Source: Bryobacteraceae bacterium (GTDB taxonomy: Bacteria > Acidobacteriota > Terriglobia > Bryobacterales > Bryobacteraceae). Taken from it: a DNA stretch of 41,645 nt. The stretch spans positions 1 to 41,645 of the forward strand of contig JAICXK010000013.1 in assembly GCA_025980435.1 (NCBI GenBank). The letters run 5' to 3'. A model generated the notes under the pieces. That model was not told the origin of the DNA. It saw only the letters and a program-made list of their open reading frames with translations, and did no database searches. The number at the start of each line of letters is the position of its first letter. Position 1 is the stretch's first letter. This document shows positions 1 through 41,645 of the stretch, piece after piece. Made by a program: the position numbers and the translations under genes.

Positions 1-141
1 CGAAGGGCTCCCGTCGTCTGAGACGTGCCGGTAAACCTCCTCGGCGGTGATAATGCCACGGACCAGATCCATGTCGAAAGTGCGCGCCACGGTCACGATG
101 CCAACTCCAGACATTCGAGCGGGATCAGGGACGCGGCGGCG
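1..141. repeat. Terminal direct repeat, left copy
   Basis: These 141 bases are identical to the last 141 bases of the window. An exact repeat of this size matches a k-mer overlap left by an assembler on a circular or circularly permuted molecule. It lies inside two coding regions (the end of a 102-residue ORF and the start of the gp14-like gene), so it does not look like a functional phage terminus. The unique genome length is then 41,504 bp. Confidence 0.9.
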
Positions 142-401
142 CGCGTGCGGGCGGCGAATGGACCACCGGGCTTCAGGGATTCCGTAGAACCGGAATTGAC
201 CACGATCGAAGACCATGAAACCACCGCTACTTTGGTCTTTTCGCCCTTGATGAAAGCGTTTTCGGAGATGAGCGTTATTGTACCCGTCTGGCCATGCAGG
301 CGCTCATGGTGGCGCCCGCATCCATCCGCCGTCAGTTGAACTTTCGAGCCTTGGGTTAAAGCATCCATGGCCTGTTCTGTTTCGCTCATTTCACTCATCA
401 T
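93..401 (-). CDS. Hypothetical protein, 102 aa, possible KOW-like segment
   Basis: Small soluble protein between the fibre gene and the gp14-like gene. Residues about 18-43 contain a glycine-rich GQTGTI stretch resembling a KOW-type beta-hairpin, followed by a beta-strand-like segment. The C-terminus is basic and low in complexity. It starts 8 bases after the fibre stop codon and its end overlaps the start of the gp14-like gene by about 20 bases, which fits translational coupling within the late operon. The ATG used has no clear Shine-Dalgarno sequence, and a second Met directly follows it. No function is assigned. Confidence 0.6.
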   Translation of the reverse strand: MMSEMSETEQAMDALTQGSKVQLTADGCGRHHERLHGQTGTITLISENAFIKGEKTKVAVVSWSSIVVNSGSTESLKPGGPFAARTRAAASLIPLECLELAS

Positions 402-409
402 AGAACAAA

Positions 410-1366
410 TTACGTCGGATCTGTCTCCGCAGTCACAATTCCGGCTGAATAACTAAGGGAGCCATTGGCGCCAGCAAGGGTAAGTTTCGCGAGCGTAGCC
501 GTGCCGGTGATCCCGTTTCCGGCTGAAACAGTTCCCCCAACGACTGCCCCGGATACGTTTATCGAGGTTCCGACCATCACGCCGCCGGACAGAGAGGAGC
601 CTGAGATGCCACCCGAGACATTCAGCGAGGTTCCGGTGATAGCGGCTCCCGCGACACCAATGGAGGCCGCCAGGGAGGTGCAACTCATTGTAGTTGTGGA
701 ATTCACCACGTTTCCGCTCAAAATGGCGGTAGCGTTCAGATTTCCGGTTACCGTCGAGTTGCCGGTGATGGCTGCGCCGCCAGCGGTGACCGTGAGGCCA
801 CCAGATGCCACATTGAGCCCCGTCCCGGCGGTGATCGTTGTCGAGGCCGCGAAGGACCCAGTTACCGAAGTGGTTCCTGTAATCGAGGCCCCTCCGCTGG
901 TTACGGTAAGACCGCCGCTCACAATCTGGGTGGCCCCGCCAATGGTGGCCGTCGTGGTAATCACCAAGCTGTTGCCGCCGAGGACCGTCCCGGCCTCAAC
1001 ACTTGTTCCCGCACTGAGCGCGAGGGTTGCGGCTATATTTCCGGTGACGTCGAGATTGCCGGTTACGTCCGTGGGCTTTTTAACTGTGACGGTGGCCCCA
1101 TCGAAGCCGAGGAAATTCATGAGCTGTACCCAAGCCCCGCCCTGCACGTAATACATCAGGCTCGTGGCGACATCGATGAACAGAACCGATCCATCGTGGT
1201 AATTATCCGCCGGGAGGCGATTCGCCAGCGTGTCCTGAATGAGCGTAGGAGCTCCCACTGCGGCTTCCGCGCTCCGGCGAAGGAAGCGGTACCAGACTTC
1301 GGCCACAGTTCCGTCCGGGTTCAGAAACGGAACGGCATATGGCGGAATTCCGGAAGGATTCGCCAT
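410..1366 (-). CDS. Tail fibre/needle-position protein with glycine-rich beta repeats
   Basis: 318-residue protein directly after the gp10-like gene, the position of the tail needle gene (gp26) in P22. The first ~110 residues form a compact head with the opening MANPSGIPPYAVPF and a WYRFLRR segment. The rest is a long series of degenerate repeats of the type (L/S)xVTxGGxxITGxxxVTG, typical of trimeric fibre shafts in phages. The start is fixed by a TGATG overlap with the gp10-like gene; a longer frame exists upstream but runs through that gene. I infer a structural fibre or needle protein. There is no sequence proof that it is a true gp26 homologue, and no chaperone or enzymatic tip is visible. 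Confidence 0.75.
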   Translation of the reverse strand: MANPSGIPPYAVPFLNPDGTVAEVWYRFLRRSAEAAVGAPTLIQDTLANRLPADNYHDGSVLFIDVATSLMYYVQGGAWVQLMNFLGFDGATVTVKKPTDVTGNLDVTGNIAATLALSAGTSVEAGTVLGGNSLVITTTATIGGATQIVSGGLTVTSGGASITGTTSVTGSFAASTTITAGTGLNVASGGLTVTAGGAAITGNSTVTGNLNATAILSGNVVNSTTTMSCTSLAASIGVAGAAITGTSLNVSGGISGSSLSGGVMVGTSINVSGAVVGGTVSAGNGITGTATLAKLTLAGANGSLSYSAGIVTAETDPT

Positions 1367-3426
1367 CAGCTTGCGAGCCTCCGAATTCCCAAAGCTCCCC
1401 CCACCAGACACAGGAAAACCGGGTCCGTACAGCGCAGCCAGATTGCTCCGTCTCGATAGTAGCCGAGCCGATTGATGATCCAGCGGAGGTATGTTTCGCC
1501 CTGCGCGCCCATGGGGATTTGTAATTCCGTTCCCCAACTTTGGCCGCCATCCCGCGAGATGCGGAGCGAAAGAACCGGGTTTGCCCCAGCCGTGGGATCG
1601 AGAGCCTTCAGAACGAAGGTCCCGGTTTGGGTGGATTCCCCGCCCGCCACAAGCACAATAGATGTGTTGATATTCACGGTTTCAATGGTGGAACCGGGAG
1701 GCACGCAATCCCCGGTCACTTCCTGCCCCACCGTCAAGCCGGTCGTATCCGCCACGGTGTAGGTTGCGCTGCTCAGGGTCGCCCCGGCGGAAAACAATGT
1801 GTTGGCTGCTAAAACTCCCGTTCCCGGCTGTCCGAATACCTCCAGGCGATCGAGGATCACCCGGAGGCCATTATTGAAGGGAAGGCGAAAGATGCGATCC
1901 CGCGTCAGGACGAAGCCCGGAAGTGTGACAACCGTGAGGATGCTACTGGAGGGCCAAGCCTGCGCCCCGCTTCCGCCCTGCGCCCGAGTAACCGTAAGAT
2001 TGTAGGTATTGCCGAAAGATGGACCCGTGGCGACAGTGCACAGCATCAATTCCCCGCCAAGAGCGGGACCGCCGCCAAGTATTAAATAGAATGGGGCGAG
2101 TGGGGTGGGGATAGTCATCTGCACGGCCATGATTACCGTGTCGGTCGGCGCTACGTTGATTGTCAATTCGCCAGTGGCTCCCGTCGTAATCAGTTGCCCG
2201 AACGGACTCCCGGCGCAGTCCGTATTGGTCTGCTGGTCCATCGCATAAATCTGGCCCGGCAGGCCATCCGCACCACCCGAGCCGATCAGGTGCAGCCCGA
2301 AGGCGTAAGCGTGGGCTCTTTCGAAAGGAGCGGTTTGGGTGCCGTTTTCGAGGGTGAAGTTGATGGGGTTCCAGACCTTGAATCCGACCCGAGCCGATTC
2401 GGTAACGTCGTAATCCCATCCGGTCCCAGCCGAGGGGAAAATGAACCGCACCATTTCATGCCCGTTCCAGGTGAATGGATAGCAGATACAGTCATCGGTC
2501 GTCGGGTAAACGACGCCATTGAATCGTTGCGGGTCTTTGTTCGACCACGCCGCCTCTACCGCGTGATTCGAAATCCGGTCTACCTGAAGCCCGGAAGCTC
2601 GCACCGCGTAATTGGCGCCACGCGCATCCTGCCCCATCCAATAGGCCGTCGTGCTCGTGCCGCTGCTGGCCTTGCAGACTGAACCAGGCGCATTTGTGCC
2701 GGTTTCGAGGAAAGCTCCGGATTCGATGACGAAGGGGAAAAGGGCATTGCCGGAGTTGTACCAGATTTCACCGCGGCGGGTTCCGATGAAATACAAATAC
2801 TCGATGTTGACGATGACGCGCTGGAGGGGATCGGACTGGCCGAGCAAAAGAGCGATGTCGAGGCCAGCCCACATTGTCAGATCGTTGAGAGCGGAAATCT
2901 GGAACTGCTGATTGTTTGTGGTGTCGCTGAGGACAACCCCGTATCCGTCGACGACAGAGAAGTCGCGAGCGCCGAAGAAGTTTATGCCATCGTTTGGAAT
3001 CTCCGCGAACACACCACCGGATAGCACGTAGAAATGGCCAGCGGAGGAAACCCCGATCTGGCCGACCGAGGCGGCATTGGCGTCAATTTTGGCCGGCTTG
3101 CCGTCATTGGCAACAGAACCCCAAACAGTTACCGATCCATCCGGGTCCATCTGCCAAAAAGTCGACCCGGAAACGGCAAACATGGCGCCATCGGGGACGC
3201 CATTGCCATCGAACTGCAGTTGGGCTCGTACCGCTCCCGTCACTACCGGAGGAATCGCGCCAAATGGTTTTGAGCCGGGGCGCTGGTAGAGAGTGGACGG
3301 CCCTTTCGGCTTGTAGGGGATTTCGTTCGCTTCGAAATAGAAATTGGCCGAGGCGTCGACAGCTTCGGAAAATGACTCCGTGGCGTAACTTGGCCCGGCA
3401 ATCTGGGGATAGGGTTCGGCGGGCAT
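1366..3426 (-). CDS. P22 gp10-like tail hub / DNA stabilization protein
   Basis: 686-residue protein whose place after the gp4-like genes and N-terminal style (residues ~10-55: GPSYATESFSEAVDASANFY, then a PGSKPFG stretch) match the gp10 family of P22-like phages, which plugs the portal and holds packaged DNA. The middle is rich in beta strands and aromatic residues, fitting the family's propeller-like fold. Residues ~545-611 hold a module (TTGLTVGQEVTG, then GSTIETVNINTS) that also occurs in both upstream gp4-like proteins. The start overlaps the preceding stop as TGATG. The family call is by synteny and overall pattern and has not been tested by alignment. Confidence 0.75.
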   Translation of the reverse strand: MPAEPYPQIAGPSYATESFSEAVDASANFYFEANEIPYKPKGPSTLYQRPGSKPFGAIPPVVTGAVRAQLQFDGNGVPDGAMFAVSGSTFWQMDPDGSVTVWGSVANDGKPAKIDANAASVGQIGVSSAGHFYVLSGGVFAEIPNDGINFFGARDFSVVDGYGVVLSDTTNNQQFQISALNDLTMWAGLDIALLLGQSDPLQRVIVNIEYLYFIGTRRGEIWYNSGNALFPFVIESGAFLETGTNAPGSVCKASSGTSTTAYWMGQDARGANYAVRASGLQVDRISNHAVEAAWSNKDPQRFNGVVYPTTDDCICYPFTWNGHEMVRFIFPSAGTGWDYDVTESARVGFKVWNPINFTLENGTQTAPFERAHAYAFGLHLIGSGGADGLPGQIYAMDQQTNTDCAGSPFGQLITTGATGELTINVAPTDTVIMAVQMTIPTPLAPFYLILGGGPALGGELMLCTVATGPSFGNTYNLTVTRAQGGSGAQAWPSSSILTVVTLPGFVLTRDRIFRLPFNNGLRVILDRLEVFGQPGTGVLAANTLFSAGATLSSATYTVADTTGLTVGQEVTGDCVPPGSTIETVNINTSIVLVAGGESTQTGTFVLKALDPTAGANPVLSLRISRDGGQSWGTELQIPMGAQGETYLRWIINRLGYYRDGAIWLRCTDPVFLCLVGGALGIRRLAS

Positions 3427-3644
3427 CAGTCGCCCCCGGCGTGGGCGCGGCGAGCCGAGGGGGTTTCAAGCCTCCCCACGCGGACATCAATCCCATCCAC
3501 CCGCTCCCTGGACGCGAATCTGCCGTCGAGCCGCTGTTGCCATTTCTCCAGTTGCCGCCCCACGATGGCGTTGACGGAAAACAGGAAAATTGCGCCAATG
3601 ACTCCCATCACGGCGCACCAGGCAGTGATATCGTTCGCGTCCAT
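3426..3644 (-). CDS. Small membrane protein with one TM helix and coiled coil
   Basis: 72-residue protein beginning MDANDITAWCAVMG. Residues ~8-30 form one hydrophobic helix (VMGVIGAIFLFSVNAIVG), followed by a charged helical segment (RQLEKWQQRLDGRF) likely to be a short coiled coil. A longer upstream frame exists, but its extra N-terminus is basic, lacks family character and overlaps the gp4-like gene. The gene ends as TGATG with the gp10-like start. A type I or II single-span protein inside a connector operon is unusual. Role unknown; a tail-associated or membrane-contact role is possible. Confidence 0.55.
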   Translation of the reverse strand: MDANDITAWCAVMGVIGAIFLFSVNAIVGRQLEKWQQRLDGRFASRERVDGIDVRVGRLETPSARRAHAGGD

Positions 3645-3678
3645 GGTTGTTATTCTCAGCATCAATATGGGGTGCCGG

Positions 3679-4659
3679 TTAGTACGGAGTACCCACCAAA
3701 AGTAAATTCCAGTCACATGTCGCGGCCTGCCGACTCCCGCCACCGTGGAAATCGTTACGCATCCGGGGCATCGGAGCATTCACGGCCCGGACTACATCTT
3801 TCGCGCGCGCAGCCTGTCCGCAGAGCCATTGAAGGGGCAGTTTGTTTGGCATCACGGAGTGCGTACAACGCGGCCAGAGCCGTTTTGCCAGCTCCCAAAT
3901 CAGCACATCGGCATAGCCGGGGGGCGCGGAGTACGTGCTCGTGAGGGCCGTGGGCGGCGTCAGGAATCCCCAAGTGAAGATTTCGAGAGAATTGCCGTTC
4001 AGGGGCGGAAATACGTTGATGACGCCCTGCGGAAACTGGGGATCGTAATAGAACGACGTCGCCACGTTGGTAGCCGTGAACTGCACCACCGGGATTCCAG
4101 CCCATTCCTCCGCGCTCAACGGAGCCAAAGGAATTCGGGTAGGCTGGGCCGGGTTCGAGCTGGTCAGAAATAGATTCATGCGCACGATCGCTTCCGGGCG
4201 CGGCCCAGCGAAGGTCGGGGGTATGGTCAGCGTGACGGGGCCGCTGTTGGTGGCTGCTACTGAGAGCGTGAAGCCGGTATTGACGACCAGGGCCGTGATG
4301 TAAGCCCCCGCCGGGATTCCCGCGCCGGTCGGATACTGGCCGACGATCAGGCCCGAGGTGTTGACGCACAGCACATTGACCGAGCTTTGGAGCGTGACCG
4401 GGACCGTAAAGGAAGGTCCTATGGTGAACTGGACGTTTTTCCCGTAGATGCCGTTCAACCCGGTATTCGAGCCGATTGGATAGACGTAATCGGGAATCGA
4501 GAACGCCATGGTGCGTTGGGCATTGAAGCCGTCGTACATGGCCCACCACTCATTCAGACCTTCATTGAGAAGCTCCGGCAGCGGGATATAGCCGGGGCGC
4601 ATTTGTCCGCATTTCCCAAGAGCCTGAAGGAGGTAATCGCTAGCCGTAATGAGGGGCAT
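3679..4659 (-). CDS. P22 gp4-like head-tail adaptor, second copy
   Basis: 326-residue protein. The helical N-terminus (MPLITASDYLLQALGKCGQM, then LNEGLNEWWAMYDG) and C-terminus (DVLIWELAKRLWPR) resemble the tail accessory factor gp4 family, which binds under the portal. It directly follows another gp4-like gene as TAAATG, so the phage has two paralogues in tandem. Between the helical parts, residues ~87-146 carry the shared beta-rich module (SGLIVGQYPTGAGIPAGAYI). Having two such adaptors suggests one forms the portal ring and the other a second ring; that split is inference. Confidence 0.7.
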   Translation of the reverse strand: MPLITASDYLLQALGKCGQMRPGYIPLPELLNEGLNEWWAMYDGFNAQRTMAFSIPDYVYPIGSNTGLNGIYGKNVQFTIGPSFTVPVTLQSSVNVLCVNTSGLIVGQYPTGAGIPAGAYITALVVNTGFTLSVAATNSGPVTLTIPPTFAGPRPEAIVRMNLFLTSSNPAQPTRIPLAPLSAEEWAGIPVVQFTATNVATSFYYDPQFPQGVINVFPPLNGNSLEIFTWGFLTPPTALTSTYSAPPGYADVLIWELAKRLWPRCTHSVMPNKLPLQWLCGQAARAKDVVRAVNAPMPRMRNDFHGGGSRQAATCDWNLLLVGTPY

Positions 4660-5592
4660 TTACGCCGCCCTCTGTGGCGCCTGTTCCGGTGTGCCGGGAG
4701 CCGCTGCCGCGCTTTCGGGGATCTGTCTGTTTTTTTGGTTCATCGTGCGGAGGCGGTTTTCAGCCTTCTCGCCTTCGGAACCCACCACCTGGGCCGCGCC
4801 CTGTCCGACAGCCTCGCCGAAGATCGGCAGGCAGCGGAAGGCCAGTGCCCACCCGAGCGCATCGCGATAAGCCACCGGAATGCTGTACTGGACCGCAAGC
4901 GCCCATTGCGCGAAAGGCACAGCGGCCTCCAGTTCGATGTAGGAAAGCTGGTTTTCGTTCACGACCGGGAACACGTAAACCCGAATGTTTCCGTTTTCGT
5001 CGGGAAGATATTTCGGGTAGATTTCATCCGGCGTGGTGGCGGAAGCTCCGAGATCGTTGTGCGCCAGGTACTCGGCGGATTCTACGATCTTGAGCGGGTT
5101 GCGATTCAGTCCGGTGGCGACGAGGGTGACGCTTCCGCTGGCCGTCGCTGCATAGGTGATTCCAATGCTCGTATTGGCGACAATCGAAAGGATGGTGGAA
5201 TTGAAGGGAATTCCGACGCCCATTACCCGCATTCCGATATACAGACCGGCAGTGCTGGTCGCGGCAATTGTCTTGCTTGTTGCCGTAGTGGTCGCGGTGA
5301 AGGAAACGGCGTCGACCGCGCTCGCGCTGTAGATCCTCTGCGGGTAATTCGCAGCCGTCCAGTCGGCGCTTGTCGGCCCGATGGAGTAACTCTGCTGATA
5401 GGCCGTCAGGGGATACTGAGTCGCGAGGATCGCATAAATCAGCCCCTCATCGATTCCCCACGCCTCCCACATGTTGTTCAGCACCTGGAGGCAGGTGTTT
5501 GAATCCGAGGCGCTGGGGGAGCCGCCGGGGTCCATCAGCGCCAGATACGTCAGGGCATCGTTAACGATCTGCTGGCCGGTGTAGAGGGGCAT
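4660..5592 (-). CDS. P22 gp4-like head-tail adaptor, first copy
   Basis: 310-residue protein. The N-terminus (MPLYTGQQIVNDALTYLALM, then QVLNNMWEAWGIDEGLIYAI) and C-terminal helical part (YRDALGWALAFRCLPIFGEA) match the gp4-type head-completion/adaptor family. Residues ~97-161 hold a beta-rich insert (TAGLYIGMRVMGVGIPFNST) shared with the next two connector genes. The C-terminal tail is rich in Ala, Pro and Gln. It lies in the gene order coat - small proteins - gp4 - gp4 - gp10 and probably closes the portal after packaging. Confidence 0.72.
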   Translation of the reverse strand: MPLYTGQQIVNDALTYLALMDPGGSPSASDSNTCLQVLNNMWEAWGIDEGLIYAILATQYPLTAYQQSYSIGPTSADWTAANYPQRIYSASAVDAVSFTATTTATSKTIAATSTAGLYIGMRVMGVGIPFNSTILSIVANTSIGITYAATASGSVTLVATGLNRNPLKIVESAEYLAHNDLGASATTPDEIYPKYLPDENGNIRVYVFPVVNENQLSYIELEAAVPFAQWALAVQYSIPVAYRDALGWALAFRCLPIFGEAVGQGAAQVVGSEGEKAENRLRTMNQKNRQIPESAAAAPGTPEQAPQRAA

Positions 5593-5607
5593 CGATAGGT
5601 CACGGAA

Positions 5608-6033
5608 TTACTTCTGCTTTTTTGCTTCGAGCTTTTCGAGCCGCTCGGACATTTTGCTCATCAGTTCGGCAAGCTGGATGTTCTGCGATTCCGCCGCCTG
5701 CAGCTTCTCCATCAGGTGCTTCTTTTCGGTCTGCGGATCGAGAACCACGATCGCCGGGAATTCATAGGGCTCTTCGCGCCAGCCGTCTTCGAGCGCCACG
5801 GCCATCTGCTGCGCGTCCATGACGACCTTTTCGCCCTTTTCGCCGCGGATCGGCTGATAGAGCATCTTTGGGAAGCCTTGATGAACGTAGGGCGCGCGCG
5901 GCTCGTTGTGGTCAAGACCTTCGGCCACCTGAAGCAGTTCATCGCCCTGCTTGCGCCAGTGCTCCCGGTGTTCCTTCATCGAGGCTTTGAATCCGCCCGC
6001 CTTCTGCATCCCGCCAAAAACCTGAATCGGCAT
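5608..6033 (-). CDS. Hypothetical virion-module protein with C-terminal coiled coil
   Basis: 141-residue protein. The start MPIQVFGGMQ is chosen because a strong ribosome-binding site (AGGAG, 8-nt spacer) precedes it; a longer frame reads through a hairpin instead. Residues ~15-95 are soluble and mixed (HREHWRKQGDELLQVAEGLD; GFPKMLYQPIRGEKGEKVV). The last ~35 residues form a charged coiled coil (KLQAAESQNIQLAELMSKMS). Its place between the coat region and the connectors suggests an assembly or minor head role. No family recognised. Confidence 0.7.
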   Translation of the reverse strand: MPIQVFGGMQKAGGFKASMKEHREHWRKQGDELLQVAEGLDHNEPRAPYVHQGFPKMLYQPIRGEKGEKVVMDAQQMAVALEDGWREEPYEFPAIVVLDPQTEKKHLMEKLQAAESQNIQLAELMSKMSERLEKLEAKKQK

Positions 6034-6059
6034 ATTTTCGTCTCCTGATTGAATCCGGT

Positions 6060-6091
6060 CAGGGTTCCGCGAGTATGAGTCGGGAACCCTG
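6060..6091 (-). promoter_or_regulatory. Hairpin between head genes
   Basis: Perfect 9-bp inverted repeat (CAGGGTTCC / GGAACCCTG) with a 14-nt loop, in the gap between two late genes and just upstream of a ribosome-binding site. No T-run follows, so it is not a standard intrinsic terminator. It could block 3' exonuclease decay of the coat transcripts or modulate read-through. Confidence 0.5.
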
Positions 6092-6118
6092 CTTACGGTG
6101 ATTGCCATGAGCTACGTC

Positions 6119-6841
6119 CTAGACGTAACTCGGATACCAGAGCGCTGAGATCATGTCGCGGGTAAAGGTCAACGCGCGGTACTGGACCGCCGTTCCCCCC
6201 ACCGCAATACTGCCGTCGCCTGTAGTCCATGTGAAAGCCGCATCGGGGATGATCGTGATGCTGCCGCCCGCGAAGCCGGTCGGAACCGGAATCCCGGTAA
6301 CGGCCGGGGTGCCGGAAGCCGCGACATGGAACAGCGGAGCCGTGGGAGTCGGGAGAACCCCCGCCACCGCGGTAACCACAGTGCCGATCCCGCCGGTATT
6401 CGCGCCGGGCCAGTTCCAGCCACGAACCCAGATGTTATCGAGTCCGAGAACCCACTGTTCGCCGGTGACGACGTTCAGCCATGGCGCGATGACAGTGTTC
6501 GCCGATTGCCCCTGGTTGCCGGTGACATTCGCACCCCATGGATTGGAGTCATAGAACCCTCCGATGGGTGCGTTCGAGGAGAACGGAGCAATCAGGACGA
6601 TGGCCCCGGTGTAGAAGCTCTGTTTTTCCTGATCGAGCCGCGTAACCGGAACCTGAGTTCCGTTCGGAGCCCCGGAAACCGTCATCAGCTCGCCCTTCAT
6701 GGTGCCCAGGTTGATGACGTAGAGCTTCTGCATCCCCTGATTCGAGGGCGCGACGATGTTCGTGACCGATGCCAGGTTCAGCATGGTCGCCGTCTGCGTG
6801 ATCGAGCCGGAAAGCGTAGTCTGAGTAATTTGGTTGCTCAT
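6119..6841 (-). CDS. Minor capsid/decoration-type structural protein
   Basis: 240-residue beta-rich protein directly downstream of the coat gene. The N-terminus (SGSITQTATMLNLASVTNIV) and a middle segment reading GEQWVLGLDNIWVRGWNWPG are typical of small phage structural proteins located after the coat. Residues ~145-225 are Gly/Ala/Val-rich strands. No signal peptide or TM segment. An RBS (GGAGA) precedes its ATG. I infer a head decoration or minor head protein from position; enzymatic motifs are absent. Confidence 0.6.
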   Translation of the reverse strand: MSNQITQTTLSGSITQTATMLNLASVTNIVAPSNQGMQKLYVINLGTMKGELMTVSGAPNGTQVPVTRLDQEKQSFYTGAIVLIAPFSSNAPIGGFYDSNPWGANVTGNQGQSANTVIAPWLNVVTGEQWVLGLDNIWVRGWNWPGANTGGIGTVVTAVAGVLPTPTAPLFHVAASGTPAVTGIPVPTGFAGGSITIIPDAAFTWTTGDGSIAVGGTAVQYRALTFTRDMISALWYPSYV

Positions 6842-6850
6842 GATTTCTCC

Positions 6851-8080
6851 TTACCCATACACAACGCCGCTGAACAGGTCAGCATACGTTGCCCCGAAGC
6901 CGTAAATCACGTCCGAACGGTCGGTTTCGTAGCCCGCATACGGGCCGCTCGACTGCCACTGTTTGATGTTGCGCAGGTAAATGCCGGGCGTCCCCATCTC
7001 ATCCCCGCCGACAATGGTGCATTCGACGTTTGATGGTTTGTGGAGCTTCAGGAAGGCTGAGGTATAGGCTTCCTCCTGCATGAAGAGCGCAGTGTTGGCG
7101 GTGGCTCCGGATGCGCCCGCGATGGTGATGACGGCGTTATCGGCCGGCGCGGTGCAGTTCTGGAACTGGCCGGAACTGATGATGGGCGGGTAAATCTGAA
7201 TCGTGGCTGCGCCGGTCGTGTCCGTGACAGACTGGGTAACCGCAAATTGCATCAGATTCTGCGTGCCGCTGTACACGTTGTGAGTGCCGGAAGGGTTGAC
7301 CTTGTAGCAGCCCGCAATCGTGAACTTGTCGATGTTCGTCAGTGACAGGCTGGAAGATGTCCAGCCGTCCGTGATCAGGCTCGATCCGGTCTGGTTTGCG
7401 CCATTGACGCGCCCCGTCCCGGCATAAGTTCCGACCGTGATGCCCGGAATCTGCTCCGAGCGGGCGAAAGTGAACCCTGCGTACTTGCCGATGACGCCGG
7501 TCAAATAGGGCTTCGTCTGGTCGGGCTGGAACAGGGTCTGGGAGAGTCCGACCATGTTCTGCTCATACTCGGACGGCCAGATGATCGAGCGGCCTTCGTC
7601 AAGGGCCAGCAGCTTATTCAGCGACGTTCGGGCGCCGTTGTAGGTGCTGGTGGTGGTGGGCAGGGTTCCAGGCGTGCCGACGAAATTCGGACTGGTCGCC
7701 TGAATGAAGGTTTCGAGATCCGATTCAACCTGATTGGCGATCATGACGCCCATCGGCCCGGAATACTTCTTGTGGAAGCGGGCCATGTCGAAGAACAGGT
7801 TTTCGTCGGTGTCGTTGTAGATGAAGTCGCCACCGCGCCAGTAACTGATGGACAGCGGGACCGTGGTCTGCACGACTGGTTCGGGGTTGAAACCCTGGCC
7901 CTCGCGTCCCTGCGGACGCCATGGGCGCGGGATCTGTAATGTGGTTCCGATGGGGGTGGACTGCTCGAAATACTTCTGGTACTCGCGAGAGATCATCCGG
8001 AGAGCCGGACAACTGTTGTAGAGCACCCGCAGCGTTTCGGCTGCTACTTCCTGCCGCACTGGCAGGCTATTGATGGGCAT
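6851..8080 (-). CDS. Major capsid protein, P22 coat-like
   Basis: 409-residue protein between the scaffold and the minor head protein. Its length and pattern match the P22 gp5-type coat family (HK97 fold with an inserted domain): an N-terminal helix (EVAAETLRVLYNSCPALRMI), an early strand region (GTTLQIPRPWRPQGREGQGF), then WRGGDFIYNDTDENLFF, a spine-helix-like segment (MGVMIANQVESDLETFIQA), and a later DSD-type block around residues 130-190. The C-terminus ends in the strand ATYADLFSGVVYG. This shell subunit assembles around the upstream scaffold. The family call rests on pattern and synteny. Confidence 0.85.
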   Translation of the reverse strand: MPINSLPVRQEVAAETLRVLYNSCPALRMISREYQKYFEQSTPIGTTLQIPRPWRPQGREGQGFNPEPVVQTTVPLSISYWRGGDFIYNDTDENLFFDMARFHKKYSGPMGVMIANQVESDLETFIQATSPNFVGTPGTLPTTTSTYNGARTSLNKLLALDEGRSIIWPSEYEQNMVGLSQTLFQPDQTKPYLTGVIGKYAGFTFARSEQIPGITVGTYAGTGRVNGANQTGSSLITDGWTSSSLSLTNIDKFTIAGCYKVNPSGTHNVYSGTQNLMQFAVTQSVTDTTGAATIQIYPPIISSGQFQNCTAPADNAVITIAGASGATANTALFMQEEAYTSAFLKLHKPSNVECTIVGGDEMGTPGIYLRNIKQWQSSGPYAGYETDRSDVIYGFGATYADLFSGVVYG

Positions 8081-8129
8081 ACCGCGCTCCTGAAATGGAT
8101 TCCGGGCGTCGGTCTGTTATTGGGGTGGG

Positions 8130-9062
8130 CTAGTGGCCGAACTGTGCCTGATTACGCTTCAGCATCCAGGCCGGAGAGCCTATTGCCGGTTCATCAGGTG
8201 CCGGTGAACCACCGCGGGCCGCAACTTCAGATGACGGCTTCGGTTTTGCAGGTTTTTCCTCCTGCTGCGGTTCCGCCCGGCCTTGCGGCTTCTGCGGGGT
8301 GCTTGCGGTCTTTTCCTCTACCTTTTCAGGCTTCGGTTCGGCTTGCGCGGCCTTCTGTTTCGAATCATACACCTTTTCGAGGCGACCTTCAAGCCGGTGG
8401 AAGGCTTTTATCTGGTCGGCTGGCTTCATTTCGCATAATTCGAGGAAGTCATCGACGTTTTTCATCCAGTGATAGCTGACGGCGGCGCGGAATTCGGAGG
8501 CGGCAAGAAGCCCGATGATGGTCGGGATGTCTTCGAACTTGATCGCCTGGATCTCTTCGTTTTCCTTCCACTCTTTTTCGAGAGTCTGCCAGTCCGGAAA
8601 GTTGGCCTCGATGTCGGCGGCGGTTTTGGCGTCCAGGTCGACGAACCTTGAACGCAGCTCATCCTGCTCGGCGGTGCGGGTTTCCGTGGTCTTCGCTTCC
8701 TGCTCGCGGTCGAACTTCTGGGTAGCGCGGAGGAATTGCGCCATGCCCTCATCCCCCGCCGGGAAGTCGGAGCGCTTGGGCTCGGCCGGGGCGACGGGTT
8801 CCGCCTTCTTTTCCGTGATGACGCCGGATTCTTTGAGCACCTTCAGGACGGTATTGGCGGTGCGCTCCTCGGCGGCGCGCAGACGTCGACGCTCCGAGCG
8901 GGAGGAATCGGCCTTGCGCTCCGGTTCAGGGGCCGGGGCTGCGGGTTCCTCTTTCTTCACCTCGGGCTTCGGGATGGCCTCGCCTTTGTTGCGGGCCTCG
9001 ATGAACTTCGCGGCGTCGAAATCGGGGGTCTGTTCCTGCGGGGAGGCTACTGCTGTGCTCAT
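8130..9062 (-). CDS. Scaffolding protein
   Basis: 310-residue, highly charged, Glu/Lys/Ala/Pro-rich protein between portal and coat, exactly where P22-like phages encode gp8 scaffold. It has disordered acidic/basic ends (residues ~30-60 KKEEPAAPAPEPERKADSSR and ~235-300), a helical middle (QFLRATQKFDREQEAKTTET; DIEANFPDWQTLEKEWKENE) and a short helical C-terminus (SPAWMLKRNQAQFGH), a usual site for coat binding. Its ATG overlaps the portal stop as ATGA. Scaffolds direct procapsid assembly and leave the head before maturation. Confidence 0.8.
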   Translation of the reverse strand: MSTAVASPQEQTPDFDAAKFIEARNKGEAIPKPEVKKEEPAAPAPEPERKADSSRSERRRLRAAEERTANTVLKVLKESGVITEKKAEPVAPAEPKRSDFPAGDEGMAQFLRATQKFDREQEAKTTETRTAEQDELRSRFVDLDAKTAADIEANFPDWQTLEKEWKENEEIQAIKFEDIPTIIGLLAASEFRAAVSYHWMKNVDDFLELCEMKPADQIKAFHRLEGRLEKVYDSKQKAAQAEPKPEKVEEKTASTPQKPQGRAEPQQEEKPAKPKPSSEVAARGGSPAPDEPAIGSPAWMLKRNQAQFGH

Positions 9063-11227
9063 TGTGTCGCTCCTGTGGTTTCCGGCGCTGGCTGTGCTGC
9101 CGCTGTGACGGCTGGCATCTGCTGTTGATGCTCATTCTGCATTGCGGCCATGCCAACCTGATGGGCATTGTCGATCATCTGCATAAACTGATCGGCTTCG
9201 CGGTCGGCCTGCGCGCGGTCGGCATCCTTTGAAGCCGTGATCTTCGCGGAGAGCAATTTCGTCAGGTTGTCGCGGACGTTCTGGCGTTCCTTGGCATCGA
9301 TTTCCGGCTGCTTGGTCGCGATCATCTGCGCGAGCTTCTGAATGGTCTGCTGCTGCTGTGTGGATTGCTGCTGGGCCATCTGGAGGGCCTGGTGCATCTG
9401 CTGCGGTGTCATTTCCTGATCGTTCGAGGGGGAAATGAGGTCGGCAATGCCTTCCATCTCGGGGTTGCCCTGGCCGATCATGCGGATGATTTTGGCGGTC
9501 ACGGCGGGGTTCTGCAGAATGGCTGGATTGATCTTGATCGCTTCGAGCAACATCTGCATCGCCTGATCCTGCCGGGTCTGAAAGTTCGGACCAGCGACGA
9601 CGCGCACCGAGAATTCACCGAGCGCCAGATTATTGCGCTTGCCCTTTTTCCCGGTAGCGGGGTCGATGCCATCGGGGCCGAAAACCTGATTGATCGCCAC
9701 CATCTCATGCTGAGAATCGGGGCGCACGATCGCCACAACTTGCGGGCCGGTCATGATCTTCGGGAAGATGACGCACATCTGCTGGTAGATGATCGTTTTC
9801 GTGCGGTGGAGATTGTCGGCGTAGCTGAAGTTACCGACGTTCGATTCGGAGCGAAGTTGCTCGATCGCCTTGCCGGATTGGTCGCCCTTCTCTTCCCCGA
9901 GAGACGAACTATACATCGACGTGACGGCCTTGAACTGCTCCGTGAAGAATGAACCGAGGGCCAACAGCCATTGAATCGGCGCCTCCCATTGATTCTTCTG
10001 CGGCGGCGGCAGAAGGTGTTGAACGCCCATTTCGTCGGTCGCAAATGCCGGGGTGACTTCGAGGTAGGCCCACACTTCCGTATTCGCGGTTTGCCAGCGG
10101 GGATCGTCGAACTGCCCCTTGTATCCCACATAGCCCGATTTGTTCGCGAGCCCGGCGATTTCCGTGGCCGTGGTGGCCACGTAATTCAGGGCGCGATTCG
10201 AATCCATGCCGGGAGAGATCAGGCTGAGGCGGAACAACTTGCCGTCGATGTAGATTTCAGGGCCGAGAACCGGAAACAGGGGGATCAGCGTTCCAAACCA
10301 TTCCGTTTCATCGAGAACTTCAAGAGCATCGACCAGGTACTTTTTGATGACGCGCTTCGGAGATTTTCGCTCCGTAACCCCATCACCCTCAACGCGCTTC
10401 ACGCCGTCGGGGATCTTCTCGCCGTCGAAATACCAGAGCTTGTCGTCGTAGAGGCGGGAGGTCCTGTCTTCCTCCTCGACCATATAGAATTCGCAGACAT
10501 AGAACGGTCCGCGCCACCGCCCATCTCCATCATCGCGCGCGCCGGTCCACTCCAGAAGCGTTTGGGTGTCTTCGCTGCCGATCCCCATGGCGTCGGCCAT
10601 CCAGCCTTGCGCCTGCTGCACGCCGCCTGGTTGCCGCACTTTGCGCTTGCCGAAGGCCATCTCGTATTCATCGGCTGAATATTGGCAAATCTTCCCGGCC
10701 CAGCGGGCATCCTGACGGTTCGCCATGCGGGCCTTCGGATCGAAGAACACGATACCGGGATCTTCGACGGACTTGAGGACCAGGCGCTGTTGATCGTCGC
10801 GCTCGTTTGAGTATTCCGTCTGCATCTCAATGACGCCGTAGCCGGAGATGGCTGAATACTTTACCGCGGTCGAATCCGCGACTTCGGACATTGAGCGGTA
10901 TTCCACTTCGCGGATCAGGCCTTCGATTATGTCAGGGGAGGGGGCGTCTTCGTTCTCGCCCACTGGCTTGCACTGCGGGCCGGGGGGATTGAGGCGCACG
11001 TCGCCCTCGATCTGGTCAACGGCGGGCTTGCATTTATTTACGGTAATAAATGGGCGATTGGCCCTCTTGCGGTCGGTGATTTCTCCTTCGCGCCACTGAA
11101 GCTCTCCTCCAACGTAAAAGCCGAGCCTTGTTTTTTCTTCTTCCCGAATGCTGACATTGGCTTTTCTCCACGCATTCCAGCACCTTCTTACAAACACCGG
11201 GAGTTGTGATTTAGGCAGCGAGGGCAT
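9059..11227 (-). CDS. Portal protein, P22 gp1-like
   Basis: 722-residue protein matching the P22-type portal family in length and layout. The N-terminal part has RKANVSIREEEKTRLGFYVG and QWREGEITDRKRANRPFITV, followed by VNKCKPAVDQIEGDVRLNPP and the crown/wing sequences. The C-terminal ~150 residues are a long Gln-rich helix (MHQALQMAQQQSTQQQQ, later ASKDADRAQADREADQFMQM), like the barrel helix of P22 gp1. Dodecameric portals form the DNA entry channel and anchor terminase and gp4. The start overlaps the end of the HNH gene by 17 bases. Confidence 0.88.
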   Translation of the reverse strand: MPSLPKSQLPVFVRRCWNAWRKANVSIREEEKTRLGFYVGGELQWREGEITDRKRANRPFITVNKCKPAVDQIEGDVRLNPPGPQCKPVGENEDAPSPDIIEGLIREVEYRSMSEVADSTAVKYSAISGYGVIEMQTEYSNERDDQQRLVLKSVEDPGIVFFDPKARMANRQDARWAGKICQYSADEYEMAFGKRKVRQPGGVQQAQGWMADAMGIGSEDTQTLLEWTGARDDGDGRWRGPFYVCEFYMVEEEDRTSRLYDDKLWYFDGEKIPDGVKRVEGDGVTERKSPKRVIKKYLVDALEVLDETEWFGTLIPLFPVLGPEIYIDGKLFRLSLISPGMDSNRALNYVATTATEIAGLANKSGYVGYKGQFDDPRWQTANTEVWAYLEVTPAFATDEMGVQHLLPPPQKNQWEAPIQWLLALGSFFTEQFKAVTSMYSSSLGEEKGDQSGKAIEQLRSESNVGNFSYADNLHRTKTIIYQQMCVIFPKIMTGPQVVAIVRPDSQHEMVAINQVFGPDGIDPATGKKGKRNNLALGEFSVRVVAGPNFQTRQDQAMQMLLEAIKINPAILQNPAVTAKIIRMIGQGNPEMEGIADLISPSNDQEMTPQQMHQALQMAQQQSTQQQQTIQKLAQMIATKQPEIDAKERQNVRDNLTKLLSAKITASKDADRAQADREADQFMQMIDNAHQVGMAAMQNEHQQQMPAVTAAAQPAPETTGATQ

Positions 11228-11651
11228 TTTTCAACCTATCCCTTTTGGCCTGTGCGCGAACCCTGTGGCAAGTACGGCATTCCCGCGCACCACTTGCGTT
11301 TACGAAAAGGTTGTAGCCTTCATAGGGGTGGCCGTGCGGGCAGTGGGTCTTGGCCAGTTGGCGGGCACGATTAACGGCACCACAAATACCCCGCATGGTG
11401 TTTACTTTTCTTGTTACAGGCTCCAGATGGTCGGGATTGACGCACGACCGAACGCGGCAGAGATGATCAAGATCGAGTCCGACGGGAATGGCTCCCTTTG
11501 TTGCCGTAAAGACCTCTCGATGCGCATATTTTGGTTTCCTTTTGACGGCCACTACTGCGTAGCCGTTGGGTTGTACTGCGCCAGTCCACAGCCAGCAACC
11601 GCTCATTGGCTCCGGGGAAATGAAACGCTCAAACTGTGCCGGAATTTGCAA
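11211..11651 (-). CDS. Free-standing HNH homing-type endonuclease
   Basis: 146-residue HNH nuclease. Residues ~59-80 carry the signature LDLDHLCRVRSCVNPDHLEP (DH, then N and H), preceded by the CWLWTGAVQPNGY strand and YAHREVF segment of this subfamily. A C-terminal zinc-binding knuckle (CPHGH ... CRTCH) follows. The start codon is TTG, supported by GAAGG with an 8-nt spacer, directly after the previous stop. Phage HNH genes of this sort are often mobile; it overlaps the portal start, so it is either translated in the operon or a recent insertion. It could also aid terminase cleavage, as HNH proteins do in some phages. Confidence 0.85.
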   Translation of the reverse strand: MQIPAQFERFISPEPMSGCWLWTGAVQPNGYAVVAVKRKPKYAHREVFTATKGAIPVGLDLDHLCRVRSCVNPDHLEPVTRKVNTMRGICGAVNRARQLAKTHCPHGHPYEGYNLFVNASGARECRTCHRVRAQAKRDRLKNALAA

Positions 11652-12095
11652 TTAGTTCGCCTTCAGGCTCTTGTTAAATGGTTTCATGCTCACGGCTCCA
11701 ATACCTTCACCATTAACCCTCATCCCCAGAGAATCCGGCGCAAGGGTAATCAGTCCCTCCTGGCATCGTTCCTCAATCACAGCCTCGCGGTGGGAGCAGG
11801 GTTGCGTCGAAAGATCGACGCCAAGTAGATCGTTGTTCGCGATGATTTCCCGCATGTAGCGAGAGCCGTTATGGTTCCACTGGTAATTGTCCTCGCCGAT
11901 GACCAGCTTGCGGTCGGATTCCATGAAGACGCGGGATTGCTTCTTTTTGGGGCTCGTGACCGGGGCGCTCGGGTCTTCGCCGAACACGATGGTGCATTTC
12001 TGGCGCTCGGCAATCATCATCATGTCCGAGGCGCGGAACATGATTTCGGTGTCCTGACTCGGGTAGGTCAGGACGATGTGGGTTGGTTCAGGCAC
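11652..12095 (-). CDS. Hypothetical protein, 147 aa
   Basis: Soluble protein of unknown function. I prefer the GTG start, which has AAGGAG 9 nt upstream, over a TTG eight codons earlier without an RBS. Visible parts: a beta-rich N-terminus (PTHIVLTYPSQDTEIMFRAS), a basic patch (TSPKKKQSRVF) at about residues 47-57, and a strand-rich centre (ESDRKLVIGEDNYQWNHNGS). It overlaps the end of the preceding 59-residue gene by 8 bases. No catalytic motif is seen. It lies in the non-canonical insertion between terminase and portal. Confidence 0.65.
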   Translation of the reverse strand: MPEPTHIVLTYPSQDTEIMFRASDMMMIAERQKCTIVFGEDPSAPVTSPKKKQSRVFMESDRKLVIGEDNYQWNHNGSRYMREIIANNDLLGVDLSTQPCSHREAVIEERCQEGLITLAPDSLGMRVNGEGIGAVSMKPFNKSLKAN

Positions 12096-12267
12096 TCTGC
12101 TTTGCTCCTTCGGCTCCAAGCCGGATTCCTCGCACTGCTTCTTCGTGGCTTACAAAAACCCCGCGAACGGCGAGGCGGGCGACGGCTTCTCTTGCCTGGC
12201 AATTCAGACACTTGGCCTTGTTGGCCGAAACCATGCGCCCGCACCCACCCTCGCAGGGATGACTCAT
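12088..12267 (-). CDS. Small zinc-finger-like protein, 59 aa
   Basis: Short ORF starting as TAAATG right after the beta-helix gene. The N-terminal half has four cysteines in the order C-x3-C-x11-C-x2-C (CEGGC ... CLNC), a likely zinc knuckle; the C-terminal half is an Ala/Glu/Arg-rich helix (SHEEAVRGIRLGAEGAKQSA). Its stop is overlapped by the next gene's GTG start, supporting coupled translation. Probably a small nucleic-acid- or protein-binding factor; function unknown. Confidence 0.6.
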   Translation of the reverse strand: MSHPCEGGCGRMVSANKAKCLNCQAREAVARLAVRGVFVSHEEAVRGIRLGAEGAKQSA

Positions 12268-13290
12268 TTACGACGTCACCGCGACATCCAGACCCCAGGT
12301 AGTATTGGTCGGCTGAGGACCACCCACGGCGAACACGTTGCCGGAGGCGGTGGTATTCCAGCCGGAAGCCCCAACAAGGCCGGTTGTTCCGCTGAGAACG
12401 ATCATGCCGGCCGGGCTGGTGCCTGTGGTGATTGCCATGGCGTGCGTGAGGGCGGTTGATCCGCTCGAAACCGCATTGATGAAAACGCAATCGTCGAAGC
12501 GGTTCACGCGGTCCATCGCCGTCGCTCCCGATCGCAGGAACAGGCAGGCCGTCGCGCTGGAGGTATCCAGCATGATCTGGCACTTGCGGAACGTGTTGCG
12601 CGTGCAGCCGGTCCCGGCGTTGTTCGAAAACAGAATGACCGAATTGCTGGTGCCCGCCCCAAGCTGTACCGTGTCCTGGCCGATCACGCAATCTTCGATC
12701 AGGTTTTCCTGCGCCCCGTTGAGTTGGAGCGAGTAGGAGCCGCTGATATCGTTCGCGGCGTTGCCCATACCGGCGATCTGGCACTTCGACAGGTGATTGC
12801 GCTGGCCCGAGATCGACATGCAGCCGATGGGGTTGACCGAAGCCACGCCCATGAAAAACTCGATGTTGGCGATCAGGCAGCCATTGGCTGAGAGCGTGAA
12901 GAGGTTCCCGGCGCCGGTGAAAGCGGAATCGAACGCAATGCGCGAGCGTTGCCCGAACTGCGAACCGGCATTGACGCCGATCAGGTGAACGAGATCCTTG
13001 TTCCAGTTCAGCGTCTGGGTCTGGTAATCGGTGGTGTTCGCCGCGGTGTTCGAAGTGGCGCAGAGGAAAATGATGTCATTCTGGCCCGCCGTAGCCAGCG
13101 CCAAAGCCCGCGCGAGCGTCTGGAGGGGCGCATTCCGGCTCCCGTCGTTTGCCACGTCATTGCCGAATTCCGGATTGACGAAGTAGATGTTGCCCTGGCT
13201 TGGGAAGATCGAAGCCGCGAGAGTGTTGATTGTTGCCAGCGTGGAGAGCTGGAGACTGCCGCCGTTTGCCTGTGTCTGAAGACCGCTCAT
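12268..13290 (-). CDS. Right-handed beta-helix protein
   Basis: 340-residue protein. After a short N-terminal region (LSTLATINTLAASIFPSQGN) and a GNDVANDGSRNAPLQTLARA segment like the start of many phage beta-helix proteins, it shows regular turns of the pectate-lyase type with Asn/Cys ladders (GQRNHLSKCQIAGMGNAAND; NTFRKCQIMLDTSSATACLF; NRFDDCVFINAV). No signal peptide. It lies between TerL and portal, far from the tail genes, and so is more likely a capsid decoration or cell-surface-binding protein than the main tailspike. Catalytic residues cannot be assigned. Confidence 0.8.
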   Translation of the reverse strand: MSGLQTQANGGSLQLSTLATINTLAASIFPSQGNIYFVNPEFGNDVANDGSRNAPLQTLARALALATAGQNDIIFLCATSNTAANTTDYQTQTLNWNKDLVHLIGVNAGSQFGQRSRIAFDSAFTGAGNLFTLSANGCLIANIEFFMGVASVNPIGCMSISGQRNHLSKCQIAGMGNAANDISGSYSLQLNGAQENLIEDCVIGQDTVQLGAGTSNSVILFSNNAGTGCTRNTFRKCQIMLDTSSATACLFLRSGATAMDRVNRFDDCVFINAVSSGSTALTHAMAITTGTSPAGMIVLSGTTGLVGASGWNTTASGNVFAVGGPQPTNTTWGLDVAVTS

Positions 13291-13314
13291 TTACTGCCTG
13301 CTTTCTCCGGGTAA

Positions 13315-13500
13315 TTAGGCAGTCCCGGCGCTGCATCCGATCAAAAGATTCACTGCGTCTGGGTGAGCCGAAAACCAATCTATCTGCTCGCGTGCCGTAA
13401 GAAGGAGACGGCTACCAACGCGTGCGCTTCCATCTGGCCAAACCTCAAGTATTTCTCCATCGGAATCGGAGTGCAGCCGCTGGACGGGGAATATCGTCAC
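13315..13500 (-). CDS. Hypothetical protein, 61 aa
   Basis: Small protein starting at GTG, overlapping the previous stop as GTGA, with GGAGG just upstream. It has a strand-turn-strand N-terminus (DGEILEVWPDGSARVGSRLL) and a helical C-terminus. No known motif. Its close packing and RBS favour a real gene. Confidence 0.55.
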   Translation of the reverse strand: MTIFPVQRLHSDSDGEILEVWPDGSARVGSRLLLTAREQIDWFSAHPDAVNLLIGCSAGTA

Positions 13501-13691
13501 CCCGCCTCCATCATGTCGGCGACACTGGCGGATTTCGCCTTCATCGGCAGGCCCTTGCGCTTCGTCGAGGCAAATTCATGCAGCTTGGCCGCGCCCATCT
13601 TCAGCACGCCCTTGTTTTTTTTGTAGAGCTTGCCGGGTGCGTGCTCGGCGATGGCCATCATTTCTTGCTGGGATTGTGAGGTTGCGGGCAT
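13497..13691 (-). CDS. DUF3008-like small basic protein
   Basis: 64-residue basic protein with the opening MPATSQSQQEMMAIAEH and the closing FASTKRKGLPMK, the hallmark ends of the small DUF3008-type proteins found in many phages and bacteria. I prefer this conserved Met over one five codons upstream. It carries a run of A residues (YKKNKG) in its middle. Function unknown; its position next to terminase suggests a role in packaging or head assembly, but that is only context. Confidence 0.7.
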   Translation of the reverse strand: MPATSQSQQEMMAIAEHAPGKLYKKNKGVLKMGAAKLHEFASTKRKGLPMKAKSASVADMMEAG

Positions 13692-13734
13692 CCTGTGCCG
13701 TATCATACACCGAAACAGGATTCAGGGCAATGAT

Positions 13735-15099
13735 TTAGGCGAAAGGTGAATATTCCCGGCGGGATGGCTGGCGGAGGGGCTGTTTTGGTTCAGACGGAGG
13801 CTTGTCGGAGAAATTCGAGATGTACTGAAACGCAGCAGCCGGGTGGCTGGCCCAATCATGCAAGGGTTGCCGGGTGGTGGCCCCGCTCTTTGGCGGATCT
13901 CCCCATTGATAGCGACGAAGCCCGCGAATGCCGGACTCGCATTTCAGACCGTCAATCACCACGCGGGGAAAGATGAGCCGGGCCGCGTTGATAGCCGTCT
14001 GCGTATTGTTCCAGCGCGGGCTCGTGCGCACTTCGGTTGAGGGCATCAATTTACGGAGGATCGATTCGAGCGATTGCCCCTGTCCCATGCCCTCCGGGGC
14101 GGCCTGAACGCCGACATCCCAAGGGAGCCAATGCCGGGCGTAGACATACCCGCGAGATTGCAGTTCGCGCGTGTAATGGTCCATGCCTTTCCCTTTGTTT
14201 TCATAGTAATCAATGAGCCGGAGCTGCATAGCCACGCCCTGGACGAACCAGATCGCCGTGGTATCGAGACCAACATCCCAAAACGTGTAGACCGGTTGGC
14301 GGGGGTCGTATGGAACCGAACAAATACGCCCGTCCAGATCCATGCGGGTCATTTCCGCGCCAAATACCGCCCCCTTCACATTCGACCGGGGAATTCCCTC
14401 ATAGACATAATCGAAATCGTCCGGATCAGTGCGGCGCAATTCCTCCATCTGGCGGCGCAACTTGTCGGGAAAGAACGGATTGTCCCGCCACGACATGCGA
14501 CAAACCTTGACGCGGGGCGATTCCTTCAGGACGAATTCTGTCCAGGCGAAATCAGTATCAAGCTCGGGATTGAAGTTGATCCAGATTTCAGAGCCAAGGC
14601 CATCCGATCCGAAAGGCCCCGCGGGAGGGTCTTTACGGAAAGTGGGCTCAAGTGTGAGCCAGCTCGCCTTTGTGAGATTCTGGGCCTCTTCCACCCACGC
14701 TCCGTCGTAACCCTCGTAGGATTTCACGCCCGCATTATTGTTGTGCAGGCCGATGAAGCTGAATCCATAGCGTCCGGCGAGGGGATCGGAGGCGTCCCGT
14801 CCCGCGGCCCAGCGGCGCGACAGAATCTTGCGCTGCTGGACCTCGTATTCGTTCTGAAGGCCAAGAGCAAGGATGCGGCTGGAGAGCAGGGCGTGAACCG
14901 ATTCATCGATCGATGACATGGTTTCGCGGCAGCAGAGCCAGCGCAGGGGGCGTTTCGCGCCGGTAACGAGCAGCGCGTCGGCAATCCCGTAGCTCGCACC
15001 CTTGCCACGCCCGCCGTAGACAACTTTAATCTCGGCTGGTTCGTAGAGGAAACGGAGTTTCGCCGGGACGGAGGTTTCTACTGTGACTTCAGCGGGCAT
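13735..15099 (-). CDS. terL: Terminase large subunit
   Basis: 454-residue packaging motor. ATPase: Walker A-like GGRGKGASYG at residues 29-38 and Walker B GAWVEEAQ at 133-140, with the acidic pair E138/E139 in the expected place. Nuclease: acidic residues in YTFWDVGLDTTAIW (D275), WLPWDVG (D328) and PLHDWASH (D415), the spacing expected for an RNase H-like terminase nuclease. An in-frame TAA lies just upstream of the ATG, which fixes the start. It is preceded by a 266-base non-coding gap and TerS. It translocates DNA through the portal and cuts the concatemer. Confidence 0.92.
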   Translation of the reverse strand: MPAEVTVETSVPAKLRFLYEPAEIKVVYGGRGKGASYGIADALLVTGAKRPLRWLCCRETMSSIDESVHALLSSRILALGLQNEYEVQQRKILSRRWAAGRDASDPLAGRYGFSFIGLHNNNAGVKSYEGYDGAWVEEAQNLTKASWLTLEPTFRKDPPAGPFGSDGLGSEIWINFNPELDTDFAWTEFVLKESPRVKVCRMSWRDNPFFPDKLRRQMEELRRTDPDDFDYVYEGIPRSNVKGAVFGAEMTRMDLDGRICSVPYDPRQPVYTFWDVGLDTTAIWFVQGVAMQLRLIDYYENKGKGMDHYTRELQSRGYVYARHWLPWDVGVQAAPEGMGQGQSLESILRKLMPSTEVRTSPRWNNTQTAINAARLIFPRVVIDGLKCESGIRGLRRYQWGDPPKSGATTRQPLHDWASHPAAAFQYISNFSDKPPSEPKQPLRQPSRREYSPFA

Positions 15100-15365
15100 C
15101 GTGTGTTAACATCCTCCCATGAAAACAACCGAGAATACAACGGCTGAGTCACCAGTGACGGCCTGCGATTTTCCGGCGTCCGGGAACCGCGCAAGCGGGC
15201 ACGCGGGACGGTAATCGGAGTGTCCCCCGCGGGATTTCGCGACGGTGAATAACGGCGCGGATGAGCGGAGCGGGACGGCCTGTAGCGAGAGCAGGGCGCC
15301 CGGCCACAAGCCCGGAATCCGGCAGCGTGCGAGCGGCGAAATTCAAGCCGTCTGACCCATAGGGT
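15100..15365. other. 266-bp gap between terS and terL
   Basis: I see no credible gene here; the only leftward frame (67 codons) lacks an RBS and a normal start. It holds a 12-nt dyad GTCACCAGTGAC at 15148-15159, a GC-rich imperfect hairpin around 15206-15233 (CGCGGGAC / GTCCCCCGCG) and GGAGG 13 nt before the TerL start. Possible uses are an operator, an RNA element or a packaging site; none is proven. Confidence 0.5.
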
Positions 15366-15788
15366 TTAGCTTGGCGTGTCCCCGGATACAGGCTTCCCGT
15401 CCTTCGCTTCCACGAACCGCACACGAATCTCTGCCAGTACCGGGCGGTCCTGATTCCCTGAAACCTCGATTGCCTTGAGCTGCGGCTGGCAATACTTCGC
15501 GAGCTCGCCGGCGGCTCTGGCGCGATCAGCGGGGTTGATGCGCTCAAAGCCTGACCCGTAGCAGCTTTGGCAGGTGCGCTCAAACGTCTTATCACCTTGG
15601 CCCGGCTGATACCGCGTCTTCTTCTTCCCCCTGCAGACGTTGCAGGTGAGCTCACCGCGGCGGATATCATCCAGCGTTTCGAACGGGTTCGAGCCACGCT
15701 CCGCGAGGAATTCGCGCACGGATTGAATGACGGGCTTAACGCCCTTGGTCTTACCGCCGGTTTTCTTTCTTCCCTTTGCAAATGGCAT
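15366..15788 (-). CDS. terS: Terminase small subunit with DnaJ-like zinc module
   Basis: 140-residue protein upstream of terL. The C-terminal half has the helix ARAAGELAKYCQPQLKAIEV, typical of many phage small terminases (xELAKYxxPQLKAxEV). The N-terminus is basic (MPFAKGRKKTGGKTKG), suited to DNA binding, followed by a helix (VREFLAERGSNPFETLDDIR). Unusually, residues 49-78 insert a CxxCxG...CxxCxGxG pair (C49, C52, C73, C76) like one DnaJ zinc-finger repeat. It would recognise viral DNA and recruit TerL. The RBS is weak. Confidence 0.78.
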   Translation of the reverse strand: MPFAKGRKKTGGKTKGVKPVIQSVREFLAERGSNPFETLDDIRRGELTCNVCRGKKKTRYQPGQGDKTFERTCQSCYGSGFERINPADRARAAGELAKYCQPQLKAIEVSGNQDRPVLAEIRVRFVEAKDGKPVSGDTPS

Positions 15789-15799
15789 TCTAAGATATT

Positions 15800-15994
15800 C
15801 TATGACACTTCAAGGCCGTAAGCTGTCCAAATTGGAACTCCATCCTCTTCCACCGCCCCGGAGTCGCGGAATAGGAAATGGAATCTCTTTCCGGGTATCC
15901 AGTCAGTCAGATCGCAGCTCGGACCCGGCGGGACCGCGATCGGAGTCACGCTTTGGTAAATCCCGATCTTCAGATAAGCCTCTGGCTTTTTCAT
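15800..15994 (-). CDS. Hypothetical protein, 64 aa
   Basis: Small protein (MKKPEAYLKIGIYQSVTPIA ...) rich in beta-forming and aromatic residues, with AGGAG 6 nt before its ATG. Its start overlaps the stop of the preceding small gene as ATGA and it ends 11 bases before terS. No known motif or TM segment. Probably translated with the packaging genes. Confidence 0.6.
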   Translation of the reverse strand: MKKPEAYLKIGIYQSVTPIAVPPGPSCDLTDWIPGKRFHFLFRDSGAVEEDGVPIWTAYGLEVS

Positions 15995-16131
15995 TCAGAA
16001 CTCCTGGTGCCCATTGCCGTGCACTGTGGTCGCGGCCCGCGTTTGGTGTGCCAGTCAGCCGGGATTCGTTCGCGCGGGGTAAATCCCCAGCCCATTTCGA
16101 TCATGGCGTCAAGCTCAGACATGGGGATCAT
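15991..16131 (-). CDS. Short ORF, 46 aa, member of ATGA chain
   Basis: ORF beginning MIPMSELDAMIEMGWGFT and ending with a charged tail. Its ATG overlaps the preceding stop, and its own stop overlaps the next start, both as ATGA. The same frame stays open for about 70 codons upstream without an ATG, GTG or TTG, and that part reads like protein (GIAPEILSAISRPLSV), so the gene could be longer if an unusual start or a frameshift is used. Function unknown. Confidence 0.45.
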   Translation of the reverse strand: MIPMSELDAMIEMGWGFTPRERIPADWHTKRGPRPQCTAMGTRSSE

Positions 16132-16259
16132 GCCGGGGAACTTATTCCCGCCACTCTTCTTTTTCTCCCCGCGAAGCGGTCCATAAATCCGAGTGACTGA
16201 TAGAGGCCGAGAGATCGCACTGAGGATTTCAGGCGCAATGCCCTGCTCGTGGCGTTCAT
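16128..16259 (-). CDS. Short basic ORF, 43 aa, member of ATGA chain
   Basis: Arg/Ser-rich short ORF (MNATSRALRLKSSVRSLGLY ...) with AGGAAGG just before its ATG, coupled by ATGA to genes on both sides. The composition is less convincing than that of the overlapping frame, which is also open here; one of the two may be a shadow. No motif. Confidence 0.35.
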   Translation of the reverse strand: MNATSRALRLKSSVRSLGLYQSLGFMDRFAGRKRRVAGISSPA

Positions 16260-16453
16260 GCGGCCTTCCTGTTGGCCCGGCTCCGCTGTTCGGACAGCCT
16301 GCGGCGGCAGCGCTTGCATGTGGCTGGCTGGGCGGGCGCGTGGCAGGCGGTCCTCCCGCCCCCGTTATTCCCTGGATTGCGGGCGAGCTGGGCGGCGCGC
16401 GCCACTACCGCCCTCTGGTGGGGTGTCATCTTTTTCTTCGTTTTCGCGACCAT
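16256..16453 (-). CDS. Small basic Cys-containing protein, first late gene
   Basis: 65-residue basic protein. The N-terminus is helical (KKKMTPHQRAVVARAAQLAR); the C-terminal half has three Cys (C at about 37, 46 and 49, CKRC) in an Arg-rich context, like a small zinc-binding nucleic-acid protein. It is the most upstream leftward gene, facing the early block. GAGGTGG lies just 5' of the ATG, but a -10-like TATACT ends only 7 nt before it, so the mRNA could be leaderless or have a very short leader. Role unknown; a late regulator is possible. Confidence 0.55.
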   Translation of the reverse strand: MVAKTKKKMTPHQRAVVARAAQLARNPGNNGGGRTACHAPAQPATCKRCRRRLSEQRSRANRKAA

Positions 16454-16460
16454 CCACCTC

Positions 16461-16489
16461 AGTATAATTTATTTTCATCTTTTTTGCAT
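16461..16489 (-). promoter_or_regulatory. Candidate leftward (late) promoter
   Basis: TATACT (5 of 6 to the -10 consensus) lies 17 bp from a weak -35 (ATGCAA, 3 of 6). It faces the late block and ends 7 nt before its first ATG. This is the only promoter-like site found for the ~29-kb leftward block, so it may need an activator. Confidence 0.35.
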
Positions 16490-16496
16490 CCCGCTA

Positions 16497-16547
16497 TTGC
16501 ATCGTGTGTTGTTTTCCGCTAAGATAGCAACAGATCAGCAATTGATC
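16497..16547 (+). promoter_or_regulatory. Candidate rightward (early) promoter and dyad
   Basis: TTGCAT and TAAGAT, 17 bp apart, give a moderate sigma70-like promoter for the early block, with a start predicted near 16532. A perfect dyad GATCA-N5-TGATC covers 16533-16547, at the predicted start site, where a repressor could block initiation. The first early ATG is about 43 nt further on, behind GGAGG. Confidence 0.4.
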
Positions 16548-16574
16548 GGCGCATCCGGGGAGGGTGCGAAGCAA

Positions 16575-16790
16575 ATGAAGATCACGAAAGCTCCAGCACT
16601 GAGACAGATTGCAATGGTGCTGCACGCGGTGTCGCGCATTGAGGGATGGGACTGTGAGCGCCCATCCATTGAGCAATCCATCCTGAAGGATCGCGGATGG
16701 GTCACGCTGGATATCAACGAGCGATCTATGCCAATGCCGTCAACCGCCCTGCTTACGCAGGTTCGATTGCTGTCGAAGGTGTCCCGGTGA
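16575..16790 (+). CDS. Hypothetical protein, first early gene, 71 aa
   Basis: Small basic protein (MKITKAPALRQIAMVLHAVS ...), start chosen for the GGAGG 11 nt upstream and because the longer frame runs back through the divergent promoter region. Mostly helical N-terminus, then a strand (GWVTLDINE). Its TGA overlaps the next GTG start. No family recognised. Confidence 0.5.
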   Translation: MKITKAPALRQIAMVLHAVSRIEGWDCERPSIEQSILKDRGWVTLDINERSMPMPSTALLTQVRLLSKVSR

Positions 16791-16984
16791 GCCCCCGCGA
16801 AGGGGTTCAGGCCATCCAAGCCGATACCGCCCGCATCCGTGAAGTACGGGAGGAACTGGAAACTCTGGAATTCGTTGTCTGCCGGGGCTGCGGCTGCGAG
16901 AAGGTCGCTGGCGAGGATTGCGACAACTGCGAAGATACGCGCGGGCGTGAAACTGATCTGGACATGGGTGGCTACTATGACTGA
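16787..16984 (+). CDS. Small Cys-rich zinc-finger-like protein, 65 aa
   Basis: GTG-started gene with GAAGG upstream. The N-terminal half is a charged helix (QADTARIREVREELETLEFV). The C-terminal half carries a CxxCxC...CxxC cluster (CRGCGCEKVAGEDCDNC), probably binding one zinc. It overlaps its neighbours on both sides (GTGA; 8 nt). Possibly a small regulator or adapter. Confidence 0.65.
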   Translation: MSPREGVQAIQADTARIREVREELETLEFVVCRGCGCEKVAGEDCDNCEDTRGRETDLDMGGYYD

Positions 16985-17285
16985 GCCCCGCTGCGAATGC
17001 GACTACGATTGCGAAGGCGATCCACTCCGGTACGTGAAGACATCGCGCTATTGCCCGGTCCATGACATGTGTGAATCGTGCATGGAGGTGCTCGGGGTCA
17101 TAAAAGATCCGTCTCCGCTGCCGACCGACAAGCGTCCGTACTGGCTATGCCTTGCGTGCTCGAAACTCTGCAATGAGTGCGGAGATGATCCGTGCAAGTG
17201 CGAAGCCCCGGAGCCCGTTGATGGCCCAGCCGAAGACCCGACCGCTGATTACGATCTTGAAGAGAAGTACAGGGAGGATGAATAA
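16977..17285 (+). CDS. Cys-rich acidic protein, 102 aa
   Basis: Acidic protein with about 14 cysteines in pairs: CECDYDC near the N-terminus, CESC, then CLACSKLCNECGDDPCKC at about residues 58-75. The last 25 residues are strongly acidic. The spacing suggests two or more zinc-binding knuckles. The ATG overlaps the previous stop by 8 bases and the stop is directly followed by the next ATG. No family recognised. Confidence 0.65.
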   Translation: MTEPRCECDYDCEGDPLRYVKTSRYCPVHDMCESCMEVLGVIKDPSPLPTDKRPYWLCLACSKLCNECGDDPCKCEAPEPVDGPAEDPTADYDLEEKYREDE

Positions 17286-17534
17286 ATGTCACAGGTAGGT
17301 ATTTCGGTCCACATGAACGACGATACGACCACGGCTGATGCCAGCTTCAGCGGAGAGGCCATAGAGTGCTCGCCGGGGCGATTCGTTTGTTTTGTCTATA
17401 TCGGACAGGTCGCCCTGTTTTTCGAATCGTTGGCGCAGATTGATGAAGTTTCGGCAGTGCTGGATAAAGCCCGCGCGGCGCTGGTGGCGAAGTTGCCTAG
17501 CCCGATCCAGCCGGAACCCACCGAGGTCGCCTGA
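17286..17534 (+). CDS. Hypothetical protein, 82 aa
   Basis: Soluble protein with a beta-rich first half (QVGISVHMNDDTTTADASFS; GRFVCFVYIGQVALFF) and a helical second half (DEVSAVLDKARAALVAKL). The ATG follows the upstream TAA without a gap and the stop overlaps the next start as TGATG. The fold resembles small beta-sheet phage proteins, but no function can be named. Confidence 0.6.
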   Translation: MSQVGISVHMNDDTTTADASFSGEAIECSPGRFVCFVYIGQVALFFESLAQIDEVSAVLDKARAALVAKLPSPIQPEPTEVA

Positions 17535-17734
17535 TGTTCTTCGACAACCTGGATGATTACGTGACCCCGGATTTCACACCTTCAGAAGTGGCTGAAATTC
17601 GGAGCGCGATCGAAGCTGAAGAAAAGCAGCCGGAGGATTGGTTCTCTCTCTGGCTGGAGTATCGGAGACCAAACGCGGGCGCAGTGAGGGAGCAGAGAGC
17701 GCGGGAACGCGCGGAACGTGGGGAGGAAAACTGA
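17534..17734 (+). CDS. Small acidic protein, 66 aa
   Basis: Acidic N-terminus (MFFDNLDDYVTPDFTPSEVA) followed by a charged helix and an Arg/Glu-rich tail (REQRARERAERGEEN). It sits directly before the Erf-like gene, with GGAGG of that gene inside its last codons. Function unknown. Confidence 0.55.
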   Translation: MFFDNLDDYVTPDFTPSEVAEIRSAIEAEEKQPEDWFSLWLEYRRPNAGAVREQRARERAERGEEN

Positions 17735-17735
17735 G

Positions 17736-18512
17736 ATGGAAAACGAGATGTTGATTTCAGGTCGGGAATTCTGGCACTCGCCGGAATTCGGCGAACTTGC
17801 CGGGGCTTTGGCGCTGGCGCAGATGGAAATGGAGGGCGCATCGAAGGATGCCACTAATCCGCATTTCCGCTCAAAATATGCGGACCTCGCCTCGGTGTGG
17901 GGCGCGTGCCGCGCGCCTCTCGGCAAGAACGGGCTGGCGGTGGTGCAGATGCCTAGTGCATCCGGGGAAGAATCTTCCTTGGTGACAATGCTGATTCACA
18001 AGTCGGGACAGTTCTTCGCCTCGAAGCTCGTCATGACGGTTGTGGATAACCGCCCGCAGACCGTTGGCTCCGCGCTGACGTACCTTCGCCGGTACAGCCT
18101 CTCGGCAATGGTTGGCGTGGCTCCCGAAGACGACGATGGCAACGCGGCGCAGGGCGACGGCACCAAGCCAGTATTGAAGCCACGGCAGACGCGCGACGAT
18201 CTGGAAATCACGGATAACGACAAGGCTATCGCCGGAAAGCCGTTCCCCATCGAAATGCTCTCGTATCTCGAAAAGATCCAGAAGAATCGCGCGGCGTTCC
18301 CCGCTGTCTGTACCGCGATGGCCGATAAGATGATCGAGCGCGGCGGGAAGCTCGGCAGCGAATCCTACGATAAGGTTGCGGAATCGATCACCAGGCGCTG
18401 GCCGAATGGGATCAGCAACCCCGCGCACTTCAAAACCGTGCTCACGGAACTGTGGGAAGCCTATCAGGCGCTGCCGGAACACAAAACTCCTTTCGACGGA
18501 GACGGCAAATGA
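17736..18512 (+). CDS. erf: Erf-family single-strand annealing recombinase
   Basis: 258-residue protein of the ERF family, which anneals complementary ssDNA during phage recombination and genome circularisation. Signature pieces: FRSKYADLASVWGACRAPLG at residues ~44-63, VTMLIHKSGQFFAS at ~83-96, and QTVGSALTYLRRYSLSAMVG then EDDDGNAA at ~108-138. The rest is a variable C-terminal region with a helical segment. The ATG behind GGGGAGG (9-nt spacer) is chosen over a GTG six codons upstream. The stop overlaps the next ATG. A sequence identical to a DnaA box (TGTGGATAA) occurs within the gene. Confidence 0.9.
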   Translation: MENEMLISGREFWHSPEFGELAGALALAQMEMEGASKDATNPHFRSKYADLASVWGACRAPLGKNGLAVVQMPSASGEESSLVTMLIHKSGQFFASKLVMTVVDNRPQTVGSALTYLRRYSLSAMVGVAPEDDDGNAAQGDGTKPVLKPRQTRDDLEITDNDKAIAGKPFPIEMLSYLEKIQKNRAAFPAVCTAMADKMIERGGKLGSESYDKVAESITRRWPNGISNPAHFKTVLTELWEAYQALPEHKTPFDGDGK

Positions 18513-19291
18513 GCCTTGAGCTTTCGCTTTACGAACTGCAGGAAGGCCTCCGCGAACTCTATGCCATGCGCGAGGAGGCGCGGGCGCAAATGGATGCCGC
18601 GCCAGATTCAACCGCTGGCGAATTCGCTGGCCAGATCGACGTTATCAATGAATCGATCACGCAATACCTCCGCGCGGAAATCCGCAAGGTTGACGGAACG
18701 GCTGATTTTATCCTGATGCTGGATCGGCTGTGCCACGAACCCCGCGAACGCAAGGGCGTCACGGAACGCTGCGAGATCGATCAGGAAATAGACCGGCTCC
18801 GATCGCGGCGGGACAACCTCCGCGCCATAGTCGCCAACGTCAAAGAGCGCGTGGCCTTCGTCATGAACGAAATGCCGTGGCGGGAAGGCAAGCCGAAGAA
18901 GCTCGAAGGCGTCAGGCACACGATGACTCTCCGGGGCAATGGCGGCGCAATGCCAGTCGAGATCACCGATGAATCACTGGTTCCGGATGAGTACTGCCGG
19001 GTGACGGTGACAATGCCCGCCCAGGTTTGGCCCGCTTTGCTTGATCTGGCCCGCGAGATGGCGGCAATGAATGGCTACCTCCCCAGCCTATCGAAAGATA
19101 TCGCCTGTATGAAAATTGGACCGCGCGAGGTCAGCCGGTCCGCTGTAGCGGAAGCCCTGAATCAGCCTTGCCCCGATTGCGATACGGGATACCCGGAAGG
19201 CCGGCAGTGTCCGAGTTGCGGAGGGACGGCCAAGCGCGGCGTACCCGGCGCCCGCTTTGCTCCCCGCAGCGAAAGTTTACAGATTCGATGA
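18509..19291 (+). CDS. Siphovirus Gp157-family coiled-coil protein with zinc ribbon
   Basis: 260-residue protein. Residues 1-165 fit the Gp157 family: an N-terminal helix (SLYELQEGLRELYAMREEA), central coiled coil (DQEIDRLRSRRDNLRAIVAN) and the conserved block PVEITDESLVPDEYCRV near 149-165. Such proteins are often encoded beside ssDNA annealing or binding proteins, as here next to Erf. Residues ~221-237 add a zinc ribbon (CPDC ... CPSC) not usual in the core family. Molecular role uncertain; probably recombination- or replication-associated. Confidence 0.82.
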   Translation: MSLELSLYELQEGLRELYAMREEARAQMDAAPDSTAGEFAGQIDVINESITQYLRAEIRKVDGTADFILMLDRLCHEPRERKGVTERCEIDQEIDRLRSRRDNLRAIVANVKERVAFVMNEMPWREGKPKKLEGVRHTMTLRGNGGAMPVEITDESLVPDEYCRVTVTMPAQVWPALLDLAREMAAMNGYLPSLSKDIACMKIGPREVSRSAVAEALNQPCPDCDTGYPEGRQCPSCGGTAKRGVPGARFAPRSESLQIR

Positions 19292-19295
19292 GTTA

Positions 19296-19371
19296 CGCAC
19301 CCGCTTCACGCTTCGGCGTGAGTCTCCGGTTTCCTCCCCGGCGACTTCTCTCCCCGAGAGCGGGTGCGCCA
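19296..19371 (+). ncRNA. Multi-hairpin structured RNA element
   Basis: A 10-bp perfect outer stem (CGCACCCGCT at 19296-19305 with AGCGGGTGCG at 19359-19368) closes three inner hairpins: TCACGC-TTCG-GCGTGA (19306-19321, UUCG tetraloop), an imperfect 7-bp stem around CCGG/CCGG (19322-19345), and CTCTC-CCC-GAGAG (19348-19360, partly competing with the outer stem). The trailing bases are CCA. The cloverleaf-like layout is striking, but T-arm and anticodon-arm features are missing, so it is not called a tRNA. It starts 5 bases after the Gp157-like stop. It may be an RNA-stability or attenuation element. Confidence 0.5.
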
Positions 19372-19557
19372 AGTTCTGGCGGCGGCGTGGATGATGACAC
19401 GCCCCTGTATCGCGGCGTAAGGGCGTTGTTTAATCGCGCCCGCAGCGTGCGGCAAGGCGGCTTGACAACCGCAAGGCTACGCAGGGTGTCATATCCCGGC
19501 AACTCCAATTGCAGGAGTGGAACGGGACCGCCAGATTCGATTTTAGAAAGGATTGAG
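19372..19557 (+). other. Non-coding leader downstream of the structured RNA
   Basis: No credible gene. The frame of the next gene is open throughout, but it translates into Arg/Gly/Ser-rich low-complexity sequence without an RBS at its upstream ATG. The region holds a distant inverted repeat (ATGACAC near 19398, GTGTCAT near 19486) and a perfect TTGACA at 19462-19467 with only a poor -10 (TGTCAT, 19-bp spacing), so an internal promoter is possible but weak. Confidence 0.4.
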
Positions 19558-19779
19558 ATGGCCGACCTAAACGACGTCAAAAACTACTTCAAGGAATGCA
19601 CCGATGCGGAGGCGCGTTTGGCTCATGCGTGGGTGCAGGCCGGAATGGAGATGCGCGGGCTGATCCAGATCGACGGAGCCCGCAAACGGCGTTCCGATGC
19701 CGGGAAATCGCGCATCGAGCAGGTGCAGGATGCCCAGCGGCTTCTCGACTCAGCCCCGAATGCGGCGGTGGGCAAGTGA
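19558..19779 (+). CDS. Hypothetical helical protein, 73 aa
   Basis: Small helical protein (MADLNDVKNYFKECTDAEARL ... IDGARKRRSDAGKSRIEQVQ). AAGGA lies 5 nt before the ATG. It follows the 266-bp non-coding stretch and its stop overlaps the next GTG as GTGA. The basic patch KRRSDAGKSR suggests nucleic acid or protein binding. No family recognised. Confidence 0.6.
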   Translation: MADLNDVKNYFKECTDAEARLAHAWVQAGMEMRGLIQIDGARKRRSDAGKSRIEQVQDAQRLLDSAPNAAVGK

Positions 19780-19898
19780 GGAAACCACGCCGCCCGACCC
19801 TGTACGGCTGGGCTCTCCTGATCGTCGGTGCTGTGGTGGTTGCGGGGGCTTCCGTGGGGGCTGGGTGGCTGGCAAGCTGGCTGGGGACAAGGCCATGA
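19776..19898 (+). CDS. Single-TM micro-protein, 40 aa
   Basis: GTG-started 40-residue protein: basic N-terminus (RKPRRP), then one Gly/Ala/Val-rich membrane helix (YGWALLIVGAVVVAGASVGA) and a short tail. The stop overlaps the next ATG. Too short for the usual gene threshold, but overlaps on both sides support it. A membrane-acting early protein of unknown purpose. Confidence 0.5.
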   Translation: MRKPRRPTLYGWALLIVGAVVVAGASVGAGWLASWLGTRP

Positions 19899-20284
19899 GA
19901 TTCACTCGCTTTGCGAAGGGCCGGAAGTCAGTCCGCGGCGAGAAGAACAAAACCGAGCTGCGGTACGAGGAGTTCCTGGGCCTTCGCAAGCTGGCGGGGG
20001 AAATTCAGGAATTCGCCTATGAGCCAATCCGGTTGAGGCTGGCCGCAGACAACGCTTTCTATGCTCCGGACTTCGGAGTACTGGCTGCAGACGACGTTTA
20101 TGAGTGCCATGAGGTCAAAGCAGGGCGCGTGACTGACGCGGGGACATTGGTTCCCCTCGAAGAAGAAGCGGCCCGCGTGCGGCGGAAGGTGGCGGCCGAG
20201 CAGCATCCGTTCCGCTTCGTGTTAGCGATCGAGAGACCAAAGAAGGCCGGCGGTGGGTTTGAAACGAGGATCGCCAATGCCTGA
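19895..20284 (+). CDS. DUF1064-like PD-(D/E)XK nuclease
   Basis: 129-residue protein resembling the DUF1064 group of phage nucleases thought to act like Holliday-junction resolvases. Visible parts: basic N-terminus (RFTRFAKGRKSVRGEKNKTE), the conserved acidic-helix start (ELRYEEFLGLRKLAGEIQEF), YAPDF (catalytic Asp) near residue 67, and HEVKAG (E-x-K) near 82. The closing KKAGGGFETRIAN is usual for the group. With Erf nearby, a recombination or branch-resolution role is likely. The start overlaps the previous stop. Confidence 0.75.
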   Translation: MRFTRFAKGRKSVRGEKNKTELRYEEFLGLRKLAGEIQEFAYEPIRLRLAADNAFYAPDFGVLAADDVYECHEVKAGRVTDAGTLVPLEEEAARVRRKVAAEQHPFRFVLAIERPKKAGGGFETRIANA

Positions 20285-20627
20285 ACCTAATCCGATACTC
20301 AGCACGTACGAGAAGATTTGCAGGGAGAAGTGCAAGTGGTGCGCGAAGGGCTACCAGCAATTTGATATGGGGCCAGTACATCACTGGGTTTCAGACGACA
20401 GCCTCACGTATTTCGGCTCTTGCGAAGTTTGCTGCACCGCGCCCACCAAAGACGACGTAATAGAATCCCTTCGCGCCGCCCTCGTGGTGGCACGGAACGC
20501 AGTGAAGGAGATTTCCGAGACGAGCGGAAACCGGATTTATTCCGAAGCGGCCGTGCGGGCAAAAATAGCAACTATCGCGATGGCTACGCTTGCCGCTCTC
20601 GATGCGGCGCTGAAAGGAACGGAATGA
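20277..20627 (+). CDS. Hypothetical Cys-containing phage protein, 116 aa
   Basis: The N-terminus has CREKCKWCAKGYQQFDMG and then CEVCCTAPTKDDVIE, a likely zinc site of the kind found in small accessory phage proteins. The C-terminal half is an Ala-rich helix pair (LVVARNAVKEISETSGNRIY; AKIATIAMATLAALDAAL). The ATG (GAGG, 7-nt spacer) overlaps the previous gene by 8 bases. Function unknown. Confidence 0.65.
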   Translation: MPEPNPILSTYEKICREKCKWCAKGYQQFDMGPVHHWVSDDSLTYFGSCEVCCTAPTKDDVIESLRAALVVARNAVKEISETSGNRIYSEAAVRAKIATIAMATLAALDAALKGTE

Positions 20628-20905
20628 AGAACGAATACGCGAAACCTTACTCTATCGCGCCGGAGATTGATCCGCTTTCCGATGCTCATCCGATTGCGCA
20701 GCGAGGCGTTCACAGCGGCATGACCATTGAACAGATTCACGAAATCGGGGCAGAGCGATTTGGTTCTGCGTGGTACGGGGCGAACAGAGTCGCGACTGAG
20801 GCATTTCAGAACTGCGGAGCCGACCACACCGGGATGCGAATCGCAAAGGCTTTGTCGCTCGCTGTATTTCGTGTCCTGGAGCCTTTCGCTAAACCCAATG
20901 CGTAA
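20624..20905 (+). CDS. Hypothetical protein, 93 aa
   Basis: Soluble helical protein (HSGMTIEQIHEIGAERFGSA ... MRIAKALSLAVFRVLEPFAK). ATGA overlap with the previous gene, and 8-base overlap with the lipoprotein gene. No known motif. Confidence 0.55.
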   Translation: MKNEYAKPYSIAPEIDPLSDAHPIAQRGVHSGMTIEQIHEIGAERFGSAWYGANRVATEAFQNCGADHTGMRIAKALSLAVFRVLEPFAKPNA

Positions 20906-21083
20906 CTCCCTGATCCTCGCTCTACTGCTGACGGGCTGTATCCGCCATCAGGTCGTACGGATGCCGGTAACCCAGGCGTGCGGGCCAGCTTACGTGAGCG
21001 GCGGCGATATTAACGGCAACTGGACGACATGGGATGCGGAACTTGGGTCGGATGGTGTGTGCCGGATGGTGAAAACGAAATGA
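20898..21083 (+). CDS. Small lipoprotein, 61 aa
   Basis: Starts MRNSLILALLLTGC, a short signal peptide with a good lipobox (LLTGC, Cys at residue 14), then a ~47-residue mature part with two more Cys. This predicts signal peptidase II processing and anchoring at the cell envelope. Lying among early genes rather than next to the lysozyme, it is less likely to be a spanin; small phage lipoproteins made early often block receptors or superinfection, so that is the favoured but unproven reading. Confidence 0.65.
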   Translation: MRNSLILALLLTGCIRHQVVRMPVTQACGPAYVSGGDINGNWTTWDAELGSDGVCRMVKTK

Positions 21084-21289
21084 CAGACGCTGAAGGTATT
21101 CGATTTGTCGCGCGGCTTCCACCACTCAATGGGCTTATTCCATTTATTGCTGGCATCGCCTGCTTGTGGTTCGGATGGATACCGTTGCGGGAAAACCGTG
21201 GGAGTCTGGTTAACTTCTGGCTGTTCTTGGGAGGGATATGTTTGGTTGGTATCGGCTTTTCCGTCTTGCTTCCATGGAGCGTCTCGTAG
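21080..21289 (+). CDS. Two-TM membrane protein, 69 aa
   Basis: After a short soluble start (MTDAEGIRFVARLPP) it has two hydrophobic helices (LIPFIAGIACLWFGWIPL at ~18-35, FWLFLGGICLVGIGFSVLLP at ~46-65) linked by a charged turn. The ATG overlaps the lipoprotein stop. It forms part of a three-gene membrane cluster in the early block and may act with the lipoprotein. Confidence 0.6.
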   Translation: MTDAEGIRFVARLPPLNGLIPFIAGIACLWFGWIPLRENRGSLVNFWLFLGGICLVGIGFSVLLPWSVS

Positions 21290-21573
21290 AAGCAGCTTAT
21301 GATACGGAAAGTGGATTGTTCGGGTCTGACGGAGAGGTTGCCGATACGGACACGCGGGGAAGGAAGATCGCCAAAGAGGCTGGCACGGCTATTATCGTAC
21401 ATACTGCCAGTAATATCGGCAGCGCTTTACTTTTCTTTCTGGTTTCTGGTCCCCTTCGTTGTGGCGGCTTTGGTTTACGTCGTGGGTCTCTTATGCCTGA
21501 CTTAGATGAAGGAAGAGATTGGAAACCCAAGGGTGAAGTGGTCAGCGAGAGGGTGAAGGGAGAAAAGCCGTGA
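21238..21573 (+). CDS. Hypothetical protein with central hydrophobic segment, 111 aa
   Basis: Frame with a soluble N-terminal part (ERLVEAAYDTESGLFGSDGE), a hydrophobic stretch (GTAIIVHTASNIGSALLFFL) and a charged tail (DLDEGRDWKPKGEVVSERV). It ends as GTGA with the next gene, which supports it. The start is uncertain: the first ATG has GGAGG only 3 nt away and overlaps the preceding gene by 52 bases; an ATG 12 codons later lacks an RBS. A second plausible membrane-protein frame lies inside this region. Confidence 0.45.
   Translation: MFGWYRLFRLASMERLVEAAYDTESGLFGSDGEVADTDTRGRKIAKEAGTAIIVHTASNIGSALLFFLVSGPLRCGGFGLRRGSLMPDLDEGRDWKPKGEVVSERVKGEKP
21299..21505 (+). CDS. Overlapping-frame membrane protein, 68 aa
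   Basis: In another frame within the preceding ORF. It has an Arg/Lys-rich N-terminus (LPIRTRGEGRSPKRLARLLS) followed by a long hydrophobic region (YILPVISAALYFSFWFLVPF, then VVAALVYVVGLLCL), a clear pair of membrane helices with positive-inside charge. No strong RBS. Either this or the overlapping ORF is real, or both are, as in embedded lysis-gene pairs. Confidence 0.4.
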   Translation: MIRKVDCSGLTERLPIRTRGEGRSPKRLARLLSYILPVISAALYFSFWFLVPFVVAALVYVVGLLCLT

Positions 21574-22043
21574 GCGAACCGAAGATGTTTTACTTTGGGC
21601 CGTGGGATTCCGCAGGCCATTACGTGTGCGATGAGAGCGGGCACAGTGTTGACCGCGAAACGGAGCGTAGTTTGCCGTGGGGTTGTTATGGCGACGTCCA
21701 GCATCCGATTGACTGCTGCCTGCAACCCGGTTGCTACAAAGACCGAGACGGTCGAATAGAGCATAGGGGGCAGCAGATCGAAGGCCCAGCCATCCTGCAT
21801 CACCGTGGCGGCTGGACCGCTCTCGGATTTTGGGACCGCACCATTGACACGCGCTCGAACTCAAACAGCGTCTATATAGCGGAAGGCACCTTCACCTTCG
21901 ATGAGATGGTGTTTATGGCGAGGACGCGATTCGCCCACCGCTGGAACAAAATGAGATTTGAGGTCTTTCAGGTTGACTCTGACGGGTCAAGGGTAACGGA
22001 CATTGATGGCTCCCGGCCTTCCGGGGAAGGAGAGAAAGAATGA
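21570..22043 (+). CDS. Conserved phage hypothetical protein, 157 aa
   Basis: GTG-started protein opening MSEPKMFYFGPWDSAGHYVCDE, with GGWTALGFWDRTIDTRSNSN at about residues 79-98. This layout, a short GxWDxxGHY start and a later WTALxFWDRxxDxRxxSN block, recurs in small phage and plasmid proteins of unknown role. It is beta-rich, with Cys and His in between. GGGAG lies upstream. No enzyme motif is evident. Confidence 0.6.
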   Translation: MSEPKMFYFGPWDSAGHYVCDESGHSVDRETERSLPWGCYGDVQHPIDCCLQPGCYKDRDGRIEHRGQQIEGPAILHHRGGWTALGFWDRTIDTRSNSNSVYIAEGTFTFDEMVFMARTRFAHRWNKMRFEVFQVDSDGSRVTDIDGSRPSGEGEKE

Positions 22044-22228
22044 AAACGCAGCCCAGATTTCGCGTGTCTTTCGAGTTCACTGACGAACTATCTGGAAAGA
22101 CGAAGGGCTTCGGCGCAAAGGGAAAGTACCACACCATTACTAAACAAGAGGTGGTCAACCTGCTGTCCTGTGATTCCCCGGTACGTTTTGACAAACTCAG
22201 GAAATTGAAATTGGAGCGTATTCCATGA
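22040..22228 (+). CDS. Hypothetical basic protein, 62 aa
   Basis: Basic, beta-then-helix protein (RFRVSFEFTDELSGKTKGFG; TITKQEVVNLLSCDSPVRFD). AAGGAG lies 7 nt upstream of the ATG, which overlaps the previous stop; the next gene overlaps its end as ATGA. No motif recognised. Confidence 0.6.
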   Translation: MKTQPRFRVSFEFTDELSGKTKGFGAKGKYHTITKQEVVNLLSCDSPVRFDKLRKLKLERIP

Positions 22229-23544
22229 CTCTCACCCCCGAAGAACACAAAGCCGCGACAGAGTTGGCGGAGCGAATTCAGGAGGGTCGCCACTATGTAA
22301 TCGTCACGCCCACGGAAATGGGTCTGCCGATGCACGAGGCTACCATCCTTGCCCGCGCCCTCCTTGACAGGAACGCGGACATTGAGCGGCTCACCGAAGC
22401 GAACGCCGCGCTCAAATCGGAACACGCGACATCCATGGTCACCTGGATGAACGCGCACACCCAGGATGTTCTGGAGATCGGGAGCCTGAAACGCATCATC
22501 GACGATAACAACAATGCCATCGCCGCGCTCACACGAGAGCGGGATGAAGCGCGGCGCGTTGTGGGACACATGATGAAGCGGCTCAACGACGAGTACGGCG
22601 TCGAATTGTCCGAGGAATGGGCGCAACGGGTGGCTGGTGGGAAACACGACGTGCCGTTCCCTGAATCCACCCTCCGCGATGAATTGGAAACCGTAAAACG
22701 GGAGTTGGTTGACGCCGAGGAAACGTCTGCGGCATGGCTAAAGCGGAGTACAGAAGCAAGGGCCGAGCTTTCGGCTCTCCGTACACGGCTGGAGGATGAA
22801 GAGAAAGATACGACGCGGCTGGACTGGCTGGAGAATAAATGGGTCGATGACGAATCCAGCCCATTAACCGAGTACGAAGGTCAATGGCATGCGGACGGGA
22901 TGCCGAACGGACCTATGACCGACGACATGCGTGCCGCTATCGATGCCGCCATGTCAGCCACTCAGCCGGAACCCGCGAAGCCGGTATGCCCGACATGCAA
23001 GGGATCGCGGGAAATAATCATCGCTAACGGCCAACCAAACATGATGGGGAAGTGTCCCGATTGTTCCGCCCCTCAGCCCGCAGTAGTTGTAAGCGTTATC
23101 CCGATGGAGCCACTGGAGCAGCTTCAGGCGATTGGGAATTCTCAGCCCGCAACCGGGCAGACCGCTCAACCACGTATCTGGCGGGTGGATTGGAAAGATG
23201 GCCATCGCGAGAGCCAAACTGCTGCTTGCCTTGAGCGGGAGAAAGCAGAGTCATACGCAACTACCTGCCTGCGCCTCGAATACAACTATGCCCGCGTTCA
23301 ATTCTCCGACGACAACGGAGCAACATGGGTGGATGAGCAGACCGCTCAGGAGCCGAAAATATGCTCCTGCTGTGGATGCCCCGCGAGGGCCGATGAACGC
23401 GGCCACGAAAACCCAATAGCGGGCGGGTTCTACTGCGATTTATGCAGCCCGATACACACGCCGCCAGGAGCATCCACCGGCGTTTGTGATGGCTGCTGGC
23501 CGATCTCGGGCGCTTCCGGCTCTCTATCAGGGAAACAGAAATGA
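22225..23544 (+). CDS. Mosaic coiled-coil protein with zinc ribbons, 439 aa
   Basis: The largest early-block protein apart from none better defined. Residues ~40-200 are mostly coiled coil (RNADIERLTEANAALKSEHA; EARAELSALRTRLEDEEKDT). Then comes DTTRLDWLENKWV and DDMRAAIDAAMS, the Ea22/Ead-like ending seen in lambdoid accessory proteins. A first zinc ribbon (CPTC ... CPDC) is near 253-277, and a C-terminal Cys cluster (CSCCGCPA, CDLC, CDGC) near 380-430. It looks like several accessory-protein pieces joined. Function unknown; binding or scaffolding is plausible. Confidence 0.65.
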   Translation: MTLTPEEHKAATELAERIQEGRHYVIVTPTEMGLPMHEATILARALLDRNADIERLTEANAALKSEHATSMVTWMNAHTQDVLEIGSLKRIIDDNNNAIAALTRERDEARRVVGHMMKRLNDEYGVELSEEWAQRVAGGKHDVPFPESTLRDELETVKRELVDAEETSAAWLKRSTEARAELSALRTRLEDEEKDTTRLDWLENKWVDDESSPLTEYEGQWHADGMPNGPMTDDMRAAIDAAMSATQPEPAKPVCPTCKGSREIIIANGQPNMMGKCPDCSAPQPAVVVSVIPMEPLEQLQAIGNSQPATGQTAQPRIWRVDWKDGHRESQTAACLEREKAESYATTCLRLEYNYARVQFSDDNGATWVDEQTAQEPKICSCCGCPARADERGHENPIAGGFYCDLCSPIHTPPGASTGVCDGCWPISGASGSLSGKQK

Positions 23545-23558
23545 AAGCGGTTTGATTG

Positions 23559-23587
23559 TTGACAAACTTCCGCGACTCTGCCATAAT
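23559..23587 (+). promoter_or_regulatory. Strong sigma70-like promoter
   Basis: Perfect -35 TTGACA, 17-bp spacer, -10 CATAAT (5 of 6), in a 50-bp gap of an otherwise gapless operon. The predicted start is 7 nt after the -10, at or one base before the next gene's ATG, so the transcript may be leaderless. No good Shine-Dalgarno sequence is present. Confidence 0.7.
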
Positions 23588-23594
23588 TCAAAGC

Positions 23595-23861
23595 ATGTAC
23601 TTCACCGTTGAACTCAAAGGCAAACGCGAAGTGGTTAAGCTCCCCGCGCGCGCATCAATCGGCGAGGTCGCGAAAGCGGCTTTCGGAAACTCTGAAGAAC
23701 CGGTAACGGTAGTGATCGCAACCAAAAGCCTGGACGTGGCGAACGGTGCCCGTTGCGCTGCGTGGCCCGTCCAATGCCGCTGTGAGATTTGCGATCCAAA
23801 CTGCGGGCAACGCGGCTGCGTGGGCTTCCATCGCATTCATTCTCCGCTGGTGGTGGCATGA
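23595..23861 (+). CDS. Small protein with Cys-rich C-terminus, 88 aa
   Basis: Starts MYFTVELKGKREVVKLPARA, a beta-hairpin and helix-like first half (residues ~1-55) resembling small ubiquitin-like or ligand-binding folds only in general style. The second half has CRCEICDPNCGQRGC and a His, likely a metal site. It sits directly under the strong promoter, with its ATG at the predicted transcription start. The next gene overlaps its stop. A regulator is possible, but no DNA-binding motif is seen. Confidence 0.6.
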   Translation: MYFTVELKGKREVVKLPARASIGEVAKAAFGNSEEPVTVVIATKSLDVANGARCAAWPVQCRCEICDPNCGQRGCVGFHRIHSPLVVA

Positions 23862-24229
23862 GGATTTCCAAGCCCACCAACCACATGGTTGACATTGGTC
23901 CGCTGGATCACGCCCTGCGCCTGCCGACCGCATCGCGTGTGCTGCATGGCATGAAAACCATCTGCCGGACGTGCCGCAAGCCGATCACAGATGAGTACTT
24001 CATCGCGGGGTTTAAGGCGGGAGAAAATAATATGATTCTGCATGAGGCGTGCTGCTCGGACGAGCCCGCTGTTAAACGTCTCGGCATTCCAGATCCATTT
24101 CCGCCTATCGACTGCCCATGCGGCGAGACGTGGACGCAGGAAATTCACACCGTTTGTCCGAGATGCTCGCGCTGGCCGGTGAATGCCGGTAAGGCGCTTG
24201 GCGATAAGTTTTCCAGGGAGATAAGTTGA
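23858..24229 (+). CDS. Zinc-finger-containing protein, 123 aa
   Basis: Two Cys/His clusters: CRTCRKPITDEYFIAGFKAG (like a LIM- or ribbon-type half site) followed by HEACC, then CPCGETWTQEIHTVCPRCSR near the C-terminus. A treble-clef or double zinc ribbon is likely. The start overlaps the preceding stop. No catalytic motif; possibly a protein or nucleic-acid adapter. Confidence 0.65.
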   Translation: MRISKPTNHMVDIGPLDHALRLPTASRVLHGMKTICRTCRKPITDEYFIAGFKAGENNMILHEACCSDEPAVKRLGIPDPFPPIDCPCGETWTQEIHTVCPRCSRWPVNAGKALGDKFSREIS

Positions 24230-24432
24230 TGCCAGACCTACCGAACATCCAGAAGTCACTAGCAGAGGAACAACGCTGCGCCTATTGCCGGGAATTGATT
24301 GCCAACGACGATCTGGAACGAAAGAGTATTTGGTCTCCCAATTGGCGCGCTGAGGGCGGAAAATCTCCCCTTCGTAACTACCACAGGTCGAAGGGTTGCG
24401 CCGCTTACGATCAGATGGCGCACGAAGGATGA
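24229..24432 (+). CDS. Small Cys-containing protein, 67 aa
   Basis: Contains CAYCRELIANDDLERKSIWS and a later CAAYDQM, a likely single zinc site with a His in between. The ATG is chosen because GGGAG lies 8 nt upstream; a TTG one codon earlier is also in frame. Overlaps its neighbours by 1 and 4 bases. Unknown role. Confidence 0.55.
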   Translation: MPDLPNIQKSLAEEQRCAYCRELIANDDLERKSIWSPNWRAEGGKSPLRNYHRSKGCAAYDQMAHEG

Positions 24433-24605
24433 GGCGCAAGAAACCAACGCGCGGCGGCTCCCGTCCCGGTGCCGGCCGCAAGCCCGTACAATCCCGCTGC
24501 CCCTGCGGAGTCATGAGCGCAGCCCGCGCGGCGAAACGAAATCACAAATGCGAATTTGCCCGCGATATGAGGGCTGACATGCAGGGAGGAGACGGAAATG
24601 GCTGA
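24429..24605 (+). CDS. Basic AT-hook-like protein with Cys pairs, 58 aa
   Basis: N-terminus RRKKPTRGGSRPGAGRKPV contains the RPGAGRKP motif seen at the start of many phage DNA-binding proteins and similar to an AT-hook. It is followed by CPCGVMSAARAAKRNHKCEF, a short C-x-C...C cluster. Probably a small DNA-binding protein. Both ends overlap neighbouring genes. Confidence 0.55.
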   Translation: MRRKKPTRGGSRPGAGRKPVQSRCPCGVMSAARAAKRNHKCEFARDMRADMQGGDGNG

Positions 24606-24879
24606 GAGATGTCACGACTGCGCGTTCACGCACGGAACCGAGGCCAGTAATTCGCCGCACTCGGTCGTGGTGGCAAACATGTGTGCGATTACTGGAGAAG
24701 TCTTTCACTGCCACATCAATGAAACTCCGTGCGCTGGATGGGCCGAAGCCCGCGCGATGAGGATAGCCAGCCCGATCAAGCCGATCCCTTTATCGTTGGT
24801 CAGTGCCGGAATGCTGGTCGACTTGGTTTCTGAGTGTATTCGACTGGCGAAAAGCGAGGATGAAAAGGCTAATGTCTGA
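24598..24879 (+). CDS. Hypothetical Cys/His-rich protein, 93 aa
   Basis: N-terminal half MAERCHDCAFTHGTEA, VANMCAITGEVFHCHINETP then CAGW gives a CxxC...C...CxH...C arrangement that could bind zinc. The C-terminal half is a helix with a moderately hydrophobic face (LSLVSAGMLVDLVSECIRLA). GGAG is 6 nt before the ATG. Resembles small phage proteins with a CxDC start, but no function is known. Confidence 0.6.
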   Translation: MAERCHDCAFTHGTEASNSPHSVVVANMCAITGEVFHCHINETPCAGWAEARAMRIASPIKPIPLSLVSAGMLVDLVSECIRLAKSEDEKANV

Positions 24880-25051
24880 GAGAACCGAGACGCAGTGCTG
24901 TATGTTGCTTCGTGACGGCGTGACGCGCTGCACAAAGCGGGGAGAGCCGCAAGGTGATTCGACGTACGCCTGCGATGACTGTCTGGAATATCTGGAAGAG
25001 TGCCTGAACGCGGCGGCGAAAAAACATCATGACCGACACACAAACAACTGA
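24872..25051 (+). CDS. Small Cys-rich protein, 59 aa
   Basis: Contains CCMLLRDGVTRCTKRGEPQG and CDDCLEYLEECLNAAAKKHH: a CC...C...CxxC zinc-knuckle pattern and a C-terminal helix. AAGG precedes the chosen ATG; an ATG four codons earlier is also possible. It overlaps both neighbours. Function unknown. Confidence 0.5.
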   Translation: MSERTETQCCMLLRDGVTRCTKRGEPQGDSTYACDDCLEYLEECLNAAAKKHHDRHTNN

Positions 25052-25418
25052 GACGCGCGATGAGTTGCGGAGCCGCGTGCTGAGGCTACTGGGCGAGTCC
25101 TCAATGCGCCGGAACCAGATCGCGCAGGCCGATAGCTACCTAGCTGGCATCGAACGCGAGAGGGCGCGACTGGTGCGCGACAATCAGGCCCTCACTGAAG
25201 AACTACGGACGTTGAACGGTCGCCCGCGCAACCGCAAGATTCAGGAACTCATTGACCGCAACCGGAATCGCGAGAAGGTCACCGGCATGGAAATGGATCG
25301 TCTTGGCCGCGAGGAAGTGAAGACCCGGAAGGATCGCGCCGCGAACGTAATCCGCGCCGAGGAATGCGAGCGTGAACGTGCGGAACTGGAGGGAAAACAT
25401 GCTGCCGAGAACCGCTGA
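25029..25418 (+). CDS. Coiled-coil protein, 129 aa
   Basis: Almost entirely charged helix: residues ~10-60 (RDELRSRVLRLLGESSMRRN; GIERERARLVRDNQALTEEL) and ~65-125 (NRKIQELIDRNRNREKVTGM; ECERERAELEGKHAAENR). No Cys cluster or TM. It begins 23 bases before the end of the previous gene. Probably a structural or adapter protein for the recombination or replication group. Confidence 0.6.
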   Translation: MTDTQTTETRDELRSRVLRLLGESSMRRNQIAQADSYLAGIERERARLVRDNQALTEELRTLNGRPRNRKIQELIDRNRNREKVTGMEMDRLGREEVKTRKDRAANVIRAEECERERAELEGKHAAENR

Positions 25419-25439
25419 GGATGTAAAGCGAGGTAAATC

Positions 25440-25658
25440 ATGATTGACGTTTTTCTATCAATGACGGGCCTGGTGGCTTTCGTATTTCTGGCCTGCCTTT
25501 CCGTATCCCCGTACCTGATTCGTGGCTTGGTGCGGCTTCTGACAGCGCATAGGTTGGGTCTCGAAGCGTTCTCCGAAGCCCGGCGCCGGTACATCAAAGA
25601 CACGCGGCCCGACAGCCGAGAAGCGGAGCGGTTAAAGATGCGCGTGATGGTGGATTGA
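25440..25658 (+). CDS. Single-TM protein, 72 aa
   Basis: N-terminal hydrophobic helix (MIDVFLSMTGLVAFVFLACL, SVSPYLI) followed by a basic cytosolic tail (RRRYIKDTRPDSREAERLKM). GAGG is 6 nt upstream of the ATG. It is the last gene before the second internal promoter. Role unknown. Confidence 0.55.
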   Translation: MIDVFLSMTGLVAFVFLACLSVSPYLIRGLVRLLTAHRLGLEAFSEARRRYIKDTRPDSREAERLKMRVMVD

Positions 25659-25660
25659 AC

Positions 25661-25688
25661 TTTACAACGGAATCCGTGTTGCGATAAT
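25661..25688 (+). promoter_or_regulatory. Sigma70-like promoter for replication genes
   Basis: TTTACA (5 of 6), 16-bp spacer, GATAAT (5 of 6). The predicted start near 25695 coincides with the first base of the leader hairpin. It heads the replication-protein genes and lies in a 139-bp non-coding gap. Confidence 0.6.
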
Positions 25689-25694
25689 CTGGAT

Positions 25695-25802
25695 GTGCTG
25701 ACTCCCCGGCCAGGGACCAGCACGGAATTGGCATCAGGGCCGCTCGATCCTCACCTGTCGACGGCCCGCCAAAACTCCTAAAATACAAGGTGAGAAGGTG
25801 AG
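25695..25802 (+). promoter_or_regulatory. Two-hairpin leader RNA with loop complementary to the RBS
   Basis: Hairpin 1 (25695-25723) has a GTGCTG/CAGCAC base, an internal loop, then TCCC/GGGA. Hairpin 2 (25737-25767) has GGGCCG/CGGCCC, one bulged C, TCGA/TCGA, and the 10-nt loop TCCTCACCTG. Loop bases CTCACCT (25750-25756) are perfectly complementary to AGGTGAG, which occurs twice: at the Shine-Dalgarno (25788-25794) and over the GTG start (25796-25802). A loop-RBS pseudoknot would hide the start. No protein or ligand site is known. Confidence 0.5.
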
Positions 25803-26613
25803 AAAATTGCCGAATCGCATCCTCCGGGATGGAATCATTGAATCTGAGCGCGTAAACCAGCTTTCTCCCGGTGCGGAGCTATTCTATCGCCGCCTCATGA
25901 GCAAGGCCGACGACTTCGGGCGCTTCCACGGAAACCCGGCCTTAATCCTCGCGGCGTGTTATCCGCTGCAACTTGACCGCGTGTCGCTGACAAATGTCCG
26001 CGAGTGGCTGACAGAGTGCGGCCAGTCGCCGCCACTTGTCCGCGAGTACTCAGACCAAAACAAGAACTACATTGAAATCATAAACTTCGGGCAGAGAACC
26101 CGAAGTACTACCAGCAAGTTTCCGGACCCTCCGCTGACAATTGACGGCGGAGTGCGGACAATTGTCCGCGAGTCGCGGGCAAGTGCGGCGGAGTGCGGCT
26201 CGCGCGCGTCGTCTCCGTCTCCGTCTCCGTCTCCGAAAGACGCCTCCGAACGTCCAGAAAATCCGCATCGAATCGCCGAAGAGGTTCGAAAGCATGAGCT
26301 CGTGGAGGCGATAGTGCGCGGGCTTGCGAATGAGCAGCCCGACCCGCAAGACTTTGAGGCCGGGGTAGATGCCGCGATCCGTGAAATCCTTTCGAGCGCG
26401 AACCCGGAAATCACAGTCAAGACGATGAAGGAAAATCTGCCGCAGTGGTGGGCCGCGATGCGCGAGGGCCGCGCGCGGGTAAAGCCGATGCGGTTTGTGA
26501 TCGTGGACCGGGACTATCTGCGCGTTCCGGCGGCAAAAAACGGGAAAGTTGCGCCCAAGAGCCGAAACCAGCAAATTCAGGAAGAAATGGAAGCCGAGAT
26601 AGCCAAACTATGA
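25798..26613 (+). CDS. Replication-initiator-like protein
   Basis: 271-residue GTG-started protein. Residues ~1-110 match the N-terminal domain common in phage replication proteins: RDGIIESERVNQLSPGAELF, YRRLMSKADDFGRFHGNP, and YIEIINFGQRTRSTTSKFP, a winged-helix-type region. A Ser/Pro repeat linker (SPSPSPSP) from four TCTCCG units follows at ~143. The C-terminal part is helical with TVKTMKENLPQWWAAMREGR. It would load replication proteins at the phage origin. Its translation may be controlled by the structured leader. Confidence 0.7.
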   Translation: MRKLPNRILRDGIIESERVNQLSPGAELFYRRLMSKADDFGRFHGNPALILAACYPLQLDRVSLTNVREWLTECGQSPPLVREYSDQNKNYIEIINFGQRTRSTTSKFPDPPLTIDGGVRTIVRESRASAAECGSRASSPSPSPSPKDASERPENPHRIAEEVRKHELVEAIVRGLANEQPDPQDFEAGVDAAIREILSSANPEITVKTMKENLPQWWAAMREGRARVKPMRFVIVDRDYLRVPAAKNGKVAPKSRNQQIQEEMEAEIAKL

Positions 26614-27113
26614 TCACCGAAAAAGAAGCACAACACGCCATCCTGCCGCTCGTGAAGGCCAACCTATCGTTCCCCCCGGAAAAAGACGGACGGGCCTCAC
26701 TGAGCGCGATGCTGGCCCAGTACGCCCGGTCTGTTGAGCACGCCAGATCCGTGATTGAGACCTGGATTCGGGAAAACCCGGAATGGCCGAAACCATCCCA
26801 CCTCCACGATCTCTGCATCGAAGTTGCGGACCCGGCGGTAGAAATCGCCTCGGAACGTCGCGGGCGCTGCCGATACTGCAATGGCGATGGATTCATTTCG
26901 GTTGACGCGCAATATGGCCTTTCCCGCGCTATGCGCTGCACCCACGGCCCCGAGATGGCTGACGTGACCCACGCCAACCTGAAAATCCCCCGCGCTCTTG
27001 AATCGCATTACATGGCCGAGCAGCGGGAAGCAGACAAACGGGCCGAAGCGTGGGTGGGATCGGGCGGGAAACCGAACGCCGAAGCGCTGAAGTCGATCAT
27101 GGGGCGGTTGTGA
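26610..27113 (+). CDS. Replication-associated protein with zinc motif, 167 aa
   Basis: Follows the initiator-like gene as ATGA. N-terminal helical part (MITEKEAQHAILPLVKANLS; LAQYARSVEHARSVIETWIR; WPKPSHLHDLC), then CRYCNGDGFISVDAQYGLSR with AMRCTH, a DnaJ-like CxxCxGxG zinc site at ~87-107. The architecture resembles small helicase-loader or organiser proteins next to initiators, but lacks an ATPase, so the role is inferred from context only. Confidence 0.6.
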   Translation: MITEKEAQHAILPLVKANLSFPPEKDGRASLSAMLAQYARSVEHARSVIETWIRENPEWPKPSHLHDLCIEVADPAVEIASERRGRCRYCNGDGFISVDAQYGLSRAMRCTHGPEMADVTHANLKIPRALESHYMAEQREADKRAEAWVGSGGKPNAEALKSIMGRL

Positions 27114-27478
27114 CTGACTGGGTTTTCGTTTGCCCCGAAGGCTTCGAAGTGCTTCACGAATGGGGCTATGGCTACGCACTCCGCGAGATTCACGGCGGCT
27201 TGCGGGTGCTCATCGATTGCAGCGTCAAGGCCGATGGCGCTCAGTGGATTCACGTTTCCTATAGCCGGAAAGACTGGGTTCCGAATCACGCGGACACGTG
27301 CAAAATCAAGGCCGCGTTTATCGGCGACCGCTATGCTTATGCGGTATTTCCACCCGCCGACCGCTACGTAAATATCCACCCGAAATGCCTGCATCTGTGG
27401 GCGAGGTGGGACGAAACAGAAGGCTCTGTGTTGCCGGAATTCAGCGAATTTCTGGATGGAATTGGAGTTTCGATTTGA
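27110..27478 (+). CDS. DUF7694-like protein, 122 aa
   Basis: GTG start overlapping the previous stop. Middle and end (WIHVSYSRKDWVPNHADTCK; IKAAFIGDRYAYAVFPPADR; YVNIHPKCLHLWARWDE) match a small conserved phage domain I know as DUF7694, whose role is unknown. Beta-rich, no catalytic motif. It lies in the replication cluster. Confidence 0.65.
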   Translation: MTDWVFVCPEGFEVLHEWGYGYALREIHGGLRVLIDCSVKADGAQWIHVSYSRKDWVPNHADTCKIKAAFIGDRYAYAVFPPADRYVNIHPKCLHLWARWDETEGSVLPEFSEFLDGIGVSI

Positions 27479-27882
27479 GCCGCCCCACAAAGTCCTTCGA
27501 CACCGCTCAAGCCCATCGTATTGTTGCCCAGATAGCACAGGAACACGGCTTGACCACCGGAATGATGCGAGGGGGCGGAAATCAGCCGCGCTTCGTTGTA
27601 GCCCGTTCTGACGCGATTTGCGAATTACGAGATACGCTGGGGGTTCCGTTCGCCAAGATCGGGAAACTGCTGGGCGGAATGCACCACGCAACCGTGATCC
27701 ACCACTACCGGGCAGCGCGGCCGGAACAGCGACGGGTTGGCGTGGGCGACGTGGCCCGGCGGCATTTGGGGATCATTGAACGCCAGGCAAAGCAGTTAGC
27801 ACAGATGTCCGCCACCATCGGACACCTCAGCCGGGAATTAGCATCGCTCCAGATTCGCAGAAATACGGGGCTTGCGGGATGA
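27475..27882 (+). CDS. Stand-alone DnaA domain IV-like DNA-binding protein
   Basis: 135-residue protein starting at TTG (GGAG 7 nt upstream). Residues ~40-80 hold RFVVARSDAICELRDTLG then FAKIGKLLGGMHHATVIHHY, closely matching the DnaA C-terminal signature (xIGxxxGGxxHxTVIH) that binds DnaA boxes. No AAA+ domain is present. The rest is a basic helix (RRVGVGDVARRHLGIIERQA). It could bind DnaA boxes in the phage or host origin to recruit replication, or block host DnaA. The context beside the initiator supports replication. Confidence 0.75.
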   Translation: MSRPTKSFDTAQAHRIVAQIAQEHGLTTGMMRGGGNQPRFVVARSDAICELRDTLGVPFAKIGKLLGGMHHATVIHHYRAARPEQRRVGVGDVARRHLGIIERQAKQLAQMSATIGHLSRELASLQIRRNTGLAG

Positions 27883-28595
27883 CGTTCGGTTCCCTGTTTT
27901 CGGGTATTGGCGGAATGGATCTGGGCCTTGAGCGGGCCGGGATGGAATGCCGCTGGCAAGTTGAAATCGACCCGTATTGCACGAAGGTCCTGGAAAGGCA
28001 CTGGCCGAAGGTAAAACGCTATGGAGACATCACCGCAGTTGACGGATCTGGACTTGAGCGGGTTGACCTCATCGCCGGAGGGTTCCCCTGTCAGGATGTT
28101 AGCTTCGCGGGCCGTGGCGCTGGATTGGCCGGCGCACGAAGCGGACTCTGGTTCGAGATGTTGCGATTGGCTCGCATCCTTCGACCCGATTACCTTCTCG
28201 TGGAAAATGTCTCAGCTTTACTTGTTCGGGGATTCGGGAGAGTACTCGCCGATATGGCCGCCATCGGGTACGATGCGGAATGGGACCGTATTCCCGCTGG
28301 ACACCTCGGCGCGCCGCACGAGCGAGAGCGAATCTTCATACTTGCCTACCCCAACAAAGGCAATGGGACAGAGGGGTTGGGGAATAAGCAAAACGGGACG
28401 AAACCGATATTCGCAGGAAGTCATCTCCCGCGCCTTCCGTTTTGGGTACAAGCCGCCGATTCGTTTATTGGAGTGGATGATGGGATTCCCCGCGGGGCAT
28501 ACAAACTTGCCGGGGGGGGGCTGGGAAACTCTGTTGCGCCGCCAGTCGCCGAATGGATCGGACGTCAAATAATCGAAAGTATGGATTCCCAATGA
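27879..28595 (+). CDS. dcm: C5-cytosine DNA methyltransferase
   Basis: 238-residue Dcm-type enzyme using S-adenosylmethionine. Motif I FGSLFSGIGGMDLGLERAG (residues 3-21), motif IV GGFPCQDVS with catalytic Cys71, motif VI ENV (109-111), motif VIII APHERERIFILAYP (145-158) and motif X GLGNSVAPPVAEWIG (214-228). The target-recognition region between VIII and X is only ~40 residues, unusually short. A G9 run lies at motif X. It probably protects phage DNA from host restriction. Another ORF overlaps it in a different frame. Confidence 0.9.
   Translation: MTFGSLFSGIGGMDLGLERAGMECRWQVEIDPYCTKVLERHWPKVKRYGDITAVDGSGLERVDLIAGGFPCQDVSFAGRGAGLAGARSGLWFEMLRLARILRPDYLLVENVSALLVRGFGRVLADMAAIGYDAEWDRIPAGHLGAPHERERIFILAYPNKGNGTEGLGNKQNGTKPIFAGSHLPRLPFWVQAADSFIGVDDGIPRGAYKLAGGGLGNSVAPPVAEWIGRQIIESMDSQ
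28021..28572 (+). CDS. Protein in alternative frame within dcm, 183 aa
   Basis: Open in the +1 frame relative to dcm, with AAGG 9 nt before ATG. Recognisable pieces: LASFDPITFSWKMSQLYLFG, IWPPSGTMRNGTVFPLDTSA, YLPTPTKAMGQRG, and LLEWMMGFPAGHTNLP. From memory these match a family of small phage and prophage proteins often found with C5-methyltransferases (pattern WxxSGTMRNGT...LPTPTxx...EWMMGFPxGWT). Both frames therefore appear to encode real proteins. Its role is unknown, possibly a methyltransferase partner. Needs a database search. Confidence 0.65.
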   Translation: METSPQLTDLDLSGLTSSPEGSPVRMLASRAVALDWPAHEADSGSRCCDWLASFDPITFSWKMSQLYLFGDSGEYSPIWPPSGTMRNGTVFPLDTSARRTSESESSYLPTPTKAMGQRGWGISKTGRNRYSQEVISRAFRFGYKPPIRLLEWMMGFPAGHTNLPGGGWETLLRRQSPNGSDVK

Positions 28596-28963
28596 AGCGA
28601 ACCCCACTGAAGCGCCGGCGGTCAAAGCCGCGCCGGGGGAGGACCGAAGATCCCGAGCGTATCGATTGGGCTGCGGGCATCCCCTGCCAAGTCAGCGGAG
28701 AATTCCCGGCCACCACGCACCATGTCCGACACTACGGCTCTCCGAAAGACGACACGGAAATCATCCGGCTTGCGGCCCGGCTGCACCAGAAAACAGCCTT
28801 CGACTACGATGCGCGAATACCCTGCGTTGAGGATGGGAAGAAGGTTTTCGAGGAGTTTCACGGCGTCAGTATCGAGAAGCTGGTCAGGGAATTACAGGAG
28901 CGATACGCACAACAGGCCGCTATCCCGGTAAGGGGTAACGGCCTGGGTGCTCAAGTGAATTGA
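28592..28963 (+). CDS. HNH-like recombination nuclease, last early gene
   Basis: 123-residue protein with a very basic N-terminus (MKRTPLKRRRSKPRRGRTED), then the WAAGIPCQVSGEFP and THHVRHYGSPKDDTEIIRLA segments usual for the small HNH-type phage proteins found near ninB/rusA-like genes. The usual final His-His pair is replaced by ARLHQKTAF, so activity is uncertain. The C-terminus ends with FEEFHGVSIEKLVRELQERY. It lies at the end of the early block, 10 bases from the converging late block. Confidence 0.65.
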   Translation: MKRTPLKRRRSKPRRGRTEDPERIDWAAGIPCQVSGEFPATTHHVRHYGSPKDDTEIIRLAARLHQKTAFDYDARIPCVEDGKKVFEEFHGVSIEKLVRELQERYAQQAAIPVRGNGLGAQVN

Positions 28964-28973
28964 GGGGATTGTA

Positions 28974-29240
28974 CTACGCCGTTGCGGTCTTTGTAGCCGG
29001 TTTCCCGAAGCCCGCGAAGTTTGTCGCGTTCAGCGCCGCTACCGTGGAATCGATCAGGCTGGAGATCCCGGCCACATGTGATTCCGGAACCGCTTCGCCA
29101 ACTGCCGCGCCAGCCTGCACCGCCGCGAGAACCACGGCCTTCTTGGTTGCGCCAGAAGCGCCCTGTAACGCTGTTTCAACTGAGATGACGCCCTGAATTA
29201 CAAAGGGCAGATACTTGATCACGGATACGAGCCAGTTCAT
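28974..29240 (-). CDS. Small membrane-linked protein, last late gene, 88 aa
   Basis: N-terminal hydrophobic segment (WLVSVIKYLPFVIQGVISVE) followed by an Ala-rich helical part (SGATKKAVVLAAVQAGAAVG; HVAGISSLIDSTVAALNATN). The layout resembles small holin-associated or head-tail accessory proteins at the end of phage lysis regions, but no family is certain. No terminator lies in the 10-bp gap to the converging early block. Confidence 0.5.
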   Translation of the reverse strand: MNWLVSVIKYLPFVIQGVISVETALQGASGATKKAVVLAAVQAGAAVGEAVPESHVAGISSLIDSTVAALNATNFAGFGKPATKTATA

Positions 29241-29269
29241 GTGTTTTGTTACCTTTCCGGTACAGGATA

Positions 29270-29560
29270 TCAGGATTTCAGTTTCGGCGTCACGCTGATG
29301 TCGAACCCATTCGAGAACGCCTTGAAGGTTTGCAGGATTCCAATCGCCACGTCGATGCGCTGAAGGATGGGATCTTCCGCCGCCTTCACGTTTGCCGCCA
29401 GGTCCGCCGCTGTCTTTGCTTCAAGAGTCGCCGCGTGGTCAGAGAGTTGGGAGATTGCCCCTGTGACCACTGCGGATTCTTCCGGCCCGAGAGATGCAAC
29501 GATGGTGCCGAGCTTATCGGCGATGCCGTTGAGGTCTGTACCTGTGGGAAGGCCGAGCAT
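29270..29560 (-). CDS. Helical hypothetical protein, 96 aa
   Basis: Almost all helix (NGIADKLGTIVASLGPEESA; AISQLSDHAATLEAKTAADL; RIDVAIGILQTFKAFSNGF). The start overlaps the previous stop as TGATG. No Cys, TM or catalytic motif. Function unknown. Confidence 0.55.
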   Translation of the reverse strand: MLGLPTGTDLNGIADKLGTIVASLGPEESAVVTGAISQLSDHAATLEAKTAADLAANVKAAEDPILQRIDVAIGILQTFKAFSNGFDISVTPKLKS

Positions 29561-29799
29561 CAGACGGCCTTCGAAATATCCGGTACGCCAGCGGCGAGGA
29601 CCGCTTTCACGTCATCGACATGCAGGCATTCCGCGAGATTCGGGCACGGATCGTTTGGCAACGTCGGTGCCAGTTTGCCATTGCATGTGTCATTTCCCGC
29701 CACGGCGTCATACAGAATTCCAACGACCGGTGGACCATAACTACCGATCAGGAGAACCTTGTCGCCATTTTTCGCTTCACGTCCGTTTTTATAGTGCAT
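29560..29799 (-). CDS. Conserved phage hypothetical, 79 aa
   Basis: Opening MHYKNGREAKNGDKVLLIGS and later AGNDTCNGKLAPTLPND and CLHVDDVKAVL, a beta-rich pattern found in many phage proteins of unknown role near endolysin genes (NGREA..GD.V ... GND.CNG ... DCLH.DD). Two or three conserved Cys. Overlaps the next gene as TGATG. Confidence 0.65.
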   Translation of the reverse strand: MHYKNGREAKNGDKVLLIGSYGPPVVGILYDAVAGNDTCNGKLAPTLPNDPCPNLAECLHVDDVKAVLAAGVPDISKAV

Positions 29800-29808
29800 A
29801 CTTTCCTT

Positions 29809-30009
29809 TCACTGAAACCTCCGCGATACCGCCAGCGGAACATCTGCGCCGTCAAGAAACCGAACGGTTTCGCCGCGCCCCTTGGTCCATACCCACTCCG
29901 AATCGCAACCATCGCAACGATAATGAGTCGCTGGCGTGGACGGATGCGGATACCGCACGATAGGGCACGCCTCCGATTCCATCTCGGTCCTGCAATTTGG
30001 GCACGTCAT
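29809..30009 (-). CDS. Zinc-ribbon protein, 66 aa
   Basis: CPNCRTEMESEACPIVRYPH followed by YRCDGCDSEWVWTKGRG gives a clear CxxC...CxxC zinc ribbon. The tail is basic and hydrophobic. The ATG overlaps the stop of the preceding signal-peptide protein. Function unknown. Confidence 0.6.
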   Translation of the reverse strand: MTCPNCRTEMESEACPIVRYPHPSTPATHYRCDGCDSEWVWTKGRGETVRFLDGADVPLAVSRRFQ

Positions 30010-30203
30010 TTGCCGGTCTTCTTTTTCTTCATCCGCGCCACTTCCGATTTGAGCGTCTTCGCGAATTTCTTCGGGTGCAGCACATGCGGCACGACGTTAC
30101 TCGCGATGGTCGATGCTGCGGCAAGCTGCTGGATCGATACCGTGACCGCCCCGATGGGTTGCCAGAATCCGAAGATCGCGACAAACAGAAGAGTGCGGCG
30201 CAT
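30006..30203 (-). CDS. Small exported protein, 65 aa
   Basis: Starts MRRTLLFVAIFGFWQPIGAV, a Sec-type signal peptide (basic n-region, hydrophobic core, small residues at GA). The mature part has a helix (SIQQLAAASTIASNVVPHVL) and a Lys-rich C-terminus (MKKKKTGK). A GTG three codons earlier is also in frame. Placed directly after the lysozyme, it could be a spanin-like or periplasmic lysis protein, but lacks the usual coiled coil and lipobox. Confidence 0.5.
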   Translation of the reverse strand: MRRTLLFVAIFGFWQPIGAVTVSIQQLAAASTIASNVVPHVLHPKKFAKTLKSEVARMKKKKTGK

Positions 30204-30216
30204 TACGGTCACGATA

Positions 30217-30672
30217 TCACGAAACTGGCTGAAGAAACAGCGCTTGCTCGGCCATGCGGCGCTTCAGGAGACCCGCGCTTGCCTGCCCTGCGATGATGTC
30301 CCATTTCGGAAACTCTGCTGCTGCGATGGAATACGCCCCAGCATTCAGGGTTCGGAGCATCGTGGAGTTTCGCAGCCGTCCACTTCCTTCGTTGAAAGTA
30401 AAACTCGCCAAGGCATCAAACTGGTTCTGATTCAGCGGAACTTTCACCAGCGAATTGACCGGGGCTTCGCCAACTTCCGCGACGTCTTCAACCAGCCACG
30501 CATCGGCCTGTTCCTGAGTGCAAACATCCCCCTCTTTGACGCCGCGCGTGTGGCCCCAGCCAATAGTCCATATTCCGTTGCCGTCCTGATAAGCCTGAAG
30601 CTTGCAACCTTCGCAACTTTTGATGAGGGCTATACCGTTCGGGCTGGTGGTCACGATTGCAGAAACTCCCAT
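30217..30672 (-). CDS. Endolysin, T4/P22-type lysozyme (GH24)
   Basis: 151-residue muramidase. The catalytic region IKSCEGCKLQAYQDGNGIWT then IGWGHT has Glu21 as the likely acid and the conserved Asp/Thr part (ExxxLxAYxDxxGxxTIGxGHT). The C-terminal half (LNQNQFDALASFTFNEGSGR; LLKRRMAEQALFLQ) matches the family end. No signal peptide, so a holin should release it. The start overlaps the preceding exonuclease gene. Confidence 0.88.
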   Translation of the reverse strand: MGVSAIVTTSPNGIALIKSCEGCKLQAYQDGNGIWTIGWGHTRGVKEGDVCTQEQADAWLVEDVAEVGEAPVNSLVKVPLNQNQFDALASFTFNEGSGRLRNSTMLRTLNAGAYSIAAAEFPKWDIIAGQASAGLLKRRMAEQALFLQPVS

Positions 30673-31175
30673 GCGATCTTATTCCACCGGGCATCAGCAA
30701 GTGCGTTGTGTTCGCCCTTGCCCTGTTCCGGCAACTTCGGATTTCCCTTATCATCGCAGAGTTGCTTGATGTCGCGGCAGTACATCGGAAACCCCTTCGG
30801 GAGATCCATCATCGTGCCGAAAATCTGACAGAACACAACCCAGTCGTAGGCGGCGTAGTAGCCCCAGAATTCCGGCTTTTTAAGCAAGTACTCTTCCCGT
30901 TGAGACGGGCTCAGGTCATTTGGATTGACAGAGGAGTACGGATTAATGAACTCCTTGATGTCTTTCGCGATACGCCCGATAGATACCTTTCCGCCGGGTG
31001 CTTCAAGGTTGGCCAGAACATTATCCTTGACCCAATCGCTGGCATGGGAAGCATCGTACTCGCAACTGACGGCGTAGAATTCCCTGCCATCCCCGGATAC
31101 TATTCCGATGCTTATCAATTCAATCGGGCGCGCTGGTCCGCTCTCAATGAATTCCGTATCGATAAAATATCTCAC
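30651..31175 (-). CDS. DEDD-type 3'-5' exoribonuclease (Rv2179c-like)
   Basis: 174-residue protein with MRYFIDTEFIESG (first acidic pair, D6/E8), GYYAAYDWVVFCQIFG (middle Asp) and HNALADARWNK (HxxxxD end motif). This matches small RNase T-like exoribonucleases such as Rv2179c, found in mycobacteria and some phages. It probably trims or degrades RNA. It sits in the lysis region rather than with the early genes. It overlaps the lysozyme start and the previous gene. Confidence 0.8.
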   Translation of the reverse strand: MRYFIDTEFIESGPARPIELISIGIVSGDGREFYAVSCEYDASHASDWVKDNVLANLEAPGGKVSIGRIAKDIKEFINPYSSVNPNDLSPSQREEYLLKKPEFWGYYAAYDWVVFCQIFGTMMDLPKGFPMYCRDIKQLCDDKGNPKLPEQGKGEHNALADARWNKIAWEFLQS

Positions 31176-31459
31176 GCCTGCTCCTCGGGTGCTGCTGGCT
31201 TCGGATCAGGAATCAGATTCAACGTCGGGACTGCTGGCACAGAAACTCCGGCTCGCGTTCTGCGCTCCCCGATTCTGCTGTTGCTCACCAGGTCCTGAAT
31301 GGTATCAAAGAATGCTCCCCACCACGGCTGGTCATCGTAAGGCGCAGGGCAATGCTTCATGTACTTGATGAACCCGACGCCGCCGCCCGTAACACCGATG
31401 GCCGCAAACCAAGCCGCAATGTGATTCCATGACCACTGAAGGATGGCTTGCCAGTTCAT
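31172..31459 (-). CDS. Small membrane protein, holin-like candidate, 95 aa
   Basis: The N-terminal ~32 residues contain amphipathic and hydrophobic helix (WQAILQWSWNHIAAWFAAIG, VTGGGVGFIKYM), then a soluble Pro-rich tail (VPTLNLIPDPKPAAPEEQA). It lies just upstream of the exonuclease and lysozyme genes. A single-helix holin or tail accessory is possible; not certain. Confidence 0.55.
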   Translation of the reverse strand: MNWQAILQWSWNHIAAWFAAIGVTGGGVGFIKYMKHCPAPYDDQPWWGAFFDTIQDLVSNSRIGERRTRAGVSVPAVPTLNLIPDPKPAAPEEQA

Positions 31460-31478
31460 GTGTTCTATCGTACCCTAA

Positions 31479-31613
31479 TTAACCCCGCGAGAGAAACTGA
31501 ATCGCGGCCCAAATGATGACCCCGCAAAGGATCATATAGAGTGCGAAATGCCCCGTCTGCTTTCCGATGGCCCGGCGTCTTTCTCTTCTCACGTCTGCGG
31601 GAGAGTGGATCAT
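31479..31613 (-). CDS. Single-TM micro-protein, 44 aa
   Basis: Starts MIHSPADVRRERRRAIGKQ, a very basic soluble N-terminus, followed by one hydrophobic helix (HFALYMILCGVIIWAAIQFL). The ATG overlaps the glycosidase stop. Size and N-in topology fit a pinholin-like or accessory lysis protein, but only by shape. Confidence 0.5.
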   Translation of the reverse strand: MIHSPADVRRERRRAIGKQTGHFALYMILCGVIIWAAIQFLSRG

Positions 31614-33622
31614 TGAACGCCCTGCTGCGTGCTTGGCACTACCGGGCCATAATTGATGACCGTTCCATGCTGCGTCTGTGTTGCGCCATTCAGGAAGAAC
31701 CGCGTGGGAACGCCCAGCGCAGAGAACACGCCTCCACTTAGCCCGCACTGCACATAGAATCCGCCATTGTCTCCACCGGCCGCCGTGAAATACAGGCGGT
31801 ACCCAGTGATGGGGCTATAAGTCATATATGGAGATTCGTAGTTACCCGACAGGATAAGGGTTGCGCCACTGTATGGACCCCCAATGGCTGATGCCGACAT
31901 GTAGTTCAGCGACGTATTGGCAATCGCATAGAAAAGGTAGTACGTGCTGCCGACCTTGAAGATCATCCCGTCATAGCACTGTGATGAGTAGGGGCAGATG
32001 ATTGTCGCTGCCGACCAGGAAGACAGATTAGAAAGCGATGCTGACAAAAGGGAGACTCCGTAGCTCGATACCGGAGTGCTCACAGTCATGTAGAGGGTCG
32101 TTGGGGCCGATGGGTCCCAGAAGAACGTCGGCGCGTAAGCGGGCTGCGATGCAATGACCGGAACGTGTGCGAGAAATGCCAGATTGCTCAGGGATGTTCC
32201 GGTATAGAGCGTGACCGTTGATATGTTACTAGTGGTGTTGTCGTTGTAGACCATCGCCACGGTACCGCCCACGTTGACGACGGACGGATCGCGGACCCCG
32301 GTAATGGTCGGGACGGTCTGCGAATACGCACTCCAGTTGATGCCGTCCACGGATTGCGTGACCTCAAAGGATTGTGTGACGGCAGGGAATGTGGATTCCA
32401 AATAGAACTCGGTCTTTGGCCCTGATGTGCTATTCAGTTGCAGGGGCTGCGAGAGCGTAGTACTCGTATCGGCGATTGTTGCTGCGCCACCAGTAGCCCC
32501 AATGGTCAGGGTAGCCGTGGCTGACGTATTTGTGGTGACGGTCGGGGTTCCGAGCGAAGCGCCGGTACTCCCCGAGATCGAGAACAGGCCCGCCGCCGTT
32601 TCGGATGACCAAATCGTATTAGTTCCGGTGAAAGTGACCGTCGTTGACGTGGTGGTATTGGGAACCCCGAGCGTAATCGAGAACCCCGGCGCGGCCACCG
32701 TGATGGGAACGCTGTTCACGCCGTCGCTGATAGTCAGAGAACCGACCCCTCCACCCGTCGTGATTACCAACGTTGCCGCAGTCGTGGATGACACATTCTG
32801 CGATACTTTCGTCACCCCGGTTACGCCGGTAGCAGTGAACGTAGTCAAACCGGTCCATGCAGTTCCGAAACCGGTAAGCGTCAATGTAATATTCCCTGCA
32901 TGGCTTGATGGAATCAGGGACGGAGAGACGGAAAGCGGTGGCGGGGCATATTTCAACGCGACTATCGCAGCGGCCCAGGATGATGCTGTTGTGGCCGTTG
33001 TCCATCCCGTTGAATACGAACCAGAAGAACCCACCACCTCATAGGCAACAGCATTCGTGGAGTTTGGGCTGGTGATCGCGGAAAACGAATTGATCGGCCC
33101 AGCCGTGATGTTTCTTCGCCCGATGCTTGCGGCGAATATGATATCGTTGGCAACGCTGGCCGCAACGCTGCCGGTTGTGATTGTCGTCGAAGAGGTGCTG
33201 AAATTTCCATTCACGGCATCCGCTGTGCATCCGCCAGTACCGGAGAATTCGGCGACGGTTGCATTGAGGGTCGCATAGCCGGCGGTCGTATCGTCCACCT
33301 CGATGCTGTTAGCGCCTCCGCTGTTTACAACTCCGCACCAGATCTCTGAATCCGAGACACTACCCGTATTGTTCGCGCGAGTCAGGAATGAAAATGTAAC
33401 CCCACTTGCAACTATTCCGGTTATAACTTCCCCAGCCGATGGACCCCAGATCGCAGCCGAAATCAATAGCACATTGCCGGTCGTATAGTTGTTTCCGAGA
33501 GTAACCACCACGCTGCCAGCGCCTGATCCATCCTTTGCATTGCCGCTCTGAACCAGCGTCGGAGCCGCGCAAAACGACAAGATAGGGAACAGAAGGCCGA
33601 GGACGATGTTTCTTAATTGCAC
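31610..33622 (-). CDS. Exported multidomain protein with GH43-like beta-propeller
   Basis: 670-residue GTG-started protein. Signal peptide MQLRNIVLGLLFPILSFCA. Residues ~25-225 form a beta-rich N-terminal domain; ~228-395 two Ig-like (IPT/TIG-type) repeats, starting LSVSPSLIPSSHAGNITLTL. Residues ~405-660 look like a five-bladed glycosidase propeller: RDPSV (D445), YAPTFFWDP (~497-503), YDGMIFKVGSTYYLFYA (D551), NYESPYM (E597) and QHGTV (His652), matching acid/base positions of GH43-type enzymes. Probably cuts a host polysaccharide. Substrate unknown. Confidence 0.7.
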   Translation of the reverse strand: MQLRNIVLGLLFPILSFCAAPTLVQSGNAKDGSGAGSVVVTLGNNYTTGNVLLISAAIWGPSAGEVITGIVASGVTFSFLTRANNTGSVSDSEIWCGVVNSGGANSIEVDDTTAGYATLNATVAEFSGTGGCTADAVNGNFSTSSTTITTGSVAASVANDIIFAASIGRRNITAGPINSFSAITSPNSTNAVAYEVVGSSGSYSTGWTTATTASSWAAAIVALKYAPPPLSVSPSLIPSSHAGNITLTLTGFGTAWTGLTTFTATGVTGVTKVSQNVSSTTAATLVITTGGGVGSLTISDGVNSVPITVAAPGFSITLGVPNTTTSTTVTFTGTNTIWSSETAAGLFSISGSTGASLGTPTVTTNTSATATLTIGATGGAATIADTSTTLSQPLQLNSTSGPKTEFYLESTFPAVTQSFEVTQSVDGINWSAYSQTVPTITGVRDPSVVNVGGTVAMVYNDNTTSNISTVTLYTGTSLSNLAFLAHVPVIASQPAYAPTFFWDPSAPTTLYMTVSTPVSSYGVSLLSASLSNLSSWSAATIICPYSSQCYDGMIFKVGSTYYLFYAIANTSLNYMSASAIGGPYSGATLILSGNYESPYMTYSPITGYRLYFTAAGGDNGGFYVQCGLSGGVFSALGVPTRFFLNGATQTQHGTVINYGPVVPSTQQGVQ

Positions 33623-34170
33623 GTGAGCGTCCCTGTAACAGTGGAGACCGATCCGCTGACGGCGGTTACGGCCATTACGATCATGTCTCCCGCCGATACC
33701 GTCGTTGTCGTGAAATCACTTAGCGTTGTCGATGCGACCGCTGTGCCGGTCGCGATAGATACGCCGCTCGTGTTGATGGAGTTCGCGGAAGTGGGAACCG
33801 CCGTCCCTGTTGCAATTTTCCAGAATTTCACTGTTGCCGTGCCTGAATCGCCGGATAAAAACGCCAGCGACCAGCCCGCGATTGTGCATGAGCGCACGGC
33901 CCGTATTGTTGCAGAAATCGAAGCCGTTGTTATGGTGGCATTCTGACCACCCGCCACAAGCGTAATTCCCTGAATTCCGGCAGGTCCGGTTGGCCCAACG
34001 GCCCCGGTAGCGCCAGTCGGCCCCGTAGCGCCAGTAGGTCCGCTGGCCCCGGCCGCTCCGGAAGCACCCGGCAATCCAACAGGAGAGGGCCGCTGGGCCT
34101 GTAACTGCCAGGCCGTGAAGCATATCCCCAGCACCACAACCGCGATTGAGAACTTCTCTATGCGGCGCAT
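33613..34170 (-). CDS. Exported collagen-like protein
   Basis: 185-residue protein with signal peptide (RRIEKFSIAVVVLGICFTAW ... LQAQ), then 12 Gly-X-Y triplets at residues ~32-67 (GLPGASGAAGASGPTGATG ...), then a beta-rich C-terminal domain (residues 68-185) that could trimerise (TAVASTTLSDFTTTTVSAGD). Collagen-like fibres occur in many phage tails, but not usually behind a signal peptide. The TAA overlaps the previous and next genes. Function unknown; an extended spacer is likely. Confidence 0.75.
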   Translation of the reverse strand: MRRIEKFSIAVVVLGICFTAWQLQAQRPSPVGLPGASGAAGASGPTGATGPTGATGAVGPTGPAGIQGITLVAGGQNATITTASISATIRAVRSCTIAGWSLAFLSGDSGTATVKFWKIATGTAVPTSANSINTSGVSIATGTAVASTTLSDFTTTTVSAGDMIVMAVTAVSGSVSTVTGTLTCN

Positions 34171-34679
34171 TAGTGCTGCTCCACCGGGTAAAACGAAATA
34201 TTGACTGTGCCGGTAATCGATCCAATTGAGATGTGCAGGTTTGAGGTTGTCCCGCTGGTCGAAAGATTAAACTGACTGAGGTCAATCGGGTAATCCTGCC
34301 CCGCTCCGATGTTGATCACCCGCAGAGTGGTGCAGGAAGAGGCATTGGAGGCCGTCCAGAACGTCACCGACGCTGCTGGCACGTTGGGAACGATGCTGAC
34401 CACCGAACCCGCCGTGGCGCTCGCCGGGGTGGTGCAGTTGCGGGAGATCGTGGCTACGCAAGCGACCGAACAATAGACGTCGGCTCCCACCGGAGGCATA
34501 CCGGGAGAGAGTGGGAAGCTGCCGGGGAAGGCGACTGGCGCCGCGTTCGTCGCCGGTTGCTGAAGGGTTGCTGCCGTACCGGCACCGGAAAGACTGACGT
34601 TGCCGGTGGTGGCGATGTAATTCACCGTCTGTTGTCCGAAGGCGGGCAGCGCGGCGAGGATGAGGAATAGCGTTTTCAT
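34170..34679 (-). CDS. Small secreted protein, 169 aa
   Basis: The start MKTLFLILAALPAFGQQ is chosen for AAGGAG 6 nt upstream; it is a clean Sec signal peptide (AFGQQ cleavage). The mature part is Ser/Thr/Val/Pro-rich and beta-rich (SLSGAGTAATLQQPATNAAP; CSVACVATISRNCTTPASAT) with Cys pairs. No enzymatic motif. Located between the tailspike and the collagen-like gene. Perhaps a baseplate or surface-adhesion domain. Confidence 0.65.
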   Translation of the reverse strand: MKTLFLILAALPAFGQQTVNYIATTGNVSLSGAGTAATLQQPATNAAPVAFPGSFPLSPGMPPVGADVYCSVACVATISRNCTTPASATAGSVVSIVPNVPAASVTFWTASNASSCTTLRVINIGAGQDYPIDLSQFNLSTSGTTSNLHISIGSITGTVNISFYPVEQH

Positions 34680-34743
34680 TGGTGCTCCTTTGGCTCGGGT
34701 GGACATTGATTCTCTCTCAGAAGGAATGGATTCAGGTTCAGTT

Positions 34744-34929
34744 CTATTGCGGGGGAGTAGGCATTATCTCGGCGTGATCGTGGCCGCGTTCTGCTGGCTT
34801 GCCACTGCTGCCGCCAATGCCTGTTGTGCGGGCCGCCACGCTCGCTGGCGCATGGCGCAGGAGGGCCTGACTGACGAGTTGATTGACGACCATTGTAGCC
34901 GTAAGTGCTGTACTTGCTGAAGGTGTCAT
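34744..34929 (-). CDS. Possible small ORF, 61 aa
   Basis: Ala/Thr/Pro-rich ORF (MTPSASTALTATMVVNQLVS ...) between the tailspike and the secreted protein, with a weak GAGAG RBS. It partly fills a gap of about 270 bp. It could be a shadow of a non-coding spacer. No family recognised. Confidence 0.35.
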   Translation of the reverse strand: MTPSASTALTATMVVNQLVSQALLRHAPASVAARTTGIGGSSGKPAERGHDHAEIMPTPPQ

Positions 34930-34952
34930 TTATTCTCTCAGGAGAAATAGAT

Positions 34953-37268
34953 TCAGTTTACAATCCAGTAATTAAAGCACCCAGGGTTGGTGACGAAGGC
35001 GCTCGGCACCTCAATTTCAAATAAAACAGCGCCAGAAGTGGCTCGTCCAAAAATAACTGGAGCTTCTGGTGTTGTGTTGCATGTGACGCTCAACAGAGTT
35101 CCAGTCAAGACAGAGGTGTCCTGTTGAACAAAAATCTCACTGCCAGAATGAACTGCTGTCGTGAGTACGCCGCCAATAGTCTGACCGGCTGTTAGGATAA
35201 ATGTCCCGGCTGCTGCCGCCCCACATTGAGCGAAGCCTCCAGACACAACTCCTGTAATGCAGTTTGGGCTTGTGGCGTAGCTTGTAAATGTAGCAGATGG
35301 ACTCGATGAAGATGTCCATTGTGGAACCACAACAGTTGGAGTTCCAGTGACTGATCCAAATCCACTGGAATTGATCGCTACCGTAAAGGTCGTTCCGCCT
35401 GTATTCGTCACCGACTGGACGCCGTTCAATGCGGCCCATGTGCCCGTATAGCCAGCGATATATGCCTTCCCTGTTGAGGGAGCGGAACTTGTTGTTAGCG
35501 TCGTGGTGGCTCCGCCAGTGGTCACGGTTATCGATTGCGGCGTTCCGCTGACACAGTACTGAATTGTCGAAGACTGACTTGATCCGGTGGGGATGAAGGC
35601 AATTTCTCCGGGGTATGTGCAGGCTCCGGTTGGGTTGCTTGGGTATATTGTCAGCGGGATCTGGCCGTAAGTCGTGGATATCCAGAACGAGGGCGTTCCT
35701 GACGGGTCTTGGCCTGTTCCGTATCCAATCGCGGACTGCGCCGACGGAGGATGATAACTGGAGCATGAGGCAGCCGGGGGCGCAATTGTAACCTGCGAGA
35801 TATCGGTAAATTGCATGGATGTCAGATCCCCACAAAACACAGAGTATCCGTTGAATGCTGCGGAAGACTCTTCCAGATCGCCGAGCGGCCCCCAGTTACC
35901 ACCAGCCACAAGAGCATTGTCGGCTGCATCACCAAGGGAGACTGCAGGACCGCCGTCTCCTTCATACATTCCGCCAGTGTGGATATGTACCGAGCCATGC
36001 CACAGTTCCCCCCCGAGGGCGTTAGAGGTCGATGAGTGGTTATCGAACCGAATGCCGTTCTCATCACTGCCGGGGATCACATGAAAACCCCAGCCCCCGT
36101 TTTGACCTGTTGCCAGGTATTGAATTCTCATGAGATTATTGCTTCCGCTTAGAACAGCGGTCGTGTGCGTGTGGAGGATTGTACCGCTGACGGTTATGAC
36201 ATTACCGGACACGTTGCTGATTGGAAATTGTTCCGGGTTGGACCCGAAAGGATCAAGAGCGATTCCAGAGCACGGACCACTGCTGGCATAGTTGCAGATT
36301 CCGTTGTTGGTGATCGATCCAACGGTAATCGAATTAGAGGTCTGCGAGATTATGTTAGTGGATGGGCCGCCATACTGATTAAGAACCATCCCATCGCCCG
36401 CATGGCGAACTGAAGTTAGACGACTCCATGTTCCCTGCAATCCGAGGACACTGACGATTCCGTTAGTCGATGCTTTATTATTGCCGTCAAATGTAATTCC
36501 GTTGAGGGTTGCGTTTTCTGCGTAAATCGTCAGCAGTTGCGTGGGCGGGTTGGCTGCATACGCAACCAGGCCTCCTCCTCCCGCATTAAATCCTCCCGAC
36601 TGATTTGCCGTTATTGTGATTCCAGCATTCGCCGGATAGAGAAACAGGCCCGGCGCGGAAACGGCACAATTTTGATTATTTGGGAAATTCAGCGTTCCGC
36701 CGACTACGGCATCTATCGCTGCCTGTATCTTCGCCCTGTCGTCGGTAGTTCCGTCGCAAACCGCGCCGAAGTCGAGCACGTTGTAGGTTTGCCGCAACTT
36801 TGCCTGCACCGTCTCGGCAACTGCTCCAGTTCCCGATTGAAGGAATCCGACATGCGAAGATCCCGCCGAGCTGGCGAGAAGCGTTGCGAGGTTTGCTGCC
36901 GCAATGGCCGGATTGCAGACGTTATCCTGACTCCAGACCGTGACTGCGCCCGCATCCTTCAGGATGATTTTGTAGCAGACCGAACCCGAGGTCCAGATAC
37001 CCGTAATCGCGCCGGAGTTGCTAATAGCGTATCCCGCCGAATTGGTCTTCACCGGGTTGGGGAGTTGCGTTCCGAGCGTCGAATCCGTGTAAGCGGCGAG
37101 CGGTGTTGTCGTTCCCGCCGCATAAGTGTAGATTGAACAGTTATTGCAGGATTTGGCCGCCCCATTGCGCCCGTCGATGATCTGGTAGGGCGTAACAGTC
37201 AAAGGGTACTGCGCAAAGCACTCAAGCGCGGAAATCAGGATTAAAAAGCACAGCCTCATTCTGTTCAT
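34953..37268 (-). CDS. Tailspike, pectate-lyase type, with signal peptide
   Basis: 771-residue protein after the ejection genes, the place of P22 gp9. An N-terminal signal peptide (MNRMRLCFLILISALECFAQ) precedes a head/tail-attachment-like domain at ~21-118 (IYTYAAGTTTPLAAYTDSTL; GSVCYKIILKDAGAVTVWSQ). Then comes a right-handed beta-helix of the Pectate_lyase_3 type from ~162 (VLDFGAVCDGTTDDRAKIQA) to ~500, and a separate C-terminal domain. The ATG has AAGGA 8 nt upstream, so the signal peptide is likely translated. Probable host-surface polysaccharide depolymerase. Confidence 0.8.
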   Translation of the reverse strand: MNRMRLCFLILISALECFAQYPLTVTPYQIIDGRNGAAKSCNNCSIYTYAAGTTTPLAAYTDSTLGTQLPNPVKTNSAGYAISNSGAITGIWTSGSVCYKIILKDAGAVTVWSQDNVCNPAIAAANLATLLASSAGSSHVGFLQSGTGAVAETVQAKLRQTYNVLDFGAVCDGTTDDRAKIQAAIDAVVGGTLNFPNNQNCAVSAPGLFLYPANAGITITANQSGGFNAGGGGLVAYAANPPTQLLTIYAENATLNGITFDGNNKASTNGIVSVLGLQGTWSRLTSVRHAGDGMVLNQYGGPSTNIISQTSNSITVGSITNNGICNYASSGPCSGIALDPFGSNPEQFPISNVSGNVITVSGTILHTHTTAVLSGSNNLMRIQYLATGQNGGWGFHVIPGSDENGIRFDNHSSTSNALGGELWHGSVHIHTGGMYEGDGGPAVSLGDAADNALVAGGNWGPLGDLEESSAAFNGYSVFCGDLTSMQFTDISQVTIAPPAASCSSYHPPSAQSAIGYGTGQDPSGTPSFWISTTYGQIPLTIYPSNPTGACTYPGEIAFIPTGSSQSSTIQYCVSGTPQSITVTTGGATTTLTTSSAPSTGKAYIAGYTGTWAALNGVQSVTNTGGTTFTVAINSSGFGSVTGTPTVVVPQWTSSSSPSATFTSYATSPNCITGVVSGGFAQCGAAAAGTFILTAGQTIGGVLTTAVHSGSEIFVQQDTSVLTGTLLSVTCNTTPEAPVIFGRATSGAVLFEIEVPSAFVTNPGCFNYWIVN

Positions 37269-38698
37269 TGTACGATTCCTTCCGCTTGCGGGGCGGTGAA
37301 AGATTGCCGCAATCTCTCCATCGCGGCGTGCATGGCCTGCACGTTCTCGGCGGCTTGCGCCTGTCGAATTGTCTCCACTACGGTTTCTTTGCTGACGGGG
37401 GTATTTAGTCCGATGGCATTCGCGAGTTTGTCCCAGTGCTCCTGTGCGATCCCCGGCATTTCATCCGACGTCACGCCGTGCTGCAGGAGGATATTGGTCA
37501 GTTTTTCGGCGCGGTTGGCGCGATGCGCGGCTTCGTAGGTGGCCCCAGCGAGTTCGGAGTCATCTACAGCACCACCCGCATAGGCCGCCTTGGCGATGGG
37601 AACCCGCGTTGCTGACGGGACCGAGCGCATGGTGTCCGCGAGCGCGGCGCGACCTTCCGGCGTGAGTTCTTCGGGAACAGGCGGCTGCAAGTGCTCCTGC
37701 GTGATGGTGCCGTTTTTCAGCATTTCATCGCGGAGTTGTTCGGCGATTGAGGGAGCTTCGCTGGATGGTGCCGCTGTGGCTGGTTGTGGGCTGCTGGCCG
37801 GAGTTTCTATTGGCTCCTGTGTTACCGGGGCTGCTGCCTTGGCGGTGGCGCGAACCGCTGCGGCCTGATCCGCCTCCCGAACACTCTGCGCCATCATCTG
37901 GATGACTTTCTGGCCCGCCCCCGGCGCGCTCTTGAAGCTGGAGTAACCTTGCCCCTTGGCGATATCGTCAAGCAATGGATCTGCTGCCTGTGTTTTCGCG
38001 GTTTCCACGGCCTGCGCTACCTTTTCTTCGGCGGGAGCATCCGAGGATAGCAGCGTTTTGGCGATGTTCGCCGCATAACGCGCACGCGGCGAAAACAGAC
38101 CCACAAGATCAGGCGCTATTTTCTGTAGGGCTGGGCTGTTCTTTACCAGATTGGAAATTCCCTGAATGGCCGCTCCAGTGACGTCGCCCACAACCGGGCC
38201 AGCAGCCCCGAGCGCAGCGGTATCGGCCACTTGTCCCGCCGTGCCACCCTGCGCCGCGCGGGTTGCGCCCGCAGCCGCCGCCTGAGCGCCGGAGCGGGCC
38301 AGCAACGAAGCACCCTTTGTGGCCGCTGCCGCATCCCCGCCGCCCACTAAATATTCCCCAGCGGATTCGATGAACTTCCCGACACGTGATGGAGTATTGT
38401 CCGGCGTGGCATCCGCTGCCGCCTTCTGGAGGTCGGAAAATTCTGGAAGATACTTATCCGCTCCAGGAATAGCGCGAGCGGTTTTGTAGAGGTTTACGGC
38501 ATCATGAACCGGACCGCCCAATTTATCCAGAAGGCCCATGACGGTCAAGGCGTGTTGCGCATAGGAACCGCCGACGCCAGCAAGGAAATCGCCGACCGTG
38601 GACCCGGTGGTGACGGGCTGCTGATCGTCCTGGCCGACCGGGACACCGCCAAACTGAGAGCCGGAATTTGCGGCTACACCGCCGAATTGGGAAGGCAT
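37265..38698 (-). CDS. Ejection protein, P22 gp16-like position
   Basis: 477-residue Ala-rich protein, third in the row gp7-gp20-gp16. The N-terminus (MPSQFGGVAANSGSQFGGVP) repeats SQFGGV, common in phage injection proteins; the middle has membrane-active-looking segments (ATKGASLLARSGAQAAAAGA; VVGDVTGAAIQGISNLVKNS) and the end is coiled coil (VVETIRQAQAAENVQAMHAA). It is likely injected with the DNA to form a channel across the envelope. Exact homology is by synteny. Confidence 0.65.
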   Translation of the reverse strand: MPSQFGGVAANSGSQFGGVPVGQDDQQPVTTGSTVGDFLAGVGGSYAQHALTVMGLLDKLGGPVHDAVNLYKTARAIPGADKYLPEFSDLQKAAADATPDNTPSRVGKFIESAGEYLVGGGDAAAATKGASLLARSGAQAAAAGATRAAQGGTAGQVADTAALGAAGPVVGDVTGAAIQGISNLVKNSPALQKIAPDLVGLFSPRARYAANIAKTLLSSDAPAEEKVAQAVETAKTQAADPLLDDIAKGQGYSSFKSAPGAGQKVIQMMAQSVREADQAAAVRATAKAAAPVTQEPIETPASSPQPATAAPSSEAPSIAEQLRDEMLKNGTITQEHLQPPVPEELTPEGRAALADTMRSVPSATRVPIAKAAYAGGAVDDSELAGATYEAAHRANRAEKLTNILLQHGVTSDEMPGIAQEHWDKLANAIGLNTPVSKETVVETIRQAQAAENVQAMHAAMERLRQSFTAPQAEGIVQ

Positions 38699-38700
38699 GG

Positions 38701-40341
38701 CTACGGCTTTCGGTACTGATTGCCGTCATCCTCCGTATAGAGTGTTCCCGAGGGTAGTGCGTCAAATTGGGCTTTACTGGTAACGTGCGGCATTCCGGCA
38801 ATCGGGGGCGGTGAAATCTTACTGATGTCCGCGCCGCGCATCTTCAGATTACTCAAGCCTGTCTGGTATGACCGTTGCGCCGCCTGTTGCTGAATTGAGG
38901 CAAGGGATGCGGTGTCGCGCAAAATATCGGCGGGTATGGGCTGGCCGGAAACGAGACCGTTTACCTTTCCCTCCAGACGATCGATGATGCTCCCGGCGTT
39001 TGAGGATACCGCCTGGAGCTCCTGGCGGTTAACCCGTCCATTCGATAACACGGATTGTACTTGCTCAATCGGAATGATAGCGGGGGCGGCTTTGTTGCCC
39101 TTCTGTGCCGCATTGATGGTTGAGAGCAGCGTTTGCGTCTTATTCAGCGCATCACTGTAATCTTTCTGTGTTTTCGCGGCATCGCTCATTACTTGATTTC
39201 GCTCGGAGGCATTGACGATGCCAGCGAAGGCATCGGGCGAGAGCGCCGCCAACCGCTGCTGGGTCTGCACTTGTTCATTCACGTGCGGGCCGATTTCGGC
39301 ATTCGCCTTGGCTGCGGCAGCCTGAGCTTCGACGGGAATCATCACCTTGGCTTCGTTGACCTTGCCAGCCGTTACGCCGGGAGAGAATGCCCGAAGTCTA
39401 TCCGCCACGTCTTTTACTGCGGCCTGCGCTTTGTCTGCTGCTGTCGTGGGATCGGAACTTTTGAGGGCAGCCTGATAGGCCGCTTCCCCCGCATCTGCCG
39501 CGTCCTGTGCTTCCTGCGGATGACCCGCGAAGATGGACATGCCCTTAACTTGCGCCGCGCGCGCCGCGGGATCGCCTTGACCCGCGCCTTTCATCAGGTT
39601 GAGCTTGTAGCTGGCCAGATCGGCGTTCGCCTGCGCTTCCGCGCCCTTTGCGGTTGATTCCGTGGCTGCCGCCTGCGCCTGAAGCGCCTTGGCATTTTCT
39701 CCCTTGCGGGCAAGCGCGGTATCGGTCAGCGCTCCAAGGCCGGCAACCCTGCCTTTGATGACATTCCAGTCGTCTTCGGTATGGATGGATTTGGCGACTT
39801 GCGCTGGGTCGATGCCGAGAATGCGGAGTTCGGGCGCGAGGGATTGAATGGCGTTCGGCAACTGCTCATTGATGCGGTCGAAGTCAGGGGTGCCATCTGC
39901 GGCCTTCATCTGGTCGAGAGAATCCACGGTTTTCGCTACGACGCCATGGGCATCCTGCTGGTTTTTCAGGGTAGAGGTGTCGAGCGTTGCCTTCTGCTCG
40001 ATTTGCTTGTTTACGTAGTCCTGAACGGCCTGAACTGTCTTGGGCTGCACAAGCCCCCCAAGGCGCTGGCCGATCTTCGCCGGGTCTCCGGAATGGATAT
40101 CGGCATAAGCTCCAGGGTCTTTTTCCAGCCCCTGAATGGTGTTCTGGTCCGCGAGGTCCCTGTTTTTCTGTTCCGCGAGCGCTGCATTCTCGGCTGCGAC
40201 CTGCGAAGCCTGCTGCGTCTGGGCGTTACGCAATGCGATCTGGCTCCCGAGATCACGGAGAGACATCAGCCCCGAGATGGAGGCGATGGGGTCGAGCGGC
40301 TTCGGGGTCTGGGTCGCGAGGGCGATGTTTGGATCAATCAT
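38701..40341 (-). CDS. Ejection protein, P22 gp20-like position
   Basis: 546-residue Ala/Gln-rich helical protein: LRDLGSQIALRNAQTQQASQ and VAAENAALAEQKNRDLADQN near the N-terminus, then long coiled coils (AQAAATESTAKGAEAQANAD; TLLSTINAAQKGNKAAPAI). Cys-free and of low complexity, typical of internal virion proteins that travel through the tail. Lies between the gp7- and gp16-like genes. Confidence 0.65.
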   Translation of the reverse strand: MIDPNIALATQTPKPLDPIASISGLMSLRDLGSQIALRNAQTQQASQVAAENAALAEQKNRDLADQNTIQGLEKDPGAYADIHSGDPAKIGQRLGGLVQPKTVQAVQDYVNKQIEQKATLDTSTLKNQQDAHGVVAKTVDSLDQMKAADGTPDFDRINEQLPNAIQSLAPELRILGIDPAQVAKSIHTEDDWNVIKGRVAGLGALTDTALARKGENAKALQAQAAATESTAKGAEAQANADLASYKLNLMKGAGQGDPAARAAQVKGMSIFAGHPQEAQDAADAGEAAYQAALKSSDPTTAADKAQAAVKDVADRLRAFSPGVTAGKVNEAKVMIPVEAQAAAAKANAEIGPHVNEQVQTQQRLAALSPDAFAGIVNASERNQVMSDAAKTQKDYSDALNKTQTLLSTINAAQKGNKAAPAIIPIEQVQSVLSNGRVNRQELQAVSSNAGSIIDRLEGKVNGLVSGQPIPADILRDTASLASIQQQAAQRSYQTGLSNLKMRGADISKISPPPIAGMPHVTSKAQFDALPSGTLYTEDDGNQYRKP

Positions 40342-40344
40342 GAT

Positions 40345-41145
40345 TTAGCCTGGCGGTGCATAGGTTGCAGCGGGCGGGATGTAATCAGGCGGGACATACC
40401 CAGCCGAAGGCGGCGTGGCATTGGTTCCGGTTCCGCTCCAGCCTACAGGGGTCGGCGGGGGTGCGTTCGTGCCGCCGAAGTACTGAGACAAAAGAAGCCC
40501 GTTCGCCGCCGAATTGGTGGCGCCGGAAATTCCCGCATTGATTGCATTGGCCGAACCCACTGTGCCCGCAGCTTGCGCATTACCGATTCCGGTCATCAGA
40601 TTCGCCACGTTTGCGGAAGTGCCCGAGGCAGCCGCGGAACCGAGGGCGGTTGGGGTATAAAGTTGCTGGTATTCCTGTGCCTGCTGCGCCAGTTGCGCCT
40701 GATAGCCGCTGAGCGCGTTGGCGAATTGGGTCTGGTAAGTGGTCTGGGCCAGATTGGTGTTGAAGAGATCCCCGGCCTTCAGGGTTCCGCCGGTGAATGC
40801 GCCGCCCGCCGCTGCCGCCTGCCGTGACAATCCAAGCTGCCCCTGCTGTTCCTCGAACTGATAGCCCGGCGTCTGCTCGGCTTGCGCTAGCGTCGGCGCG
40901 CTGAAGGAGGGGAGGGAGCCGGGTCCGAAAGTCCCGTTGGTGATGGCCTCCTGGAGAGCCGCAGCCGAGGTGTCTCCCAAGCTGAGAAATGGCGCTTCGG
41001 CCTGCTTGGTATAGTCGAGGGCATTGTCCGATGCCTGTACCTGTTCGCTTGCCGCTGTTTTGGAGGCGTTGGCGGAAATGGCAGCGCCGCCGAGGGCCCC
41101 CGCCGCGCTCAGGCCGCCAATAATCAGAGGAACCGCTACGGGCAT
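40345..41145 (-). CDS. DNA transfer protein, P22 gp7-like
   Basis: 266-residue protein. The N-terminus is a hydrophobic Gly/Ala helix (PLIIGGLSAAGALGGAAISA) followed by AANSKTAASEQVQASDNAL-type sequence and LSGYQAQLAQQAQEYQQL, TALGSAAASGTSANVANL, NAQAAGTVGSANAINAGI: the usual pattern of phage DNA-transfer proteins of the gp7 type. The C-terminus is Pro/Gly-rich. It probably inserts into the host membrane during DNA entry. Confidence 0.75.
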   Translation of the reverse strand: MPVAVPLIIGGLSAAGALGGAAISANASKTAASEQVQASDNALDYTKQAEAPFLSLGDTSAAALQEAITNGTFGPGSLPSFSAPTLAQAEQTPGYQFEEQQGQLGLSRQAAAAGGAFTGGTLKAGDLFNTNLAQTTYQTQFANALSGYQAQLAQQAQEYQQLYTPTALGSAAASGTSANVANLMTGIGNAQAAGTVGSANAINAGISGATNSAANGLLLSQYFGGTNAPPPTPVGWSGTGTNATPPSAGYVPPDYIPPAATYAPPG

Positions 41146-41618
41146 AATGCCTCCCTGCTAATACCAAACATGAGTTGATCGAAAAGCCTGCCACCCTTGA
41201 GGAAACTGGCGCGATTCAGACCGAAAAGCTCCATGCCGGAGCATCGGGCCAGTTTCGCAGCCAACCTGTTCTGAATTGGCACATTGGTCACAATCCTACG
41301 AAACGGTGTGTTTCCCCACACCCACTGAATTCCGGCCAATGTGGCCGGTACCGAATTTCCCCACAACTCCCGGCGAAAACAGGTGTGCACCTCGACTGTG
41401 GCAACGTTTTGCGGCATCAGCACGAAAACCCCGTCGATGCGTTCATTTTCTTCAACGGAAAGATAGATGACGGCTGGGTTTTCCGGGGGTCTGTATTCCG
41501 CAGCCGAAGGGCTCCCGTCGTCTGAGACGTGCCGGTAAACCTCCTCGGCGGTGATAATGCCACGGACCAGATCCATGTCGAAAGTGCGCGCCACGGTCAC
41601 GATGCCAACTCCAGACAT
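41136..41618 (-). CDS. P22 gp14-like GNAT-fold protein (DUF2824)
   Basis: 160-residue protein that spans the circular join. EVHTCFRRELWGNSVPATLA and IVTNVPIQNRLAAKLARCSG, ELFGLNRASFLKGGRLFDQL match the small GNAT-like DUF2824 proteins found in the gp14 position of P22-like phages, needed for assembly in P22 although its reaction is unknown. It has a GNAT-like strand and loop but no clear acetyl-CoA motif. The neighbouring 102-residue gene overlaps its start. Confidence 0.75.
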   Translation of the reverse strand: MSGVGIVTVARTFDMDLVRGIITAEEVYRHVSDDGSPSAAEYRPPENPAVIYLSVEENERIDGVFVLMPQNVATVEVHTCFRRELWGNSVPATLAGIQWVWGNTPFRRIVTNVPIQNRLAAKLARCSGMELFGLNRASFLKGGRLFDQLMFGISREALCP

Positions 41619-41645
41619 TCGAGCGGGATCAGGGACGCGGCGGCG
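41505..41645. repeat. Terminal direct repeat, right copy
   Basis: Exact copy of the first 141 bases. Joining the two copies makes the late block continuous: the gp14-like gene begins inside this copy and the next upstream gene lies at the left end of the window. A circularly permuted, headful-packaged genome of the P22 type would assemble this way; that part is inference. Confidence 0.9.

Follow-up and report, generated by a model that had tools for sequence, protein, structure and literature searches.

Predicted Sec signal peptides on the tailspike and neighboring late genes of a P22-like phage from a Terriglobia assembly

Four adjacent late genes of a P22-like phage contig begin with predicted Sec-type signal peptides behind plausible starts, and in one of them, the tailspike gene, a P22-type head-binding domain follows directly on the predicted cleavage site. 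The contig is from a Bryobacteraceae assembly, and we refer to the whole 41,645-nucleotide stretch that was analyzed as the window. The best reading, to which we give somewhat better than even prospects, is that the spikes are exported, cleaved, oxidized outside the inner membrane, and mounted at lysis on particles made in the cytoplasm. Export of the module proteins, taken by itself, is very probable from the sequences, and the late mounting of the spikes, as a separate claim, is modestly favored.

The contig most likely represents a complete phage genome of ~41.5 kb because its ends repeat at one offset (copies of the first 50 bases and of the last 30 are both found at the single offset of 41504, as with a 141-bp terminal repeat), and the genome is probably circular or terminally redundant. 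Assignment to a Terriglobia (Acidobacteriota) host comes from binning alone. The late module looks P22-like, with genes in the order terminase, portal, scaffold (a weak call, E 0.00086), coat, connector-type protein, head morphogenesis, DNA ejection, two cysteine-free genes, and spike. The place of the spike, behind the phrog_651 and phrog_598 genes and two cysteine-free genes without family match, is that of P22-type order, as ejection genes precede the spike in P22; cysteine-free genes also directly precede the spike in L130, L131, L134, L136, L137 and L138. The features of the window are as follows.

1-141 and 41505-41645: terminal direct repeat
41136..41618, minus strand: head morphogenesis gene (phrog_651), in a place like that of P22 gp14
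40345-41145, minus strand: DNA ejection gene (phrog_598), 0 Cys
38701-40341, minus strand: gene without family match, 0 Cys
37265..38698, minus strand: gene without family match, 0 Cys and no signal peptide, immediately ahead of the spike, where P22 has its last ejection gene
34953..37268, minus strand: tailspike gene, 771 aa, 18 Cys (PHROG tail fiber / tail spike families)
37212..37268, minus strand: tailspike residues 1-19, a predicted Sec signal peptide with cleavage between CFA and QYP (rule score 4.45; signal peptides also in relatives L137 and L139)
36894..37211, minus strand: head-binding domain of the tailspike, adjoining the signal peptide and of the P22 gp9 type (phmmer, profile, AF2, Foldseek)
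37137..37148, minus strand: CNNC motif inside the head-binding domain (from alignments; many relatives without signal peptide have LVGG or LSGG)
34170..34679, minus strand: small, putatively exported protein, corrected start with AGGAG before the ATG, mature part with 4 Cys (seven-member family)
34635-34679, minus strand: predicted signal peptide of the small protein, residues 1-15 (own rule; family of similar starts)
33613..34170, minus strand: collagen-like protein, 185 aa, with a predicted signal peptide of 25 residues at 34096-34170 (score 4.81; Pfam Collagen)
31610..33622, minus strand: 670-aa protein from GTG with a predicted signal peptide (score 4.22) and a possible GH130/GH43-like part (GH130 E 0.0085)

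Elsewhere in the window, a 340-aa late gene without family match (12268-13290, minus strand) resembles, by N-terminus, a 333-aa protein adjoining terminase in L003, and an RNase H-type gene (phrog_2259; 30651-31175, minus strand) adjoins the endolysin gene.

The four open reading frames are present as originally described, all on the minus strand (34953-37268, 34170-34706, 33613-34170 and 31610-33622). Signal peptides were called with a rule of our own that asks for a positive n-region, an uncharged hydrophobic stretch, and small residues at -3 and -1, and n-, h- and c-regions with a predicted cleavage site were found in each. The predicted signals are MNRMRLCFLILISALECFA before QYPLT in the tailspike (score 4.45), MKTLFLILAALPAFG before QQTVN in the small protein (3.71, or 3.91 if the outer start is used), MRRIEKFSIAVVVLGICFTAWQLQA before QRPSP in the collagen-like protein (4.81), and MQLRNIVLGLLFPILSFCAAPTLVQS before GNAKD in the 670-aa protein (4.22, with the site unsure). 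False-positive rates are low: at 3.5, the rule passes 161 of 10,800 shuffled whole proteins and, among 318 mechanical ORFs, four, and at 4.0 it passes 50 of the 10,800 and none of the 318; the original prediction of Sec signal peptides on all four genes is upheld. Five of 27 hand-picked late ORFs of the window pass 3.5, namely the four module genes and a 68-aa ORF, and without a threshold three more late ORFs give weak scores (2.1-2.95) from one or another of their starts. The 68-aa ORF (30006-30212, minus strand; MTVMRRTLLFVAIFGFWQPIGA, score 4.01) lies beside the endolysin gene, and its product may belong to the lysis cassette as a small envelope protein. The predicted starts are plausible, with ribosome-binding-site-like sequences preceding those of the spike and the small gene, but the latter has been moved: from 34706 to the inner ATG at 34679, which is most likely the start because AGGAG lies 5 nt upstream and the L185 relative has only the corresponding start.

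Several comparisons point to the head-binding domain. A phmmer search aligned spike residues 20-125 with tail spike chains in the phage tail structure 9vyg (E 1.1e-7), and the ‘tailspike head-binding domain’ of 7eeq is hit at E 1.2e-16 by a profile built from 39 relatives. An AF2 model of the domain has a mean pLDDT of 87.3 and a pTM of 0.79, and used as a Foldseek query it gave 203 matches with E of 10 or less, the top 23 being P22, Sf6, Pam1 and Pan3 entries; three of these 23 are chains of 7ukj with 619-622 residues, titled portal:gp7, that presumably are the spike chain. PHROG tail and tail spike matches fall within residues 122-271 and a match to the pectate-lyase-like Pfam family PF12708 is below cut-off, and a beta-helix-like body is suggested. 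A search with the first 308 residues of the spike found no second head-binding-domain gene on the contig, and one other match in the assembly, a pectate-lyase-like ORF (contig C184) in whose N-terminus the domain was not seen. Relatives of the whole tailspike or of the whole GH-like protein were not found by direct search of viral contigs, although domain-level and pattern searches did find spike relatives.

The small protein and its relatives share both a signal-peptide-like start and a cysteine pattern. A scan with the window and L137 copies gave six loci, two on known contigs, and all seven family members (among them L185 3001-3504 and L186-L189) have such a start, cut before Gln by eye, with rule scores from 3.0 (L189) to 5.06. 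With the cut so placed, the mature proteins have exactly four cysteines in seven of seven; two are invariant, and the second pair sits in one of three placements, always paired, a change that disulfides would predict. In L188, the gene lies directly behind a cysteine-free gene. L185, on the same contig as L139, has the same order as the window (spike, small protein, collagen-like protein), with signal-peptide scores of 4.17, 3.98 and 4.19, respectively, the signal-bearing collagen-like protein occupying the same place. The window copy of the latter has visible Gly-X-Y repeats and matches Pfam Collagen with E 4.5e-6 (26.8 bits, cut-off 27.2). The description of the 31610-33622 product as GH43-like is not borne out: there is only a match to GH130 (PF04041) with 15.5 bits and E 0.0085, under the curated cut-off of 26, and a sequence search of the PDB gave nothing significant (best E 0.22). 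The PHROG, Pfam and PDB searches revealed no head-binding domain in this protein.

Most spike relatives lack the signal peptide. A profile scan of viral contigs gave at least 600 candidate stretches and at least 473 relatives, the best 80 of which were kept as 80 loci, and the signal is absent in 77 of these; at 4.0, the rule fires on three (L060, L077 and L094), and without a threshold on four (L053 is the one dropped). The usual form is a protein that starts with the head-binding domain itself. The nine annotated genes that were translated from named phages (hosts Vibrio, Shewanella, Pseudoalteromonas, Rhodoferax, Xanthomonas and Thalassomonas; PAE2, with no gene annotated there, was left out) all start at the domain, without signal peptide or CxxC. 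BLAST matches of L135 in Vibrio and Shewanella phages extend into its signal region, but in the three checked this is alignment overrun, the annotated genes starting at the domain.

The signal peptide tends to occur together with the CxxC motif. A DNA pattern composed of CxxC and the following YTY...GT.TP motif, which is silent about signals, found 10 viral contigs (two already in the 80-locus scan), ten of ten with a signal-bearing spike, and one genome contig, from Candidatus Acidiferrales, whose protein (the same as L032) also has the signal. In the 80-locus scan, both CxxC proteins have a signal peptide. These are the fair statements of the association. Of 104 proteins compared, seven from named phages were set aside because our motif missed them, and were later found to have neither signal nor CxxC. 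In the 97 classified, CxxC is present in 12 of 17 with a signal peptide vs 0 of 80 without, a distribution for which Fisher's p of 9e-12 is not a fair statement because eight rows were chosen by CxxC. The motif is missing from five of the 17, and the median cysteine content of the whole protein is 1.88% with a signal and 0.36% without. On a tree of 89 domains, the signal needs four changes, or five with the CxxC columns masked, and a phylogeny-corrected test of signal and CxxC is without power because there are only two supported independent pairs. One sister pair on the tree (96/94) consists of L054, which starts MATGTVMPSPLF (MATGTVMPSP) and has LSGG and no signal, with no start further upstream adding one, and L132, which has CVAC and a signal ending in LHA before ATGTVTPAPVF; predicted cleavage of L132 would restore the N-terminus of L054. 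Gln follows the cut made by the rule in 11 of the 17 signal-bearing spikes, and in 14 of 17 with the cut placed by eye. The CxxC motif could bind a metal rather than form a disulfide; in L134 and L136, the cysteines in the aligned stretch number three, an odd count. We note that the signal-bearing CxxC spike of L135 (10910-12775, minus strand) lies in a stretch of 42% GC, vs 51–68% in the other signal-bearing loci measured, and its host may be outside Acidobacteriota.

Signal-bearing spikes are also found in Acidobacteriota genomes. A query containing the signal peptide matched 18 of 250 genomes of the class at E up to 0.01, twelve of them weakly (E 0.001-0.01); the six with E < 1e-9 (the window, L012, L031, L032, L033 and L034) all have the signal, and three weak matches that were looked at (L036, L038 and L049) contain no intact domain of the spike's kind. 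A query without the signal gave four matches in 396 genomes of the phylum: the window, G259 (L033) and G274 (L034), both with signals, and G514 (L144), from another class of the phylum, with a head-binding domain and no signal. The N-termini of L032 (genome G328, same class) and L140 (Candidatus Acidiferrales) are the same, in matching places, which puts the binned host in the class Terriglobia. Of 150 genomes of the order, 15 have a match, and on inspection several of these matches are ordinary host enzymes of the pectate-lyase-like kind. In a genome of the same genus (G115; L013, 1447 onward, plus strand), kept outside the counts of proteins with and without signals, the domain lies behind the predicted signal MRALALFLPACAVALA, cut before ENAAS, from any of three starts, and has LAGG in place of CxxC with a cysteine pair a few residues on (VYACAAGSRC). 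A genome of the same family encodes a signal-bearing spike-like protein (MKTAIFLVAAALTVASVRGQNTAK...; L016, 1111-2988, plus strand) with a beta-helix start and a different N-terminal region. The comparison of N-termini with those of relatives thus takes the pattern well beyond the window, as signal peptides persist in divergent relatives. Two VKOR and two DsbA matches in the host bin exceed the cut-off, which makes an oxidizing compartment likely. In 187 host ORFs, cysteine content is 0.77% in 30 signal-peptide proteins vs 1.43% in 157 others, and we therefore reject the idea that the module cysteines merely mirror host secreted proteins. Gln is at the predicted +1 position in nine of the 30 host signals (host contigs L146-L165), and is favored more strongly in those of the phages.

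The association extends from the spike to the module as a whole. Nine loci were chosen (the window, L130, L131, L134, L136, L137, L138, Tunturi_1 and Tunturi_2), with genes of both classes hand-picked and the CxxC contigs L132, L133, L135 and L139 left out as short, unclear or cut. At 4.0, the rule fires on 26 of 32 module genes vs 0 of 55 other late genes (22 of 26 vs 0 of 54 without the near-duplicate Tunturi_2), and median cysteine contents are 1.87% and 0%, respectively. The six misses are the small gene of the window, a 740-aa gene of L137, and the 675- and 113-aa genes of both Tunturi_1 and Tunturi_2. Tunturi_1 is a podovirus-like phage isolated on Tunturiibacter psychrotolerans X5P2, as given in the main text of its description (PMC11924767), and five of its 26 late genes tested have predicted signals: gp12 (score 4.53, 20 Cys), gp13 (3.68, 10 Cys), gp14 (5.6, 21 Cys; annotated ‘tail spike protein’), gp16 (4.21, 2 Cys) and gp17 (4.95, 32 Cys). 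The N-terminus of gp12 has no significant match to the head-binding profile (hhalign E 0.13), and no relatives of it were found in viral contigs. No signals were found in 24 chosen genes (of 61) of Tunturi_3, which infects the same host strain and has tail fibers without signal peptides, or in 21 chosen genes of Tunturi_4, all taken from the initial 50 kb of each genome. Export thus goes with phage lineage and is not a demand of the host, and is not needed for infecting such hosts; with L144 as a further case, we reject export as a demand of the host phylum.

In the favored reading, the proteins with which a P22-like phage of Terriglobia recognizes its host would be made for export. All four products of the module, the tailspike included, would be translated with cleavable Sec signal peptides and would cross the inner membrane, and removal of the signals is predicted to expose Gln at the N-terminus of three of them. 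Outside the cytoplasm, the module proteins would fold and form disulfide bonds. The proteins of the head, portal and tail hub and those for ejection, made without signals, would be assembled in the cytoplasm, and once lysis opens the inner membrane the finished spikes would dock via the head-binding domain onto the tail hub. Israel and colleagues are said to have found in 1967 that P22 base-plate parts join heads in vitro. Attachment to particles after lysis was among the possibilities originally raised, and it fits best because the P22-type head-binding domain is kept and a search with the first 308 spike residues gave no second such gene on the contig. The more specific proposal of assembly in two compartments, with heads and tail hubs made in the cytoplasm, the whole receptor-binding module sent by Sec to the periplasm for cleavage and disulfide locking, and the halves meeting only when the cell opens, has about an even chance of being right.

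It was also suggested that the proteins are released to digest surface glycans, which fits less well than late attachment and could apply chiefly to the GH-like protein, for which the searches made gave no head-binding domain. In its broader form, this explanation has the products exported without becoming part of the virion. The capsule or the surface of the infected cell would then be the target of free spikes and of the adhesin-like and glycosidase-like proteins, which might clear receptors, help release or block rivals. There is a cellular parallel in WceF, a host enzyme for which the passages of one report (PMC7949094) describe a tailspike-like fold, a Tat signal and action on exopolysaccharide. 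The window spike, however, keeps its P22-type head-binding domain and its place after ejection-type genes, and the contig search described above gave no second spike made without a signal; we regard the explanation as unlikely. A less probable alternative is that the hydrophobic N-terminus stays uncleaved and anchors the spike in the membrane or pins it to the particle. Our rule does not separate cleaved from uncleaved signals, but the frequent Gln after the cut (common in the host too), the match of L054 and L132 in register after cleavage, and the cysteines, which point to translocation, all argue against it. We give marginally less credence still to a dual fate, with part of the spike pool remaining cytoplasmic and built into particles and part exported for another task; this would fit the head-binding domain being kept together with a signal peptide, but the cysteine-rich make-up fits a single oxidizing place of folding. 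Finally, it is very improbable that the signals, rule-based calls though they are, reflect wrong starts, chance hydrophobic N-termini or, as also proposed originally, relics of host secreted-protein capture, because they persist in divergent relatives and a cultured phage, go with cysteines, follow ribosome-binding-site-like sequences at the spike and small gene, and are rarely matched by shuffled proteins.

The usual view is that tailed phages finish their particles inside the cytoplasm, and a spike module that must leave the cytoplasm first would represent a different assembly logic. If so, disulfide-stabilized spikes suited to harsh soils are possible, and free spikes could act on the cell before lysis. 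The reading is testable, as the Tunturi_1 isolate and its host strain exist, and a signal peptide with CxxC before the YTY motif of the head-binding domain would be an annotation marker for phages of the little-studied Acidobacteriota. The suggestion of an undescribed strategy stands as a candidate, as the signals look real and no description of signal peptides on tailspikes of tailed phages was found among the papers that the literature searches listed (titles and the starts of abstracts, with most subscription papers and all preprints outside them), a silence that is weak evidence of absence.

The closest known systems are alike in some respects and different in others. P22-type tailspikes share the head-binding domain, by sequence (Pam1 and Pan3) and by fold (P22 gp9, Sf6 gp14, Pam1 and Pan3), as well as the late order in which ejection-type genes precede the spike. 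The window spike differs in adding a predicted Sec signal peptide and CxxC: P22 and Sf6 spikes are not known to have a signal peptide, and in the cyanophage Pam1 and Pan3 spikes the match starts at chain residue 11 or 12, too early for a signal to precede it, whereas a signal is predicted for the window spike and 16 others of the 97 classified proteins. M13 pIII is a receptor-binding virion protein that is Sec-exported and disulfide-bonded outside the cytoplasm, but M13 is a filamentous phage extruded through the membrane, and the window phage is a tailed dsDNA phage with an endolysin gene. Tunturi_1 and Tunturi_2 share the run of signal-bearing late genes, mostly cysteine-rich and with a tail spike annotated in Tunturi_1, and differ in their 63-kb genomes and in the gp12 N-terminus, for which the match to the head-binding domain is at E 0.13; the main text of their description (PMC11924767) does not contain the term ‘signal peptide’. 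A few signal peptides are reported for Bacteroides phages, in passages that leave the genes unnamed (PMC5723332). Lys44 of fOg44 and the SAR endolysins are presented in passages of PMC6116005 as late phage proteins that use the Sec system; they share signal peptides and Sec use with the window proteins and are lysis enzymes, unlike the window spikes. WceF of Pantoea stewartii, described in the passages of PMC7949094 as a tailspike-like beta-helix trimer with a Tat export signal that acts on exopolysaccharide, shares an export signal with the window spike, but is a cellular enzyme and not a phage gene product.
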